A DNA stretch of 64,000 nt. Origin: Sphingobium baderi (GTDB taxonomy: Bacteria; Pseudomonadota; Alphaproteobacteria; Sphingomonadales; Sphingomonadaceae). The notes under the pieces were generated by a model. The model saw nothing but the letters and a program-made list of their open reading frames with translations, made no database searches and had not been told where the DNA came from. Shown one piece after another: positions 1 through 64,000 of this stretch (positions are counted from its first letter, which is position 1; each line of letters begins with the position of its first letter). Made by a program: the position numbers and the translations under genes. The stretch is taken from the NCBI RefSeq assembly GCF_001456115.1, contig NZ_CP013264.1, forward strand, positions 2,684,501 through 2,748,500, read 5' to 3'.

Positions 1-192
1 TCCAAGCCAGGATGGGCATTGGTGCAATGGAGCAAGCCGACCGGCGCAGCACTTGATAAAGTCGTCGAGTGGCTGAAGGGCGAGAAGCTGACTCTGCGTA
101 ATGTGCCGATGGATGCCGAAGCGGCCGATGGCGTCTGTATCTTTACCGGCCAGCCTGCGGTGCAGCGGGTTCTGGTCGGGCGTTCCTATTAA
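1..192 (+). CDS. proS: C-terminal end of prolyl-tRNA synthetase (partial, enters from the left edge)
   Basis: An open frame runs from base 1 to a TAA at 190-192 and gives 63 residues. The tail reads KPGW..., then GVCIFTGQPAVQRVLVGRSY at the very end. This pattern, a KPGW/KPGF turn followed by a C-[IVL]-x-[ST]-G-x-P-A segment and a terminal [AG]R[AS]Y, is the one I know from the C-terminal domain of type-3 (archaeal/eukaryote-like) prolyl-tRNA synthetases, which charge tRNA-Pro in the cytoplasm. The start and catalytic core lie outside the window, so the identification rests on the tail alone. The gene converges on cbiB, whose stop lies about 60 bases downstream. Confidence 0.65.
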   Translation, partial: SKPGWALVQWSKPTGAALDKVVEWLKGEKLTLRNVPMDAEAADGVCIFTGQPAVQRVLVGRSY

Positions 193-250
193 CCGGTTTT
201 AGCTCGGCCGGTGGCGAGGAATGTGTCGCCGATTGCAAAACTGCGCGATT

Positions 251-1189
251 TCAGAAACGCCATTGGATGATGGCGGCCAAAACCCAGAGTATCGCGCAGG
301 CCCGCAGATAAACCTTCAGGGCATGATCGATGTCGAGAGGGGCGGCTCGCTCGTCGCCGTCGCCGATCCATGGCTTGTCATGCGAAATGCCATCATAGCT
401 TAGCGGTCCGGCCAGTCTCAGCCCCAGTGCCCCCGCCATGGCGGCTTCGGTCCAGCCTGCATTGGGGGATGCATGTTTGCCTGCATCACGCAGCATGATC
501 CGCCACCCGCCACCGCCAGCCATGCAAATCAGCGCGCCTGCTATTCGGGCGGGGACGAAATTCACAAGATCGTCGGTTCGCGCGGCGGCCCCGCCAAAGG
601 CGTGCCATTTTTCTTCCTTATGACCGATCAGGCTGTCGGCGGTGTTGATCGCCTTATATGCCCAGATGCCCGGCAGGCCCCCGACAAGCAGCCAGAATAG
701 CGGCGCCGCTATCCCGTCGCAGAAACTTTCCGACAGGCTTTCTATCGCGGCGCGGGCGATGGCCGGTTCATCCAGCGCCTGCGTGTCCCTTCCCACGATC
801 ATCGAAACCGCGCGCCGCGCCTTTTCGGCATCGCCTTTTTCAAGATAGCGGGCGACCGGGTGAACATGTTCGAACAGGCTTCGTTGCGCCAGAGCGGGCC
901 ATGCCAGAAGTGCAATGGCGAGCCAGCCGTAAGAACCAAGCCAGTGAGATGCGAGATACTCCAGCAGCAGACCGCCGCCGATCACAATGACCAGCAATAT
1001 GGCCAAAGTCCCGATGCCAGCTAGGCGGCGTGCTCCATTGCTCCATTGGGGGCGGTTCCATCGGCGTTCGCACGCGCTTATGATCCGGGCGAAGATGCCG
1101 ATGGGATGACCGATCCGGACATAAAGGGCGCGTGGCCAACCGAGCGCCGCATCAAGGGCAAGGGCGGCGATGGCGACCGGATCAGTCAA
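251..1189 (-). CDS. cbiB: Adenosylcobinamide-phosphate synthase (cobalamin biosynthesis membrane protein)
   Basis: A 312-residue protein of the CbiB/CobD family. It joins the aminopropanol arm to adenosylcobyric acid to give adenosylcobinamide (phosphate), at the inner membrane. Family hallmarks are visible: an N-terminal DAALGWP-type segment, several hydrophobic helices (for example around residues 50-70 and 85-100), the KAINTADSLIGHKEEKWHAF stretch and the downstream NFVPARIAG segment. The start is a TTG inside the end of the preceding decarboxylase gene (8-base overlap), so translation is probably coupled. It is the last gene of the riboswitch-controlled cobS-cobD-cbiB unit. Confidence 0.93.
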   Translation of the reverse strand: MTDPVAIAALALDAALGWPRALYVRIGHPIGIFARIISACERRWNRPQWSNGARRLAGIGTLAILLVIVIGGGLLLEYLASHWLGSYGWLAIALLAWPALAQRSLFEHVHPVARYLEKGDAEKARRAVSMIVGRDTQALDEPAIARAAIESLSESFCDGIAAPLFWLLVGGLPGIWAYKAINTADSLIGHKEEKWHAFGGAAARTDDLVNFVPARIAGALICMAGGGGWRIMLRDAGKHASPNAGWTEAAMAGALGLRLAGPLSYDGISHDKPWIGDGDERAAPLDIDHALKVYLRACAILWVLAAIIQWRF

Positions 1190-2165
1190 GGAGAAGCGCC
1201 CTTTGCAGGCGGCTCAGCGCCTCGTTCGATTCCGGCAGCCCGATCCTGAGCCAGCGCGGATTATGATCGAAGGGCCGCGTCAGGATCGCCCGCTGTGCAA
1301 GGCGCTCAAATAATGCCATCGCATCGTCCGTCGCGATCAGCGTGAAAAGAGGACATGCGCCCATCGGCCGATAGCCGCAGCCGATCAATATTTCGTCCAG
1401 CCGCAGCCTTTCGCGGCGCAGGCGATTCCGCGTTGCGGCAATCCACTCATGATCGGCATAAGCGGCCGCGCCAATGGCGATGGCTGCCGCGGAAATGGGC
1501 CACGCACCAAGCTTTCGTCGCATCTGATCGACGATGGCTTCGGGCCCTAGCAGGAACCCCAGCCGTAGGCCTGCCAGCCCAAAGAATTTGCCGAAGGATC
1601 GAAAGATCAGCAATCGACGATGGTCGGCAATGTCGGGGGCCAGACTGTGCGTCGGATCGCTGTCGGCGAAGGCTTCGTCGACGATCAGCCATCCCTCTTC
1701 TGCGCGATTGTCTGCAAGGGCGAGCAGCGCATCGCGCGTCCAGTGGCGCCCATCAGGATTGTTGGGATTGGCAAGGATGAGGACGCCGCTTTCGGGATTG
1801 GACGGTGAGGCCGACGAAACGGCGGACGATACTGGAAACATCTCTTCATGCGTGCGGTAGGTGGGGGCGAGATATTGCGCTTCCGGGCCGAGCAGGCTGC
1901 TCACGATACGCAGGCCCGTTTCGGTTCCGGGAAGCGCGCAAAGATGCCTGGGGTCCACGCCGAAATAGAGTGCGGCGGTTCTTTCCATCTCCCGCAGGTT
2001 GGCTTCGCAAGGAAGGCGGCGCCAATCGATCTCCATATCGTCCGGAACTGGCCATGCATGGGGATTGATGCCGGTCGACAGATCGATCCATGGCTGGCGA
2101 CCTTCGCCGAACCGCGCTCGCGCCGCGGCCAGGCCGCCGCCATGCCATGTCCATCGATTCTTCAT
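1182..2165 (-). CDS. cobD: L-threonine-O-3-phosphate decarboxylase (CobD/CobC family, PLP-dependent)
   Basis: A 327-residue fold-type I PLP enzyme that makes (R)-1-aminopropan-2-ol phosphate, the linker of the B12 lower loop. The N terminus has WHGGGLAAARARFG and then DLSTGINPHAWP, which is characteristic of this family. The PLP region includes ANPNNPDGR, a VDEAFAD turn and the Schiff-base lysine in RSFGKFFGLAGLRLG. The ATG overlaps the cobS stop (ATGA) and the end overlaps cbiB, so the three genes are translationally linked. Naming differs between systems: it is CobD in Salmonella and CobC in Pseudomonas denitrificans. Confidence 0.92.
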   Translation of the reverse strand: MKNRWTWHGGGLAAARARFGEGRQPWIDLSTGINPHAWPVPDDMEIDWRRLPCEANLREMERTAALYFGVDPRHLCALPGTETGLRIVSSLLGPEAQYLAPTYRTHEEMFPVSSAVSSASPSNPESGVLILANPNNPDGRHWTRDALLALADNRAEEGWLIVDEAFADSDPTHSLAPDIADHRRLLIFRSFGKFFGLAGLRLGFLLGPEAIVDQMRRKLGAWPISAAAIAIGAAAYADHEWIAATRNRLRRERLRLDEILIGCGYRPMGACPLFTLIATDDAMALFERLAQRAILTRPFDHNPRWLRIGLPESNEALSRLQRALLLD

Positions 2166-2890
2166 GACAGTTTCGATCCCACGATCAGGGTCATCAGAAG
2201 CGCGGTTTCAATCAATTCGATGCCGGCGCCATGGCCATCGCCGGAAATACCTCCGATCTGGCGCTTGATCCAGCAACCCCAGAGCGGGATGAAGACGGCG
2301 CCGGCGAGCAGGACGGGGAAGCGAAGGGATGCCAACAGCGCCACGCTTGACCATGCGAATATATCGAACGGGCGAATGGCTCCGCGAAATCGGGATGCCA
2401 GGCCCTCGTGAAGGGGAGGCAACCAAGTCGTCCAGATCAGGGGCCCGATGCGGGCGATGAAGGGAATGCAGATAAGTGTCATCAAGTTAATGACGCTAGC
2501 TTGCTGCAAAAGAGCGTGGATCAGCACCAGTTTGCTCAGCAGCAAAAGGCCTATGGCGATGACGCCGAAACTGCCGATATGAGGATCGCCCAGGACCGCC
2601 AGCATCCTGTCGCGATCTCCATGCGCCGCGCCACGCGCATCGACGATGTCGGCCAGTCCATCCAGATGGAGCCCGCCCGTCACCATGGTCCACAGAAGCA
2701 ATCCGGAAAGCGCCCCGATCCATGGATCGATCAGGCTGCCTGCCCAAGCGCCCAGCGCGAGGATCGAACCCAATAGCAGGCCAACTGCGGGGAACCACCG
2801 CATGGCCGATGCGAATTCATTCGGCGTGACAGCGATGTGGGGTGCGGGCAGCCTCGTCAGGAATTGCACCGCGATGATGAGGCTTTTCAA
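2162..2890 (-). CDS. cobS: Adenosylcobinamide-GDP ribazoletransferase (cobalamin synthase)
   Basis: The integral membrane enzyme of the last B12 step: it joins adenosylcobinamide-GDP and alpha-ribazole. The signature GGLHLDGLADIVDARGAAHG lies about 85 residues in, with a DRMLAVLGDPHIGSFGV stretch after it and several hydrophobic helices. The longest open frame extends to 3112, but its first 70 or so residues resemble no known CobS. I chose the TTG at 2890 because an AGGA lies 8 bases ahead and the protein then begins MKSLIIAVQFLTRLPAP, the usual family start, with the usual length (242 residues). First gene after the riboswitch. Confidence 0.88.
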   Translation of the reverse strand: MKSLIIAVQFLTRLPAPHIAVTPNEFASAMRWFPAVGLLLGSILALGAWAGSLIDPWIGALSGLLLWTMVTGGLHLDGLADIVDARGAAHGDRDRMLAVLGDPHIGSFGVIAIGLLLLSKLVLIHALLQQASVINLMTLICIPFIARIGPLIWTTWLPPLHEGLASRFRGAIRPFDIFAWSSVALLASLRFPVLLAGAVFIPLWGCWIKRQIGGISGDGHGAGIELIETALLMTLIVGSKLS

Positions 2891-3109
2891 GACTGCAATC
2901 CTGCAAGTCGGGGGAGGCAGCGGCCCTGTTTCCCCATATGTTGTGACGGGATGATGATCGGGCTTCTGGATTTCATCGTGAACCTTCCGCAGCAGAAGAC
3001 GTCCCTGCGGCGGACAGGGCGGGCTTTTCGGCCACGACATGTCCGCCACCTGGCGGTCTGGACTGTCGCTACGCGGGGGTGATCCCGTTCGCCCGGCACA
3101 CCCTGTCCG

Positions 3110-3300
3110 CACGAAGAACGACAGCGGCGGGCCGGTCTCCTGGCTTGCGGGTCAGGGCCGGATGCGCCGCCTTCTCAGAATCCTGTGATCCCAATGGCTA
3201 GTGGCGCGCGGCTATCCGCTCACAGTTGCAGGGGCAGCTGAGGTTCCTCACCTCATTCCCGTATATCCCTTTTGGGGAACCTGTCGCGCGGCGCGAAATA
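3110..3300 (-). promoter_or_regulatory. Cobalamin (AdoCbl) riboswitch
   Basis: Read on the minus strand, the B12 box AGCCAGGAGACCGGC lies near 3129-3143. Upstream of it come GGATTCTGAGAAGGCGGCGC, GCCACTAGCCATTGGGATCA and GCCCCTGCAACTGTGAGCGG, and the 5' side has GACAGGTTCCCCAAAAGGGA. These are the conserved blocks of the cobalamin riboswitch in the expected order. It sits in the leader of cobS. About 220 bases separate the B12 box from the cobS start. They must hold the expression platform, but I could not pick out one clear terminator or anti-Shine-Dalgarno helix there. The outer ends are approximate. Confidence 0.92.
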
Positions 3301-3354
3301 GGAAAGTTAGGCTCCCGCGTCAATCGAGGCTCTCGCTCGAGAACCGACCCCTTG

Positions 3355-4302
3355 TTATCCAGCCGGGGCGGCGCGCTTGAGATCGACCGTGCGGAAGCCC
3401 AGATGCGACGCGGCGGAAAGCTCGTCCTGCGCGTGGCGGGCAGCGGGGCGGTAGCGGGCGCAATAATTGGGCGCACACAGAAAGGAACCGCCCTTTATGA
3501 CCCGAACGCGGGCGTCGGGCTGGTCGGAGTCGAAGCTGGGATTTCCCGGCGCGCCTTCACCAATCAGCACGGGTTGATGGCTCGGCAGATACCAGCTTTG
3601 CGTCCATTCCCATGCATTGCCGATCATATCCCGCAGGCCGAAACCGTTGGCCCGGTAGCATCCGACCGGCGCGAGGCCGCGATGCCCGTCGAGGCCGGTG
3701 TTGGAGGCCGGAAATTCGCCCTGCCAGCTATTGGCGGCTTCGGGGCCGGGCTGTTCCCATCCGCTTGACTGTCCGCCATTGGCCGCGCGTTCGAACTGCT
3801 CTTCGGTGGGAAGCGAGCGTCCCGCCCAGCGGGCATAGGCGATTGCATCGGCATAGGCGACCTGCACCACCGGATAGTCGTTCCGTCCGGCAAGGTCACT
3901 TCCCGGTCCTTCGGGATGCCTCCAGTCGGCGCCTTTGACAATCCGCCACCATTGCTGGGGCGCGACCGGCCGTTCGCCCGGGCCGGGCGGTTGGAAGACA
4001 ATAGAATCCCCCAACCCCTCGGCGACGGTTCGATAGCCCGTTTCCAGAACGAAGCGGGCGAATTGGGCGTTGGTGACTTCGTGCCGGTCGATCCAGAAAC
4101 CGGGCACGTTCGCTTCATAGGCGGGGCGTTCCTCTGGGTAGCCCCGGTCATCCCCGATCTGCGCCTTGCCCGCTGGCACCCACGCCATGTCGTCGCTCTG
4201 GGTAGCGCACTGCGTGCCATAGGCTGGCTGGTCGATGGCCGCTGTCGAAAGGGGCAGCAGCGCCAATAAGGCGGCCGGGCCAAGTCTATGCGCGATACTC
4301 AT
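3355..4302 (-). CDS. Formylglycine-generating enzyme (SUMF1/FGE family), probably exported
   Basis: This 315-residue protein matches FGE, the copper oxidase that turns a sulfatase active-site cysteine into formylglycine. Seen: FWIDRHEVTNAQFARFV (about 69-85), SLPTEEQFERAANGG (163-177), MIGNAWEWT (226-234), and the core GGSFLCAPNYCARYRPAAR (271-289) with the catalytic pair Cys276/Cys281. Close spacing to the pair in human FGE argues for an active enzyme rather than a non-catalytic SUMF-like protein. The first 22 residues look like a signal peptide (hydrophobic LAALLALLPLSTAA), which is unusual for a bacterial FGE. The start ATG overlaps the stop of the arylsulfatase, its obvious substrate. Confidence 0.9.
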   Translation of the reverse strand: MSIAHRLGPAALLALLPLSTAAIDQPAYGTQCATQSDDMAWVPAGKAQIGDDRGYPEERPAYEANVPGFWIDRHEVTNAQFARFVLETGYRTVAEGLGDSIVFQPPGPGERPVAPQQWWRIVKGADWRHPEGPGSDLAGRNDYPVVQVAYADAIAYARWAGRSLPTEEQFERAANGGQSSGWEQPGPEAANSWQGEFPASNTGLDGHRGLAPVGCYRANGFGLRDMIGNAWEWTQSWYLPSHQPVLIGEGAPGNPSFDSDQPDARVRVIKGGSFLCAPNYCARYRPAARHAQDELSAASHLGFRTVDLKRAAPAG

Positions 4303-5942
4303 GGTTGATAGATCCGTTGATCGGGCAGGATAACGCCGACATCCTTCGCATAGGCATCCCAGGCCGCGATCAGTTGCCGTTTGCGGTCGGGATGTTCCAG
4401 CGACAGGTCATGCGTTTCACCGGGATCTTCGGCCAGATTGAACAGCCGCCACTCTCCATCGCCGATGTCGGTGATTTTCCAGTCGCCCTGCCGCAGCGCG
4501 CGCGAGCCGAACAGTTCGGTCCCGATGCTGTCGCCCGGCGCATAGACCCGGTCGGCCGTTTCGCTCAGATAGGGCACCCAGCTCTTGCCGCGTATCGGCT
4601 CCACCTGCCGTCCGGCGAAGCTGCCCTGTGGATCGGGAACATGGGCAAGGTTCAGAAAGGTGGGCACCACATCCGCGACAGAGAGGAAAGCGTTGGCGAT
4701 GCCCTGGCGCTTGAACCCCTTGTAGTTGATGAACGAAACCGTGCGCGTGCCGCCTTCCGCGGCATAGGCTTTCACCAGCCAGGAGGGCGCTGTTCCCGCC
4801 TGCGCCCAGCCGGGACCGTAGCCGACATAGCTGGTCGCCGCGCCGCGATTGTCGAAGCTGTTATCGGCTCCGGCCGCCAGCTTGCCGATCCCCGCCATTT
4901 CCGTCGCGGTCAGGTCCATCCCTTCCGCGCCATTGTCCGCCAGGAACAGGATGACGGTATTGTCATACTGGCCGGTGCGTTTCAGCTCCGCGATGACCCG
5001 TCCGACATTCTGGTCCAGCCGGTCGACCATCGCCGCATAGATTTCCATATCGCGCGATGCCACGCGCTTCTGCTCGGCCGTCAGGGAATCCCATCCGCCT
5101 TTACGCAGCACAGGCTCATGCGCGGCCACTGCCGGATCTAGCAGACCCAACTCTGCTTGCCGCTTCAACCGTTGCGCGCGCAGCACTTCGAAGCCTGCAT
5201 CATAACGGCCGCGATATTTGGCGATGTCTTCCTTGGGCGCCTGCAATGGCCAGTGCGGTGCGGTGAACGCAAGATAGGCGAAGAACGGCTTTTTCCCTTC
5301 CGTGCCCTTACCGCTGGTCTTCAGTTCCTCAATGAGCTTGGTCGCGAAATAGTCGGATGAATAGAAGCCGTCGGGCAGAGCGCTCAGCACCTTGCCGTCC
5401 TGGGTATAGGTATATCCCTTGGCGGGATCGGTTGATATTCCCCGGCCGAAATGATTATGGCCGCCCTGCAACAGTGCGAAGCTGTGCTGGAAACCGCGGG
5501 CGTGCGGGTCTTGTCCCGGCGTCACGCCCAGATGCCACTTGCCTGACAACAAGGTGCGGTAGCCGTTCGCCGACAGAAGCTCGGCGAGGGAGGCCACCTG
5601 CGGCCGCAAATAGCCCTCATGGCCCGGCTGGCCCTTCTGGTTGGGTGCCAGCAACTCGGCCATCGATCCGAGACCGGCGCGATGGTTGTCGGTGCCCGAC
5701 AGCAGCATGGAACGCGTCGGCGAACAGGTCGGCGCGGTATGGAAACCGGTCAGCCGCAGCCCGGACGTCGCGATCGCATCCAGGTTCGGCGTCGCTATCT
5801 CACCCCCGAATGCTCCGATGTCGGAATAGCCGAGGTCATCGGCGACTATGACGAGGAAATTGGGCCGGCTGGAATTTTCCGCGGCGGCGGGTTGCGTCGC
5901 GACGATGGCGGCCAGCGCGGCGAGCAAGAGGCGAACGGACAT
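4299..5942 (-). CDS. Arylsulfatase, formylglycine type, periplasmic
   Basis: A 547-residue type I sulfatase that hydrolyses sulfate esters. After a signal peptide (about residues 1-21, ending AAA) comes the metal-binding IVADDLGYSDIG (Asp35, Asp36). The FGly site follows in TCSPTRSMLLSG, with Cys73 the residue to be converted. Further family blocks are GKWHLG, TAPHWPLQAP and LADNGAEG. The motif is C-S-P-T-R, where many sulfatases have C-x-P-S-R. The FGE gene overlaps its stop codon. The start codon is preceded by a GGAG and by a run of 17-base tandem repeats, and a strong terminator of the preceding gene lies only about 50 bases upstream. Confidence 0.93.
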   Translation of the reverse strand: MSVRLLLAALAAIVATQPAAAENSSRPNFLVIVADDLGYSDIGAFGGEIATPNLDAIATSGLRLTGFHTAPTCSPTRSMLLSGTDNHRAGLGSMAELLAPNQKGQPGHEGYLRPQVASLAELLSANGYRTLLSGKWHLGVTPGQDPHARGFQHSFALLQGGHNHFGRGISTDPAKGYTYTQDGKVLSALPDGFYSSDYFATKLIEELKTSGKGTEGKKPFFAYLAFTAPHWPLQAPKEDIAKYRGRYDAGFEVLRAQRLKRQAELGLLDPAVAAHEPVLRKGGWDSLTAEQKRVASRDMEIYAAMVDRLDQNVGRVIAELKRTGQYDNTVILFLADNGAEGMDLTATEMAGIGKLAAGADNSFDNRGAATSYVGYGPGWAQAGTAPSWLVKAYAAEGGTRTVSFINYKGFKRQGIANAFLSVADVVPTFLNLAHVPDPQGSFAGRQVEPIRGKSWVPYLSETADRVYAPGDSIGTELFGSRALRQGDWKITDIGDGEWRLFNLAEDPGETHDLSLEHPDRKRQLIAAWDAYAKDVGVILPDQRIYQP

Positions 5943-5949
5943 GCGCTCT

Positions 5950-5988
5950 CCATTACAAAGGGTGGACCATTACAACGGGTGGACCATT
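5950..5988 (-). repeat. 17-base tandem repeat (about 2.3 copies) just ahead of the arylsulfatase start
   Basis: On the plus strand the units are CCATTACAAAGGGTGGA (5950-5966) and CCATTACAACGGGTGGA (5967-5983), followed by a partial CCATT (5984-5988). The two full units differ at one base. They fill almost the whole space between the arylsulfatase ATG and the upstream terminator, so they form most of the mRNA leader or an operator. Direct repeats with a period of 17 bases do not fit a simple two-turn helical operator, and no function can be assigned from sequence. Confidence 0.85.
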
Positions 5989-5989
5989 G

Positions 5990-6029
5990 GAAAAAAGGCG
6001 GGCCGCGCCAGATGATGGGAGCGCGGCCC
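5990..6029 (-). terminator. Rho-independent terminator after the TauD-family dioxygenase gene
   Basis: On the minus strand a perfect 9-bp stem GGGCCGCGC / GCGCGGCCC with a 12-base loop is followed by GCC and six T residues. It lies 45 bases after the dioxygenase stop and splits the sulfur locus into two transcripts: receptor-carrier-dioxygenase, and sulfatase-FGE. Confidence 0.88.
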
Positions 6030-6073
6030 AGTGTATGGCCGGAGGGAGATACTATCCGGCGATGAGGAGGATC

Positions 6074-7015
6074 TTATTCGGCCGGCACCAGTTCGGGCTG
6101 CTGCTCCTTTTTCGTGGTGCGGCTGCGGTTGCCGTCGATCGCCACCGGCACGTCGCCGTTCACGGTAGCGCGGCGCAGGTGCCGGCGCTGGACGCCGAAG
6201 TCGGCGATGGCGCGGTGCTGGGTGGCGCGATTGTCCCAGATGGCGACGTCGCCCGCGCGCCAGCGCCAGCGTACCGTGTTCTCCGGCTTGGTGATGTGGT
6301 CTTGAAGGATGGAGAATAGCCGCTGCGAATCCGCGCTGTTGAGGCCGGCGAACTGCTTGACGAAATGGCCGAGCAGCAAGGTGCGCTCGCCCGATACCGG
6401 ATGGACGCGAACAACCGGGTGTTGGGTTTCATAAACGGTCGAAGCGAAAACCTTGCTATATTCCTCCTGCCGCTGCTGGTCCTTGGCGCTCAGCGCATGG
6501 GCATAGTCATATTTGTTCGAATGAACCGCCCACAGACCGTCCACCAGCGTCTTGAGCGCTTCGGGCAAATCTTCATAAGCGGTGGCGGTGTTGGCCCACA
6601 GCGTATCGCCGCCAGCTTCGGGCACATGAAGCGCGCGGAGGATCGACGCCTTGGGATAGGCATCGACGAAGGTCACGTCCGTATGCCAGCTCGAGGCGGC
6701 ATAGCCTTCCTTGGAATCCAGTTCGAGCAGATAGCGTGAACCTTCGGCCACCGGCACGGTGGGATGTGCGACCGGATCACCCAGCAGCGCGGCGAATTCT
6801 TCATGTCGTTGATCGGTGAGCGCGTCCTGATCGCGGAAGAAGATGACTTTGTGGCGAACCAGCGCGGCTTCGACGGCGGCGACGGTGGCCGGATCGAGGT
6901 CACCGGACAGGGCGATGCCCCTGACTTCAGCGCCGATCCGGCCCGCCACGGGCACGATGTCAAGCGGGCTTGCCGCATCGGCGGCGTTGATGAAATTGTT
7001 GATATGGGCAGTCAT
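6074..7015 (-). CDS. TauD/TfdA-family Fe(II)/2-oxoglutarate dioxygenase, probably alkylsulfatase or sulfonate type
   Basis: This 313-residue protein belongs to the family that releases sulfite or sulfate from taurine or alkyl sulfates (TauD, AtsK). The facial triad is visible as H111-x-D113 in SSWHTDVTF and His267 in DNRATQHRAIADF, with the 2-oxoglutarate-binding arginines in the following RRHLRR. The N terminus has GAEVRGIALSGDL and KVIFFRDQD, as in AtsK and TauD. It is last in a minus-strand unit after a TonB receptor and an MFS carrier (gap of 42 bases to the carrier), beside an arylsulfatase, so a sulfate ester is the likely substrate. The exact substrate cannot be read from sequence. Confidence 0.88.
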   Translation of the reverse strand: MTAHINNFINAADAASPLDIVPVAGRIGAEVRGIALSGDLDPATVAAVEAALVRHKVIFFRDQDALTDQRHEEFAALLGDPVAHPTVPVAEGSRYLLELDSKEGYAASSWHTDVTFVDAYPKASILRALHVPEAGGDTLWANTATAYEDLPEALKTLVDGLWAVHSNKYDYAHALSAKDQQRQEEYSKVFASTVYETQHPVVRVHPVSGERTLLLGHFVKQFAGLNSADSQRLFSILQDHITKPENTVRWRWRAGDVAIWDNRATQHRAIADFGVQRRHLRRATVNGDVPVAIDGNRSRTTKKEQQPELVPAE

Positions 7016-7057
7016 GTCACAATCCTCCTTCGGTCTTGGTCTCTTGGCATTCGGGGG

Positions 7058-8464
7058 TCATTCGGCGGGCGCCATGGCTTTGTCGCGTTCATCGAGCGCG
7101 CGTCGAATTCGGCTGTGCTCGGCCTCGTCCAGAGAAAAGCCCCGGATGAGCCAGGCGGAAATCAGGTGGGCGGCAGCGGGGCCGAGCGCGAACACGTAGA
7201 GCAGGCCCCGCAGCGCGCTGGCGCTGTTGTCCGCGCCTGTCGGGTCGAAGCCCAGCCAACCGACGAGCGGCAGGGCGATGCCGATGGCGGCGGCGGTGCC
7301 CGCTTTTTCGGACAGGCTGAAGGCCGAGAAGAACAGCGCGGCGCGATCGACGCCCGTTTTCAGGCGGTGCTGATCGGCCACGTCGGCAACCATCGACCGC
7401 AGCATCAGATTGCCCGATCCCTGGGCCAGACCCTGCACGATGGTGAGCGTTAGCAGGAGCGGAAGGTCGCCCGGCTGCACCAGCAGCAGGCCGATATTGA
7501 CCGCCGCCTGCACCAGTTCTCCGGCGATGGCCGCGCGATGCTTGCCGATGCGGAAGCCGATCTTCATCCAGATCGGACCGGCTGCGATGCCGAACACGAA
7601 CTGGAGAAGGAACAGGCCGCTCGCCCAATGGGGCAGGCCCATGTAGATCGCGACGAAGAACACGAAGAGGGCGCCGCGCACACTCTGGCCCGCGCGCACC
7701 GCGAAATCGGAGGCAAGTACGCGCAGCAGCAGCTTCTCGCTCGCCAATACTTCCAGCGTGCGGAGCAGGGACTGGCGGGGTGTCCGCTGCGTTTCGTCGG
7801 GAATTTGCCTCTCGCCAAAGGCGCGGAAGGTGAGGGGGAGCGCCAGCAGCAGGCTGATCAGGATGACCGTGCCCATGGCCGCTAGCTTCAGGCCACCGTC
7901 CAAGGGCCGGAACTGATCGACGATGGTCGGCAGGACGAGCACCAGGAGCAGGGCCGCGGAGCCGTTGACGGCCTGAAATGTCACGACGCGGGTTCGTTCG
8001 TGATAGGCGCGGGAAATCTCGCCCGACCAGGCGAGATAGGGAATCTGAATCATCGACGCGCCGAGGTAGAAGGCGAACAGGGCGGCCGCGAGATAGGCCG
8101 GAGCGATCGGGCTGGCGGGGAAGAACAGCGCAACCGCCGCAATCGCATAGATAGCGGCGCCCGCGGCGATCCAGGGCCGTCGCCGGCCGAACCGGCTGCG
8201 GGTGCGATCGCTCAGTGTTCCGATCAGGGGATCGGCAACCGCGCCCCAGACCCGCTCCGCCAGGAAGATCGCGCCTATGACGCCCAGCGAAAGCCCGAAA
8301 TTCTGTGCATAGATCGCTGGCAGATAGACGGCGAGCGGCATCTGCGCGGCATAGATCGGCACCGCGAGCGACGCGAAACCGGCCAGCCGCCAACTGTCGA
8401 GCCCGCCCCCGGCCTTTTGCCGGGGGCTGTCGGATAAAGAGGAACGGGGCAGGACGGTCGCCAT
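7058..8464 (-). CDS. MFS carrier of the GPH (glycoside-pentoside-hexuronide):cation symporter type
   Basis: A 468-residue polytopic membrane protein with about 12 hydrophobic segments. The N-terminal half carries the loop DPLIGTLSDRTRSRFGRRRPW, the MelB-like version of the MFS D-R-x-x-R-R loop typical of GPH carriers. Members move sugars or other organic solutes with Na+ or H+. It lies between a TonB receptor (8 bases upstream) and a dioxygenase, so here it most likely brings a sulfated organic compound across the inner membrane. That is inference from context. The protein opens with a polar tail before the first helix. Confidence 0.85.
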   Translation of the reverse strand: MATVLPRSSLSDSPRQKAGGGLDSWRLAGFASLAVPIYAAQMPLAVYLPAIYAQNFGLSLGVIGAIFLAERVWGAVADPLIGTLSDRTRSRFGRRRPWIAAGAAIYAIAAVALFFPASPIAPAYLAAALFAFYLGASMIQIPYLAWSGEISRAYHERTRVVTFQAVNGSAALLLVLVLPTIVDQFRPLDGGLKLAAMGTVILISLLLALPLTFRAFGERQIPDETQRTPRQSLLRTLEVLASEKLLLRVLASDFAVRAGQSVRGALFVFFVAIYMGLPHWASGLFLLQFVFGIAAGPIWMKIGFRIGKHRAAIAGELVQAAVNIGLLLVQPGDLPLLLTLTIVQGLAQGSGNLMLRSMVADVADQHRLKTGVDRAALFFSAFSLSEKAGTAAAIGIALPLVGWLGFDPTGADNSASALRGLLYVFALGPAAAHLISAWLIRGFSLDEAEHSRIRRALDERDKAMAPAE

Positions 8465-8472
8465 GGTTCACC

Positions 8473-10947
8473 TCATAATTTCGTGCGGACGGTGACGCCG
8501 ATCGTGCGCGGATCGCCGATCGTGCCGGTGACAAGACCAAAGGCGCCGGGGGACAGGGCTTGGAAATAATCCTTGTCGGTAAGGTTTCGCGCCCAGAGCG
8601 ATATGTCCCAGAGGCCATCATCGACGCGCAGGCCGATGCGCGCGTTCAACAGGCCATAGCCGGGGACGTCGGCATAGCGGCTGTCGGTCGACGATGTGTT
8701 GAAGCCCGACCGATGAGAGAAGTCGGCATGGCCGTAAATCTCGACGCGCCTGCCTTCCCATTCGGTGAGCGGCCGGGAGAGGTCGAGGCCCAGCGTATAA
8801 GTGAATTTGGGAACGCCGCCGAGTTGCACCCCGGTCAGATCCTGGGTCGGCCCCGACGTGGGATCTCCGGGGGTCACGACGGGGTTGTTCTCCTGCTTGT
8901 TGGGCGCATTGGCGTAGCCGCGATAGGTGGCCTCCACATAGGAACCTGCGGCCGAAAAGGTGATCCACTTGGCGGGCGCGTAGCTGAGGTCGGCTTCGAC
9001 GCCCCGCGAGCGCACCTTGGGGATGTTGGAGATATATTGAATGACAGGCCCGGACGCCGGGATCACGGTGATGGCGGTCTGATAATCACTGACCTCAGTC
9101 CAGAAACCCGCCGCGTTGATGGTCAGGCTGCGGTCGAGGAATTGGCTTTTTAGGCCGATCTCGAAATTGTCGACCTTTTCCGGCTTCACCTCAGCCGTGG
9201 CGCCCGGTGGCAGGGTTGTAAGGTTCAGGCCGCCCGACTTGTTGCCCCGCGAGTAGGAGCCATAGAGCATCACATCGTCCGTAATCTTCCAGCTCAGCGT
9301 TGCGAGGCCCGAAACACTGTTGTCAGTCAGGTTGACGGAATAGTTGGTGACGGGGTTGAATCGGGTGCGTAGGGCGCGGGCAGCTGCCGCCTGAGCATCG
9401 GTCAGCCCGGAAAGATCGTCTCCGGCATACCAATATTGATCATATTCTCCGTCCTTCTTTTCGTAGGTATAGCGCAGACCGCCGGTAAGGCTCAGCCGGT
9501 CGCTGATATTCCAGTTCGCCTGCCCGAACAGCGCATAGCTTTTGGTTCGCGGCGTGGAGGTCGAGCGCGCCTCGAACCCGTTCAGGGCCGCTTCGGCGAT
9601 AACCGGATCGGTGGCGCCAGCCACCCCGGGCGGCGGGAAGTTCCAGTTGGCGGCCGCCGATCCGTAGGCCGACGCGCCATAGCCGCGGACGATCTGCCAG
9701 AAATAATAGGCGCCCACGACCCAGTCGATCGTGTTCTTGCCTGTCGAGGCGAGGCGGATTTCCTGGCTGAACTGGCGCTGGCGGTTCGCCTGCTGCGCCT
9801 TGGTTATAACCGGCAGGCTGGTGGAATCGCCGTCATTGGCCGGGTCCCAGTCCCACCAGCGATAGGCGGTGATGGATGTCAGCGCGACCGGGCCCAGGTC
9901 CCAATCGATCTGGCCCGACACGCCATAACCCTTCATGAAGGCCTGATAATGCCCATCGGAATCGCCGCGTCGGGCAAAGGGATCGGCAGGCAGCGGCGTA
10001 TAGCCAGCCCGGGCCGCGCGTTGCAGGAAATTGTTGGGAACGGCCACGCCGCTGTCGTAGGATGAGAAATAGGCGACCGGGATGTTGAGCGCGAAATGCT
10101 GCTTCTGGTGCGAATAGTCTCCGATGATCTTGATGGAGAGGTCTTCGGACGGTGTGACAAGCAATTGGCCCCGGACCGAGAAATTATCGTAGTCCTGCGC
10201 TTTGGACCCATCATAAATATTGGTGAGGAAGCCGTCGCGATGCGTGTCGGCGACACTGAGGCGGAAAGCGACCTTGTCCGCTATGATCGGCGCGGAAACT
10301 GACCCCTTGACCTGATGATAGCCATAGGTGCCCAGCGTTGCCTCGCCGAAAAATTCGGGATCGAAGGTCGGAGCCTTTGTCGTGATATTGATCGCGCCGG
10401 CGGTGGTGTTCTTGCCGAACAGTGTGCCCTGCGGTCCCCGCAGCACTTCGATCTGCGCCAGATCGACCAGATCGAACTGCGATTGGCCGGGCCGCCCGTA
10501 ATAGACATTGTCGACATAGAAGCCGACGCCATTTTCGAGGCCGTCATTGGTAAGCGCGACGTTCGAACCAAGGCCTCGTATGTTCACATTGGTATTGCGC
10601 GGGTTGAAGCTGAACACCTGAAGGCTGGGCACGAGCTGCTGGACTTGACCGAGCGTGAAATTACCCGTGTTCGCCAGGGTTTCGCTGCTGACGACACTCA
10701 GCGCGATAGGCACATCCTGTGCGTCTTCGTCACGATGGCGGGCGGTCACGACGATCTCTCCAGCGGCATCGGCGGCAAGCGCATCGACGAGGGCCGGGGC
10801 GTTATCGGCGGCCGATTCAGCCCATGCGGGCGCTGCGGCGAGCAAGCCCGCAAAGGCCGCGCCCGTTAGCAGTACTTGCCGGACCGCGACGGAATTTCCC
10901 TTTGTTTTAGTATGTTGGATCACTGTTTTTCCCTGAGATTTTGTCAT
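8473..10947 (-). CDS. TonB-dependent outer-membrane receptor of the sulfate-ester locus
   Basis: An 824-residue receptor. An N-terminal signal peptide (about 1-43, ending AWA) precedes a TonB-box-like GEIVVTARHRDEDAQDVPIA, then the plug domain with NVNIRGLGSNVALTNDGLEN and VLRGPQGTLFGKNTTAGAIN. The long barrel ends in the usual aromatic/hydrophobic C terminus (GVTVRTKL). Sphingomonad receptors of this IroN/FyuA-like type often import organic nutrients rather than iron. Together with the carrier, dioxygenase and sulfatase this one probably imports a sulfated compound. It is the first gene of its transcript and is preceded by a 570-base gap. Confidence 0.92.
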   Translation of the reverse strand: MTKSQGKTVIQHTKTKGNSVAVRQVLLTGAAFAGLLAAAPAWAESAADNAPALVDALAADAAGEIVVTARHRDEDAQDVPIALSVVSSETLANTGNFTLGQVQQLVPSLQVFSFNPRNTNVNIRGLGSNVALTNDGLENGVGFYVDNVYYGRPGQSQFDLVDLAQIEVLRGPQGTLFGKNTTAGAINITTKAPTFDPEFFGEATLGTYGYHQVKGSVSAPIIADKVAFRLSVADTHRDGFLTNIYDGSKAQDYDNFSVRGQLLVTPSEDLSIKIIGDYSHQKQHFALNIPVAYFSSYDSGVAVPNNFLQRAARAGYTPLPADPFARRGDSDGHYQAFMKGYGVSGQIDWDLGPVALTSITAYRWWDWDPANDGDSTSLPVITKAQQANRQRQFSQEIRLASTGKNTIDWVVGAYYFWQIVRGYGASAYGSAAANWNFPPPGVAGATDPVIAEAALNGFEARSTSTPRTKSYALFGQANWNISDRLSLTGGLRYTYEKKDGEYDQYWYAGDDLSGLTDAQAAAARALRTRFNPVTNYSVNLTDNSVSGLATLSWKITDDVMLYGSYSRGNKSGGLNLTTLPPGATAEVKPEKVDNFEIGLKSQFLDRSLTINAAGFWTEVSDYQTAITVIPASGPVIQYISNIPKVRSRGVEADLSYAPAKWITFSAAGSYVEATYRGYANAPNKQENNPVVTPGDPTSGPTQDLTGVQLGGVPKFTYTLGLDLSRPLTEWEGRRVEIYGHADFSHRSGFNTSSTDSRYADVPGYGLLNARIGLRVDDGLWDISLWARNLTDKDYFQALSPGAFGLVTGTIGDPRTIGVTVRTKL

Positions 10948-11521
10948 GTTATGGGCACGCCGAAAACCGCCGCCGCAGCTCGCTCAAAAAGCGCGGAGCA
11001 AGGACAAGCCGTCCGGTGATCGGCCGGGTGCCGTTGGGCATGAGAAAGACTTCGCTCAGCGCCGCGGCGCCTTGCGATTGTTCATGCGGACATGGTGCGC
11101 CCTGCGTCGCGGTCAGGCCGTGACGTGGAATGGCTTGTTTTGAGGAACAGGCGGCGGCCTTTCGGGGCCGTGCGCCATGCTTCCGTTAACCGCTACGCCC
11201 GCCTGTCGGCGTGGCTGCGTTTCCCATTTGATTTAAGAGTTTGTGCATCGTCATTTCCCCAACTGGAACGGGGGGAACACGATCCCTGGCGTGGTCGCCT
11301 TAGCATCGTGCGCTTTAGCCGTTGTTGACGCGGAGCAAGCTGCATCCCTTCAAAAGCCGCGGGCCGATGCTCGGCGAACCGGATCGCGGCGGCCAACCGC
11401 GTCCTCATGAGCTATCTCTACTTATGACATAGAGATTAAACGGGTCAATCCAACTTTTGCTATGTCGTGTCCAATTTGCGCTTGTCCGTGAAGAAGCGCC
11501 GCATTCCGGTGGGAGAGACGG
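10948..11521. other. Intergenic region of 574 bases holding a small inverted repeat
   Basis: No open frame here has recognisable protein character or a convincing ribosome site. The one structured element is an inverted repeat, ATCTCTA - 9 bases - TAGAGAT at 11414-11436. On the minus strand it overlaps a possible promoter, with TTGACC placed 17 bases before ATAAGT, so it could be an operator. It lies about 470 bases ahead of the TonB receptor start, which would give that gene a long leader, so the link is uncertain. Confidence 0.4.
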
Positions 11522-12715
11522 TTACCGATCCTCATCAAGGCCAAGGAACGCCCCGACGATCTCGGCTCCTCTCACGCAAGCGCCCTGCCAGTCGCCGAAC
11601 GCCTCCCTAACGGCAGCCTTCTGGCTCTCGATCTGCTCCGCCTGCCCGGCAACCGCCCGATCCACCGCAGAAATGACATCTGCCACATGGTTCGTCACCG
11701 CGCCAAGTCGCCATCCCGCATAGCGGGGATCGTCGGCCCAATCGACCTGATGGCTGTTGAGGAAGGTGGCGGGCCGCGGCTTGTAAAGGAACTCGTATAG
11801 CTGGCTGGATACATCGCCCAGATAGATGTCGGAGGCTTGCACATAGCTCATATCGACCATGTTACGGGAATGGAGGTCGACGATGATCCGGCCGGGAACG
11901 GCCAGCGCTTTCCAATCCGCGATTTCCCGCGCGGACAGTTGTTCGCTAATGCGGATATGAGGCGCCACGATCAGATTATATCTGTCCTGTCGGGCAAATA
12001 TCTCGATCACTTCGCGGGCATCATGCCAGGAGGAAATCCGCGGATCGAAATGCGGGTTGTAAAGCACGATTGGGCGTTGATCGGAGAACAGGCGAGGCCG
12101 TTCCCTTCCACGCAACTGCGCGAGGTAATCGAGCTTCACATAGCCGCATTGCCGCAGGCGCTCCGGCTCTATGTTTTGCTGCCTGATCGCGCGATCGATA
12201 TCCTTCTCGCCGGGCACGACGATAAGGTCGAAGCTCTTCAGTCGATGCTCGGAACGGGGCGCCCGGTCCCCTGCGCCATGCCGGAAATGAATGAGGGGGG
12301 TGTCGGCCATTCCCATTTTGCGAAGGTGGGTGGAGGTCCGTTCGGGAACGACAATGGCGCGAACATCGCGATGGCGCCGTGCAATCCCGAACAGCAACGG
12401 CAATTTCTCGATGGAGGGCCGGTGCAGCCAGCGGCCTATCGCTCCGCTCCATCGGGGCGGCGACGATGCTGCAATCGCCATCGACCAGGCTCGCATCGAA
12501 CGGCGTACCTCTGCCAGCATCTCACCTGTTTCCTGATCGCGATAGAGGCAAGTGACCTGTACGTCGGGATAGAGTCGCGCCATGGCCGCCGCGACTGGCG
12601 CGAGATGGAGAGGCTGATGCATTCCCCCGATGAAGAGGAAGAGAATTTCCCCATGGCGGGCGGGGGCCGGCTCAAAGCGATCATCGCCGGAATCATATGA
12701 AAAGACATGCTTCAT
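11522..12715 (-). CDS. CDP-glycerol glycerophosphotransferase-like protein (glycosyltransferase-like fold)
   Basis: A 397-residue soluble protein with no signal peptide. I do not recognise a named gene. The second half resembles the TagB/TagF CDP-glycerol transferase domain: an IVLYNPHFDP segment (as in the YxPT region), LIVAPHIRISE, then DIYLGDVSSQLYEFLYKPRPA, which parallels the family's D-x-S-S-x-x-[YF][DE]-[FY]-x-x-x-x-[KR]-P block. In Gram-negative bacteria such proteins usually belong to surface glycan assembly, but no polysaccharide gene is near. The longest frame begins at a GTG at 12730; I prefer the ATG at 12715. It is a single-gene unit between a receptor and a tRNA. Confidence 0.6.
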   Translation of the reverse strand: MKHVFSYDSGDDRFEPAPARHGEILFLFIGGMHQPLHLAPVAAAMARLYPDVQVTCLYRDQETGEMLAEVRRSMRAWSMAIAASSPPRWSGAIGRWLHRPSIEKLPLLFGIARRHRDVRAIVVPERTSTHLRKMGMADTPLIHFRHGAGDRAPRSEHRLKSFDLIVVPGEKDIDRAIRQQNIEPERLRQCGYVKLDYLAQLRGRERPRLFSDQRPIVLYNPHFDPRISSWHDAREVIEIFARQDRYNLIVAPHIRISEQLSAREIADWKALAVPGRIIVDLHSRNMVDMSYVQASDIYLGDVSSQLYEFLYKPRPATFLNSHQVDWADDPRYAGWRLGAVTNHVADVISAVDRAVAGQAEQIESQKAAVREAFGDWQGACVRGAEIVGAFLGLDEDR

Positions 12716-12951
12716 GTTCACGTATCGCACCGCCGCCCAGTGCTATGGCAGCATGGTCACCTCCTGTTTCTGAGGTGCTTACGGATGCGCGGACGCAAAA
12801 ATTCCGGGGCCTGGAAAAAATTCCACCTGCCCGGCGAGCGCTGCCGCCGAAAAGAGGTTTTGAAGGCTGCATCCACCAAACGGACTTCGAGTCAGGCTGC
12901 CGCTGCGCGCCTGCCGATCATTTCAGCTATCGTGTTTGAAAAGCCCGAAAA

Positions 12952-13027
12952 TGGTGAGCCCTGCTGGGTTCGAACCAGCGACCTACTGATTAAAAGTCAG
13001 TTGCTCTACCGACTGAGCTAAGGGCCC
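12952..13027 (-). tRNA. tRNA-Lys (anticodon TTT)
   Basis: On the minus strand the cloverleaf starts GGGCCCTTAGCTCAG, has anticodon loop CTTTTAA, T-arm GGTTCGAACC and ends AGGGCTC-A-CCA. The 7-bp acceptor stem pairs fully with one G-U, and the CCA is encoded. Length 76. Confidence 0.97.
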
Positions 13028-13069
13028 CCGAATGAGGTTGGCCCGCACTAGTGAGGCTGATGCGGATGG

Positions 13070-13582
13070 TCAACCTCTTGCCGCATCTTTTGTCTTTGCT
13101 TTCAGGAGGCGGGCGCGAAGCTGCCGGATGGTAAAGCCCGACAGAGGATCACGCCATTTTGGAACGACGCTCAAGAGAGGCTTCAGAACGAAGTCCCGGT
13201 CCCGGAAGGCGGGATGGGGAATGGAGAGGGACGGGCTCTCCCAGCGGCCCCCTGACCATAGGATGATGTCGATGTCCATGGACCGCGCGCCCCATCGGCG
13301 GAATCGGCGGCGGCCCAATGCGCGTTCGATCTTCTGCAATTCCCGCAGCAGTTCTTCGGGTGACAAAGCGGTTTCCAGCAGCAGGGCGGCATTGGTGAAA
13401 ACACGGCGCGACGGCCCGAGCGGGGGTGTCGTGAAAAAGGGGGAGACAAGCTGCGTTCGCCCGATGTCCGCGAGCCGCTCCATCGCGTTAGAGAGAAGCT
13501 GCGCGGGAGGGCGATTCCCCGACAATGGCCGATTGGACCCTAGGGAAAGCGCATAGGAATGAAGATGGCTTGTGCCCGGCAT
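13070..13582 (-). CDS. folK: 2-amino-4-hydroxy-6-hydroxymethyldihydropteridine pyrophosphokinase
   Basis: HPPK of folate synthesis, which transfers pyrophosphate from ATP to 6-hydroxymethyl-dihydropterin. The start MPGTSHLHSYALSLGSNRP contains the family's LGSN. Later come SPFFTTPPLG, the FTNAALLLET segment, and the signature R-x-G-x-R-S-M-D-I-D-I with the Mg-binding Asp pair, then PHPAFRDRDFVLKPLL. The open frame extends upstream to 13657, but the extra 25 residues are unlike HPPK, so I start at 13582 (170 residues). It diverges from the uracil-DNA glycosylase gene with only 26 bases between starts. Confidence 0.92.
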   Translation of the reverse strand: MPGTSHLHSYALSLGSNRPLSGNRPPAQLLSNAMERLADIGRTQLVSPFFTTPPLGPSRRVFTNAALLLETALSPEELLRELQKIERALGRRRFRRWGARSMDIDIILWSGGRWESPSLSIPHPAFRDRDFVLKPLLSVVPKWRDPLSGFTIRQLRARLLKAKTKDAARG

Positions 13583-13608
13583 CTCTAAACGCCTATCTGC
13601 TTCCCAAG

Positions 13609-14262
13609 ATGCTGGAAAGCCCTCTCCCCCAAAGCGAACCGCTTCATGATTGTCCACGCTGTCCCCGGCTCGTGGAGTTGCGGGAGGCTTGCCGCGCGGA
13701 ACATCCGGATTGGTGGAATGCGCCGGTGCCTGCCTTTGGCGATCCCGATGCGCGAATCGCGATCATTGGCCTTGCGCCCGGAAAGCATGGAGCCAACCGC
13801 ACGGGGCGCCCCTTTACAGGCGATTATGCAGGGGATCTTCTGTTCGCCACGCTGGCGAAATTTGGCCTGGCTGAGGGCCATTATATGGCGCGGCCGGATG
13901 ACGGGCTGGTTCTGCGTGACATCATCATCATCAATTCGGTCAAATGCCTTCCTCCCCAGAACAAACCGCTCCCGGTTGAAATCCACAATTGCCGTCCCTT
14001 TTTGGCGGAGGGCGTGGCAGCCTTGCCAAAGGCGCGCACCTTCATCGCGCTGGGCCAGATCGCCCATCAGTCGGCGGTGAAAATCTTGGGAGGCAAATTG
14101 CCAAAGGCGCGTTTTGGGCATCTGGCCGAACATAGAATGCCCGATGGCCGTATTCTGATCGATAGCTATCATTGCTCCCGATATAATCAGAATACGGGGC
14201 GGCTCACCGCCGAGATGTTCGAAGCGGTGTTCGCGCGGGCGGTGGAATTGGCCCGTAACTGA
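13609..14262 (+). CDS. Family-5 (UDGb-type) uracil-DNA glycosylase with an Fe-S cluster
   Basis: A 217-residue DNA repair enzyme. Motif A is GLAPGKHGANRTGRPFTGD (about 54-72) and motif B is HCSRYNQNTGRLT near the C terminus, the arrangement of UDGb. The first motif lacks a polar general base, as in that family. Cysteines at 15, 18 and 28 (CPRCPRL...C) and in the later VKCLPPQN are the likely 4Fe-4S ligands. The open frame extends to 13525, into the divergent folK start, but homology begins at LHDCPRC, so I use the ATG at 13609. There is no strong ribosome site ahead of it. Confidence 0.87.
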   Translation: MLESPLPQSEPLHDCPRCPRLVELREACRAEHPDWWNAPVPAFGDPDARIAIIGLAPGKHGANRTGRPFTGDYAGDLLFATLAKFGLAEGHYMARPDDGLVLRDIIIINSVKCLPPQNKPLPVEIHNCRPFLAEGVAALPKARTFIALGQIAHQSAVKILGGKLPKARFGHLAEHRMPDGRILIDSYHCSRYNQNTGRLTAEMFEAVFARAVELARN

Positions 14263-14265
14263 CGT

Positions 14266-15114
14266 TCAGATATCCTGGGCTATGCGGGCGTAAAGTTCCG
14301 GGCGGCGGTCCCGGAAAAACCCCATGCCCGCCCGATGCTTGCGTGCTCGCTCCAGATCGAGCGTGGCGACCAGCGCGCCACTATCCCGCGCCCCGGCTTC
14401 CGCGGCGAAATCGCCCCATTCATCCGTGATGAAACTATGACCGTAAAATGTCTGCCCATCTTCCTCGCCGATCCGGTTGGCGGCGATGACGGGCATGCAA
14501 TTGCTGACGGCGTGGCCGATCATCGCGCGCCGCCACATGCGGCTGGTGTCGAGATCGGCATCATAGGGCTCCGAGCCGATAGCGGTGGGATAGAACAGCA
14601 TCTCCGCGCCCATCAGCGCCATCACCCGCGCCGTTTCGGGATACCATTGGTCCCAGCATATCCCGATGCCGATGGTGCCATAGCGCGTCTCCCACACCTT
14701 GAATCCGCTATTGCCGGGGCGGAAATAATATTTCTCCTCATATCCCGGCCCGTCGGGAATATGGCTCTTGCGATAGACGCCCATGACCTCTCCCTGATCG
14801 TCGATCATGGCAAGGCTGTTGTAATAATGCTGCCCATCCCGTTCAAAGAAACTGGTTGGGATATAGACACCGCATGCCTTCGCCACCTTCCGCATTTCCT
14901 GCACGGCGGGATGGCTATTGAGCGGCTGTGCATTCGCGAAGAGGGCTTCGTCCTCGACCTTGCAGAAATAGGGGCCTTCGAACAATTCGGGCGGCAGGAC
15001 GATCTTCGCGCCGCGCGCCGCAGCCTTGCCCACATGCGCGGCGACCATGTCGATATTGTTCGCCATGTCGTCGGAAAAGGCGAGCTGAAGCGCGGCAACG
15101 GTAAGCTGTGTCAA
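14266..15114 (-). CDS. aguB: N-carbamoylputrescine amidase
   Basis: A 282-residue nitrilase-superfamily enzyme that converts N-carbamoylputrescine to putrescine, CO2 and ammonia. The Glu-Lys-Cys triad is visible in LPPELFEGPYFC (Glu), YRKSHIPDGPGYEEKYYF (Lys) and GIGICWDQWYPETAR (Cys). The DGPGYEEKYYFRPGN stretch is typical of this amidase rather than of general nitrilases. It follows aguA on the same strand after 38 bases, so the two make the complete agmatine-to-putrescine route. Confidence 0.95.
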   Translation of the reverse strand: MTQLTVAALQLAFSDDMANNIDMVAAHVGKAAARGAKIVLPPELFEGPYFCKVEDEALFANAQPLNSHPAVQEMRKVAKACGVYIPTSFFERDGQHYYNSLAMIDDQGEVMGVYRKSHIPDGPGYEEKYYFRPGNSGFKVWETRYGTIGIGICWDQWYPETARVMALMGAEMLFYPTAIGSEPYDADLDTSRMWRRAMIGHAVSNCMPVIAANRIGEEDGQTFYGHSFITDEWGDFAAEAGARDSGALVATLDLERARKHRAGMGFFRDRRPELYARIAQDI

Positions 15115-15152
15115 TGTCTTGCTCCGTCAGAAATGCGGATATGCGGCTTCGA

Positions 15153-16139
15153 TCAGGCCGACGGCATCTGTTGGCTGGTGCAGTGAAAACTGCCGCCGCC
15201 TGACAATATGGCGTCGCTGGGCAGGCCGACAATATCCCGGCCCGGAAAGAAGGGGCGCAGCGCATCCAGCGCCGCCTGATCGTTTGCGCTGGCATAGATG
15301 GGCACGATGACGGCGGCGTTGCCGATGTAGAAATTCATATAGCTCGCCGGAATGGCCTCCCCATCCACTGTGATCCGGCCGGGGGAGGGGATGGGGGCGA
15401 TTTCCACGCCATGCGCCTGGGCCCGCGCTTTGGCATCGGCATATATGGCGGCGTTGGGATCGTCCTGGCCATAGGGCTCCGGCAGTGCCAGCACGCCCGA
15501 CGCGACGAAGCGCGCCAGATTGTCCACATGTCCGTCCGTGTGATCGTTTTTCAGGCCATCGCCCAGCCACAACATATCCGACAGGCCCAGCGAGCCGGCC
15601 AGCAGCGTTTCGATCTTACCCCGGTCAAGGTCCGGGTTGCGATTGGGGTTGAGCAGGCATTGCTCGGTGGTTACGAAAAGGCCGCTGCCGTCGGTGTCGA
15701 TCGCGCCGCCCTCTAACACCCAATGTTGCGTGTCGGTGGGCCAATCGGTCGTGGCGGCCAGCCGCGCACCGATATCCTCGTCGCCGTCCATCTGATATTT
15801 GCCGCCCCAGCCGTTGAAGCCGAAATCGACCAGCGCGCGGACGTGTCCGTTGGACACGGCAATCGGCGCCGTGTCGCGCAGCCACACATCGCCCAGCTTC
15901 TGCACGATGATGGTGACGCCCGGATGGACCAGCTTCCGGGCGAAGTCAGCATCGGCCTCATCGGCGACGACCAGCCGGACTTCCTCGCCGCGTCCGTCCG
16001 CGTGAACGGCATTGGCGAAGTCGGCGATCTGCCGCCGCGCTCCGTCGAAAGCGCCGGGCCATTCGGCGGGATTGGTCGGAAAGCCGATCCATACCCAGTC
16101 ATGTGGCGCCCATTCGGCAGGCATTCGGAAGCTCATCAC
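15153..16139 (-). CDS. aguA: Agmatine deiminase
   Basis: A 328-residue peptidyl-arginine-deiminase-fold enzyme that turns agmatine into N-carbamoylputrescine. Family blocks are MPAEWAPHDWVWIGFPTN at the start, DVWLRDTAPIAV, NGWGGKY, LEGGAIDTDG, DGLKNDHTDGHVDN (catalytic His/Asp) and a C-terminal LSGGGSFHCTSQQMP with the nucleophilic Cys. The pair aguA-aguB forms a two-gene unit. It begins shortly after the terminator of the preceding peptidase gene, so it should have its own promoter in the 16140-16190 gap. Confidence 0.95.
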   Translation of the reverse strand: MMSFRMPAEWAPHDWVWIGFPTNPAEWPGAFDGARRQIADFANAVHADGRGEEVRLVVADEADADFARKLVHPGVTIIVQKLGDVWLRDTAPIAVSNGHVRALVDFGFNGWGGKYQMDGDEDIGARLAATTDWPTDTQHWVLEGGAIDTDGSGLFVTTEQCLLNPNRNPDLDRGKIETLLAGSLGLSDMLWLGDGLKNDHTDGHVDNLARFVASGVLALPEPYGQDDPNAAIYADAKARAQAHGVEIAPIPSPGRITVDGEAIPASYMNFYIGNAAVIVPIYASANDQAALDALRPFFPGRDIVGLPSDAILSGGGSFHCTSQQMPSA

Positions 16140-16185
16140 TGTCCTTTCGGGGGAATTGTCGGCGGCCCCTTAGCAGCAGCAGCGG

Positions 16186-16220
16186 AAAAGGGGGAGCGTC
16201 ATTTCACGGGACGCTCCCCC
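16186..16220 (-). terminator. Rho-independent terminator after the M28 peptidase gene
   Basis: A perfect 11-bp stem, GGGGGAGCGTC (16190-16200) with GACGCTCCCCC (16210-16220), has a 9-base loop. On the minus strand it is followed directly by CTTTTCC. It lies 7 bases past the peptidase stop. Confidence 0.85.
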
Positions 16221-16226
16221 TGATGC

Positions 16227-17906
16227 TTATTGCCCGGCGCGGCTTTTGTCGCGGATGGCGCGGAACTCGTCACCTGCCACCCAATTGGGCCAGTCCGCTG
16301 TATTGGCGAGCGCCCGGCCGACATCGAAGTAGAGCTGAAGGTCGGCTTCCACGCCGCTCCAGTCCCAATGGGGATCATATTCATCCTTGGGACCGTGATA
16401 GCGATGTTCGGTATAATCCTCCGCCGCGGCCATGCCCGCAGCCGTCCCGCCCTTCACCAGATCCTCGCCGCCTTCAAAATAGAGCATCGGGACGCCATGC
16501 TTGGCAAAGCTGAAATGGTCGGAACGATAATAGAAGCCCTTTTCCGGCGTCGGCTCGACGGTGGCAACCCGGCCTTGTGTCGCCAATGCTCGGTTCAGAT
16601 AGGCGTCGAGGTCCGACTTGCCCTTGCCGATCACGACCACATTCTTCGCCGGTCCCGCCATGCTGAGCGCGTCCATGTTGACGCCGCCAACCGTCTTCCC
16701 AAGCGGAAAGACGGGGTGATCGCCATAATAGGCCGACCCCAGCAGCCCCGATTCCTCCCCCGTCACGGCCAGGAATACCTGACTGCGATCGGTCGGCCCT
16801 GCTTTCACATTCGCCTCCGCCAACGCTACAAGCGCCGCCGTGCCGGTCGCATTGTCGACCGCGCCATTGCAGATGTCGTCACCGTCCGGCGCGGCCTGAC
16901 AGCGGCCCAGATGGTCCCAATGCGCGCTGTAGAGCACATATTCATCGGGCCGCGTCTTGCCGGGCAGCAGGGCGACGACATTCTTCGACATATGCTTGCG
17001 AAGGTCATTGTCGAAGGAGAGGGACGCCTTGACGCCCTTCAGGGGAACTGCCTTGAAGCCCGGTTTCTTCGCCTGCGCCATCAGCGTATCGAGATCAAGG
17101 CCAGCACTGGTCATCAAAGCAACCGCCTTGTCCTTCTGTATCCAGCCGATCGCGGCGGACTGGTCGGCGTTGCCGTTCGCGTTGTCGGCGACTTGCTGCG
17201 CGCCGGTCCAGCTCGACTGCACGACATTCCAGCCGTAGGCCGCGGGCACTGTATCATGGACGATGATCGCCGCTGTGGCGCCCTGTCGCGCGGCCTCCTC
17301 GAACTTGTAGGTCCAGCGGCCATAATAGGTCATGGCTCGGCCGTTGAACGGTCCATCCAGCCCTGTCATCTCATAGTCGGGATCATTGACCAGAATGATG
17401 ACGGTCTTTCCCTTCACATCCAGCCCGGCATAATCGTTCCAGCCCTTCTCCGGGGCGTTGATGCCATAACCGACGAACACGACCGGACTATCCTTCACCT
17501 CGACATGCGGCTGGGTCGTGCGATAGGTGGCGACCACCATTTCGGGGCCATAGGCGGCCGAAACGGCGCTGTTGCCGCCAGTGAAGGACAGCGCCGACAC
17601 ATTCTTCGCCGAAATCTCGACCAGCGGCACATCCTGGAACCAACTGCCCTTGTTGCCGGGTTGGAGACCAAGCTTCCCGAATGCGTCTGACAGCAGAGCC
17701 AGCGTTTTTTCCTCGCCCACCGTGCCGGGGGCGCGGCCCTCGAACGCATCGGAGGATAATTCCTTCACCAGCCGCTTCATGGTGTCGAGGGACGGCTGCG
17801 CCGCCGCCTTCCCGGTTTTTGCGGGTGTCGCGGCGTGGCCGGGTGGGCTGATCGAAAGGGAGGGAAGGGCAAGGACTGCGACCAAAGCCGCCAGAGAGCA
17901 ACGCAT
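16227..17906 (-). CDS. Exported M28-family metallopeptidase with a PA-type insert
   Basis: A 559-residue zinc aminopeptidase-like protein. It has a signal peptide (about 1-25), then an N-terminal segment typical of these exported peptidases, DAFEGRAPGTVGEEKTLALL. A PA-like insert follows (about 120-270, with VVFVGYGINAPEKGWNDYAG). The M28 core comes last: SAHWDHLG (His), NGAVDNATGTAAL (bridging Asp), TGEESGLLGS (catalytic Glu and ligand), NMDAL and YRSDHFSFAKHG (last His). All expected zinc ligands are present. I start at the ATG at 17906, where the signal peptide begins, and not at 17966. Substrate unknown. It stands alone, ending in its own terminator. Confidence 0.92.
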   Translation of the reverse strand: MRCSLAALVAVLALPSLSISPPGHAATPAKTGKAAAQPSLDTMKRLVKELSSDAFEGRAPGTVGEEKTLALLSDAFGKLGLQPGNKGSWFQDVPLVEISAKNVSALSFTGGNSAVSAAYGPEMVVATYRTTQPHVEVKDSPVVFVGYGINAPEKGWNDYAGLDVKGKTVIILVNDPDYEMTGLDGPFNGRAMTYYGRWTYKFEEAARQGATAAIIVHDTVPAAYGWNVVQSSWTGAQQVADNANGNADQSAAIGWIQKDKAVALMTSAGLDLDTLMAQAKKPGFKAVPLKGVKASLSFDNDLRKHMSKNVVALLPGKTRPDEYVLYSAHWDHLGRCQAAPDGDDICNGAVDNATGTAALVALAEANVKAGPTDRSQVFLAVTGEESGLLGSAYYGDHPVFPLGKTVGGVNMDALSMAGPAKNVVVIGKGKSDLDAYLNRALATQGRVATVEPTPEKGFYYRSDHFSFAKHGVPMLYFEGGEDLVKGGTAAGMAAAEDYTEHRYHGPKDEYDPHWDWSGVEADLQLYFDVGRALANTADWPNWVAGDEFRAIRDKSRAGQ

Positions 17907-17977
17907 GACAAAACCCTCGCAAGATTGTGATAGGTGCGTGATGCCAGCCGTTGCCATGACGCGCAAGATTGTTGCGC

Positions 17978-18009
17978 GAAAAAGAAAGGGCGACCCAAAG
18001 GCCGCCCTT
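17978..18009 (-). terminator. Rho-independent terminator after rpsD
   Basis: On the minus strand AAGGGCGGCC TTTG GGTCGCCCTT forms a hairpin with one mismatch, followed by TCTTTTT. It lies 29 bases after the rpsD stop. Confidence 0.85.
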
Positions 18010-18037
18010 CCATGAATTTGAACTGTCGGGAAACCGA

Positions 18038-18652
18038 TCAGCGCGAATAGAATTCGACGACCAGATTGGGTTCCATCTTCACCGGATAGGGCACCTCGTC
18101 CAGCGTTGGAACGCGGACATAGCTGACCTTGGCGGCGCCGTCAGGGGCGACATAGTCGGGAATGTCGCGCTCGGGCAGGCTCTGCGCTTCCAGAACCAGC
18201 GCCATTTCCTGCGCCTTCTTGCCCAGAGTGATTTCGTCGCCCGGCTTCACCAGACGCGACGCGATGTTGCACTTCACGCCGTTCACATAGATGTGGCCGT
18301 GCGAAACGATCTGGCGGGCCGAGAAGATGGTCGGCGCGAACTTGGCGCGATAGACGACCGCGTCCAGGCGGCGCTCCAGCAGGCCGATCAGGTTCTGGCC
18401 GGTGTCGCCCTTCATGCGGGCGGCTTCGATATAGTTCTTCTTGAACTGCTTTTCGGTGATGTCGCCGTAATAGCCCTTCAGCTTCTGCTTGGCGCGCAGC
18501 TGAATGCCATAGTCGGACATCTTGCCTTTGCGACGCTGGCCGTGCTGGCCGGGGCCATATTCACGCTTGTTGACCGGGCTCTTCGGGCGACCCCAGATGT
18601 TCTCGCCCATGCGGCGGTCGAGCTTGTACTTGGCGCTGGTGCGCTTCGTCAT
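18038..18652 (-). CDS. rpsD: 30S ribosomal protein S4
   Basis: A 204-residue primary 16S-binding protein. The sequence is typical for S4: [20 protein letters not shown] at the start, then [20 protein letters not shown], the S4 RNA-binding motif with [16 protein letters not shown] and [14 protein letters not shown], and an end in VVEFYSR. It is a stand-alone gene with its own terminator, as is common in alphaproteobacteria where rpsD lies outside the large ribosomal operons. Confidence 0.98.
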
Positions 18653-18833
18653 AGATAATTCCTTACAATCGCTAACAACGTTATTCCCGGTCGTCGCCTG
18701 CTTGCCTCAAAAAAGGGGCAGGGCCACCGCTTCACCGGGATGCGGGACCAATCGCGAAGGCGCGCCTATGAAGAAGGGGGCGGATGATGTCAACCCTCGA
18801 CAGGGCGCCGCTCTGGGCTTAGGCAGCCTGCCC

Positions 18834-19130
18834 ATGAACCCCGAAAGCTATACGACCATGGCGCAGGTCCGCGCCGGCGTGGATGAAATCGACCGGCAGA
18901 TCGTGGCGCTGCTTGCCCAGCGCTTCGCCCATATGCGCGCCGCCGCCCGGATCAAGCCGGAACGCGGGCACGTCCGCGACGAAGAACGCAAGGCGCTGGT
19001 CATCGCCAACGCCCGCGACGAAGCGGAAAGACTGGGCGCGCCCGGCGATGCGGTTGCGGCGCTGTGGGATCAGCTTGTCGAAGCTTCCATCGCTTATGAG
19101 ATGGACGAGTTCGACCGCCTGAAAGGCTAA
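18834..19130 (+). CDS. Chorismate mutase (AroQ class)
   Basis: A 98-residue all-helical AroQ-type chorismate mutase converting chorismate to prephenate. The first helix TMAQVRAGVDEIDRQIVALLAQR carries the conserved Arg/Asp and leads to ARIKPERGHVRDEERKALVI, with the active-site Arg and Lys. The usual helix 3, DQLVEASIAYEMDEFDR, ends it. A longer start at 18768 (MKKGADD...) has a GAAGG ahead and would add 22 residues. I prefer 18834 because the family normally begins a few residues before helix 1. Its stop overlaps the stop of the converging RNA methyltransferase by 4 bases. Confidence 0.85.
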   Translation: MNPESYTTMAQVRAGVDEIDRQIVALLAQRFAHMRAAARIKPERGHVRDEERKALVIANARDEAERLGAPGDAVAALWDQLVEASIAYEMDEFDRLKG

Positions 19131-20200
19131 CGCTCCCGTGGATTGCCGAGCGCGGACAGTACGCCGCGCAGGGTCCGCACCTCCAGATGGTTCCAGCCTG
19201 GCTTGGTGAGCAGGTTCCGCAGCGTCCGCTTGGTCGCGGGCGCACGGTCGGGCGGGAAGAAATAGCCCGCCTTGTCGAGCAGTGCTTCAAACTGCGCGAT
19301 CATCCCTTCAAGCTCCATCTGCGGAGCCGGTTCGCCCAGATCGACCACGGTCGGCTGCTCCAGCGCAGCCTGCTTCGACCATTCATAGGCGCATAATATC
19401 ACGGCCTGCGCCAGATTGAGCGACCCGAACTCCGGATTGATCGGCACGGTCAGGATCTTGCGGGCCAACGCCACGTCCTCCGTTTCCAGCCCCGAACGCT
19501 CCGGTCCGAAGACATAGGCGCAGCGCCCCTGCGCGGCATGAATTTCCCGCGCCGCTTCCTCTGGCGTCACGACCGGCTTGGTCACGCCGCGCTTGCGGAC
19601 CGTCGTCGCATAGACATGCGCGCAATCGGATACGGCGTCGGCCAGATTTTCGAAAACCATGGCCTTGTCGAGCACGATGTCCGCGCCCGCCGCCGAAGGC
19701 CCCGCATCGGGATTGGGCCAGCCGTCACGCGGAGATACCAGCCGCATCTCCGTCAAACCAAAGTTCAGCATGGCCCGCGCCGCCTTGCCGATATTCTCGC
19801 CTAGCTGCGGACGGACAAGGACGATGACGGGGGAGGCCGCAGGGCTATTTTCAGTGTGCTTGTCATTGCTTTCCTCCGTTCGCCCTGAGCGAAGTCGAAG
19901 GGCGCTGCTGAGCGCTGGCGAAGTATGTGAAACGGCCGCCTTCTTCAATTTTTCCCAGTTCCCTGCAATCAACGCCTCCTTCTTCTTGCGCGACCAGCTC
20001 TTGATCTGGAGTTCGCTGGCAAGCGCTTCGGCGCGAGTTTCAAATTGTGCGGACCACAAAATTTCTACGGGACGGCGGTCCAACGTATAACCCTTGATCT
20101 CGCCGGATTGGTGCTGACCCAGACGCTTTTCGAGATCATCGGTGTGGCCCGTATAATAGGAACCGTCCGAACATCGCAGGATATAGGCGTAAAATCCCAT
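19127..20200 (-). CDS. Fusion of a GIY-YIG nuclease-like domain with a TrmJ/SpoU-type RNA methyltransferase
   Basis: One 357-residue frame holds two normally separate proteins. Residues 1-90 are a UPF0213-type GIY-YIG domain (FYAYILRCSDGSYYTGHTDD, then KRLGQHQSGEIKGYT and RAEALASELQIKSWSRKKK). Residues 122-357 are a TrmH/SpoU-family SAM methyltransferase like TrmJ, the tRNA Cm32/Um32 enzyme: IVLVRPQLGENIGKAARAML, FGPERSGLETEDV, and the knot LTVPINPEFGSLNLAQAV. The linker (about 92-115) is encoded by a REP-like repeat at 19878-19903. A methyltransferase made on its own would need a start near residue 113 or 122. Both halves look intact, and the join could be real or reflect alternative starts. 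Confidence 0.85.
   Translation of the reverse strand: MGFYAYILRCSDGSYYTGHTDDLEKRLGQHQSGEIKGYTLDRRPVEILWSAQFETRAEALASELQIKSWSRKKKEALIAGNWEKLKKAAVSHTSPALSSALRLRSGRTEESNDKHTENSPAASPVIVLVRPQLGENIGKAARAMLNFGLTEMRLVSPRDGWPNPDAGPSAAGADIVLDKAMVFENLADAVSDCAHVYATTVRKRGVTKPVVTPEEAAREIHAAQGRCAYVFGPERSGLETEDVALARKILTVPINPEFGSLNLAQAVILCAYEWSKQAALEQPTVVDLGEPAPQMELEGMIAQFEALLDKAGYFFPPDRAPATKRTLRNLLTKPGWNHLEVRTLRGVLSALGNPRER
19878..19903 (+). repeat. REP-like repeat, copy A, inside the GIY-YIG/TrmJ linker
   Basis: A 26-base element beginning GTTCGCCCTGAGCGAAG and ending TCGAAGGGC. It matches copy B (20233-20258, opposite orientation) at 24 of 26 positions. Its outer bases GCCCT/AGGGC are inverted. On the coding strand of the fusion it is read as A-L-R-L-R-S-G-R-T, so it stays in frame. 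Confidence 0.85.
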
Positions 20201-20232
20201 TGCGGTTCAACAGTCTCGCTTCGCTCGACCTT

Positions 20233-20258
20233 GCCCTTCGACTCCGCTCAGGGTGAAC
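20233..20258 (-). repeat. REP-like repeat, copy B, between nrdR and the GIY-YIG/TrmJ fusion gene
   Basis: Inverted copy of the element at 19878-19903, reading GTTCACCCTGAGCGGAG then TCGAAGGGC on the minus strand. Copies A and B face each other in opposite orientation and enclose exactly the GIY-YIG coding segment. A degraded relative, with TCGAAGGGTTTGACACG after a CTGCC-TTTGCA-GGCAG hairpin, lies near 20816-20851 between glyA and nrdR. Confidence 0.85.
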
Positions 20259-20282
20259 GGAAAGAGTGTAGATGTCGTCACC

Positions 20283-20744
20283 TCACTCACTCCCGACTTC
20301 CTTCACGGTACTGGCAAAATCCTCGAAATCCCGCGCGTCGGTGAAGTCCTTATAGACGCTGGCGAAACGGATATAGGCCACGCTGTCGAGCCGTTTCAGC
20401 CCCTGCATGACCATCTCGCCGATGGAGCGGGCGGGGATTTCGCTGTCGCCGCTGGTTTCCAACTGGCGCTGAATGCCGGAAATCAGCTTTTCCAGACGGC
20501 TTGGGTCAATCGGCCTTTTGCGGCAGGCGATGTCGATGGATCGCGCCAGCTTGTCGCGGTCGAACGCTTCCTTGCGCCCCTCGCTCTTCATCACCCAGAT
20601 GTCGCGCAACTGTATCCGCTCGAAGGTTGTGAAGCGCGCGCCGCAAGCTTCGCACTGCCGCCGACGGCGAATGGCGTTGCCATCCTCCGTGGGGCGGCTG
20701 TCCTTTACCTGACTGTCTTCATGCGAGCAGAAAGGGCAACGCAT
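20283..20744 (-). CDS. nrdR: Transcriptional repressor NrdR of ribonucleotide reductase genes
   Basis: A 153-residue zinc-ribbon/ATP-cone repressor. The N terminus [17 protein letters not shown] and the second Cys pair in [18 protein letters not shown] make the zinc ribbon. The rest is an ATP-cone domain ([20 protein letters not shown]...) that senses ATP/dATP. It binds NrdR boxes ahead of nrd genes; none of those genes is in this window. It follows rpiB-glyA on the same strand, as often seen in alphaproteobacteria, with a degraded REP-like repeat in the 118-base gap after glyA. Confidence 0.97.
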
Positions 20745-20862
20745 TCACAAACTCCGTTCGTTTCGCGCTTGTCGAAAAACGCTTGGCGCTTGCCGCGTCT
20801 CGGCCTGTCCTGACCGCCTGCCTTTGCAGGCAGTCGAAGGGTTTGACACGAATGCTCCTGGG

Positions 20863-22182
20863 TTAATCCGCATAGATCGGGAAGCGGGCGGTGAGCGCCG
20901 AAACGCGCTCGCGCACATTGGCCTCGACTGCCGCATCGCCAGCCTCTCCCTTGTCGCGCAGCCCTTCGAGCACATCGGCGATCATGTCGCCGATCGCCTC
21001 GAACTCCGCCACGCCGAACCCGCGCGTCGTGCCCGCGGGCGAACCCACGCGGATGCCGCTCGTCTTGGTCGGGGGCAGGGGATCACCCGGCACGCCATTC
21101 TTGTTGCAGGTGATGAAGCTGCGCTCCAGCGCTTCGTCCGCGTCCTTGCCTGAAATGCCGTAGGGCCGCAGGTCGATCAGCGCCAGATGTGTATCCGTGC
21201 CGCCCGAAACCACGGCCAGCCCACGCTGTTCCAGCTTACCGGCCAGCGCCTTGGCGTTGGTGACGATGGCCTGGGCGTATGTCTTGAACTCAGGCCGCAA
21301 CGCTTCGCCGAAAGCCACAGCCTTCGCCGCGATGACATGCATCAGCGGACCGCCCTGCAAGCCGGGGAATACCGCCGAATTGATCTTCTTCGCGATGGCT
21401 TCGTCATCGGTCAGGATCATGCCGCCGCGCGGCCCGCGCAGCGTCTTGTGCGTAGTGGTGGTGACGACATGGGCATGGCCGAAGGGCGTTGGATGCGCGC
21501 CGCCCGCCACCAGACCGGCGAAGTGCGCCATGTCCACCATGAACAGCGCGCCTACCTTGTCCGCGATGGCCCGGAACCGGGCGAAGTCGATATGGCGCGG
21601 ATAGGCGCTGCCTCCCGCGATGATGATTGTCGGCTTGCTTTCCACCGCCATCGCTTCGACCACGTCATAGTCGATCAGGTGTGTGTCCTCACGCACGCCA
21701 TATTGCACGGCATTATACCATTTGCCTGACATGGCGGGCTTTGCGCCGTGGGTCAGATGGCCGCCCGCGTCCAGCGACAGCCCCATGATCGTGTCGCCCG
21801 GCTTGGTCAGCGCCAGCATCACCGCGCCATTGGCCTGCGCGCCCGAATGGGGCTGCACATTGACGAAACCGCAGTTGAAAAGCTGCTTCGCGCGGTCGAT
21901 TGCAAGCTGCTCCACCTCATCCGAAGGGGCGCAACCCTGATAGTAGCGCTTGCCCGGATAGCCTTCCGCATACTTGTTGGTGAATACCGATCCTTGCGCT
22001 TCCAGCACCGCCTTGCTGACGATATTTTCCGATGCGATCAGCTCTATCTGGTTCTGTTCGCGCTTCAGTTCGTGGGTGACGCCCGCGAATACCGCCGGAT
22101 CGGCATTGGCCAGGCTGCGCGTGAAATAGCCTTCCGAACGGATGTCGGACAGGTCAGGCTGGGTGAGGGTTGCTGTGCTCAT
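20863..22182 (-). CDS. glyA: Serine hydroxymethyltransferase
   Basis: A 439-residue PLP enzyme interconverting serine and glycine with tetrahydrofolate. Typical blocks are [60 protein letters not shown] and the PLP lysine in [15 protein letters not shown], then [18 protein letters not shown]. Length is normal. The ATG follows the rpiB stop by 11 bases, so the two are probably co-transcribed. Confidence 0.98.
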
Positions 22183-22193
22183 CTCAAGTCCTT

Positions 22194-22631
22194 TCAGAGC
22201 GCGGGCTGGGACAGTTTATCGACGCGGCCGGCATGGCGCCCGCCGCCGAAATCGGTAGTCAGAAAAGCGGTGACGCAGGCCTTTGCCATGTCGACGCCGG
22301 TCAGGCGCGCGCCCATGGCGAGGACATTGGCGTCATTATGCTCGCGCGCCAGGGCTGCGGAAAGCGGTTCCCCGACCAGCGCGCAGCGACAGGCGGGATT
22401 GCGGTTGACCGCGATGGAAATGCCGATGCCGGAGCCGCAAAGCGCGATGCCCCGCTCGGCAGAGCCGGATGCCACGGCCGACGCCAGCTTGTAGCCATAG
22501 TCGGGATAGTCGACCCGGTCGGCGGTCGCAGGGCCAAGGTCGTCCACCTGATGCCCCTCGGCGCGCAGCCATTCCGCGAGTTCCGCCTTCAGATCGACAG
22601 CGGCATGATCGGAAGCAATGGCGATTTTCAT
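22194..22631 (-). CDS. rpiB: Ribose-5-phosphate isomerase B
   Basis: A 145-residue RpiB/LacAB-family sugar-phosphate isomerase of the pentose phosphate pathway. The start [20 protein letters not shown], the central [18 protein letters not shown] with the catalytic Cys, and the [16 protein letters not shown] segment are diagnostic. First gene of an rpiB-glyA-nrdR unit. It diverges from a small membrane protein gene with an 83-base gap. Confidence 0.95.
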
Positions 22632-22714
22632 CGGATATATCCCTTCACCGCTCGGGTGATTCGTTTCACGCGCCTCTTAGGCGGAGCGGCGGCGGATTGC
22701 CACAGTCCACCGCC

Positions 22715-22930
22715 ATGCTTATGGCCCTTTCCATGGCAGGCACGATTTTATCCATTTTGATGCTGGCGGGGGTTCTCCTGACCAGCGGAGGCATCTACGC
22801 CATCGTGAAGAAGCGCGACCGGAAGCGGGGCGTGCTGATGATTGTCGCGGGCATCGTCATGTTCGCCAATGTCGCGATCTCCGCCATTCCGGGACCGGAT
22901 CTGCCCGGTCTGGAAAATGCCAGCCGCTGA
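22715..22930 (+). CDS. Small hypothetical membrane protein (71 residues)
   Basis: MLMALSMAGTILSILMLAGV begins a first transmembrane helix, then the basic loop KKRDRKRG, then a second helix VLMIVAGIVMFANVAISAI and a short polar tail. I recognise no named family. Later in-frame ATGs at 22721 and 22733 are also possible starts. The gene is divergent from rpiB and converges on the alpha/beta hydrolase gene; a hairpin at 22952-22980 separates the two. Confidence 0.65.
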   Translation: MLMALSMAGTILSILMLAGVLLTSGGIYAIVKKRDRKRGVLMIVAGIVMFANVAISAIPGPDLPGLENASR

Positions 22931-22951
22931 TCCGGCTGGCGCGGCCAATAG

Positions 22952-22980
22952 AAAAAGGGGCCACCCGACGGCAGCCCCTT
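22952..22980 (-). terminator. Rho-independent terminator between two convergent genes
   Basis: AAGGGGC (22954-22960 region) pairs with GCCCCTT (22974-22980). On the minus strand the hairpin is followed by TTTTTC, so it ends the alpha/beta hydrolase transcript, whose stop is 23 bases away. The stem could also act on the plus-strand transcript. Confidence 0.8.
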
Positions 22981-23002
22981 CACATTCTGGCCAGTGCGGG
23001 TC

Positions 23003-23659
23003 TCAGCGAATGGGCGAATCCGGCGACAAGCGCATGTCCAGATAATTGTCGACCGACTTCATGAGCTGATCCAGTTCATGCTCGAAAAAATGGTTCGCGC
23101 CACGGATTTCGTCATGATGAATGGTGATGCCCTTCTGGGTCCGCAGCTTGTCGACCAGCTTCTGCACGGCGCTGGCGGTCACTACTTCGTCCGCCGTTCC
23201 CTGCACGATGATGCCGGAAGCGGGGCAGGGGGCCAGGAACGAGAAGTCATACATATTGGCCGGCGGCGCGACCGAGATGAAGCCGCGAATCTCCGGCCGC
23301 CGCATCAGCAACTGCATCCCGATCCACGCGCCGAAGGAAAAGCCCGCGATCCAGGTCGTCTGCGCCTCGGGATGGAAGCTCTGCACCCAATCGAGCGCCG
23401 CGGCGGCGTCGGACAGTTCGCCGATGCCATTGTCGAACGTGCCCTGGCTGCGGCCCACGCCACGGAAATTGAAGCGCAGGACGGCAAAGCCCCGCTTCAC
23501 GAACGTCTTGTAGAGCGCCTGCGTGATGCGGTCGTTCATCGTGCCGCCGCCCTGCGGGTGGGGATGCAGGATCATCGCGACAGGCGCGCGGGGGCGGGGC
23601 GGAGGGCTGAAACGACCCTCAAGGCGACCTTCGGGTCCGGGGAAAATTACGTCGGGCAT
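23003..23659 (-). CDS. Alpha/beta hydrolase (dienelactone hydrolase-like, COG2945 type)
   Basis: A 218-residue soluble hydrolase. It has ILHPHPQGGGTMNDRI after a short strand, VLRFNFRGVGRSQGTFDNGIGE, the nucleophile elbow GFSFGAWIG, and a late ADEVV (Asp) and GANHFFEHELD (His). This is the pattern of the small cytoplasmic hydrolases commonly annotated as alpha/beta hydrolase next to sphingomonad Fe-S genes. The substrate is unknown. The frame extends to 23932, but the added residues are antisense to the divergent cysteine desulfurase gene, so the ATG at 23659 is preferred. Confidence 0.87.
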   Translation of the reverse strand: MPDVIFPGPEGRLEGRFSPPPRPRAPVAMILHPHPQGGGTMNDRITQALYKTFVKRGFAVLRFNFRGVGRSQGTFDNGIGELSDAAAALDWVQSFHPEAQTTWIAGFSFGAWIGMQLLMRRPEIRGFISVAPPANMYDFSFLAPCPASGIIVQGTADEVVTASAVQKLVDKLRTQKGITIHHDEIRGANHFFEHELDQLMKSVDNYLDMRLSPDSPIR

Positions 23660-23790
23660 GGCACCTGTTATCGTTATGGCCGCCGGGCGGCTGATGGATG
23701 CGTGGGACGCGGACAAGCCTTTGCTGGCGCTGCGCCGCAGACAGCCTATATAGAGGGCGCGACCATTTCCGCAATCAATGAGTATCCCCC

Positions 23791-24846
23791 TTGGCCGCCG
23801 ACCGTCTCTATCTGGATCATGCCGCAACCACGCCAATGCTGGCGGAGGCGAAAGCCGCGATGATCGAAGGGCTGGAGCGATGGGCCAATCCGTCCAGTCC
23901 CCATGGCGACGGCCGCGCCGCCCGCGCCGCACTGGAGGATGCGCGGCGGCGGATCGCGGGCGCGCTCGGCTGGGATGGCCACGTCATCTTCACCTCCGGC
24001 GCCAGCGAAGCGATCGCCATCGGCCTGACCCGGGCAAAGGCAAAGTGCGTTCTCACGTCCCCCGTCGAACATGATGCCGTGCTGCGCGTGACGCCGCTGG
24101 CGGAACGGATGGCGGTGGATGCCAATGGCATCGTTGACACGGCCTCCCTGCCTCCTGGGCTTGTCGAAGGGCGATCCAGCCCGATCCTCGCCATCCAGCA
24201 CGTCAATAATGAAACCGGCGTGATCCAGCCGCTCGACCGGATCGGGCGCGATACCGGTCTGCTCTTCGTCGATTGCGCGCAAAGCGCGGGCAAGCTGCCC
24301 CTGCCAGATGCTGACATGATCGCGATCAGCGCGCATAAATTCGGTGGGCCTCCGGGCATGGGCGCATTGCTGATCCGCGATCTGGCGTTGCTGGAGCCAA
24401 GCGGCGGGCAGGAACAGGGCTACAGGGCGGGAACGGAAAACCTCCCCGGCATCCTCGCCATGGCTGCCGCGCTGGAGGCGCGCGGCGACTGGCTCCCTGC
24501 CGCGAGGCAATTGCGCGCCCGGCTGGATGCCGGGATCGAGGGGGCGGGAGGGCAAGTCATCGCCCGCAACGCCTCGCGCATCGCCTCCATCGCCAGCTAC
24601 CGGATGCCCGGTCTGTCGGCCCGCGCTCAGCTTATCCAGTTCGACCTTGCAGGCATTTCGGTGTCTGCGGGCAGCGCCTGCTCCTCCGGTTCGCTCAAGA
24701 CCAGCCACGTCTTGCGCGCCATGGACTATGACGAAACGGCGGCGGGTGAGGTGGTCCGCGTCAGCTTCGGCCCCACCACCGGGGAGGCAGACATAGACCG
24801 CTTCCTCATGCAATGGACCGCCATGGCGGAGCGTGCGCGGTCATGA
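23791..24846 (+). CDS. Cysteine desulfurase, first of an adjacent pair
   Basis: A 351-residue class V aminotransferase that releases sulfur from cysteine for Fe-S clusters and other uses. It has LYLDHAATTPM at the start, FTSGASEAIAIG, QHVNNETGVIQP, the PLP lysine in AISAHKFGGPPG, and the persulfide Cys in SAGSACSSGSLKTSHVL. The start must be the TTG at 23791, since an in-frame stop lies just upstream and the family start follows directly. The protein is a little shorter than typical IscS. It is translationally coupled (ATGA) to the second desulfurase gene. Confidence 0.92.
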   Translation: MAADRLYLDHAATTPMLAEAKAAMIEGLERWANPSSPHGDGRAARAALEDARRRIAGALGWDGHVIFTSGASEAIAIGLTRAKAKCVLTSPVEHDAVLRVTPLAERMAVDANGIVDTASLPPGLVEGRSSPILAIQHVNNETGVIQPLDRIGRDTGLLFVDCAQSAGKLPLPDADMIAISAHKFGGPPGMGALLIRDLALLEPSGGQEQGYRAGTENLPGILAMAAALEARGDWLPAARQLRARLDAGIEGAGGQVIARNASRIASIASYRMPGLSARAQLIQFDLAGISVSAGSACSSGSLKTSHVLRAMDYDETAAGEVVRVSFGPTTGEADIDRFLMQWTAMAERARS

Positions 24847-25937
24847 CCATCTATCTCGATTATCAGGCCACAACCCCACCCGCGCCCGAAGTCTTTGACG
24901 TCATGGCGCCGTTATTGCGCGACCAGTTCGCAAACCCCCACAGCGCTCATCGCCTCGGCCGCGCCGCTGCCGCGCAGATAGATGTCGCTCGCGAGGAGGT
25001 GATGCGATTACTCCCACCCGATGGCCGCCTGCTCTTCACCTCCGGCGCGACTGAAGCGCTGAACATGGCCATTCAGGGCATAGGGGCCGGCCGCATTGTC
25101 ACCATCGCGACGGAACATGCCGCGGTGCTGGATACGGTCGATGCTCTGGCGCGGGACGGGCGTGAGGTCACGGTCCTGCCGGTGGGACCGGGCGGTCTGG
25201 TCGATATGGACGCCGCGAGGCAGGCGATCGCGCCCGGCGTCGCGCTGGTCGCGGCGATGCTGGTCAATAATGAGATTGGCGTCGTTCAGCCCGTCGAGGT
25301 CCTCGCGGAACTTGCCCACGCCGCCGGAGCCCTGTTCCTGTGCGACGCCGTGCAAGGCTATGGCCGCGTCCCCATCCCTCCATCCTGCGACATGATCGCT
25401 ATCAGCGGCCACAAGATCCACGGCCCCAAGGGGATCGGCGCGCTCTGGATCAGGGACGGCATGACCCTCCGCCCGCTCATCCACGGGGGTAGGCAGGAAG
25501 GGGGATTGCGATCCGGGACACTCTCTCCCGCGCTTTGCGCTGGCCTCGGCATGGCGGCCCGGTTGATGCGGGAACGTGCCGACACGGATCGCGCCCATGT
25601 CGAATCGCTTTGGCAACGGGCGCGGACGCTGTTCAGCAACTGGGCGCTCAACGGCGACGCCGACCGGCGCTATCATGGCAATCTCAACCTGCGGCGTGAT
25701 GGAATCGATGGCTCGCGCCTGTTGTCCGATTGCCGCAATGTCGCTTTTTCGCTCGGCAGCGCTTGCGCGAGCGGGTCGGGTCGGCCTAGCCATGTGCTGC
25801 GCTCGCTCGGTCTTTCGGACAGGCAGGCGCGGGGATCGGTGCGGATCGGCTTTGGCCGTTATACGACACAGGCCGAATTGGAGGATGCTGCACAGGTGAT
25901 CAATAAGGCGGCGGGCATGCAAGGCGCGCCGCGATAA
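24843..25937 (+). CDS. Cysteine desulfurase, second of an adjacent pair
   Basis: A 364-residue paralogue of the preceding protein. It shows IYLDYQATTPPAPEVFDVM, FTSGATEALNMAIQG, LVNNEIGVVQP, the PLP lysine in AISGHKIHGPKGIGALW, and the persulfide Cys in SLGSACASGSGRPSHVL. The two paralogues differ throughout but both keep every catalytic residue, so they may form a heterodimer or serve different acceptors; that is inference. The ATG at 24843 overlaps the previous stop. The ferredoxin gene follows 15 bases later. Confidence 0.93.
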   Translation: MTIYLDYQATTPPAPEVFDVMAPLLRDQFANPHSAHRLGRAAAAQIDVAREEVMRLLPPDGRLLFTSGATEALNMAIQGIGAGRIVTIATEHAAVLDTVDALARDGREVTVLPVGPGGLVDMDAARQAIAPGVALVAAMLVNNEIGVVQPVEVLAELAHAAGALFLCDAVQGYGRVPIPPSCDMIAISGHKIHGPKGIGALWIRDGMTLRPLIHGGRQEGGLRSGTLSPALCAGLGMAARLMRERADTDRAHVESLWQRARTLFSNWALNGDADRRYHGNLNLRRDGIDGSRLLSDCRNVAFSLGSACASGSGRPSHVLRSLGLSDRQARGSVRIGFGRYTTQAELEDAAQVINKAAGMQGAPR

Positions 25938-25952
25938 GGGAGCGTCGCACCT

Positions 25953-26288
25953 ATGACCAGGGTAACCTTCATCAGCGCCGATGGCGAAAGCAGGCAGGAG
26001 GTTGACGCGCCCGCCGGCTCGGTCCTTCTGAACGTCGCGCAGGCGGCCGGGCAGCCGCTTGAAGGCACTTGCGAAGGGCAAATGGCCTGCTCCACCTGTC
26101 ATGTGATCGTCGACGCCGCCGATTTTTCCAGACTCCCCCGGGCGACGGAGGAGGAGGAGGACATGCTTGACCTTGCCGCTTCCGCGACGCGCACCAGCCG
26201 GCTTTCCTGCCAGATCGTGCTGGATGCGGCGCTGGAAAGCCTGACTGTCCGTATTCCGCCCGAAACCTACAACATGCAGGGTATGTGA
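25953..26288 (+). CDS. 2Fe-2S ferredoxin (adrenodoxin/Isc type)
   Basis: A 111-residue electron carrier. The cluster ligands are in CEGQMACSTCHV and the later RLSCQ, with the C-x5-C-x2-C spacing of vertebrate-type ferredoxins. The acidic EEEEDMLDL patch before the last Cys is the usual partner-binding helix. Its place after two cysteine desulfurases fits a role in Fe-S assembly, although similar ferredoxins also serve P450s and dioxygenases. The beta-lactamase gene starts 8 bases after its stop. Confidence 0.94.
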   Translation: MTRVTFISADGESRQEVDAPAGSVLLNVAQAAGQPLEGTCEGQMACSTCHVIVDAADFSRLPRATEEEEDMLDLAASATRTSRLSCQIVLDAALESLTVRIPPETYNMQGM

Positions 26289-26296
26289 GAATTGCC

Positions 26297-27238
26297 ATGA
26301 AACATCCGATGCGCCTTGCGTTGCTGACGGCTTGCGCGTTGCTCGCCGCCGCTCCCTCTCTTGCACAGGACAGCGAACGACCTTCGCTGATGCCGCCTGC
26401 GCCGCGTTATGTGATTCCCGAATCCGCGCTGAAAACCGTCCGCAATCCCAAGATGATCGAGGAGGAAACGGGCGGCCGCCTGGGCGTTGCGTTGGTCGAC
26501 AGTTCGGGCGCGCTCATCCTTGGCTTCAACCGTGACGATCGCTTCGCCATGTGCTCGACCTTCAAGGCGCCCTTGGCAGCCGCCATCCTGTTGGGCGCGG
26601 AAGGCGGCAAGTTCGGACTGGAAGGACAGGTGTCCCTCACGAAGGACGACCTTCTTTCCCATGCTCCGGTCGTGAAGCAGAATCTGAAACGCGGCCGCCT
26701 GTCGATGGAGGAACTGGCGGCGGCGGCCGTGGAAGTCAGCGACAACAGCGCCGCCAATCTGCTGCTGCCCATGATCGGTGGGCCAGAGGGGCTGACGGCC
26801 TTCTTCCGCGCCCATGGCGACAGCCTTTCGCGTCTCGACCGCAAGGAACCGGACCTCAATGAGAATGAAGCGGGCGATCCTCGCGACACGACCAGCCCGG
26901 CGGCGATGGCGGGACTGATGGCGCGCCTGCTGTTCAAGGACATGAAACCGGAAAGCGCCGAGAAACTGCGGAGCTGGCTCGACCAGAGCAAGACCGGCGA
27001 TCATCGGATAAAGGCGGGCCTGCCGGAAGGATGGACATCGGGCAGCAAGACCGGAAGCTGCGGCACGGCCTATAATGACGTGGCGCTCGTCAAATCGCCC
27101 ACGGGCGCGGAATATCTGCTGGCGATATACCTCGACCGTCCGACCGTGGATGAAGCGAAGGCCGAAGCCGCGATTGCCGAAACGGCTGCGTCCGCGCTGG
27201 ATTTCGTCGCGCAGGCCAAGCGCAGCGGGCCGGAATGA
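26297..27238 (+). CDS. Class A beta-lactamase with carbapenemase-type cysteine pair
   Basis: A 313-residue exported serine beta-lactamase. A signal peptide (about 1-23, ending LAQ) precedes the catalytic CSTFK (Ser87/Lys90; Ambler 70/73), SDN (148-150; Ambler 130-132), the omega loop RKEPDLNENEAGDPRDTTSP with Glu184 (Ambler 166), and KTGSCG (251-256; Ambler 234-239). Cys86 and Cys255 are Ambler 69 and 238, the disulfide pair of the KPC/SME/NMC-A carbapenemases, and Arg237 (Ambler 220) and Ser254 (Ambler 237) also match that group. The gene is last in the desulfurase-ferredoxin unit. I use the ATG at 26297; a GTG at 26285 is also possible. Activity is unproven. Confidence 0.92.
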   Translation: MKHPMRLALLTACALLAAAPSLAQDSERPSLMPPAPRYVIPESALKTVRNPKMIEEETGGRLGVALVDSSGALILGFNRDDRFAMCSTFKAPLAAAILLGAEGGKFGLEGQVSLTKDDLLSHAPVVKQNLKRGRLSMEELAAAAVEVSDNSAANLLLPMIGGPEGLTAFFRAHGDSLSRLDRKEPDLNENEAGDPRDTTSPAAMAGLMARLLFKDMKPESAEKLRSWLDQSKTGDHRIKAGLPEGWTSGSKTGSCGTAYNDVALVKSPTGAEYLLAIYLDRPTVDEAKAEAAIAETAASALDFVAQAKRSGPE

Positions 27239-27297
27239 CCGCGCCGCCTTCTTTCCACCCCTTGCCATACCCGGCGCACTTCGCCATATGCCGCGCC

Positions 27298-27386
27298 GGG
27301 AGTCGGGCGGACGTGATCGTCGCCAACCTGGTCAGGTCCTGACGGAAGCAGCCACAACGATTTCGTCACGGGTCGTTCCGGCTCCC
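27298..27386 (+). ncRNA. ffs: Signal recognition particle RNA (4.5S type)
   Basis: The conserved apical domain GCCAACCTGGTCAGGTCCTG with GGAAGCAGCCACAACG is present near 27331-27370. It sits in a long hairpin whose outer stem is GGGAGTCGG / CCGGCTCCC. Location just upstream of dnaX is common in alphaproteobacteria. The true ends may extend a few bases. Confidence 0.95.
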
Positions 27387-27471
27387 ACCCTCCTCCATGG
27401 TCGTGCGATCATAATCCCAAGAGGCTTTTGCGGCTTCGACAGTATCGTTCCAAGCCGCTAGATTGCGCCCC

Positions 27472-29073
27472 ATGTCCGATTCCCCCCAGCCCTATCGCGT
27501 TCTTGCGCGCAAATACCGCCCGCGCAGTTTCCATGAGCTGATCGGGCAGGACGCCATGGTTCAGACGCTAGGCAACGCCATCAAGCGTGGGCGACTGGCT
27601 CATGCCTTCCTGATGACGGGCGTGCGCGGGGTGGGCAAGACGTCGACCGCGCGCCTCATCGCCAAGGCGCTGAACTGCATCGGCCCGGACGGGCAGGGCG
27701 GTCCCACCATCGATCCCTGCGGCGTCTGCGAACCCTGCAAGGCGATTGCCGAAGGGCGCCACATCGACGTCATCGAAATGGACGCCGCCAGCCATACCGG
27801 CGTCGACGACGTGCGCGAGATCATCGAGGCCGTGCGTTATTCCGCCGTCTCCGCGCGCTACAAGGTCTACATCATCGACGAAGTCCACATGCTCTCGAAG
27901 AACGCGTTCAACGCGCTCCTCAAGACGCTGGAGGAACCGCCGGCCCATGTGAAATTCCTCTTCGCCACGACCGAAGTGAACAAGGTGCCGGTGACGGTCC
28001 TCTCGCGCTGCCAGCGGTTCGACCTGCGCCGCATTCCGGCCGATCTGCTCGCCAGCCACTTCACCCATGTGGTGGAGGCGGAAGAAGTCGCGGCCGAACC
28101 CGATGCGCTGGCTCTGATCGCGCAGGCGGCGGAAGGCTCCGCCCGCGATGGCCTGTCGATCCTGGATCAAGCCATAGCCCACGCCGAAATGGGTGATGGC
28201 GCACCGCTCGTCACCGCCGCGCAGGTGCGCGAGATGTTGGGCCTTTCCGATCGCGGCTCCGTGCGCCGCCTTCTGGGCCTTTTGCTGGAGGGGGAAACCG
28301 CGCCGCTGCTCGCTGCCGCCCGCGATCAATATGCTCTGGGTGTCGAGCCGCTCTCGCTCATGCGCGGACTGCTGGAACTGGTCCACGCCGTCACGTTGGT
28401 CAAGGCGGGGCGCGACATCGCCAGCCCCGGCCAGTCTGTCGAGGAACGGGAAGCCATTGCCGAATGGGCCTCGCAACTCGGTTTCGCGCCGCTCCATCGC
28501 CTGTGGCAGCTTCTGCTCAAAGGGCATGACGAGGTGGCAAGCGCCATCCTCCCCATCGAAAGCTGCGAAATGGCATTGCTGCGCGTGATGCACGCCGCCA
28601 CGATGCCGGACCCCGGCGAAATCGCGCGGATGTTGCGCGAGGGTGGGCCGGTGGCGACCAACGGGCCCGCCGCATCCCTGGAATCCTCATCCGGTTCTTC
28701 GACAAAGCTACCCGCCAGCTTCGACGATCTGATCGAAGCCTTCTGGCAGCACGGCAAAGGTCAGTTGGCGCAAGAGCTTCACGATTGCGTCGGCCTTGTC
28801 CGTTATGCCGCGCCCGAACTCGACTACAAGGCCACGCCAGCCCTCTCATCCGACTTCACCGCCCGCCTGACGCCCGCCTTGCGCGAAGTCACGGGCGTCG
28901 CATGGCGTGTCGCGCAAAGCGATGGACCGGCTGCACCCACCTTGCTGGAGCAGGAACAACGCAAGGCGGCGGAAGAACGCGCCGTCATTCTGGAAACCCC
29001 GGTGGTAAAGGCCGCAATGGCGGCCTTCCCCGATGCCGAGCTGGATGAAAAGCTCGAACAATGGAGTGCATGA
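27472..29073 (+). CDS. dnaX: DNA polymerase III subunits gamma/tau
   Basis: A 533-residue clamp-loader subunit. The AAA+ part is at the front: YRVLARKYRPRSFHELIGQD, Walker A GVRGVGKTSTARL, the zinc module CIGPDGQ...CGVCEPC, Walker B YIIDEVHMLS, and the sensor-1 FATTEVNKVPVTVLSRCQ. The C-terminal part (after about 370) is less conserved, as in tau. The ATG at 27472 gives MSDSPQPYRVLARKYRP; a TTG three codons earlier is less likely. ybaB follows after 3 bases, a very common pairing. Confidence 0.96.
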   Translation: MSDSPQPYRVLARKYRPRSFHELIGQDAMVQTLGNAIKRGRLAHAFLMTGVRGVGKTSTARLIAKALNCIGPDGQGGPTIDPCGVCEPCKAIAEGRHIDVIEMDAASHTGVDDVREIIEAVRYSAVSARYKVYIIDEVHMLSKNAFNALLKTLEEPPAHVKFLFATTEVNKVPVTVLSRCQRFDLRRIPADLLASHFTHVVEAEEVAAEPDALALIAQAAEGSARDGLSILDQAIAHAEMGDGAPLVTAAQVREMLGLSDRGSVRRLLGLLLEGETAPLLAAARDQYALGVEPLSLMRGLLELVHAVTLVKAGRDIASPGQSVEEREAIAEWASQLGFAPLHRLWQLLLKGHDEVASAILPIESCEMALLRVMHAATMPDPGEIARMLREGGPVATNGPAASLESSSGSSTKLPASFDDLIEAFWQHGKGQLAQELHDCVGLVRYAAPELDYKATPALSSDFTARLTPALREVTGVAWRVAQSDGPAAPTLLEQEQRKAAEERAVILETPVVKAAMAAFPDAELDEKLEQWSA

Positions 29074-29076
29074 GGC

Positions 29077-29400
29077 ATGAAGGATCTCAACGAAATATTG
29101 GGCATGGCCAATCGCGTGCAGGAAGAATTGCAGCGCGCGCAGGAAAATCTCGACAAGATTGAGGTAGAAGGCGCGGCGGGCGGCGGCCTGGTCAAGGTGC
29201 GCGCATCCGCCAAAGGCCGCATTGTCGGCGTGTCGATCGACGAAAGCCTGCTTTCCCCCTCCGAAAAGCAGATGCTTGAGGATCTCGTCACGGCCGCCTT
29301 CAACGACGCGCGCAAGAAGGCGGACGAGGTCAGCTCTTCTGAAATGGCGAAGATGACCAGCGGCCTTTCGCTTCCTCCGGGTTTCAAACTACCGTTTTGA
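29077..29400 (+). CDS. YbaB/EbfC-family nucleoid-associated protein
   Basis: A 107-residue DNA-binding protein with MANRVQEELQRAQENLDKIE at the N terminus, the VEGAAGGGLVKVRASAKGRI strand region and a helical C terminus ending in LPPGFKLPF. It is usually co-transcribed with dnaX, as here (3-base gap), and often with recR, which is not present in this window. Confidence 0.93.
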   Translation: MKDLNEILGMANRVQEELQRAQENLDKIEVEGAAGGGLVKVRASAKGRIVGVSIDESLLSPSEKQMLEDLVTAAFNDARKKADEVSSSEMAKMTSGLSLPPGFKLPF

Positions 29401-29455
29401 AACGAAAACGATGGTCCCTGTTCGACGTTAACTATGTTGTCCCCATCAGGGGCGA

Positions 29456-29481
29456 TTGATTGGTGCGATAGTCGTCCCCAT
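29456..29481 (+). promoter_or_regulatory. Possible heat-shock (sigma-32 type) promoter of lon
   Basis: TTGATT at 29456-29461 and CCCCAT at 29476-29481 stand 14 bases apart, about 50 bases ahead of the lon ATG. CCCCAT is the hallmark -10 of sigma-32 promoters, and lon is a heat-shock gene in many proteobacteria. A second CCCCAT occurs nearby at 29441-29446. Prediction by eye only. Confidence 0.5.
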
Positions 29482-29530
29482 AAAGACGATGAATCGCATA
29501 TGGATCTGGAAAGCAGATCCCGGAGAATGA

Positions 29531-31927
<2,397 letters not shown>

Positions 31928-32121
31928 CAGGGGCATTCAAGGGGAATTGGCGGCAATGGGCACTGATTTTTATGCTTTTTTGTCCTGAAATGGGCAAAAA
32001 TGCGGCGAACCAGAGTAGTTTGTCGCTTTCCCTTTGACAGGCGCTGAAAGCTGGGCCTTATTGCCGCGCCATACGCCGCGATTCCTAAGTCACCAAACAG
32101 CTATAAGGGGGTTCCCAAGGC

Positions 32122-32394
32122 ATGAACAAGCAGGATCTTATCAGTGCGGTTGCCGAAAGCAGCGGTCTTAGCAAGAACGACGCCAGCAAGGCTGTCGAAG
32201 GCGTATTTGATGCTATCACAGGTGCACTGAAGAAGGGCGACGAAGTGCGCCTGGTCGGCTTTGGCACTTTTTCCGTTTCGCAACGCAAGGCTTCGACCGG
32301 CCGTAATCCGCGCACTGGCGAGACCATGACCATCAAGGCATCTGCTCAGCCCAAGTTCAAGGCGGGCAAGGGCCTGAAGGACGCGGTCAACTGA
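32122..32394 (+). CDS. HU-family nucleoid protein
   Basis: A 90-residue DNA-bending protein of the HU/IHF family: MNKQDLISAVAESSGLSKND, the conserved GFGTFSVSQRKASTGRNPRTG arm and KFKAGKGLKDAVN at the C terminus. It lies downstream of lon, the typical hupB position. The sequence resembles HU more than IHF. A possible terminator lies about 130 bases downstream. Confidence 0.96.
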   Translation: MNKQDLISAVAESSGLSKNDASKAVEGVFDAITGALKKGDEVRLVGFGTFSVSQRKASTGRNPRTGETMTIKASAQPKFKAGKGLKDAVN

Positions 32395-32521
32395 CGATCG
32401 GGGCGTTTCCCTTGGGAAGCGTCCAAGTCTTATATATTGCCGGCGTCGCGGTCGGAAGCATTTCAGGAGAGTGAGTTCGCGCCCGAATTTCCGGATGCGA
32501 ACATATGCCGAAAGTGGAAAG

Positions 32522-32551
32522 GGGAGGGGCATGATGCCGGCCTCCCTTTTC
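32522..32551 (+). terminator. Probable Rho-independent terminator downstream of the HU gene
   Basis: GGGAGG with GGCAT / ATGCC inside and CCTCCC outside form a two-part hairpin, followed directly by TTTTCTTTC. It lies about 130 bases after the HU stop, so the HU mRNA has a long 3' untranslated region, or the hairpin ends a separate small transcript. Confidence 0.7.
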
Positions 32552-32633
32552 TTTCATCCAGGCGGATTTGTTCGCTTGACGAGGGGGAATGGGCCGCATA
32601 TGTGCCGCTCTCTCGACGCCGTAAGGCGCTGTG

Positions 32634-32710
32634 GCGATCGTAGCTCAGTTGGTTAGAGCGCCGGTTTGTGGTACCGGAGGTCGCGGGTTCGGATCCCGTC
32701 GATCGCCCCA
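32634..32710 (+). tRNA. tRNA-His (anticodon GTG)
   Basis: Cloverleaf with U8 in TAGCTCAG, anticodon loop TTTGTGG, T-arm GGTTCGGATCC and encoded CCA at 32708-32710. The discriminator base is C73, and an extra G at 32633 pairs with it, the G-1 feature specific to tRNA-His. hisI begins 65 bases downstream on the same strand. Confidence 0.97.
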
Positions 32711-32775
32711 TTTTCTCCCGGACTCCTGTGATAAGGGACTTCGCATCCGGCGCTCCGCCTCTTATAGCGCAACGC

Positions 32776-33147
32776 ATGGACGATGCGCGCGACAAGGGCC
32801 TGACCCTCAATCCCAAATATGACGATAACGGCCTCATCACGGCGGTGGTGACGGATGTGGCCACAGGCGATGTGCTCATGGTCGCGCACATGAACGCGCA
32901 GGCTCTGGCGCTCACCATCGAAACGGGCCTGGCCCATTTCTGGTCCCGCAGCCGCCAGTCGCTATGGAAGAAGGGGGAAACGTCCGGCAACATGTTGCAG
33001 GTCTGCGATCTCCGCATCGACTGCGATCAGGACGCGGTATGGATCAAGGCCACGCCCGCCGGTCCCACCTGCCATACAGGCGCGCGCACCTGCTTTTTCC
33101 GCCGCATAAGCGCGGAGGGGCTCAGCAGGGTCGATGCGGCGGACTAG
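32776..33147 (+). CDS. hisI: Phosphoribosyl-AMP cyclohydrolase
   Basis: A 123-residue enzyme of histidine synthesis that opens the purine ring of phosphoribosyl-AMP. Diagnostic: [39 protein letters not shown], the metal-binding [12 protein letters not shown], and [16 protein letters not shown] with zinc cysteines. No HisE domain is fused. The open frame runs back into the tRNA-His gene, so I use the ATG at 32776. It overlaps the next lipoprotein gene by 14 bases. Confidence 0.95.
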
Positions 33148-33667
33148 CCTGATCCTGCTACTCTTGCTGGCGGCCTGCCAGCAGGCGGCTGGACCGGATC
33201 AGGCGGGGGGCGGAGCGGACACTCCTTCCGCCTCTGGTCTGGAACGGGCTGCCATCGAATCCGGGGTCGTCGCCGATGTCGGCAAGATATCCCCCGTCGG
33301 CCTGTTTCAACAGCGGCATGAAGCGGGGCGCGACATGCTCTGCATTGTGCCAGGCCGCAACGGAACCCTGCATTTCGGGCTGGAGGCCATTTTCGGCGCC
33401 GAACAGAGCTGCCACGGACAGGGCGCGGCCCGCAGGGCGGGCGACAAGCTGGTCCTCAGCTTCGGCGGGCGCGACCAATGCATCATCGTGGCGCAATATG
33501 ATGGCGATCAGATCGCCTTGCCGGGCGTCGTCGACATGAAATGCGCCGACCTTTGCGAGGGTCGCGGCTCGCTGGAAGGCGTGAGCTTTCCCCGGATAGC
33601 AGGACAGGCTGGGCCCGCCTTTGCTGCCCGGGACCGCGCGGGCGAATCGCTCTGCGCGCCGGACTGA
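33134..33667 (+). CDS. Hypothetical lipoprotein
   Basis: A 177-residue protein with a lipoprotein signal: [17 protein letters not shown], lipobox L-A-A-C with Cys15. The mature part starts with a Gly/Pro/Asp-rich linker and contains four further cysteines ([23 protein letters not shown], then the close pair [10 protein letters not shown]), suggesting disulfides in the periplasm. I do not recognise a family. Its start overlaps the end of hisI, so it is probably translated from the same message. Confidence 0.75.
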
Positions 33668-33688
33668 GCGAAGCCTGTTCCGAAAGCG

Positions 33689-34381
33689 TCAGGCCGGGTC
33701 GGCGTGGCTGGTGTCCAGCATCCGTCCGTTGGTGATGATCGCCATGTCGCCTAATTTAGTCGCTCCGAACAGCTTCTTCGCAAAGGGCGTGGGGACGCCG
33801 ATGCAGCCATGGGTCGCATTGCCCCACTGCACGTCGCTGCCGTGGATCGCCACTCCGTCATTGGTGAGCCGCAGCATATAGGGCATCGGCGCGTCATAGA
33901 GGTTCGACACATGGTCCGCGTCTTTTTCCGTGATTGGAAAGGCGCCGAGCGGGCTGGGCTTGTCATCCGCGCCGTAAAGAATGACCGCCGCCCCGATTTC
34001 ATAGCCGCCGCGGAACACGGACAGGGTCTGCGCCTTGAGGTCGATAGTGATGATGACCGGGCCGGTGGTCGGCGCGCCGCTTTCGTCCCAGACATAATCG
34101 CCATGTCGGAAAGGCCCGTCGATCTTGAGCACGCGCTTCACGACAAGTGCATGGGGATCGACGGTCATCGGCTGGGATCGTGAGCGTTCGGCGGGTTTCG
34201 TTCCGGCAAGGGCGACGGCAGCCGTCTTCTTTTCTTCGGGCGAGACTTCCGCCGTCTTTCCCTCAGTCGCCGCCGGACGGTCGATTTTGCTCGCGACCAG
34301 CAGGCCCGCAGCGCCCAATCCGGCCCCGATCGCCAGCTTCGGCCCGAAGCCCTTCACCAGTCCCGTCAGGAAACCTGCCAT
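33689..34381 (-). CDS. L,D-transpeptidase (YkuD family), membrane-anchored
   Basis: A 230-residue peptidoglycan cross-linking or lipoprotein-linking enzyme. The N terminus is a single hydrophobic segment (GFGPKLAIGAGLGAAGLLVA), acting as uncleaved anchor or signal. A variable linker follows. The YkuD domain has the catalytic motif IHGSDVQWGNATHGCIGVP, with the nucleophilic Cys in T-H-G-C; the family usually has S-H-G-C. ITIDLKAQTLSVFRGG is the first strand of the domain. It stands alone and converges on the hisI-lipoprotein pair. Confidence 0.88.
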   Translation of the reverse strand: MAGFLTGLVKGFGPKLAIGAGLGAAGLLVASKIDRPAATEGKTAEVSPEEKKTAAVALAGTKPAERSRSQPMTVDPHALVVKRVLKIDGPFRHGDYVWDESGAPTTGPVIITIDLKAQTLSVFRGGYEIGAAVILYGADDKPSPLGAFPITEKDADHVSNLYDAPMPYMLRLTNDGVAIHGSDVQWGNATHGCIGVPTPFAKKLFGATKLGDMAIITNGRMLDTSHADPA

Positions 34382-34440
34382 GATCCGCTAACCCGTTCCA
34401 TTCCGTTGCCGCGCTGTAATGTGACGGGAAAAGGTTAAGG

Positions 34441-36708
34441 TCAGCCTTCCCGCGCTACTTCCGCCGCCGCAATGGCGGTCAGGTTCAATATCCCGCGTGA
34501 GGTGACGCCCGGCGTCAACACATGGATCGGCTGGGAAAGGCCCATCAGCATCGGTCCCACCGTGGGCGAACTGGAAGAGGCCGACAGCGCCGTCAGCGCG
34601 ATGTTCGCCGAATCCAGGTTGGGCATGACCAGCAGGTTCGCTGGCCCTTCGAACCGCGAATCGGGGACCAGCCGGTCGCGCAACGCCTGACTGAGCGCCG
34701 CATCCGCATGCATTTCGCCATCCACGGCCAGATCGGGCGCGGCTTCACGCACCAGCTTCAGTGCCGCCCGCATCTTGCGCGCACTGGGGCTGTGCGAAGC
34801 CCCAAAATTGGAATGAGAGAGCAACGCCACCCGCGGTTTCAATCCGAAATAGCGCAGCTCCGTCGCCGCCAGCAACGTCATCTCTGCGATCTGCTCCGGC
34901 GTCGGATCGGGCACCATATGGCTGTCCGTGATGAACAGCGCGCCCGCGTCCAGGATAAGCCCTGACAGCGCATAGGCGCGCCCATAGCCCGGCTCCCGGT
35001 CGATGATCCGCAGCACATGCTCGACCTGTCCCCAATATTCCGAATTGCCGCCGACCAATGCCGCGTCGACCTTGCCCAGTCGCAGCAGCATGGCCGCGGT
35101 CACGGTTGGCCGACGATAGACATGGCGTAAAATCTCGGCGGCTGGCACTCCCTTACGCGCCGCTATCGTGCGATAGCCATCGACCAGTTCCTGCATGACG
35201 CCATGGTCGGTTTCCGGGTCGATCACTTCGACATCCCGGTCCAGTTCGAAACGCAGGCCCAGGTCGGGCAGCTTCTGTTCCAATATCCGCCGGCGCGCAA
35301 CGATGACGGGGCGCACGATCCCTTCGTCCAGTGCGTCCTGAATGGCGCGCAGCACGCGCGCATCCTCGCCTTCGCCATAGACAATGCGCCGATGCGTGCC
35401 CCGTGCCGCCTCGAACACCGGCAGCATGAGCTGGCCCGAGCGCGTATTCTGGCGGGCCAGCGCGCGCCGATATTCGTCGATATCCAGCGTCCGCTTCGCC
35501 ACGCCGCTATCCATCGCCGCCCTGGCGACGGCCGGCGCAATTTCCGCGATCAGGCGCGGGTCGAATGGGGTGGGAATGATATATTCCGGCCCGAACACCA
35601 GTTTACGCCCGCCATAGGCCTGCGCCACGTCGTCATGCGCGGGTAGGCGAGCAAGGGCTGCGATGGCTTCGGCAGCCGCCGCCTTCATCGCCTCGTTAAT
35701 CTGCGTCGCGCCAGCGTCCAGCGCCCCCCGGAAGATATAGGGGAAGCACAGGACATTATTGACCTGATTGGGAAAGTCCGACCGCCCCGTCGCGACGATG
35801 GCGTCGGGCCGGGCCGCCCGCGCCACGTCCGGCAGGATTTCCGGCTCCGGATTGGCGAGCGCGAAGATCAACGGGCTATCCGCCAGCAAAGGCAGCCATT
35901 CCGGCTTCAACACGCCCGGCGCCGACAGGCCCAGAAAGATGTTCGCCCCCGGCAGCACTTCCGGCAGGGTCCGCGCATTGGTGACGCGGGCATAGCGCGC
36001 CATATTGGGCAACATGCCTTCGCGCCCGGAATGGATCACGCCGTCCTTGTCGGTCATCGTCACATGCTCGACCGGCAGGCCCATGGACACCAGCAGGTCG
36101 ACGCAGGCCAGCGCCGCCGCGCCCGCGCCCGACGTTACCAGCCGCGCTTCGGCCAGCGTCTTGCCCTGCAGGACCAGCGCATTGCGGACCGCCGCCGCCA
36201 CGACGATGGCCGTGCCGTGCTGATCGTCGTGAAAGACCGGGATGTTCATCCGTTCCTTCAACCGCGCTTCGATGGCGAAGCATTCCGGGGCCTTTATGTC
36301 CTCCAGATTGATGCCGCCGAAGGTCGGTTCCAGCAGCGCCACCGCTTCGACGAACTTGTCCGGGTCGGTCGTGTCCACCTCTATGTCGAACACGTCGATA
36401 TCGGCGAACTTCTTGAAGAGGACGGCCTTGCCTTCCATCACCGGCTTGGACGCCAGCGCGCCTATGGCGCCCAGCCCCAGCACCGCCGTCCCGTTGGAGA
36501 TCACCGCGACCAGATTGCCGCGCGCCGTATAGTCCAGCGCCTTGTCCGGGTCCGCCGCGATCTCCATGCAGGGCGCGGCCACGCCCGGCGAATAGGCCAG
36601 CGCCAGATCGCGCTGGTTGACCATGCGCTTGGTCGGTTCGATGCGAAGCTTGCCCGGTTGGGGAAAGCGGTGGTAGTCGAGCGCGGCGCGGCGTGTATTG
36701 TCGTCCAT
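34441..36708 (-). CDS. maeB: NADP-dependent malic enzyme with C-terminal phosphotransacetylase-like domain
   Basis: A 755-residue MaeB-type protein that decarboxylates malate to pyruvate. The malic part (about 1-425) has [43 protein letters not shown] (split here by normal family spacing), [12 protein letters not shown] and [14 protein letters not shown] for the dinucleotide. The C-terminal part (about 430-755) is a phosphotransacetylase-like regulatory domain, with [14 protein letters not shown] near the end. The frame extends to 36798, but the family start is [20 protein letters not shown] at 36708. It ends 10 bases after the LysR gene on the same strand. Confidence 0.95.
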
Positions 36709-36718
36709 GGGGGGAGCC

Positions 36719-37642
36719 TTAGAAGTCCTGCGCCGCCGGGGCAATGGCCGTCCCCTCCCACGGCGGCGTCGGCTGATATAATCCCGCCAGAAAATCAATG
36801 AAGGCGCTCAAGGCCAGCGGTGGATTGGGCTGCGGCAGGTGAACCGCGAACAGGCCGACGTCCGCCGATCCTTCCCATGCGGGCAAGATTTGCCGCACCT
36901 GTCCCAGCGCCAGCGCCTCGCTGATGTCCCAGAGCGAACGCAGCGCGATCCCCGTGCCCGCGATCGCCAGTTCACGCACGACCTCGCTGCTGTTGGTGGG
37001 GACATGGCTCACTCCGCCCACGCTGATGGCGCCGTCTGGGCCGGTCAGCCGCCATGGCAACTGCCCCTCCGCTGCCAGCAGCCTGTGTTTTTTGAGGTCC
37101 GCTATGTCCTGCGGAGCGCCGAACCGCTCCAGATAGGCGGGCGCGGCGCACAATATCCGCCTGTTGGTCGCGAGCCGCCTTGCCACGAGGCCCTGTCCCG
37201 GATCGACGGTGATGCGTATGGCAAGATCGGCCCGCGTGGCAAGCAGGTCGGCATAGTCATCCGACAGGTCGATATGCAGCGTAACGCGGGGATGTGCATC
37301 CATGAACCGCCCCAGATGCGGCGCGATATGCATCCGCCCGAAGGATGTGGGCGCGGTGATCCGTATCGTCCCCGAAGCTTCCTCACAGGCGCCCGACACG
37401 CGCCTTTCCGCTGCGTCCAGCGCCGTCATTATCTCCCGCAGGTCGTCATGCAGTCGCTCGCCCGCGGGCGTCAGCGCCAGCCTTCGCGTCGTGCGATGGA
37501 TCAGCCGCGCGCCCAGCCTTTCCTCCAGCCGCACCAGCCGCTTCGACACCATGGCGGGCGAAATGCGGAGCCGCCGCCCCGCCGCCGCCAGCCCGCCTTC
37601 GTCCATGATCGCGGCGAAGAGGTCGTAATCCGGGTCCATCAT
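36719..37642 (-). CDS. LysR-family transcriptional regulator divergent from malate synthase
   Basis: A 307-residue regulator with an N-terminal winged helix-turn-helix (DLFAAIMDEGGLAAAGRRLR, then ISPAMVSKRLVRLEERLG) and an effector-binding domain (about 90-300). It is transcribed away from glcB with 89 bases between starts, and a 28-base dyad lies in that gap, so control of glcB and of itself is likely. It is followed by maeB on its own strand after 10 bases, so it may also head a regulator-maeB transcript. The effector is unknown. Confidence 0.9.
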   Translation of the reverse strand: MMDPDYDLFAAIMDEGGLAAAGRRLRISPAMVSKRLVRLEERLGARLIHRTTRRLALTPAGERLHDDLREIMTALDAAERRVSGACEEASGTIRITAPTSFGRMHIAPHLGRFMDAHPRVTLHIDLSDDYADLLATRADLAIRITVDPGQGLVARRLATNRRILCAAPAYLERFGAPQDIADLKKHRLLAAEGQLPWRLTGPDGAISVGGVSHVPTNSSEVVRELAIAGTGIALRSLWDISEALALGQVRQILPAWEGSADVGLFAVHLPQPNPPLALSAFIDFLAGLYQPTPPWEGTAIAPAAQDF

Positions 37643-37653
37643 AATTTCACCAC

Positions 37654-37695
37654 AGGAAATTCTGAATTTATATAATATCCTCTACTGCGTATAAT
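37654..37695. promoter_or_regulatory. Dyad operator and -10 element in the lysR-glcB gap
   Basis: AGGAAATTCT (37654-37663) and its near mirror AATATCCT (ending 37681) make an imperfect 28-base dyad of the size LysR proteins bind. Downstream, TATAAT at 37690-37695 is a consensus -10 for glcB, 36 bases before its ATG. An AAGGAG ribosome site precedes the ATG. Confidence 0.55.
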
Positions 37696-37731
37696 GCCGA
37701 CCGTCTATGCTCCGCCGCAAAGGAGCATCGC

Positions 37732-39837
37732 ATGGGCAATATGATCGACAAGGCGGGCCTCAAGGTCGCGCAGCCACTCGCGACCTTCATCGAAGAGCGC
37801 GCGCTTCCCGGCACCGGCATCGACGCGCCGGCCTTCTGGTCCGGCGCGGCGGCGATCTTCGCCCAATTCGCCCCGAAAAACGCGGCCCTGCTCGCCAAGC
37901 GCGATAATCTCCAGAGTCGGATCGACGCCTTCTACAGCGACCGCGCGGGCCAACCCGGCAACGCGGCGGACTTGCGCGCTTTCCTCCAGGAAATCGGCTA
38001 TCTCGTCCCCGAACCCGCGCCCTTCACCGTCACCAGCGACAATGTCGACGATGAAGTTGCCCGCCTTGCCGGACCGCAGCTTGTCGTGCCGATCCTCAAC
38101 GCCCGTTTCCTCCTCAACGCCGCCAATGCGCGCTGGGGCAGCCTTTATGACGCGCTCTATGGCACGGATGCCATCCCTGGCGCTCCGGCGGGGAAGGGCT
38201 ATGACGCCGGGCGCGGCGCGCAGGTCATCGCCTGGGCAAAGGCGTTTCTCGATCAGGCTATCCCGCTCGCCGGCGGCAGTTGGGCGGGTCTCACCGATGC
38301 GGAAGGCATTTCCCTTGCCGATCCGACCCAGTATCGCGGCAAGAACGGGAAGGGGCGCCTGTTCCGCCACAACGGACTTCACATCGAAGTCGTGTTCGAC
38401 CGCGATCATCCCATCGGCAAAGACGATCCGGCAGGCATTGCCGACGTGATCCTGGAATCCGCGCTGACCACCATCTGCGACCTTGAGGACTCCGTCGCCG
38501 CCGTCGATGCGGAGGACAAGGTCGCCGCCTATGCCAACTGGCTGGGCCTGATGCAGGGCGACCTCACCGACACCTTCGAAAAGAATGGCGCGATAATGAC
38601 CCGCGCCCTCAACGCCGACCGCAGCTATACGGCGCCCGACGGCGGCAGCTTCACCTTGCCCGGCCGTAGCCTGCTTCTGGTCCGCAATGTCGGCCATCTG
38701 ATGACGACGCCCGCCATCCTCCTGCCCGATGGTAGCGAAGCGCCCGAAGGCATCCTTGACGGTATCGTCACCAGCCTGATCGCGATGCACGACCTCCAGC
38801 GCAAGGGCGGCTTCGCCAACAGCCGCTCAGGCAGCGTCTATATCGTCAAGCCCAAGATGCACGGGCCGGAGGAAGTGGGTTTCACCAACCGCCTCTTCGA
38901 CGCCATTGAGGATATGCTGGGCCTCGCCCGCCATACCATCAAGGTCGGCGTCATGGACGAGGAACGCCGCACTTCCGCCAATCTCGCCGCCTGCATCGAG
39001 GCGGTGAAGGGCCGGATCATCTTCATCAACACCGGCTTCCTCGACCGCACGGGGGATGAGATGCACACGGCGATGCGCGCCGGTCCCATGATCCGCAAGG
39101 GTGAGATGAAGGCGAGCGACTGGATCGCGGCCTATGAGGACCGCAATGTCCAGATCGGCCTCGCCTGCGGCCTTTCGGGGCGCGCGCAGATCGGCAAGGG
39201 CATGTGGGCCGCGCCCGACCGCATGGCCGATATGCTGGAACAGAAGATCGGCCATCCCAGGAGCGGCGCGAACACCGCCTGGGTGCCGTCGCCGACCGCC
39301 GCGACGCTCCACGCGACGCACTATCATCAGGTCGATGTCTTCGCCCGCCAGGCCGAACGGCGCGCCGAACCCATAGCGCCGCTCGAAAAGCTGCTGACCG
39401 TTCCCGTCGCCTCCGGCCGCAACTGGTCGGCGGAGGAAATTGTGGAGGAACTGGACAACAATGCTCAGGGCATATTGGGCTATGTCGTCCGTTGGGTGGA
39501 TCAGGGCGTAGGCTGTTCGAAGGTGCCGGACATTCACGATGTCGGCCTCATGGAGGATCGCGCGACCCTTCGGATTTCCTCCCAGCATATAGCGAATTGG
39601 CTGCTACACGGTGTCTGCACGGCGGAGCAGGTGGATGCCGCCTTCAAACGCATGGCAGTCAAGGTCGACACGCAGAATGCGGGCGATCCCCTCTATCAGC
39701 CCATTAGCGGTCGCGAGGAGGAAAGCCTTGCCTATCAGGCTGCCCACGCGCTGGTCTTCGAAGGGGTGACGCAGCCCAATGGCTATACAGAACCGCTGCT
39801 GCACCGATATCGCGCCCTTGCCAAGGCGGCGAGCTGA
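37732..39837 (+). CDS. glcB: Malate synthase G
   Basis: A 701-residue monomeric malate synthase, condensing glyoxylate and acetyl-CoA to malate in the glyoxylate bypass. Key blocks: [95 protein letters not shown] (catalytic Asp region) and [22 protein letters not shown]. It has the normal length for isoform G. Neighbours are a divergent LysR gene and maeB, so this is a small C2/C4-carbon metabolism group. It is followed by two hairpins before alaS. Confidence 0.97.
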
Positions 39838-39845
39838 GGGAAATG

Positions 39846-39873
39846 GACGGGCGGCGCATCAACGCCACCCGTC
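39846..39873 (+). terminator. Hairpin downstream of glcB
   Basis: GACGGGCGGCG (39846-39856) and CGCCACCCGTC (39863-39873) pair with one mismatch around a 6-base loop, 9 bases after the glcB stop. There is no T run. A second hairpin, GCCCCG / CGGGGC at 39909-39929, lies between it and alaS. Confidence 0.55.
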
Positions 39874-39950
39874 CCGCCAGATGATCCAATCGACCGATGC
39901 GATGAAAAGCCCCGCTTGTGCGCCGGGGCGCTTCCCACTAAATCGCCCCC

Positions 39951-42608
39951 ATGACCTCGACCAACGACATTCGCCGATCCTTCCTCGAATATTTCGGAGC
40001 GAACGGCCACACCATCGTCCCGTCCGCACCTCTGGTGCCACATAACGACCCGACGCTCATGTTCGTCAATGCGGGCATGGTGCCGTTCAAGAATGTCTTC
40101 ACGGGCCTTGAAACCCGGCCTTATACGACGGCGACCTCCAGCCAGAAGTCGGTGCGTGCCGGCGGCAAGCATAACGACCTCGACAATGTCGGCTACACCG
40201 CGCGGCACCATACTTTTTTCGAGATGCTGGGGAATTTCAGTTTCGGCGACTATTTCAAGGAACAGGCGATTCTTCACGCCTGGACGTTGCTGACGAAGGA
40301 ATGGGGACTTGCGGCGGAGAAGCTGACGGCGACGGTTTATCACACCGACGACGAAGCCTTTGATCTGTGGAAGAAAATCGCAGGCCTTCCCGATCACAGG
40401 ATCATCCGCATCCCGACCAAGGATAATTTCTGGGCCATGGGCGACAGCGGCCCGTGCGGTCCCTGCTCGGAGATTTTCTACGACCATGGCGAGCATATCT
40501 GGGGCGGCCCTCCCGGATCGCCGGAAGAGGATGGCGACCGTTTCGTCGAGATATGGAACCTCGTCTTCATGCAGTTCGAGCAGGAAGCGAACGAGATCGT
40601 CGGCAACCTGCCCAGGCCCAGCATCGACACCGGCATGGGGTTGGAGCGCATCGCCGCCGTCATGCAGGGGGTGCACGACAATTACGACACCGACACCTTC
40701 AAGGCGCTGATCGCGGAATCGGGCGCGCTGACCCGCACAGCGACCGACGGCGAATACAAGGCGAGCCATCGCGTCATCGCGGACCACCTCCGCTCGACCA
40801 GCTTCCTGATCGCGGACGGGGTGCTGCCCGCCAATGAGGGCCGGGGCTATGTCCTTCGCCGGATCATGCGCCGCGCGATGCGCCACGCCCATATCATCGG
40901 CGCGAAGGAGCCGCTGATGTATCGCCTCGTCGGCGGCCTCGTGTCCGAAATGGGCGGGGCCTATCCCGAACTGGTGCGCGCGCAGCCGCTGATCGAGGAA
41001 ACGCTGCTGCGGGAGGAAACGCGTTTCCGCAAGACGCTGGAAAACGGCCTGAAACTGCTCGACGAAGCCACCGCCGGTCTTGGCGAGAGCGGGACGTTGC
41101 CGGGCGAGACGGCGTTCAAGCTCTACGACACCTATGGCTTCCCTTATGACCTCACCGAGGACGCGCTGCGTTCGCGCGGGTTGGGCGTGGACCGGGACGG
41201 CTTCGACAAGGCGATGGCCGAGCAGAAAGCCGCCGCCCGCGCCGCGTGGAAGGGTTCGGGCGAAAAGGCGTCGGACGAAATCTGGTTCGATATCGCGGAA
41301 AGCGCGGGCAGCACCGAGTTTATCGGCTACAACTCGACAGAGGGCGAAGGCGAAGTGCTGGCGCTGGTCAAGGATGGCGCGCGCGTCGATGGCGCTGGGC
41401 CCGGCGATGAAGTGACAATCATTACAAACCAGACGCCTTTCTATGGCGAAAGCGGTGGCCAGATGGGCGATGCGGGTAGCATAACGTCGCAGACCGGGCT
41501 GGTCGCGGACGTGTCAGATACCGCGAAGCCGCTCGGCCGCCTGAACGCACACCGGGCGAAGGTTGGCGCGGGCAGCATCAAAATCGGCGATACCGTGCAT
41601 TTGAGCGTCGATAGGGACCGCCGCGACCGGCTGCGCGCCAATCATAGCGCGACCCATTTACTTCATGCGGCGCTTCGCAATCGACTCGGCGCGCATGTGA
41701 CGCAGAAGGGGAGCCTGGTGGCGCCGGATCGTCTGCGTTTCGATTTCTCGCACCCCGAAGCGTTGACGCATAGCCAGATTGCAGCGGTCGAGGCCGATGT
41801 GAACGAGCAGGTTCGTCATAATGAAGCGGTCACGACCCGTCTGATGACGCCAGACGATGCGGTGTCGGCCGGAGCGCTGGCGCTGTTCGGTGAGAAATAT
41901 GGCGATGAGGTCCGCGTTCTTTCCATGGGGCGTGGCGACGAACACAGCTATTCGGTGGAATTGTGCGGCGGCACCCACGTCCGGGCGACGGGTGATATCG
42001 CGCTCTTCAAGATCATTTCGGAAAGCGCGGTTTCCTCAGGCGTTCGCCGCATTGAGGCGCTGACAGGCGAGGCTGCCCGTCTATGGCTGTCCGATCGCGA
42101 GGATCGCTTGCGTCAGTCGGCGGCGGCGCTCAAGACGACGCCGGAGGAAGTGCCTGTCCGTATCGCGGCGCTGGTGGAACAGAGCCGGAAACTGGAGCGG
42201 GAGTTGGCTGAAGCGAAGAAGGCGCTGGCTCTTGGCGGCGGCAGCGGTCCGGCTCAACCGGCGGGGCCGGAACAGGTGGGGAATGTCAACTTTATTGGTC
42301 AGGTAATCGAAGGCCTGGACCCCAAGGAACTGCGCGGCATTGTTGATCAGAACAAGACGACGCTGGGCAGCGGTGTTTCGGCGGTTTTGGCTGTCACCGA
42401 TGGCCGGGCCAGCATTGCCGTGGGCGTGACCGATGATCTGATGGGCAGCATCAGCGCGGTCGACCTGGTCCGCGCGGGCGTGGAAACTCTTGGGGGGAAG
42501 GGCGGCGGCGGCCGGCCGGACATGGCGCAGGGCGGCGGCCCAGACGGCGACAAGGCCGCTGCGGCCATAGAAGCCGTAAAGGCAGCGTTGACGCAAGTTC
42601 CCGCCTGA
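39951..42608 (+). CDS. alaS: Alanyl-tRNA synthetase
   Basis: An 885-residue class II synthetase. The catalytic core begins [20 protein letters not shown], with [11 protein letters not shown] and the motif 2 region [20 protein letters not shown], and [11 protein letters not shown]. The editing domain has the zinc histidines in [13 protein letters not shown] and the later [12 protein letters not shown]. The C-terminal part has [18 protein letters not shown]. All parts are present and the length is normal. Confidence 0.98.
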
Positions 42609-42619
42609 GGGAAGGCGCG

Positions 42620-42657
42620 CGTCAGGCCAGAGCGATAGGACTCTCCGGCCTGACGCC
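42620..42657. terminator. Bidirectional hairpin between alaS and the Kef-type antiporter gene
   Basis: GCGTCAGGCC (42620-42629) and GGCCTGACGC (42648-42657) form a perfect 10-bp stem, with GAG/CTC pairing inside the loop. It sits between convergent genes, 12 bases after the alaS stop. No clear T run on either side. Confidence 0.6.
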
Positions 42658-42712
42658 ACGCTGGCCTTGTTTGGATTGAAGCGTCTTCACAGGACCGCGC
42701 TCGGGACCGAAT

Positions 42713-44497
42713 TTAAGGCACTTCGTCGGCGCGCAGGCGGCGCAGCTTCGGGGCGTTTTCAAGCTGCGCGGCATCCTTGATCCCGATACGGAGGTCTTCG
42801 CGCATCTGGTGGACGGAGGCTATCACCGGTCCCATGGCGATGCCGAGATCGACGAGCGCGGTCTCCGCCAGTTGCAACGAGCTTTCCAGCGTTTCGGGTA
42901 CGGCGTCACTCGCCCCCGCCCGATAAAGCTGCGCGGCATGTTCGGTATCGCGTGCGCGGGCGATGATGGGAAGATCAGACACCCAGCCGCGCACCCGCTT
43001 GGTCACGCGGACAGACAGCACCGGATCATCCATGGTCAGGATCAACGCGCGGGCATGCCCCAATCGCAGCCGATCGAGCATTTCCGCTCGCGATACATCG
43101 CCAAAGAGGATCGGATAGCCGCTCCGGCGGGCTTCGGCGACCACATCCGGGTCGGATTCCACAACGATGAACCGCTGCTTATGCATTTTGAGCAGATCGC
43201 ACACCATGCGGCCAACACGTCCAAAGCCGATGACAACGGCGGCGGCCTCTATCAGTTCTTCCTTCACCTCCACCGCTTCCTCGCCCAGCGCCATTTCAAG
43301 GCGGCGGGCGATGTCGTGGCCGATGCGGGCGAGAAGCGGCGTGATGGTAAGGCCGATTGCGGTCACGATCTGCCAGAAAGCTGCGGTGGAAGGGAGGATC
43401 AGTTTGGCCGCCGCTGCCGCCGACAGCACGATCAGCGTGGTTTCAGACGGGCTGGACATCAGTACGCCAACCTCCAGCGCCACGCCCTTACGTGCGCCGG
43501 AGAAATAAAGGAGCGCCGCCGTCACCAGCGTTTTGGCGAGGATGACCCCCATGACGGCCAGCACCAGACTTGGCCAGTTGGCGAGGATGACGCGTATGTC
43601 GAGGCTCATGCCCACGGTGATGAGGAAAACGCCCAGCGCCAGTCCCTTGAACGGCGCGGTCATCACTTCGACCTCGCCATGATATTCGGTTTCGGCGATC
43701 AGCAGACCCGCCAGCAGCGCGCCGACGATGGGGGACAGGCCCGCGATGGACGTGGCAAGGCTGGAGACGATCACCACCAGCAGACTGGCGGCAAGGAAAA
43801 CCTCGGGGCTCTTGGTGCGTGCGGCCTGGCTGAAGATATGAGGCAGAATGATGCGACCGAGCACCAGCATGATAGCAATGGTGATGCCGCCCCTAAGCAG
43901 CGTGCTCGCCAATTCGCCCCATGCACCATCGGGGCTTGCTGCAACGGAAGGGGCGAGCGCGCCCAGCATGAAAATGATGGGGACGAGCGCCAGATCCTCA
44001 AACAGCAGCATCGAAAAGGCGGCGCGTCCCACCGCGCTCTGGGTGCCGACCATGGGAAGCACCACGGCGGTTGAGGACAATGCGAGCGCGAGGCCAAGGC
44101 CGATCGCGCCCGCCGTGGGCTGACCCAATATATAAAGACCTGCGGCGATCAGCAGGCCGCTGCCGAGCAGCTCGGCGGCACCAACGCCGAACACCTGCGT
44201 CCGCATGGTCCATAAGCGACGAAAACTCAGTTCCAACCCTATGGAAAACAGCAATAGTATGACGCCAAGTTCCGCGAAGGGCTCTATCGCCTCCTGATTG
44301 GATATGGTGATATGATAAAGCCAGGGATATTGGCCCACCAGCGATCCCAGCCCCGCCGGGCCGACCGCGAGGCCTACCAAGATGAAACCGATGACCGGGC
44401 TGATGCGGAAACGAGCAAATCCGGGAATGACCAGACCGGCTGCGCCGAGGATGACAAGGGAATCACTGAAGCTTTGAGGATTGATTGCGCCGGCCAT
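42713..44497 (-). CDS. Kef/YbaL-type cation:proton antiporter with TrkA-N domain
   Basis: A 594-residue CPA2-family transporter. The first 400 residues form about 12 membrane helices (for example GVILLLFSIGLELSFRRLW, typical of KefB/YbaL). A cytoplasmic Rossmann RCK/TrkA-N domain follows, with VVIGFGRVGRMVCDLLKMHK and ESDPDVVAEARRSGYPILFGD. It probably exchanges K+ for H+ and responds to bound nucleotide. No KefF/KefG-like partner is adjacent. It is divergent from the F420 cluster, with a 257-base gap between starts. Confidence 0.9.
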   Translation of the reverse strand: MAGAINPQSFSDSLVILGAAGLVIPGFARFRISPVIGFILVGLAVGPAGLGSLVGQYPWLYHITISNQEAIEPFAELGVILLLFSIGLELSFRRLWTMRTQVFGVGAAELLGSGLLIAAGLYILGQPTAGAIGLGLALALSSTAVVLPMVGTQSAVGRAAFSMLLFEDLALVPIIFMLGALAPSVAASPDGAWGELASTLLRGGITIAIMLVLGRIILPHIFSQAARTKSPEVFLAASLLVVIVSSLATSIAGLSPIVGALLAGLLIAETEYHGEVEVMTAPFKGLALGVFLITVGMSLDIRVILANWPSLVLAVMGVILAKTLVTAALLYFSGARKGVALEVGVLMSSPSETTLIVLSAAAAAKLILPSTAAFWQIVTAIGLTITPLLARIGHDIARRLEMALGEEAVEVKEELIEAAAVVIGFGRVGRMVCDLLKMHKQRFIVVESDPDVVAEARRSGYPILFGDVSRAEMLDRLRLGHARALILTMDDPVLSVRVTKRVRGWVSDLPIIARARDTEHAAQLYRAGASDAVPETLESSLQLAETALVDLGIAMGPVIASVHQMREDLRIGIKDAAQLENAPKLRRLRADEVP

Positions 44498-44754
44498 GCT
44501 CTATCATCGCGGCGTGGCATGCGAATATCCAGAGTTTTTCAGTAGAAATATCCAGATGCCATCATCAGCCATCGCGACTGACGTTGAAGACGGTGGTCGT
44601 TCCGGCGGGCGAAATCGGTCTGCGCGCATCATATGCGGGATTGCTTTGCGATTCAGTGTTGCGGAGGGCTTGACCTCCGTGCTGATCGCCCTCAATCGTC
44701 GATACAAGATGCCCGGTTCCGGCATTCGCATCACGGGGGTTCGACCGTTTCATC

Positions 44755-45531
44755 ATGACTTCTGCCGCATCGGCCACCGCCACCCTGCTTGCCCTGGGCG
44801 GCATGCCTATGATCGGGCAGGGCGACGATCTTTCCGGAATGATCCTTGATGCGCTGGAGCGGTCGGGAGAAATTTTGCTGGATGGCGACATCATCGTTCT
44901 CGCGCAGAAGATTGTGTCGAAGGCGGAAGGGCGGGCCGTTTCTCTGGCGCAGGTCGTGCCTTCCACCGAGGCGAGGGAACTGGCGTTGCGATGCGATAAG
45001 GACCCACGTCTTGTGGAACTGGTCCTTTCCGAAACGGATAAGGTGATGCGTGTCCGTAAAGGCGTGCTCGTCGTCCGTCATCGGCTGGGCTTGGTGTTGG
45101 CCAACGCAGGCATCGACCAGTCGAACATCGCGCAGGATGAAGACGGTGTCGCGCTCCTGCTGCCGCTTGATCCAGACGCCAGCTGCGCGGTCATCCGGGA
45201 AGAGATCGTACGGCGGACGGAAAAGGATATCGCTGTGTTGATCATTGACAGTTTGGGTAGGGCCTGGCGCAAGGGCACCTGTGGCATCGCCATCGGTGTG
45301 AGCGGAATGGCCGGACTGTTGGATCTGCGCGGCACACCGGATTTGCACGGACGACAGCTTCAGACAAGTGAGTTAGGCCTTGCCGACGAAGTGGCAGCGG
45401 CGGCATCGCTGGTCATGGGACAGGGCGACGAAGGGCGGCCGGTCGTTCTTGTCCGGGGTGTCGGCCGCGGACGTTCCAAAGGCAGCGCTGCCGAATTGAT
45501 CCGCGAGCCTGAGCTGGACCTTTTTCCATGA
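44755..45531 (+). CDS. cofE: Coenzyme F420-0:L-glutamate ligase
   Basis: A 258-residue CofE/FbiB-N-family ligase that adds glutamate to F420-0 using GTP. The family signature is clear: DGDIIVLAQKIVSKAEGR (43-60), KDPRLVELVLSET, GLVLANAGIDQSN, LLPLDPDASCAVIREEI, IIDSLGRAWRKGTCGIAIGV and ADEVAAAASLVMGQGDEG. There is no C-terminal nitroreductase (FbiB-C) domain, so this is the short CofE form. The start lacks a strong ribosome site. The stop overlaps cofD (ATGA). First gene of a cofE-cofD-cofC unit. Confidence 0.95.
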   Translation: MTSAASATATLLALGGMPMIGQGDDLSGMILDALERSGEILLDGDIIVLAQKIVSKAEGRAVSLAQVVPSTEARELALRCDKDPRLVELVLSETDKVMRVRKGVLVVRHRLGLVLANAGIDQSNIAQDEDGVALLLPLDPDASCAVIREEIVRRTEKDIAVLIIDSLGRAWRKGTCGIAIGVSGMAGLLDLRGTPDLHGRQLQTSELGLADEVAAAASLVMGQGDEGRPVVLVRGVGRGRSKGSAAELIREPELDLFP

Positions 45532-46469
45532 GCGTGCTGGCATTGGCAGGTGGCGTGGGCGGAGCGAAACTCGCCAATGGACTTGCCGCGATATTACCGC
45601 TGGGGACACTTACCATAGCGGTCAACACGGGCGATGATTTCGAGCATCTCGGATTGCTTATCTGTCCCGATCTCGACAGCGTGACCTATGCGCTGGCGGA
45701 TATGAACAATGTGGAACTGGGCTGGGGCGTTGCGGATGAAAGCTGGGCCTTCATGGATGCCATTGCCCGGCTGGGTGGCGAAACATGGTTCCGGCTGGGT
45801 GATCGCGATCTGGCGACGCATATCCTGCGACGGCAGCTCATGCAGCAGGGGGATTTGTCCGCAGCAACGGATGAAATCGGGCGGCGCCTTGGTATAGCGC
45901 AGAGGATTGTGCCGATGAGCGATGATCCCGTCCGGTCCATCGTGTCGACGGATCGTGGGGATCTGCCTTTTCAAGATTATTTCGTCCGCTATCAATGCGC
46001 GCCGCGATTTGAATCGATCCGCTTTGACGGAGTCGAGAAGGCGCGGCCCAGTGCTGGATTTCTCGCGGCGCTCGGTGATCCGGCGCTGGAAGCCATCATT
46101 CTCTGCCCGTCCAATCCACTGCTGTCGATTGCGCCGATATTGGCGGTGCCGGGCGTGCGCGAACATATTGTCAACCGGAACGTGCCCTGCATCGCCCTGT
46201 CGCCTTTCATCGCGGGGCAGGCGGTTAAGGGACCGGCAGCCAAGATTATGACCGAGTTGGGCATTGCCACCACGCCGGCAGCCGTGGCCGCCCATTATGG
46301 CGAACTGATCGACGGATTGGTGATCGATACCGCTGACGTGGGCGCATTGTCAGACAAGCGGCCGGCCCTTTTCGCCACGGATATATTGATGCGCGATCCG
46401 GCGGATCAACGGCGTCTGGCGAGCGAAGTGCTGGACTTTGCGCGTGCCCTGAGCGCGACCGCGCGCTAA
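45528..46469 (+). CDS. cofD: 2-phospho-L-lactate (or phosphoenolpyruvate) transferase of F420 synthesis
   Basis: A 313-residue CofD/FbiA-family enzyme. It transfers the phospho-lactyl or phosphoenolpyruvyl group from its GDP carrier to FO. Family motifs: LALAGGVGGAKLANGL (4-19), VNTGDDFEHLGLLICPDLDS, GWGVADESWAFMDAI, WFRLGDRDLATHILRR, IVPMSDDPVRSIV, LPFQDYFVRYQ and CPSNPLLSIAPILAVPGV. All look intact. It is translationally coupled to cofE, and cofC follows after 5 bases. Confidence 0.96.
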   Translation: MSVLALAGGVGGAKLANGLAAILPLGTLTIAVNTGDDFEHLGLLICPDLDSVTYALADMNNVELGWGVADESWAFMDAIARLGGETWFRLGDRDLATHILRRQLMQQGDLSAATDEIGRRLGIAQRIVPMSDDPVRSIVSTDRGDLPFQDYFVRYQCAPRFESIRFDGVEKARPSAGFLAALGDPALEAIILCPSNPLLSIAPILAVPGVREHIVNRNVPCIALSPFIAGQAVKGPAAKIMTELGIATTPAAVAAHYGELIDGLVIDTADVGALSDKRPALFATDILMRDPADQRRLASEVLDFARALSATAR

Positions 46470-46474
46470 GCCGC

Positions 46475-47056
46475 ATGGCAGGCACCATCATCATTCCAGT
46501 CAAGCCTTTCCATGAAGGTAAAACCCGGCTTGCGTCCATCCTGACCCCGGAACAGCGCAAACGGCTGAGCTGCGATTTCTTCCAGCATGTCCTTACGTTG
46601 GCCAAGGACCGGGCATTGAATGCAGAGGTGCTGGTCGTCAGCCGGTGCCAGGAAGCCTTGGAGATGGCGCGTAAAGCTGGTGCCCGAAGCATGATTGAGC
46701 GGGGACAGGGCCAGAACAGCGCGCTGGAGCAGGCGATGGGCCGGGTAAATGGATCGGTTTTGTTGTTGAGTTCTGACCTTCCCTTCCTGATCACGGAAGA
46801 TCTCGCAGCCATGCTCGCGTTGAGAGAAACCGTGGATGTCGGAATCGCCACGGACAAAGCAAGGGCCGGCACTAACGCGCTTTTTCTGGCCCAGCCACGC
46901 CTGATCCGTCCTTGTTTCGGGCCGGATAGCCGTGCGCTGCATGAAGCAGAGGCGGACAGGGCGGGGTTGCGCTGGACAGTGGTAGAACGGATCGGCTTGG
47001 CTCATGACGTGGATCGACCCGAAGACCTGCTGTTTCTGAACAATCGCTCCTGTTGA
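46475..47056 (+). CDS. cofC: 2-phospho-L-lactate guanylyltransferase-type enzyme of F420 synthesis
   Basis: A 193-residue CofC/FbiD nucleotidyltransferase that makes the GDP-activated three-carbon donor for CofD. The start IIIPVKPFHEGKTRLASILT with a K-x-x-x-x-K-[ST]-R-L pattern, LLLSSDLPFL for the metal/nucleotide Asp, and GTNALFLAQP followed by FGPDSRALHEAEA are family traits. The donor could be 2-phospholactate, phosphoenolpyruvate or 3-phosphoglycerate; sequence inspection does not settle this. The FO synthase genes (cofG/cofH or fbiC) are not in the window and must be elsewhere if the pathway is complete. Confidence 0.93.
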   Translation: MAGTIIIPVKPFHEGKTRLASILTPEQRKRLSCDFFQHVLTLAKDRALNAEVLVVSRCQEALEMARKAGARSMIERGQGQNSALEQAMGRVNGSVLLLSSDLPFLITEDLAAMLALRETVDVGIATDKARAGTNALFLAQPRLIRPCFGPDSRALHEAEADRAGLRWTVVERIGLAHDVDRPEDLLFLNNRSC

Positions 47057-47229
47057 CTTAGCGGGGAAGTTGCTGGCCGCGCTGGGCGACCCGAGGCGGC
47101 ACAGGATGGCATCATATGTCTGCCCGGGCGGCGAGCAAGATACTGGTGGAGCGTTTGGGGTTTTTCCTCTGCATCGACGGCGATTCGCATGCTAGGAATT
47201 ATCGGTATCTACTCGAAAGGATCCTCCTA

Positions 47230-48441
47230 ATGTCGCTGCGCCGGGCCGCAATTGTTTCGCCCATTCGCACTCCCGTGGGAAAATTTCTTGGCAGTCTGTC
47301 CCCGGTTTCAGCGGGAGAACTGGCGGCAGTGATCATGCGAGCACTGATCGGCCGCTCCGGGGTGGATCCTGACAGGATCGATGATATCGTATTTGCCCAG
47401 GCCTATGGGAATGGCGAAGCGCCGTGTGTCGCGCGCTGGTCCGCACTCGCCGCCGGTCTGCCTATCTCGATCCCCGGCTATCAACTCGACCGGCGTTGCG
47501 GCTCTGGTTTGCAAGCAGTGATCGATGCCGCGATGATGGTGCAAACAGGAGCAGCCGACGTTGTGGTGGCGGGTGGCGTGGAAAGCATGTCAAATGTCGA
47601 ATATTATTCGACTGACTTGCGGAAGGGCGCCCGTGCTGGCTCCGTAACCATGCACGACCGGTTGATTCGTGGCCGGATCATGTCGCAACCTGCCGCACGG
47701 TGCGGCGTCATCAGTGGAATGATCGAAACAGCCGAAAACCTGGCACGGGACTATGACATCACGCGCGCCCAATGCGATGCCTATGCGGCGGCCAGCCATC
47801 AGCGTGCCACTGCGGCATGGGCAAATGGCGTTTTTGCCGATGAGATCGTTCCCGTACCTGTCCCGCAAAAGCCAGGCGATCCGCTGATGTTTAGCCATGA
47901 CGAGGGATATCGCCCGGATGCGACGGCGGAATCGCTCGCAACATTGCGTCCCCTAGAGGGCGGCGTCGTCACTGCGGGGAATGCCAGCCAGCAAAATGAT
48001 GCCGCTGCAGCTTGCCTGGTGGTCGCGGAGGATAAATTGGCCGAACTGCGGTTGGAGCCGATTGCATGGTTTCACAGTTGGGCGGCAGCGGGCTGTGAAC
48101 CCTCGCGCATGGGGATAGGGCCAGTTCCTGCCGTGGAACGGCTATTCGCTCGATCCGGGCTTGGCTGGAGTGATATTGACCTTATCGAACTGAACGAAGC
48201 CTTTGCGTCTCAGGTGTTGGCTGTGCTCAAGGGGTGGGGGTGGAGCGCGACGGACGAACGCCACGCCCTCCTCAATGTCAATGGGTCGGGCATTTCCCTT
48301 GGTCACCCGATTGGTGCGACGGGAGGACGGATTCTCGCCAATCTGACCCGTGAACTCAAACGGCGCGGTGGACGCTTTGGATTGGAGACGATGTGCATTG
48401 GAGGGGGGCAGGGCATCGCGGCGATATTCGAAGCAGCCTGA
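47230..48441 (+). CDS. Thiolase-family acetyl-CoA C-acyltransferase
   Basis: A 403-residue degradative/biosynthetic thiolase. Nucleophilic Cys90 is in YQLDRRCGSGLQAV, followed by AGGVESMSN, LNEAFASQ, the catalytic His in NGSGISLGHPIGATG and Cys in METMCIGGGQG-like ETMCIGGGQGIA. I start at the ATG at 47230, which has an AGGA ahead and gives MSLRRAAIVSPIRTPVGKF; the frame extends to 47116 without family similarity. It follows cofC by 173 bases on the same strand. A functional tie to F420 is not evident; lipid or aromatic beta-oxidation is the general role. Confidence 0.92.
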   Translation: MSLRRAAIVSPIRTPVGKFLGSLSPVSAGELAAVIMRALIGRSGVDPDRIDDIVFAQAYGNGEAPCVARWSALAAGLPISIPGYQLDRRCGSGLQAVIDAAMMVQTGAADVVVAGGVESMSNVEYYSTDLRKGARAGSVTMHDRLIRGRIMSQPAARCGVISGMIETAENLARDYDITRAQCDAYAAASHQRATAAWANGVFADEIVPVPVPQKPGDPLMFSHDEGYRPDATAESLATLRPLEGGVVTAGNASQQNDAAAACLVVAEDKLAELRLEPIAWFHSWAAAGCEPSRMGIGPVPAVERLFARSGLGWSDIDLIELNEAFASQVLAVLKGWGWSATDERHALLNVNGSGISLGHPIGATGGRILANLTRELKRRGGRFGLETMCIGGGQGIAAIFEAA

Positions 48442-48814
48442 TCGCACAAAACCAACGCGGCGCGGACGGACTTCTCCGGCACACTGAACATTGATTCCGT
48501 GCTCAGCTTCTCTGCCGATAGGGATGCCCTTGCTACCAGTCGGTTTGTTGTACTGACGCCGAACTCATCGGCACGGGATCAAAGATTAGGCACAATATTC
48601 GATTCTAACTATCTGAAATGCAGTTCTGAGCGGGCGACCCACCAATTTCGGAGCTGTGAAATGTGGGGAACTCTCCCAACTAAGAGGGATGTATCAATCT
48701 TACTGAGTGAGCCGCCCCGAGTTTACCGGAGGCTTATGGTCTTAACGCTCCAGTAAGCCGACCGTCAGCTTGTCGGGATTAAAAATCGGCGGCTAAACAG
48801 CCGGGAAGGGGCGT
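48442..48814. other. Intergenic region at the start of the accessory part
   Basis: About 370 bases with no supported gene. A plus-strand frame at 48499-48756 (85 codons) has no family character. The segment reading GCCGCCCCGAGTTTACCGGA near 48711 looks like it could be a scrap of an insertion-sequence end, but I cannot name the element. Base composition is lower in GC here than on either side. To its right begin regulators, pseudogenes and catabolic genes. Confidence 0.4.
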
Positions 48815-49735
48815 TCATGTCTTCAAGGCATTCTCGGCGGCGGCGCGTTGAACCGCACATTCTCTGACAAAGAAATCTAGAAGCGCCCGAACCGACGGCA
48901 GCAACCCCCTGCGCGAAGGAAATACGGCATGGACGATCGCCGCCGGAGGACGCCAATCCGGCAGGAGATGAACCAGCCGGCCTGCCATAACATCTGGCCA
49001 TATCAGCAGGGTAGGCAATTGCACGACGCCCAGTCCCTCCAGCGCCCCCGCGCGCAAGGTTGCCATGTCATCAGTGACGATCCGTGGGCGATGGCGGACG
49101 GCCGCCCGCTGGCCATCGCTGCTTTCCAGATGCCATTGATAATCGTTGTGTGCCGGCCCCAGATCGAGGCTTGGTAGTCCATTGAGGTCGGCGGGGTAGA
49201 TGACGGGGCGTGTGATCAGTTCAGGGCTGGCCATCAAGCATTGCCGGCTGTCATCCAGCTTGCGCATCACCAGCCCCGTATCATCGAGCGGCGGAAAACG
49301 CGCCCGAATGGCAAGGTCATATCCCTCAGCAATCAGATCGACCGGACGATTGAAGCTTTTGAGGTGAATATCGACCGCCGGATGCTCCTTCACAAAATGA
49401 GCGACAAGGCCGCTGAACTGGAATTGCAGCAGCCCGACCGGGCAGGCCATTCGGATGACACCTCTGGGTTCCGCGCGCAGTTCGGCGATCGCCTGCTCGG
49501 CGGCTTCGGCCTCGACCAGCATGGCGAGGCAGTGCCGATAATATTCCTGCCCCACCTCCGTGACGGAGAAGCGCCGCGAGGAACGATTGAGCAGGCGCAC
49601 GCCCAATCGGTCTTCCAGCAATAATATGCGCCGGCTAAGTTTGGATTTGGGCTGATGGATGGTTCGTGCGGCGGGCGCAAAGCCGCCATGCTCGACCACC
49701 TGTGCGAAATAATAAAGATCATTGAGGTCGTGCAT
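48815..49735 (-). CDS. LysR-family transcriptional regulator divergent from the pirin/hydrolase genes
   Basis: A 306-residue regulator: N-terminal helix-turn-helix with DLYYFAQVVEHGGFAPAART, then QPKSKLSRRILLLEDRLGVR, and a C-terminal effector domain. It is the subgroup with a short N terminus (MHDLNDLYYF), often divergent from small redox or pirin operons. I use the ATG at 49735; the frame extends to 49771. The start lies 118 bases from the divergent pirin pseudogene, so it probably controls the pirin-isochorismatase group. Confidence 0.9.
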   Translation of the reverse strand: MHDLNDLYYFAQVVEHGGFAPAARTIHQPKSKLSRRILLLEDRLGVRLLNRSSRRFSVTEVGQEYYRHCLAMLVEAEAAEQAIAELRAEPRGVIRMACPVGLLQFQFSGLVAHFVKEHPAVDIHLKSFNRPVDLIAEGYDLAIRARFPPLDDTGLVMRKLDDSRQCLMASPELITRPVIYPADLNGLPSLDLGPAHNDYQWHLESSDGQRAAVRHRPRIVTDDMATLRAGALEGLGVVQLPTLLIWPDVMAGRLVHLLPDWRPPAAIVHAVFPSRRGLLPSVRALLDFFVRECAVQRAAAENALKT

Positions 49736-49853
49736 CGTCCCATCAGTAGGACGCTGCGTCCCCGATCGCAATCTTTCGCTATCATCATTGCAGGATCATC
49801 TTCGCTGCAAGTTCAGGGCCGCAAAATGGAGTCGCCCTGCCAGGAGGTGCAAG

Positions 49854-50709
49854 ATGACCAAGGAAATTCTGGGCCGTTATGGCAATGATCATGGCCATTG
49901 GGTGGGCGATGGCTTCCCCGTTCGCTCGCTTTTTTCCTACCATGGCCTGGGTCAGCATATCAGCCCGTTCCTGCTGCTGGACTATGCTGGTCCCCATTAT
50001 TGAACGTCGTGGCGTTGGCCAGCATCCCCATCGTGGCTTCGAGACGGTTACCATCGTTTATGATGGCGAGGTCGAGCACAAGGATTCCGCCGGCAACGGC
50101 GGCGTGATCGGTCCGGGCGATGTGCAGTGGATGACGGCCGGCGGCGGCATATTGCACGAGGAATATCATTCGCCCAGCTTTGCGCGGACCGGCGGTCCAT
50201 TTCGCATGGTGCAGTTGTGGGTCAATCTGCCGGCCAAGGACAAGATGACCCCCGGCGGCTATCAGGCGATCGTCAATGCCGACATCCCTGTCGTCGAACT
50301 GGCAAGCGGTGCCGGCGTGGTGCGGGTGATTGCTGGGGCGTTCGACGGCATTGATGGTCCAGCCCGGACCTTCACCCCCGTCAATGTCTGGGACATGCGC
50401 CTGACCCGCGATGCGGAGATGCGCCTGCCGTTGCCCGAAGGCCATGTCGCGATGCTGGTCGTTCTGAGTGGTCGGCTGACCGTGGCGGGCGAGCATGAGA
50501 TTGGCGAAGCGGAAATGCTGCTGCTCGGTCGCGATGGACAGGATGTTCAACTCCGTGCCGATGGCGACACGACATTGCTGGTGCTGACCGGCGAACCGAT
50601 CGACGAGCCGATCGTCGGTCATGGCCCCTTCGTTATGAACAGCGAGGCGGAAATCCGGGCGGCCGTCGATGACTTCAACAATGGTCGTTTCGCGCAGGCG
50701 ATCGGCTGA
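49854..50709 (+). pseudogene. Pirin-family gene broken by a small deletion and frameshift
   Basis: The frame starts at 49854 behind an AGGAGG site and reads a normal pirin N terminus (MTKEILGRYGNDHGHWVGDG, then LSQ-like HGLGQHISPFLLLDYAGPHY). It hits TGA at 50001-50003. The rest of pirin continues in the next frame: ERRGVGQHPHRGFETVTIVY, DSAGNGGVIGPGDVQWMTAG, LHEEYHSPSF and the C-terminal cupin to 50709. Comparison with the usual Y-F-x-P-x-x-(R)RGVG shows about four residues plus a base missing at the break. Pirins are metal-binding bicupins, some with quercetinase activity. A shorter product from an internal start would lack the first metal-site strands. Confidence 0.85.
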
Positions 50710-50819
50710 CGACCTCAACCCCGGCGGTCATCCTGATCGCCGGGGCCATGGTTACGGGGCGGTCGGGCGTCCAGCCGACCTTCGTTTCATTACGGAAGCT
50801 GCACAGGAAAGGAACCATC

Positions 50820-51461
50820 ATGACGAGCGAATCCATCCGCGATCCCAAGGCGGATCATCTGCTGACACCGCAAAATTCGGCCTTTATCATCATCGACTAT
50901 CAACCGGTCCAGGTGAATTCGATCGCCTCGATGGATCGGCAACTGCTGCTCAACAACATCGTCGGCTGCGCCAAGGCGGCGGTCGCCTATGATCTGCCGA
51001 TCGTGCATTCGACCGTGAACGTCGAAACCGGCCTCAACCACCCGCCGGTCCCGCAAGTACGCAAAGCGCTGGCCAATTATCCGACCTATGACCGCACGAG
51101 CATCAACAGCTGGGAAGATATCGAATTTCGCCAGGCAGTGGAGGCGACGGGGCGCAAGAAGCTGATCATGACCGCGCTCTGGACCGAAGCCTGCCTGACC
51201 TTCCCGGCGCTCGATGCACTGAAGGAAGGATATGAAGTTTATGTTCCGGTCGATGCGGTTGGGGGGACATCGCTGGCCGCACATGAGGCAGCCCTCCGCC
51301 GGATCGAGCAAGCCGGTGGCAAGATGATCTCGGTGCCCCAGCTTTTCTGTGAACTGCAGCGTGACTGGAAACGCAGCGAGACCGTGCCCGCCTTCATGAA
51401 CCTGTTCATCGAAACCGGTGGCACCGCTGGCATCCAGTTTTCCTACGACAAGGCCGACTGA
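50820..51461 (+). CDS. Isochorismatase-family cysteine hydrolase (YcaC-like)
   Basis: A 213-residue hydrolase with the Asp-Lys-Cys layout: Asp in FIIIDYQPVQVNS, and the nucleophilic Cys in ALWTEACLTFPALDAL, then VYVPVDAVGGTSLAAHEAAL, which is the YcaC-type signature. Substrates of this group are amides or are unknown. A strong AGGAAAGGA site precedes the ATG at 50820, and the upstream part of the frame (from 50748) is not conserved. It lies between the pirin pseudogene and a related hydrolase fusion. Confidence 0.88.
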   Translation: MTSESIRDPKADHLLTPQNSAFIIIDYQPVQVNSIASMDRQLLLNNIVGCAKAAVAYDLPIVHSTVNVETGLNHPPVPQVRKALANYPTYDRTSINSWEDIEFRQAVEATGRKKLIMTALWTEACLTFPALDALKEGYEVYVPVDAVGGTSLAAHEAALRRIEQAGGKMISVPQLFCELQRDWKRSETVPAFMNLFIETGGTAGIQFSYDKAD

Positions 51462-51531
51462 TTTTTTCGATCACGGCCAGACGGCATCACGCCTTGGCCG
51501 TGATCGACCTCCACTCCGCAGGAGAAATTCC

Positions 51532-52542
51532 ATGTCTTCCCCCGCCAATTTCAACGGCAGCCGACCGATCATCGATCCTGACGATTCCGTGATGCTGCTG
51601 ATCGACCATCAGAGCGGCCTGTTCCAGACCGTTGGCGACATGCCGATGCCTGAATTGCGATCTCGAGCCGGCGCGCTCGCCTCGATCGCGACGCTGGCCA
51701 AAATCCCTGTCATCACGACCGCGTCAGTACCCCAGGGGCCGAATGGTCCGCTGATCCCGGAAATCCATGCCAATGCGCCACATGCCCAATATGTGGCCCG
51801 CCGGGGCGAGATCAACGCATGGGATAATCCCGATTTCATTGCAGCGGTCAAAGCGACTGGACGCGGGACGCTAATTATTGCGGGTACGATCACCAGTGTC
51901 TGTATGGCCTTCCCCTCTATTGCCGCCGTGCAGGATGGCTATCGCGTGTTCGCGGTGGTTGATGCGTCGGGAACCTATTCGAAGATGGCGCAAGAAATCA
52001 CGCTGGCGCGTGTTGTCCAGGCGGGCGTGGTGCCAATGGATACGGCCGCCGTCGCATCGGAAATCCAGAAGACATGGCATCGCGATGATGCGGAAAAATG
52101 GGCCGAGATTTATACCCGCATATTCCCGCCCTATCAGTTACTGATCGAAAGCTATGCCAAGGCGCAACAGGTTGCGATCGAACATGAAATGCCCGATTCA
52201 CAGCGGAGATGGAAACCAAATATGGCCGGCGCCCTGCCGGCCACGTCGAAAGGCGGACATATGACGAATAAGGTGATCGATAATCCCGCTGAACATCGGT
52301 TTGAGCTGGATCTGGGCGGCGACGCATTGGCGGCGGCCTATTATCGGATCGAGGAGGGACGGGTGGTTCTGATCCATACCGAAGTCCCCTATGCCTTTTC
52401 CGGTCAGGGCGTGGGCACAAGATTGGCCACAGGCGTGTTCGACCTCATATGTGCCAGCGGTCGCAAGGCCGTGCTGAAATGCAGCTTCATGGCACGCTTC
52501 TTCGCGAGCCATCCCGAATATGCCGATATTGTTGACGGCTGA
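51532..52542 (+). CDS. Isochorismatase-family hydrolase fused to a GNAT-like (YidJ-type) acetyltransferase domain
   Basis: One 336-residue frame. Residues 1-225 are a YcaC-like hydrolase (MLLIDHQSGLFQTVGDM with the Asp, and AGTITSVCMAFPSIAAVQDG with the Cys). Residues 244-336 form a small GNAT-like domain of the COG2388 kind: VIDNPAEHRFELDLGG, AYYRIEEGRVVLIHTEVP, SGQGVGTRLATGVFD and a terminal HPEYADIVDG. The second domain begins at an internal ATG (52261) that has its own AAAGGCGG site, so two products may be made: a fusion and a free GNAT. These are normally separate genes. GGAG precedes the first ATG. Confidence 0.82.
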   Translation: MSSPANFNGSRPIIDPDDSVMLLIDHQSGLFQTVGDMPMPELRSRAGALASIATLAKIPVITTASVPQGPNGPLIPEIHANAPHAQYVARRGEINAWDNPDFIAAVKATGRGTLIIAGTITSVCMAFPSIAAVQDGYRVFAVVDASGTYSKMAQEITLARVVQAGVVPMDTAAVASEIQKTWHRDDAEKWAEIYTRIFPPYQLLIESYAKAQQVAIEHEMPDSQRRWKPNMAGALPATSKGGHMTNKVIDNPAEHRFELDLGGDALAAAYYRIEEGRVVLIHTEVPYAFSGQGVGTRLATGVFDLICASGRKAVLKCSFMARFFASHPEYADIVDG

Positions 52543-52566
52543 TCCGACTGAGGCAGGAATGTTAGG

Positions 52567-53458
52567 ATGATCGAGATGGTAATCGAGCAGCGCCGGCGCA
52601 GCCTGAGCGGCGAGCTGGAGGTCGGACGGGTGCTTCCTTAAGCCAAGCGGCGGATGATTGGCCCTTTCATTTTCTTCGATCATATGGGACCGCTCGACGT
52701 TGCGGCGGGGGCGGGACAGGATCTCGATGTACGCCCGCACCCCCATATCGGGCTTTCCACCGTTACCTATCTTTTTTCGGGTGAGATCATGCACCGCGAC
52801 AGCGTGGGATCGGTCCAGACCATCCGCCCGCAGGAGGTGAACTGGATGACCGCCGGCAGCGGTATCACGCATAGCGAGCGATTCGAGAAGGCCCGCGCGG
52901 TGGGCAATCATCTACATGGGATCCAGGCCTGGGTTGCCTTGCCCAGGGAGGATGAGGAGAGCGATCCGAGCTTTTCCCATCATGGCGGGGCTGACCTGCG
53001 GCACTGGGAGGAGGGTGGCGTGAGCTGTCATCTGATTGCCGGTGCAGCCTATGGACTCAAGGCCGCTGCGCGCACCCATTCTCCGCTTTTCTATGCCCAT
53101 CTCGACATGGTGCCCGATGCGGTTGCGGGCATCCCGACAGATCAACCCGAGCGCGCGGTCTATGTTGCACGTGGCGCGATCGAACTGGATGGTGAAACCT
53201 ATGGGGCCGGCAAAATGATGATCTTGGACGGGCAGGCGTCGTAACTGCGGGCGTTGGAAGATAGCAGTGTCATGCTGATCGGCGGCGAACCGATTGGCGA
53301 GCGTTTCCTCTACTGGACTTTCGTGTCGTCATCCCAGAATCGGCTGGCGCAGGCTGCAGCCGACTGGAAGGCGGGGCGCATGAAGCTGCCCGATTGCCGA
53401 TCATGGGGAGTTCATTCCCCTCCCGGAAGGCCCCCCACCTTCTGCAGCGCGACAGTAA
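52567..53458 (+). pseudogene. Second pirin-family gene, broken by two stops and a frameshift
   Basis: Starting ATGATCGAGATGGTAATCGA at 52567, the frame meets TAA at 52639, where the family normally has Phe in LPFAKRRM. It resumes with AKRRMIGPFIFFDHMGPLDV and the full cupin core (HPHIGLSTVTYLFSGEIMHR, WMTAGSGITHSERF) and meets a second TAA at 53242. It continues in the same frame with LEDSSVMLIGGEPIGERFLY until an extra T near 53394 shifts it; removing that T gives DADHGEFIPLPEG and a stop at 53456-53458. Three independent lesions mean a true pseudogene. A partial product from 52654 (196 residues) is possible. Confidence 0.88.
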
Positions 53459-53540
53459 GCGGAACATCAGCACCTGGAATTTGAGAATCAGTCTCGGAAC
53501 GGCAAGGAAGGCAGCGACTGCGGAGAGGGTCGATAGCGTC

Positions 53541-54446
53541 CTATGTCGCTCGTTCATGCGGCTCTGTAACGGTACCCTTCATGCTAATTACCTGCAGCAA
53601 GGCGTCGGCTGCCTTGGTGCGATAGCGTTCCTTGTGGCGCATTCCAAAGAAGGGGCGAGGATCAAGGGCGATCGGGGCGGCGTGCAACATGCCTGCCTCA
53701 ATAGCCGGTGCGACGACCAACGCCGATAAAACGGCAACGCCAGCACCAGCTTCCACGGCGGTACGAACGCTCTCGTTGGACGGCATCACCAGCGCGACAT
53801 CAAGCGTGGCGGGATCGATGCCACGGGCACGCAAATAGCTGTCGAGCGTGGAGCGGGTGCCCGACCCTGGCTCGCGCTGTACCCATCGGGCCTGGCGCAA
53901 CCAGGCTTCATCGACACGCGCTTCTGAGAAAGGCTCTGCGCCGACCAGTAACAGTCGATCCTCACCTATCGGCCAATGCGCTAACGATGGATCGTCGATC
54001 TCGCCCTCAACGATGCCTAGATCAGCCTCGCCGTCATGGACTCGGGCCGCTGCCTGTTCGGTATTGCCGATTGCCAGTTCGATCCCGATCGTCGGGTAGC
54101 AGTCGTGGAAATTAGCAAGGATCGGCGGTAGCCAATAAGCCGCAATGGTCTGGCTGGCGACAATGCGAAGCGTGCCTCGCTTCAACCCGCTCAGTTCTTC
54201 GAGCACATGCTCTGCCGCGCCGGCGCGAGCAAGCACGCCCCGGGCTTCGGTCAGGAACAGCTGTCCCGCCTCGGTCAGAGTGATGCCACGCCCCACGCGG
54301 TGAAACAGCTTGATCGTATGCCTTTCCTCCAGTGCGGCAATTGCAGCCGATGCAGCGGATTGCGTGACATTGAGGGCGCGCGCTGCGGCCGTCATGTGTT
54401 CGCGTTCGGCCACGCCGACAAAGATCCGAAGTTGTTCCAACGTCAT
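53541..54446 (-). CDS. LysR-family transcriptional regulator divergent from yeiH
   Basis: A 301-residue CysB/CbbR-like LysR protein: helix-turn-helix MTLEQLRIFVGVAEREHMTA with LNVTQSAASAAIAALEERH, and effector domain with RIVASQTIAAYWLPPILANF and WVQREPGSGTRSTLDSYL. The divergent neighbour is a YeiH-type exporter, the same arrangement as yeiE/yeiH in enterobacteria, so it is the likely regulator of that gene. The two starts are 105 bases apart. Confidence 0.9.
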   Translation of the reverse strand: MTLEQLRIFVGVAEREHMTAAARALNVTQSAASAAIAALEERHTIKLFHRVGRGITLTEAGQLFLTEARGVLARAGAAEHVLEELSGLKRGTLRIVASQTIAAYWLPPILANFHDCYPTIGIELAIGNTEQAAARVHDGEADLGIVEGEIDDPSLAHWPIGEDRLLLVGAEPFSEARVDEAWLRQARWVQREPGSGTRSTLDSYLRARGIDPATLDVALVMPSNESVRTAVEAGAGVAVLSALVVAPAIEAGMLHAAPIALDPRPFFGMRHKERYRTKAADALLQVISMKGTVTEPHERAT

Positions 54447-54551
54447 GCCATATCAGTATCAGCATCAATCACATTTGGCGATTAGAATCACAAACAACCT
54501 TCGTTGGAGCGATCGATCGGGGAAACATAGATCGAGCGGCGAAGGGAAAAT

Positions 54552-55643
54552 ATGTTGACCAGTCTTGCTCATCAGCCAACATCGTCGAACAGTTCAAGCG
54601 GCAGGGTCGTTGCCGTTCTGCCGGGTATCAGCCTCTGCCTCGCCTTGACCGGAGCAGCTTATGCCTTGGAAGCTGGCGAACGCGCACTTGCCGGCAAGGC
54701 GTGGGCGGAAGCGCTGGTCCTCGCCATCTTGATAGGCACCGTCGTGCGTAGCCTTTGGGTCCCCGGCAATCGCTGGCAGGATGGCATTGCATGGAGTGCA
54801 AAATATCTGCTGGAAGCGGCCGTCGTCCTGCTCGGCGCTTCGGTTAGTGGCGCAACCATCCTGGCTGCAGGGCTACCCTTGCTCGCTGGGATCGCCGGTG
54901 TGGTGGCGAGTGCCATCCTACTTAGCTTCGGCATCGGTCGGCTGCTGAGATTGCCGACCCGCATGGCGCTTCTGGTTGCGTGCGGCAATTCGATTTGCGG
55001 CAACTCGGCCATCGCGGCCGTCGCACCGGTCATCGGTGCAGACAGTGAAGACGTGGCGGCCTCGATTGCCTTCACAGCGGTGCTAGGGGTGATCGTTGTG
55101 CTTGCTCTGCCACTGCTTGGCATTGCGCTGGGTATGAGCGGGCTTGCGTTCGGCACGCTCGCCGGGCTTACAGTCTATGCTGTTCCGCAGGTCATTGCGG
55201 CGACCTCGCCGCTGGGCGCCACTGCCGTGCAAATGGGCACGTTAGTCAAATTGGTGCGCGTGCTGATGCTCGGGCCGGTGTGCCTCGTCCTTTCGCTGGT
55301 GGCACCACTTCTCGCAGCGCAGGCTGCGCGCATTGATGGGTTCAACCCAGGTCCGTCGGCGGTCAAGCGGCTCGATTTGGCGAATTTGGTGCCGTGGTTC
55401 ATCATCGGCTTTTTGGCGTTGGTGGCCTGCCGCTCGTTAGGGCTGGTAGCAACGGCCGTCATTGCACCGATCGGTTACGTCGCCACGTTGCTGACCGTCA
55501 TGTCTATGGCCGCGCTCGGTCTCGGCGTGGACCTTGGCACCGTCGCCAAGGGCGGCGGAAGAGTCGCAGCGGCGGCAGTCTTCTCGCTGTTGGGCCTTGG
55601 GGCAATTAGTCTGGTCCTGCTGGACGGGCTGCACATGGTCTGA
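54552..55643 (+). CDS. YeiH-family putative sulfate/anion exporter
   Basis: A 363-residue membrane protein of the UPF0324 (YeiH) family with about 10-11 hydrophobic helices. Family blocks are KYLLEAAVVLLGASVSGATI, the ACGNSICGNSAIAAVAPVIG loop, and VPQVIAATSPLGATAVQMGT. The family is annotated as a putative sulfate exporter, but the substrate is not well established. A LysR gene lies divergently upstream. A long perfect hairpin lies 140 bases past its stop. Confidence 0.9.
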   Translation: MLTSLAHQPTSSNSSSGRVVAVLPGISLCLALTGAAYALEAGERALAGKAWAEALVLAILIGTVVRSLWVPGNRWQDGIAWSAKYLLEAAVVLLGASVSGATILAAGLPLLAGIAGVVASAILLSFGIGRLLRLPTRMALLVACGNSICGNSAIAAVAPVIGADSEDVAASIAFTAVLGVIVVLALPLLGIALGMSGLAFGTLAGLTVYAVPQVIAATSPLGATAVQMGTLVKLVRVLMLGPVCLVLSLVAPLLAAQAARIDGFNPGPSAVKRLDLANLVPWFIIGFLALVACRSLGLVATAVIAPIGYVATLLTVMSMAALGLGVDLGTVAKGGGRVAAAAVFSLLGLGAISLVLLDGLHMV

Positions 55644-55780
55644 GTGGGTACCGATGGCCGCATGCTGTGGTCAGATTGTCGGCCAATCCCAAACCGTCGA
55701 TTGTAAGCTGCCGGTCTGCATCTAGAGGACGGAAATTGCCTCCCGAACGGCCGCAAAGGGTCGTTTCAGGGCTTGAATGA

Positions 55781-55820
55781 CTTCGCCGTGCATCCTGATA
55801 AGGCAGGATGCACGGCGAAG
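55781..55820. repeat. Perfect 17-bp inverted repeat between convergent genes
   Basis: CTTCGCCGTGCATCCTG (55781-55797), a 6-base loop ATAAGG, and CAGGATGCACGGCGAAG (55804-55820). All 17 pairs match. It lies between yeiH and the convergent SnoaL-like gene, so it may end both transcripts, but neither strand has a good T run after it. It could instead be a site for a DNA-binding protein or a small palindromic element. Confidence 0.9.
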
Positions 55821-55863
55821 AGCAAAATTTATGCACCTAGATCGCGCAAAGCGACACTTTGCG

Positions 55864-56289
55864 CTATTGGCCCATGATCTTCGACATTGCCTTTTGATCG
55901 ACGCCGATCTGTGCCTCGGCAGCGCGAGTGTCGAAAATCTCGCGCCATGCGGTGATTAGGCCGTCAGTGAAGTCAAAAACTGCCATGACCGGAACGCTAA
56001 CGCGCTTGTTCCCCAAGTCGGCAAAAGTGGCATGATCCGTGCGCTCTGTGAAAACATGGGCGTCATCCGCCATTATGATGTGAATCTCGGCGTGCAGATC
56101 CTTGTACACTGTCAATTGCCGCGCGATCTCCGCGACGATCTCACCTGGCCCGACAATTGGCGCGACTGCGGGAACAAGGGGTTGGTAATAGGCATCTGGG
56201 GTAAAATAGTCCTCGAGACCCTTGCCTGAAACACGCCCCGAGTGGACGATGTTGAGAATTTCCCGGACTCGGCGTTCATTGGGATGCAT
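55864..56289 (-). CDS. SnoaL/limonene-epoxide-hydrolase-like (NTF2-fold) protein
   Basis: A 141-residue NTF2-like protein: VREILNIVHSGRVSGKGLED and DYFTPDAYYQPLVP near the start, HIIMADDAHVFTERTDHATF in the middle and VPVMAVFDFTDGLITAWREI later, a pattern seen in limonene-1,2-epoxide hydrolase-like and SnoaL-like proteins. The ATG at 56289 has AAGGAG six bases ahead, and the earlier ATG at 56304 overlaps that site. It follows the TonB receptor gene by 20 bases and is last in the APH-receptor-SnoaL unit. Substrate unknown. Confidence 0.82.
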   Translation of the reverse strand: MHPNERRVREILNIVHSGRVSGKGLEDYFTPDAYYQPLVPAVAPIVGPGEIVAEIARQLTVYKDLHAEIHIIMADDAHVFTERTDHATFADLGNKRVSVPVMAVFDFTDGLITAWREIFDTRAAEAQIGVDQKAMSKIMGQ

Positions 56290-56309
56290 GACAGACTCCT
56301 TCATTCATA

Positions 56310-58688
56310 TTATTTGGCGAGTGATCCGAAATGATAGGCAATTGACACCCCATACACTCGGGGTGCGCCAGGAAAGGCCACCGCGGTTGCCAGCGGACCT
56401 GAATAGAGATCACTGAACGTGCGCGTGTTGTATTTCTTATCGAAGAGATTCCGTACAAAAGCGCCGATCTCCAGGCGCGGCTCGTCAAGATCGGCGCTCA
56501 ATCGCAGGTTGAAGATGCCGTAACCTGGAATACGGCTGAGCGCATTCTGCTGGTCAATAATCGCGCGATCGGCGGACGAGATGCCTGGAGCCGCTGTAAC
56601 GGGACTGAAGGACTGCGAACTGATATAGGCAAAATCCCCATGCGCCTCGATTGCGCCCCATGGCATTTCGAATGTCTGTGTGGCGGCCACTGTCGCATTG
56701 AATTTGGCAAGCTGGGGCAGCGGTTCCCCGCTGCGATCCACGACAACAGGCGCACCATTGACGATCTGTGTGTCGAGGAAGCTCCCTTTGTCGTATCGAC
56801 CGTGAAGGAGGCCGATCGAACCGGAAAGCTCCATTCCGTGCCAAGGTTTTGCCGCGAGTTCGAACTCTGCTCCGCGCACTTGGGCGTTGCCCGCGTTCAC
56901 GACATATTGAGTGACGGACGTGGGCGTAACAACGATGTTGAGGTTGCGCTGAACATCGCGCTGCCAGGCGTTGAACAACGCAACATTGAACCGAACCCGA
57001 CGGTCAAACAATTCCGCCTTGAAGCCGATTTCGATGTCTCTCACCTTCTCCGGGGAGAAGGCTGGTATCGACCCGAAGCGCAAGTTCCATCCGCCTGCCA
57101 TCGCCGCACCGCTCGTTTTGGCATAGGCGAAGAGATCTGAGGTCACTTGATAGTCCAGACCGAAGGTCCAGGCTGGATAATTGAAGTTGGTAGTCTCGGT
57201 CTGATCGCATGGCGGCACATTACCGCCATCCGGCGAAGCCACATTGCAGGTCGCAATATCGTTATAGACTGACCGGTTATGGAGCACGACCTTGCGCTTA
57301 TCCCAGGTCCAACGCAGGCCAGACGCCAGTCTTAGACCGGGCGCCAGTTCATAATATCCTTGAGCATAAATACCGCGTGATATGTTCAGAACGTCTCCGT
57401 CATTGAGAAGTGGCGGCAGCCCAAGCACGCCCAGCGACTGAAAAAGCGATTGCTCGTCGCCGGTCTCGCGCGAAAAATAGAGACCGCTTATCCAGCTCAA
57501 GGAACCGGCATCGCCCGAAAGCTGTAGCTCCTGGGAAATCTGCTTGGATCCAAAGCCGGTATGGTTCTGTGCAAGCTCGAGCGGCGTTCCATCCAGGTCA
57601 ATCACCGCATCGGTCCGGCTGTAACGATAGCCTGTAATCGATTGCAGCTTCACAGCGCCAAGGTCACCATTGATCGTTAACGAGCCGCCTCCAGCCTTGA
57701 GGACATCCATCGGCGTCTCTCCGAGCGGACCGGTCGTACCATAGCTCCTATAAAAATTATTCTTGCGCTGCAGATATGGGGTCAGGATCGGAGTGAGGTC
57801 GGCAAGCGGCGCAAGACTGGGCACGATACCAACTAGCGGCGTCACGATCGCGGTTAGCGCCGTGGCGTTGAATCCAGCAAGTGCAACATCTTGGCCGCTG
57901 TCACGGCGATAATTATAGTCCCCGGACAAGGTGACATCCCAATTGCTTCCCTCGGGCGCCCATCGCAGTTTGGCTCGGACGAAATGATTAGCTGCCTGAT
58001 CAAAGGTCCTGCGGTTCAGGGTTTCATTGTGGCCATAGCCGTCATCTCTGTTGAAGCTGTAAGTGATGCGGGCCGAAAGCGCGGAGCCGGTAACCGGCAG
58101 ATTGAGCGTTCCGCTCGCGTCGAGCGTATTATAGTTTCCATAAGAGACGCGCGCTTCCGCCCCGAATTCTCCGTTGGGCTGTTTGGTGATGATGTTGAGC
58201 GCTCCACCGGTGGTGTTGCGACCAAATAATGTACCCTGCGGACCGCGCAGTACCTCTACTCGATCTAAGTCAGCGAAGTCGAAGAGGCCCTGCGAAGGGC
58301 GGGGGATATAAACACCGTCAATATAGATGCCGACGGCCGGGTCGGAGGCGCTCCCCGGGTTTACTTGGGACTGACCGCGAATCGAGACGAAGGCATAGCC
58401 CGAAACCGAGGGCGATCCTGTCGCCACGTTCAAGTTGGGTGCAAGGCGCTGCAGATCTTTCGCATTTTGGACCTGCGCCTGGACGAGTTTGGTATCATCA
58501 ATCGCAGTCACGGAAACCGGCGTTGTCTGAAGAGATTCAGCCGTTCTTCGCGCTGTCACGACAATATCGGCTAACCCCTGGTCCACCGATGCACCAACCG
58601 TGTCTTGTGCATGGGCCGGCACCGCCAAAGCGCACGCTGATGTGGTAGCAAACCAAATAGCGACGCGTGCTCTCGTGCTATCAACCAT
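56310..58688 (-). CDS. TonB-dependent outer-membrane receptor of the catabolic block
   Basis: A 792-residue receptor. A signal peptide (about 1-27, ending AHA) precedes a TonB-box-like LADIVVTARRTAESLQTTPV, then the plug with GYAFVSIRGQSQVNPGS and VLRGPQGTLFGRNTTGGALN, and a C-terminal barrel strand ending VYGVSIAYHF. GGGAG precedes the ATG at 58688. The neighbours (APH-type kinase, SDR, SnoaL-like) suggest uptake of an organic substrate, perhaps terpene- or steroid-like; that is inference. Confidence 0.92.
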   Translation of the reverse strand: MVDSTRARVAIWFATTSACALAVPAHAQDTVGASVDQGLADIVVTARRTAESLQTTPVSVTAIDDTKLVQAQVQNAKDLQRLAPNLNVATGSPSVSGYAFVSIRGQSQVNPGSASDPAVGIYIDGVYIPRPSQGLFDFADLDRVEVLRGPQGTLFGRNTTGGALNIITKQPNGEFGAEARVSYGNYNTLDASGTLNLPVTGSALSARITYSFNRDDGYGHNETLNRRTFDQAANHFVRAKLRWAPEGSNWDVTLSGDYNYRRDSGQDVALAGFNATALTAIVTPLVGIVPSLAPLADLTPILTPYLQRKNNFYRSYGTTGPLGETPMDVLKAGGGSLTINGDLGAVKLQSITGYRYSRTDAVIDLDGTPLELAQNHTGFGSKQISQELQLSGDAGSLSWISGLYFSRETGDEQSLFQSLGVLGLPPLLNDGDVLNISRGIYAQGYYELAPGLRLASGLRWTWDKRKVVLHNRSVYNDIATCNVASPDGGNVPPCDQTETTNFNYPAWTFGLDYQVTSDLFAYAKTSGAAMAGGWNLRFGSIPAFSPEKVRDIEIGFKAELFDRRVRFNVALFNAWQRDVQRNLNIVVTPTSVTQYVVNAGNAQVRGAEFELAAKPWHGMELSGSIGLLHGRYDKGSFLDTQIVNGAPVVVDRSGEPLPQLAKFNATVAATQTFEMPWGAIEAHGDFAYISSQSFSPVTAAPGISSADRAIIDQQNALSRIPGYGIFNLRLSADLDEPRLEIGAFVRNLFDKKYNTRTFSDLYSGPLATAVAFPGAPRVYGVSIAYHFGSLAK

Positions 58689-58727
58689 AGCCCAACTCCC
58701 AAATAGCACTTTTTAAAAGGTTTGCCG

Positions 58728-60119
58728 TCAGGCCTTGATCGGCTGCAGCGTCGTCTTGGTGAGATAGGATTGCGACCCGCAACCCATGAGCAAAAAGTTC
58801 TGACGTGACAGCCATCTGTTGAAAAATGCCACCAGAGTCCTGTCTTCTTCCGGCCCAGCTGCCCGCACAAAAGCATCGACTGCGGCGTCCGCTTCGCGCC
58901 GTGTTTTAACCTGCTGACCAGTGAGCGCTGCAGCATCGGCAAGATCGGCGGCTAAAATGCCCCCCCCATAGAGCGCGCAGCGCTGGAGGTAGCGCCCCAG
59001 GACGGCCGCGGTATCGAGGTGAAACCGCAATTCGGTGTCGTCGGTCTCCCACGACGTCATCATATTGATTAATTGCTCAGGCGCTGCATCGTAGGGAACC
59101 GCCGAATTCGCTTCGGGATCGGGCACATTGTCCAGCCGAACACCCAGACTTTCGGCAATGCCCTGCAAGCCCCAGCGGCTGGTGGCGACGCAGAATTGCA
59201 GATACGCCACGTAATCATTCTGAACCTCTGGCTTGAACATCATTGGCCACATCAACATGCTGTTGGTGCCCGCAAATCCAGCTGAGTGATACGCGATCGC
59301 ACGCAGCGGAATTTTATCGCCAGTCAATGCTTCATAATATTTTCGCAGCTCAGTGATGTCGCCCAGCGGTTCTGTCGTATCACGTAGGCGCATTCCCGCG
59401 AACTCGGCGGCTGGATCACCAATATAGGAGACCTCGAAATCGATGAGGCCCGTGAACCGATCATCATCATAGAGGAACTGGCCGGCGTCAGCCGTCACAA
59501 ATCCAGGACGATCGCGATCTTCCGGCGCGTTGCGCTCGAGCCAAAGCGCATAGAATTCAGTAAGCGGAAACGGACGATCGACGAAGGCAGCACGGACAAT
59601 GTCGATGCAAGGCTTGTAAAGATTTAATGCAAGGTCGCGCGCGCTTTTGGGAACAGTTAGTCCGATGGCGCCGAACTCCCCGACCGGGATCGCGTGCAGC
59701 TTGGCCAAGGCCTCTATGAATTCACGCCTGACCTTGGCGCGGTCTGCTGAATCCTCGATGAGTTCGGTGTTTATGGTTCCCGGCAACCGCTCCATCACGA
59801 TTGCAACGGGATCTTCAATCATGCCGTACACTTTGGGGGCCAATACGCCATGGCGTTCCATCACATGGTGGATTTGGCCTTCTTGATGAAGCGTTATCGG
59901 ATAGCGGGTCGCCTTGCCCCGTGCCCCGCGGACCAACACGCCCTGCAGGCGACCGTCAATCTCAACATCGGCTTCCCAACTGATCCTCCACCGAAGCTGT
60001 CGGCGAAAATTCTGCGGCTCAGTTCCAAAATGGTCGCGTAGCCATTCATAGACAGGGCGATCGACCTCGCTGAGTGCGGAGGTATCCAACACCATTCGTG
60101 CAATTGTATCGGTCGCCAT
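58728..60119 (-). CDS. APH-family phosphotransferase with an unusual catalytic loop
   Basis: A 463-residue aminoglycoside-phosphotransferase-fold protein, like those found with acyl-CoA and steroid/terpenoid catabolic genes in sphingomonads. The usual H-G-D-x(4)-N loop is replaced by FVTADAGQFLYDDDRFTGLI: Asp is kept, but His and Asn are not in their usual places. A DFE (family D-[FW]-E) and GDPAAEFAGMRLRD follow. The N-terminal lobe has WEADVEIDG and VMERLPGTINTEL. A GGGAGGG site precedes the ATG at 60119. It leads the APH-receptor-SnoaL unit and is divergent from the SDR gene, with 190 bases between starts. Confidence 0.82.
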   Translation of the reverse strand: MATDTIARMVLDTSALSEVDRPVYEWLRDHFGTEPQNFRRQLRWRISWEADVEIDGRLQGVLVRGARGKATRYPITLHQEGQIHHVMERHGVLAPKVYGMIEDPVAIVMERLPGTINTELIEDSADRAKVRREFIEALAKLHAIPVGEFGAIGLTVPKSARDLALNLYKPCIDIVRAAFVDRPFPLTEFYALWLERNAPEDRDRPGFVTADAGQFLYDDDRFTGLIDFEVSYIGDPAAEFAGMRLRDTTEPLGDITELRKYYEALTGDKIPLRAIAYHSAGFAGTNSMLMWPMMFKPEVQNDYVAYLQFCVATSRWGLQGIAESLGVRLDNVPDPEANSAVPYDAAPEQLINMMTSWETDDTELRFHLDTAAVLGRYLQRCALYGGGILAADLADAAALTGQQVKTRREADAAVDAFVRAAGPEEDRTLVAFFNRWLSRQNFLLMGCGSQSYLTKTTLQPIKA

Positions 60120-60309
60120 CAATTTCCCTCCCATGTTCCGCCGCCGTTGGGACCGTCAGATCCAAGAAGAAGATGGCCTAAACCTTGCTGTGGCGGCCAG
60201 TCCCGTCACTTCAGGTGAATTGCGATCACCTTCGTTGAATTGCGTATCGCTTTGACAGGCCGCCTTCTTAGACCGCATCGTCGAAGTACAAAATGAGAGG
60301 GAGGTGGAG

Positions 60310-61116
60310 ATGGGAAGGTTGCAGGGAAAGGTGGCGATAGTGACTGGCGCCGGCTCTGGCATCGGCGAGGCCGCCGCGATGCGCTTTGGACAAGAGGGCG
60401 CCACAGTGGTTGCTGTGGGCCGGCGCCAAGAAGCAGTGGAGCGCGTTGCCGAGGCGATTGGTAGAGCGGGCGGGGAAGCCATTGGCCTTGTCGCAGACAT
60501 CGCAGACGAGAAAATGATCACCACGATGGTGTCCACTGTCTGTGCCCGATATGAACGGATTGATGTCCTTTACAACAACGCAGCTCTTACTGATGCAGGG
60601 ACAATGAACAGCGATCGCGACCTCGTGACGGTTACGTCCGAGCTGTGGGACAGGGTTCTAGCAGTGAACCTTCGCGGCCCGGCGATCGTAGCCAAGCACG
60701 TCATCCCGGTGATGATCGCCAATGGCGGCGGATCAATCATATTCAGTGGATCCGCGCGGGGGTCGCAGGGGGATATGCTTTATACCGCCTATGCGGCCTC
60801 GAAAGCGGCATTGGTCAGTCTGTCTCAAAACATCGCCGCGCAATATGGGAAGCAGGGGGTTCGCTCCAACATCCTGGTCATCGGTATGATCATGACCCAG
60901 GCCGCGAAGGAGGGATATCCGCCGGAGGTCAAAACTCTTATGGAGCGGCATCACCTGACGCCTTTTATCGGTGAGCCAGAAGATGTCGCGGACGCCGCGC
61001 TCTATCTGGCCTCGGATGAATCGCGCTTCGTGACCGCCCAACAATTGTTTGTTGATGGCGGGATCGCGTCGCACTCCGCGGCCTTTGCCGACGCACGCCT
61101 GGCGTTGGACGCCTGA
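60310..61116 (+). CDS. Short-chain dehydrogenase/reductase (SDR, classical type)
   Basis: A 268-residue NAD(P)-dependent oxidoreductase. It has the Rossmann motif VAIVTGAGSGIGEAAAMRF (TGxxxGIG), VLYNNAALTDAG (the usual NNAG is NNAA here), the catalytic Ser in IIFSGSARGSQG, the Y-x-x-x-K pair in TAYAASKAALVSL, and the C-terminal VDGGIAS. A GGGAGG site precedes the ATG at 60310. It is followed by an AraC gene 65 bases later. The substrate is probably an alcohol or ketone on the same catabolic route as the neighbouring genes. Confidence 0.92.
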   Translation: MGRLQGKVAIVTGAGSGIGEAAAMRFGQEGATVVAVGRRQEAVERVAEAIGRAGGEAIGLVADIADEKMITTMVSTVCARYERIDVLYNNAALTDAGTMNSDRDLVTVTSELWDRVLAVNLRGPAIVAKHVIPVMIANGGGSIIFSGSARGSQGDMLYTAYAASKAALVSLSQNIAAQYGKQGVRSNILVIGMIMTQAAKEGYPPEVKTLMERHHLTPFIGEPEDVADAALYLASDESRFVTAQQLFVDGGIASHSAAFADARLALDA

Positions 61117-61181
61117 CCCTCCATCGCGACGCTTGAACTTTCCCTCTCGCAGCCTATCCTTGACCAAAAAAGGAGGGGAAA

Positions 61182-62075
61182 ATGCTCAGTGACAACGCGC
61201 TCGATGTCGCAATTTCAAGCGACATTGATTTCGAAGTGCGATCGAAGCCTAGCCTTTGCGCCAATGCCTATCAGTTGCGGGTACACACGTCGGTTTGCCC
61301 CCGCGAGGGCAATGGTATTTATCACTCACCTTGGTCCTTGCTCGAGGCGACGCTCAGTCCGGGGCAGCCAATCTGGAACCGTTTTCTAAACCGGCCTCAC
61401 AACGAAGAAATTCGCGTTGGTTCAGTGATGTTCGTGCCGCGTGACGAGCCCGTGCACTGCAGGTTCACTCGAGGAGCAAGACACACTGTTTCATGTTTAT
61501 TCGATCTTGAAGCCCTGGGCTTTGAACAAGCGACAGGATGGAACTGGACGAGTATTGACCCTTCGCTAGCATTCGACGTTCGCGATCCATTCGTGCAGAT
61601 TGCGGTTCAGCGCCTCCGTCAGGAGGCGCTCGCGCCTAGCTTCGCCAGCGAATTACAGGTCGAGTGCACGCTGATATTTCTGGCGGCGCAGCTGAAACGC
61701 AAAATGGATAACCACCAAAGCTTCGAGCCTTCCGACCAAGGGTCGCTAAGCGGAGCGGGTCTGCAAAGCATTATTGAGCGTATTCACGATGAGGACGGAC
61801 CTACGCCGTCCGTAAAGGAATTCGCCACCATGGTCACAATGAGCGCGCCTGTATTTTCACTGAAGTTCCGCGAAGCCACGGGACAAACCCTCCGCCATTA
61901 TGTTACCACTGCAAAGCTCGAGAAAGCCAAAAGGTTGCTTTTGGAAGAGGCAGATATGGTGAAACAGATCGCCTATCGCTGCGGCTTTACTAGCGCCGCT
62001 GCATTTTCCACGTCCTTCCGACAGGAAACGGGAATGACGCCAACGGAATTCCGTGAAGCCGTTCGAATTCGGTGA
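61182..62075 (+). CDS. AraC-family transcriptional regulator
   Basis: A 297-residue regulator with an N-terminal ligand-binding region and a C-terminal pair of helix-turn-helix units: ATMVTMSAPVFSLKFREATG, then KLEKAKRLLLEEADMVKQIA and CGFTSAAAFSTSFRQETGMT, the AraC signature. AGGAGG precedes the ATG. It is at the end of the SDR side of the block and divergent from the APH-receptor operon; it is the likely regulator of both. The scrambled IS begins about 70 bases past the stop. Confidence 0.9.
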   Translation: MLSDNALDVAISSDIDFEVRSKPSLCANAYQLRVHTSVCPREGNGIYHSPWSLLEATLSPGQPIWNRFLNRPHNEEIRVGSVMFVPRDEPVHCRFTRGARHTVSCLFDLEALGFEQATGWNWTSIDPSLAFDVRDPFVQIAVQRLRQEALAPSFASELQVECTLIFLAAQLKRKMDNHQSFEPSDQGSLSGAGLQSIIERIHDEDGPTPSVKEFATMVTMSAPVFSLKFREATGQTLRHYVTTAKLEKAKRLLLEEADMVKQIAYRCGFTSAAAFSTSFRQETGMTPTEFREAVRIR

Positions 62076-62234
62076 CTAATCTATAAAGCGGGGCTTTTAG
62101 CTGCAGTTATCAGTCGCCCTGCTGCATTGAAGCGGATGCGGCGGATGGCTCCCGCTCACGGCATCTAAGTGCCAAGATGGGTTGCTGTCATGCAAACCCG
62201 AGAAGGAGCCACCCGCCATGGAGATTAGCACATG

Positions 62235-62358
62235 GGGTAATCGCGGGAGCGATTCGCCGTAGAGGCTCCGGATGTGGGGTTTGTGGCTGTTCCCCGATAG
62301 GATGGAAGTATGGGCTCACGACTTGCGGCCGGGCCCAAGCATCTAACCGAGAACAGCC
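62235..62358 (+). ncRNA. Possible bridge-RNA region of the inner IS110 element
   Basis: About 124 non-coding bases between the changeover in the outer IS and the inner transposase start. IS110-group elements encode their bridge RNA in this left non-coding end. Segments such as GTGGGGTTTGTGGCTGTTCC and GGGCTCACGACTTGCGGCC can fold locally. Assignment follows from known IS110 biology and position only. Confidence 0.3.
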
Positions 62359-63206
62359 ATGGGTGAGTATATCGGTTTGGACGTGTCGATGAAAGAAACC
62401 GCCATTTTTATTCGACACGACGGCAAAAGGATCTGGCGCGGCAAATGCCCGTCAGATCCAAAGCTCCTGGTGGCGGCGATACGCAAACATTCACCAGCGC
62501 CACAGCGCGTCGTGTTTGAGATGGAGCCATTGTCAGTTTGGTTTTTTCACGCTCTGACAAGCGAAGAGCTACCAGCGATATGTATCGATGCGCGCCATGC
62601 AAAAGCTGCTCTCGACATGGCACCGAACAAGATCGATGCGAATGACGCTGACGGTCTTGCCCATTTGGCTGAGGTCGGCTTCTTCCGCGAAGTACGGGTC
62701 AAAGGATATGACAGCATGTTGGTGCGGACGCTCATCGGCGTACGAATCAAGCTCACCCGGATGACAACCGATCTTTACAGTCAAATTCGTGGGTTGATGA
62801 AGACTTTCGGTTGTTGGCGCCACCAGGCAAGGGCGGCAAGTTCGAAGACAATGTTCGGCGGCTTCTCATTGGCGAGAAAGAGCTGGCATGCATAATTTTG
62901 TCTCTCCTCGAGGTCTGGCGTAGCCTTCGCGTTCGCGCAGCCGACCTCAGCCTTCAACGCATCACTAGCGCCAGACAGAGCAAGGCGTGTCAGTTACTTA
63001 TGTCGATTGCTGGTGTCGGGATGGTTACGGCAACGTCGTTCGAAGCAGCAATCGAAGATCCTGCAAACTTCACCAAGTCGCGTTCCGCGGGCGCTTGGCT
63101 AGGCCTGACGACGCGGCGTTACCAGTCTGGCGAAGTTGACTATGACGGTCACATCTCGAGGCGCGGGGCTCCTCACGTGTGCACCCTCATCTACGAAGCG
63201 GCGACC
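62359..63206 (+). pseudogene. IS110-family transposase, frameshifted and C-terminally truncated
   Basis: The first frame (62359 to about 62808) has the RuvC-like DEDD domain: GLDVS (Asp8), FEMEPLS (Glu56), NKIDANDADG (Asp93, Asp96). Near 62805-62812 (TTCGGTTGTTGGCG) a base is missing; the downstream frame continues LLAPPGKGGKFEDNVRRLLI, then the Tnp_20 domain with LMSIAGVGMVTATSFEAAIE and GAWLGLTTRRYQSGE to LIYEAATVILTRV. At about 63205 family similarity ends where the outer IS resumes. The product would be inactive. Confidence 0.85.
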
Positions 63207-63444
63207 GTGATACTGACGCGGGTATCTGCGGCAGCTCCTGGTTGTCGGCGCAACCGCGCTCGTCCGCTACCCCAAGCAGAAACCCAGCACGGTCGATCCG
63301 CGCTTTGTCGTTCTGCTCGCCAGAAAGCCTGCGCGCGTCGCCTCCGTCGCCATAGCCAACAAGATGGCGCGGATCGCATGGGCGGTCATGGCGCGTGGCG
63401 GTGTCTTCGAACGTGGGCATGCGCCTATGCTAGCGGCAGTATAG
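63204..63444 (+). pseudogene. C-terminal fragment of an IS1111-type transposase (outer element)
   Basis: A third reading frame from the junction reads YLRQLLVVGATALVRYPKQK, then RFVVLLARKPARVASVAIAN and KMARIAWAVMARGGVFERGH, to a TAG ending at 63444. This is the usual C terminus of IS1111-subgroup transposases. Together with the MEIST start at 62218 it is all that is left of the outer gene. Confidence 0.8.
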
Positions 63445-63699
63445 TTCAAGAGCTTGGCTGAGGAGATCAGCTTCGAGACGTTGTAAGAGCGAAGCATGTG
63501 ATGGCAAAACCGGTCGGACCGGGAGCAAGGACAACCCAAGGAACGTCTTAGGCGTCATAGCCTGCAAAGCCGATCGGACCTTGTTCGCGGACCACATCAG
63601 GGCCAGCAGTCTACACCGACTGCATCAATAGGCCGGACAGACGACTGCACCCGACCAAATGCCAGATCATCACTTTATGCTTGCAACGCGGGAGCCATC

Positions 63700-64000
63700 C
63701 ACAGATGTCGTTCCGCACATGGGAACTGAGAGTTGGCGGCTGAACGTCGCCAAAGGGTCGACAGCGGCTTGAATAGAACACTGCCTGCTCCTGGAGAGCG
63801 GAAAGTGGCCGATGAGTGCCCGATAAAGAGCAAGAATAAAACGCCAGTTGACATAGGCCGCGTGTCGACCATGAGGTGAATGTTGGCGTATCCTCATCTT
63901 CGATGGATCGTATTTAACCGACCGTCAATGACTATTCTTGCCGATATCAAGCGACGCTACTAGCATCGCTTCGCATAGTGGCGCGATCGGCGCCTCCGGG
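63700..64000. other. Right-edge region with no supported gene
   Basis: No open frame here has family character. The sequence after the outer IS right repeat is of ordinary composition, with the phrase AGTTGGCGGCTGAACGTCGC near 63729 that resembles non-coding spacer repeats I associate with sphingomonads. The 63445-63687 stretch belongs to the non-coding right end of the outer IS. Confidence 0.35.

Follow-up and report, generated by a model that had tools for sequence, protein, structure and literature searches.

How a bacterium comes to carry one part of the coenzyme F420 pathway at a single locus, and whether the remainder lies elsewhere in its genome, is the question raised by the genes cofE, cofD and cofC of Sphingobium baderi. 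The trio stands in a stretch of 64,000 nucleotides that was analysed as a whole and is here termed the window (C1:2684501-2748500; the genome comprises 4,583,422 bases in 9 contigs and is 99.99% complete). The families of the three genes are ordinary; the point of interest is their arrangement. Very probably, the trio functions as the second half of an F420 pathway that became split over two loci after a deletion in an operon designated type I. In such a pathway CofC would activate a three-carbon phospho-acid (2-phospholactate or phosphoenolpyruvate, PEP) with GTP, CofD would transfer the activated acid to FO, and CofE would add the glutamate tail. FO would be supplied by a CofGH (FbiC) fusion whose gene lies some 0.85 Mb from the trio, an NpdG encoded in the same remote run would reduce the cofactor from NADPH, and the adjoining luciferase-like oxidoreductases would use it.

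The gene trio and the remainder of the pathway

As the original prediction held, the three genes are intact and closely packed on one strand in the open reading frame list of the window, and each product scores above the cut-off of its curated NCBIfam equivalog family, as well as matching the Pfam family of the same name. The first gene, cofE (44755..45531, plus strand, 258 amino acids; TIGR01916, 253.1 bits against a cut-off of 180.65), encodes an F420-0:L-glutamate ligase with 164 bits to solved F420-0:gamma-glutamyl ligases; the ligase domain (PF01996) is its sole domain, which bears out its description as the short form lacking the nitroreductase domain of FbiB. Overlapping it, cofD (fbiA; 45528..46469, plus strand, 313 amino acids; TIGR01819, 280.6 bits against 257.45) encodes the transferase of the three-carbon acid to FO, with Asp at both positions aligned (counted by hand) with Asp45 and Asp57, the metal-binding residues of FbiA as named in an excerpt of PMC7253369. 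The guanylyltransferase that activates the three-carbon acid is encoded by cofC (fbiD; 46475..47056, plus strand, 193 amino acids; TIGR03552, 144.7 bits against 105), and its catalytic residues Lys17, Asp116, Asp188, Asp190 and Ser166 (FbiD numbering) are all kept. Relative to the nearest relative, genome G037, dN/dS (NG86) is 0.104 for cofE, 0.098 for cofD and 0.131 for cofC, values that are approximate because dS (0.87, 1.03 and 1.59, respectively) is near saturation; this comparison indicates that purifying constraint acts on the trio. The sphingomonad background of the genes was likewise confirmed, the best eight named records among the CofD relatives being Sphingomonadaceae, Sphingobium or Novosphingobium. 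In a profile search of the whole genome, the window copy is the only CofD at or above the cut-off.

An FO synthase, which the original prediction would have sought in the rest of the genome, is present as a CofGH/FbiC fusion of 779 amino acids at C1:3583870-3586209 (NF006687, the bifunctional CofGH family: 1134 bits, cut-off 1018), and it accounts for the one CofH match above the cut-off. The same gene run encodes NpdG (also Fno), the F420:NADPH oxidoreductase (TIGR01915, 181 bits against 149.8), which by family assignment would be an F420-reducing enzyme; it is the only npdG match in the genome at E up to 1e-30. All 15 luciferase-like proteins of the genome (PF00296) were scanned against families, and six score at or above the cut-off of families labelled F420-dependent by NCBI, a label derived from annotation and not from assays: three belong to TIGR03619, one of them barely (167.0 against 166.9), and three to TIGR03857. 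One further protein reaches the cut-off of TIGR03558, a family not named F420-dependent. The lone PNPOx-like match (PF01243) may be an ordinary pyridoxamine-phosphate oxidase, and no Ddn-type match (PF04075) was found in the genome or in any control, which leaves this negative without weight. None of the 15 luciferase-like matches, nor the PNPOx-like one, lies inside the window, in keeping with the earlier statement that no F420-dependent enzyme is recognizable there. With an FO synthase, NpdG and luciferase-like families named F420-dependent all in the genome, the suggestion that the strain may make F420 is upheld on its genomic side.

The same genes occur together in a set of 100 genomes, this one included, which are related to each other, so that Fisher values overstate their independence. 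A cofD above the cut-off is found in 34 of these genomes, and in 30 of the 61 in the genus set. CofH (E up to 1e-60) was detected in 33 of the 34 cofD-positive genomes and in none of the 66 cofD-negative ones, FO synthase being confined to genomes with cofD. For NpdG (E up to 1e-30) the counts are 30 of the 34 and none of the 66; NpdG alone is missed in G069, G074 and G094. In G014 (locus L176) cofE, cofD and cofC are present, and FO synthase and NpdG, not found in the assembly, were either lost or are missing from it. For G005, CofH is matched in part and under the cut-off, and NpdG falls just below its own. TIGR03619 exceeds its cut-off in 18 of the cofD-positive genomes versus one cofD-negative genome (G095), and TIGR03857 (E up to 1e-60) occurs in 10 versus one (G043). 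The TIGR03857 protein of G043 (405 bits; G043:C16:81625-82605, locus L221) thus stands in a genome without cofD, and is either not F420-dependent or the leftover of a lost system.

A deletion joint and two operon lineages

Directly upstream of cofE lies a relic of about 150 bp (44590..44743, plus strand), the 3' end of a type I npdG, frameshifted and with its stop codon lost. Its DNA match extends over 44590-44758 and L160:8020-8189 (83.5% identity, E 4e-46, one-base gap), and its protein match is split over two frames (25 and 28 residues). The relic begins at a joint (44589..44590, without strand). In a blastn comparison with G037, window positions 36750-44589 correspond to C1:703176-710974 of that genome and positions 44590-47037 to C1:739019-741456; the two collinear blocks abut in the window and are separated by 28,044 bp in G037. 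Read with these alignments, the relic shows the window locus to have lost fbiC-npdG at the least; fbiC would be absent here because the deletion took it together with most of npdG.

Some of this 28-kb difference may stem from an insertion in G037. Within the segment, the approximately 10 kb nearest cofE has 80-94% amino-acid identity to other type I loci and contains genes, several of them named by sight, for an acyl-CoA synthetase, a transporter, an acyl-CoA dehydrogenase, an SDR, a phosphotransferase-like and a TetR-like protein, followed by fbiC and npdG. The other 18 kb has matches of 26-64%, or none, among the loci compared, and may be peculiar to G037; its genes, named by sight, are PQQ-dehydrogenase-like, enoyl-CoA-hydratase-like, CoA-transferase-like, luciferase-like and thiolase-like. 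The landmark to the left of the deletion is a gene for a KefB/KefC-type cation:proton antiporter (42713..44497, minus strand), which in G037 lies about 28 kb from cofE. It is found on the same contig as the type I locus and within about 55 kb of it in G037 (28 kb), G058 (7 kb), G008 (38 kb) and G012 (53 kb), and it is 0.35-1.1 Mb away in G016, G022 and G030 and on a separate contig in G018 and G029. With the antiporter gene near in four genomes and distant or on another contig in five others, the type I locus has moved in part of the genus. These distances bear on the idea that cofEDC arrived alone by horizontal transfer beside kefB, with no deletion at all. The patchiness of F420 genes in the genus (30 of 61 genomes) and the remoteness of kefB in G016, G022 and G030 would suit a lone transfer, but the npdG relic adjoins cofE in the way a full npdG does where the type I operon is intact, and kefB shares a contig with the type I locus, at no more than about 55 kb, in the four genomes named; we regard such a transfer as extremely improbable.

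Across 81 loci (80 CofD relatives and the window), 48 have an FbiC-like gene no more than 8 kb from cofD and 38 have an NpdG-like gene in that range, counts that depend on single-linkage clusters named by likeness and are depressed by short contigs. The order fbiC, npdG, cofE, cofD is found in L024-L029 and L031. In the runs of Sphingobium scionense (L025) and Novosphingobium (L026-L029, L031), cofE and cofD are 67-73% identical to those of the window and the order cofE-cofD-cofC is the same (L026 ends after cofD); fbiC and npdG stand directly upstream in these runs, whereas the window has only the npdG relic in their place. Two records in the CofD comparison are out of place: CofD from L062 (a metagenome-assembled genome, or MAG, named Klebsiella pneumoniae) and L050 (a Chloroflexi MAG) falls among proteobacterial CofD, and both are possibly mis-binned contigs.

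Phylogenetic trees (FastTree, SH-like support only) separate the two halves of the pathway by descent. The window CofD is sister to that of G037 (support 99), within a clade of intact type I operons, and the genome's own FbiC, entered twice (L019 and L002), groups with G005, G006, G007, G008, G013 and G057 (support 100). This placement assigns the fbiC and npdG that survive in the genome to a second lineage of operons, type II. Type I fbiC-npdG and cofEDC are found together in six genomes (G016, G018, G022, G029, G030 and G037). The opposite state, judged on 14-17 kb around fbiC-npdG, is found in G008, G012, G050 and G058, where type I fbiC-npdG is without cofEDC and another cofEDC lies elsewhere; G024 and G027 resemble it, as judged on short loci only. 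We infer that the opposite state reflects loss and not original absence. In G057 a type B cofEDC sits inside the type II operon, and G001 (L164) has the run fbiC-npdG-cofE-cofD-cofC with FbiC and CofD near the type II and type B groups. Among the genomes tabulated, type I cofEDC is combined with type II fbiC in the present genome (G000) alone.

These patterns suggest a sequence of events in which an ancestor carried the type I operon fbiC-npdG-cofE-cofD-cofC at the window locus and a deletion took fbiC and all of npdG but its last 150 bp or so. The loss would have been tolerated because the type II operon provides FbiC and NpdG, and the pathway would then be a patchwork kept complete after the trimming of redundant operons. 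If so, two redundant operons that each lost a complementary half, leaving a relic and a base-exact joint, offer a clear natural case of a modular cofactor pathway kept complete. The trio might instead be a stranded remnant on its way to loss, in a cell that makes FO and no F420: it lacks the upstream genes of its operon and probably the ancestral promoter, relatives indicate that halves of the operon can be lost, and G014 retains cofEDC where no FO synthase was found. This is unlikely, however, as the three reading frames are intact with dN/dS of about 0.10-0.13, the trio carries the only CofD found in the genome, and luciferase-like families named F420-dependent are retained. Counting against a working pathway of split origin are a consensus scan of 44300-47400 (a weak test), which found no sigma-70-like promoter, the state of G014, a kefB neighborhood that is not universal, and the missing match to an FbiE-type reductase considered below.

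The three-carbon donor and the final reduction

The original prediction called for comparison of the CofC active site with characterized enzymes. Ser or Thr at CofC position 162 is tied to the use of 3-phosphoglycerate (3PG), which is supposed to arise where a dehydro-F420 reductase is missing, and assays with foreign CofD are flagged as misleading (PMC8764529). Of three solved CofC relatives of the window protein, that of Mycetohabitans (7p97) scores best (57.6 bits); relative to it the window CofC has Gly for Ser162, Gln for Met91 and Leu for Cys95. Position 162 is Gly in 90 of 91 CofC (the window and 90 loci) and Asp in one; this lone Asp is in the CofC of L092:8939-9679, which possibly has a different donor specificity.

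No reductase of the FbiB C-terminal or FbiE type was found above the cut-off in the genome (best 54.6 bits against 249.55), in agreement with the statement that dehydro-F420 reduction would need another enzyme. The same search placed none of the 34 F420-positive genomes above the cut-off, 28 of them having a weak match (best 67 bits), and none of 14 controls, so that its sensitivity is unproven. The gene at C1:937175-937693 was rejected as a candidate dehydro-F420 reductase: it encodes BluB (248 bits, cut-off 150) and sits, by sight, in an apparent cobalamin gene run. Among known systems, the mycobacterial FbiABCD set (M. tuberculosis, M. smegmatis) shares with this genome the FbiC fusion and homologues of FbiA/CofD and FbiD/CofC, Gly163 and Ser166 of FbiD being kept in the window CofC; it differs in that the window CofE is without the C-terminal reductase domain of mycobacterial FbiB, for which no separate protein above the cut-off was found.

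A strain making 3PG-F420, like Mycetohabitans, would be consistent with the missing reductase match and with the polar Gln that the window CofC has at the pocket position equivalent to Leu92, but the Gly in place of the Ser or Thr tied to 3PG use makes this product of the window CofC very unlikely. The predicted variant cofactor is accordingly weakened as regards 3PG; 2-phospholactate, or PEP together with a further putative reductase, remain as candidate donors because of Gly at 162 and the lack of an FbiE-type match above the cut-off. If PEP is the donor, one step is left unexplained, since no FbiE-type reductase was found.

The pocket position (91/92) itself varies with lineage. Over 94 rows (the 91 CofC and three solved structures) it is Leu in 61, His in 24, Gln in 4, Ile in 3, and Met and Val in one each. 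Among 33 distinct rows, 32 from the genus and one from another family, type I CofC have His (5) or Gln (2: the window and G037), and the remaining rows show Leu (25) or Met (1). Leu or Met is also what the three structurally solved CofC carry there. It is conceivable, if rather doubtful, that type I CofC/CofD pairs make an F420 whose three-carbon link is different or left unreduced, or that they feed another reductase. If this is true, Sphingobium would hold two kinds of F420 side-chain system, differing in the three-carbon pocket of CofC, and the His or Gln seen at this position outside the genus too would point to a wider class. The genus also makes testable how bacteria without a recognizable FbiE finish F420.

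The distant operon and the neighbors of the trio

The type II run (L019:1274-12107, equal to C1:3581274-3592107) reads MalT-like regulator, BKACE, CoA-transferase, luciferase-like protein (LLM), FbiC, SDR, NpdG and a second LLM, all on the strand of FbiC. One of the two luciferase-like proteins exceeds the TIGR03619 cut-off and the other is below every cut-off. Compared with G007 and G008, BKACE of this run is 96-99% identical and FbiC 83-90%. A long gene adjoins the type II LLM gene in G008, G007, G006 and G057 (L171:10982-13438 and equal places in L173, L175 and L191) and is missing in the present genome; in G008 its TonB-receptor-like product has 137 bits to TIGR01783, below the cut-off, and the other three are judged TonB-receptor-like by sight and place. 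This gene content suggests a catabolic role for the type II operon, perhaps with import. Its BKACE has 536.7 bits (cut-off 430) to a family named 3,5-dioxohexanoate:acetyl-CoA acetone transferase, and an enzyme acting on 3,5-dioxohexanoate belongs to phloroglucinol breakdown according to an excerpt of PMC10470551; a phloroglucinol-like substrate is our guess from these two points. The analysis as a whole places the F420 gene set in nearly half of the Sphingobium genomes (30 of 61) and links it to a catabolic-looking operon with luciferase-like oxidoreductases.

F420 genes in the genus are not claimed here as unreported, although no title on F420 operons in sphingomonads was among the literature matches listed. 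An excerpt lists coenzyme F420 genes in Novosphingobium strains (PMC13318209), and PMC8359052 contains the terms F420, sphingomonad and FbiC. In the portion available, PMC8498797 reports trace amounts of F420 in alphaproteobacterial producers and has no word beginning with Sphingo, and the F420 passage in the portion available of PMC11446756 does not concern Sphingobium.

Downstream of cofC, an acetyl-CoA acetyltransferase gene (47230..48441, plus strand; NF004853, 662.5 bits) has a reading frame that opens at 47116, the likely start at 47230 being a reading by hand. This thiolase was rejected as part of a conserved cof operon: the thiolase encoded after cofC in relatives is not orthologous to it, sharing 41-42% identity, whereas one encoded some 7-8 kb further on, on the opposite strand, in L155 and L158 is 77-80% identical to it. 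Farther along the window, at 50748-52542, a pirin gene is followed by two adjoining reading frames of the isochorismatase family (YcaC-like), the second of which additionally has an N-acetyltransferase-like domain.
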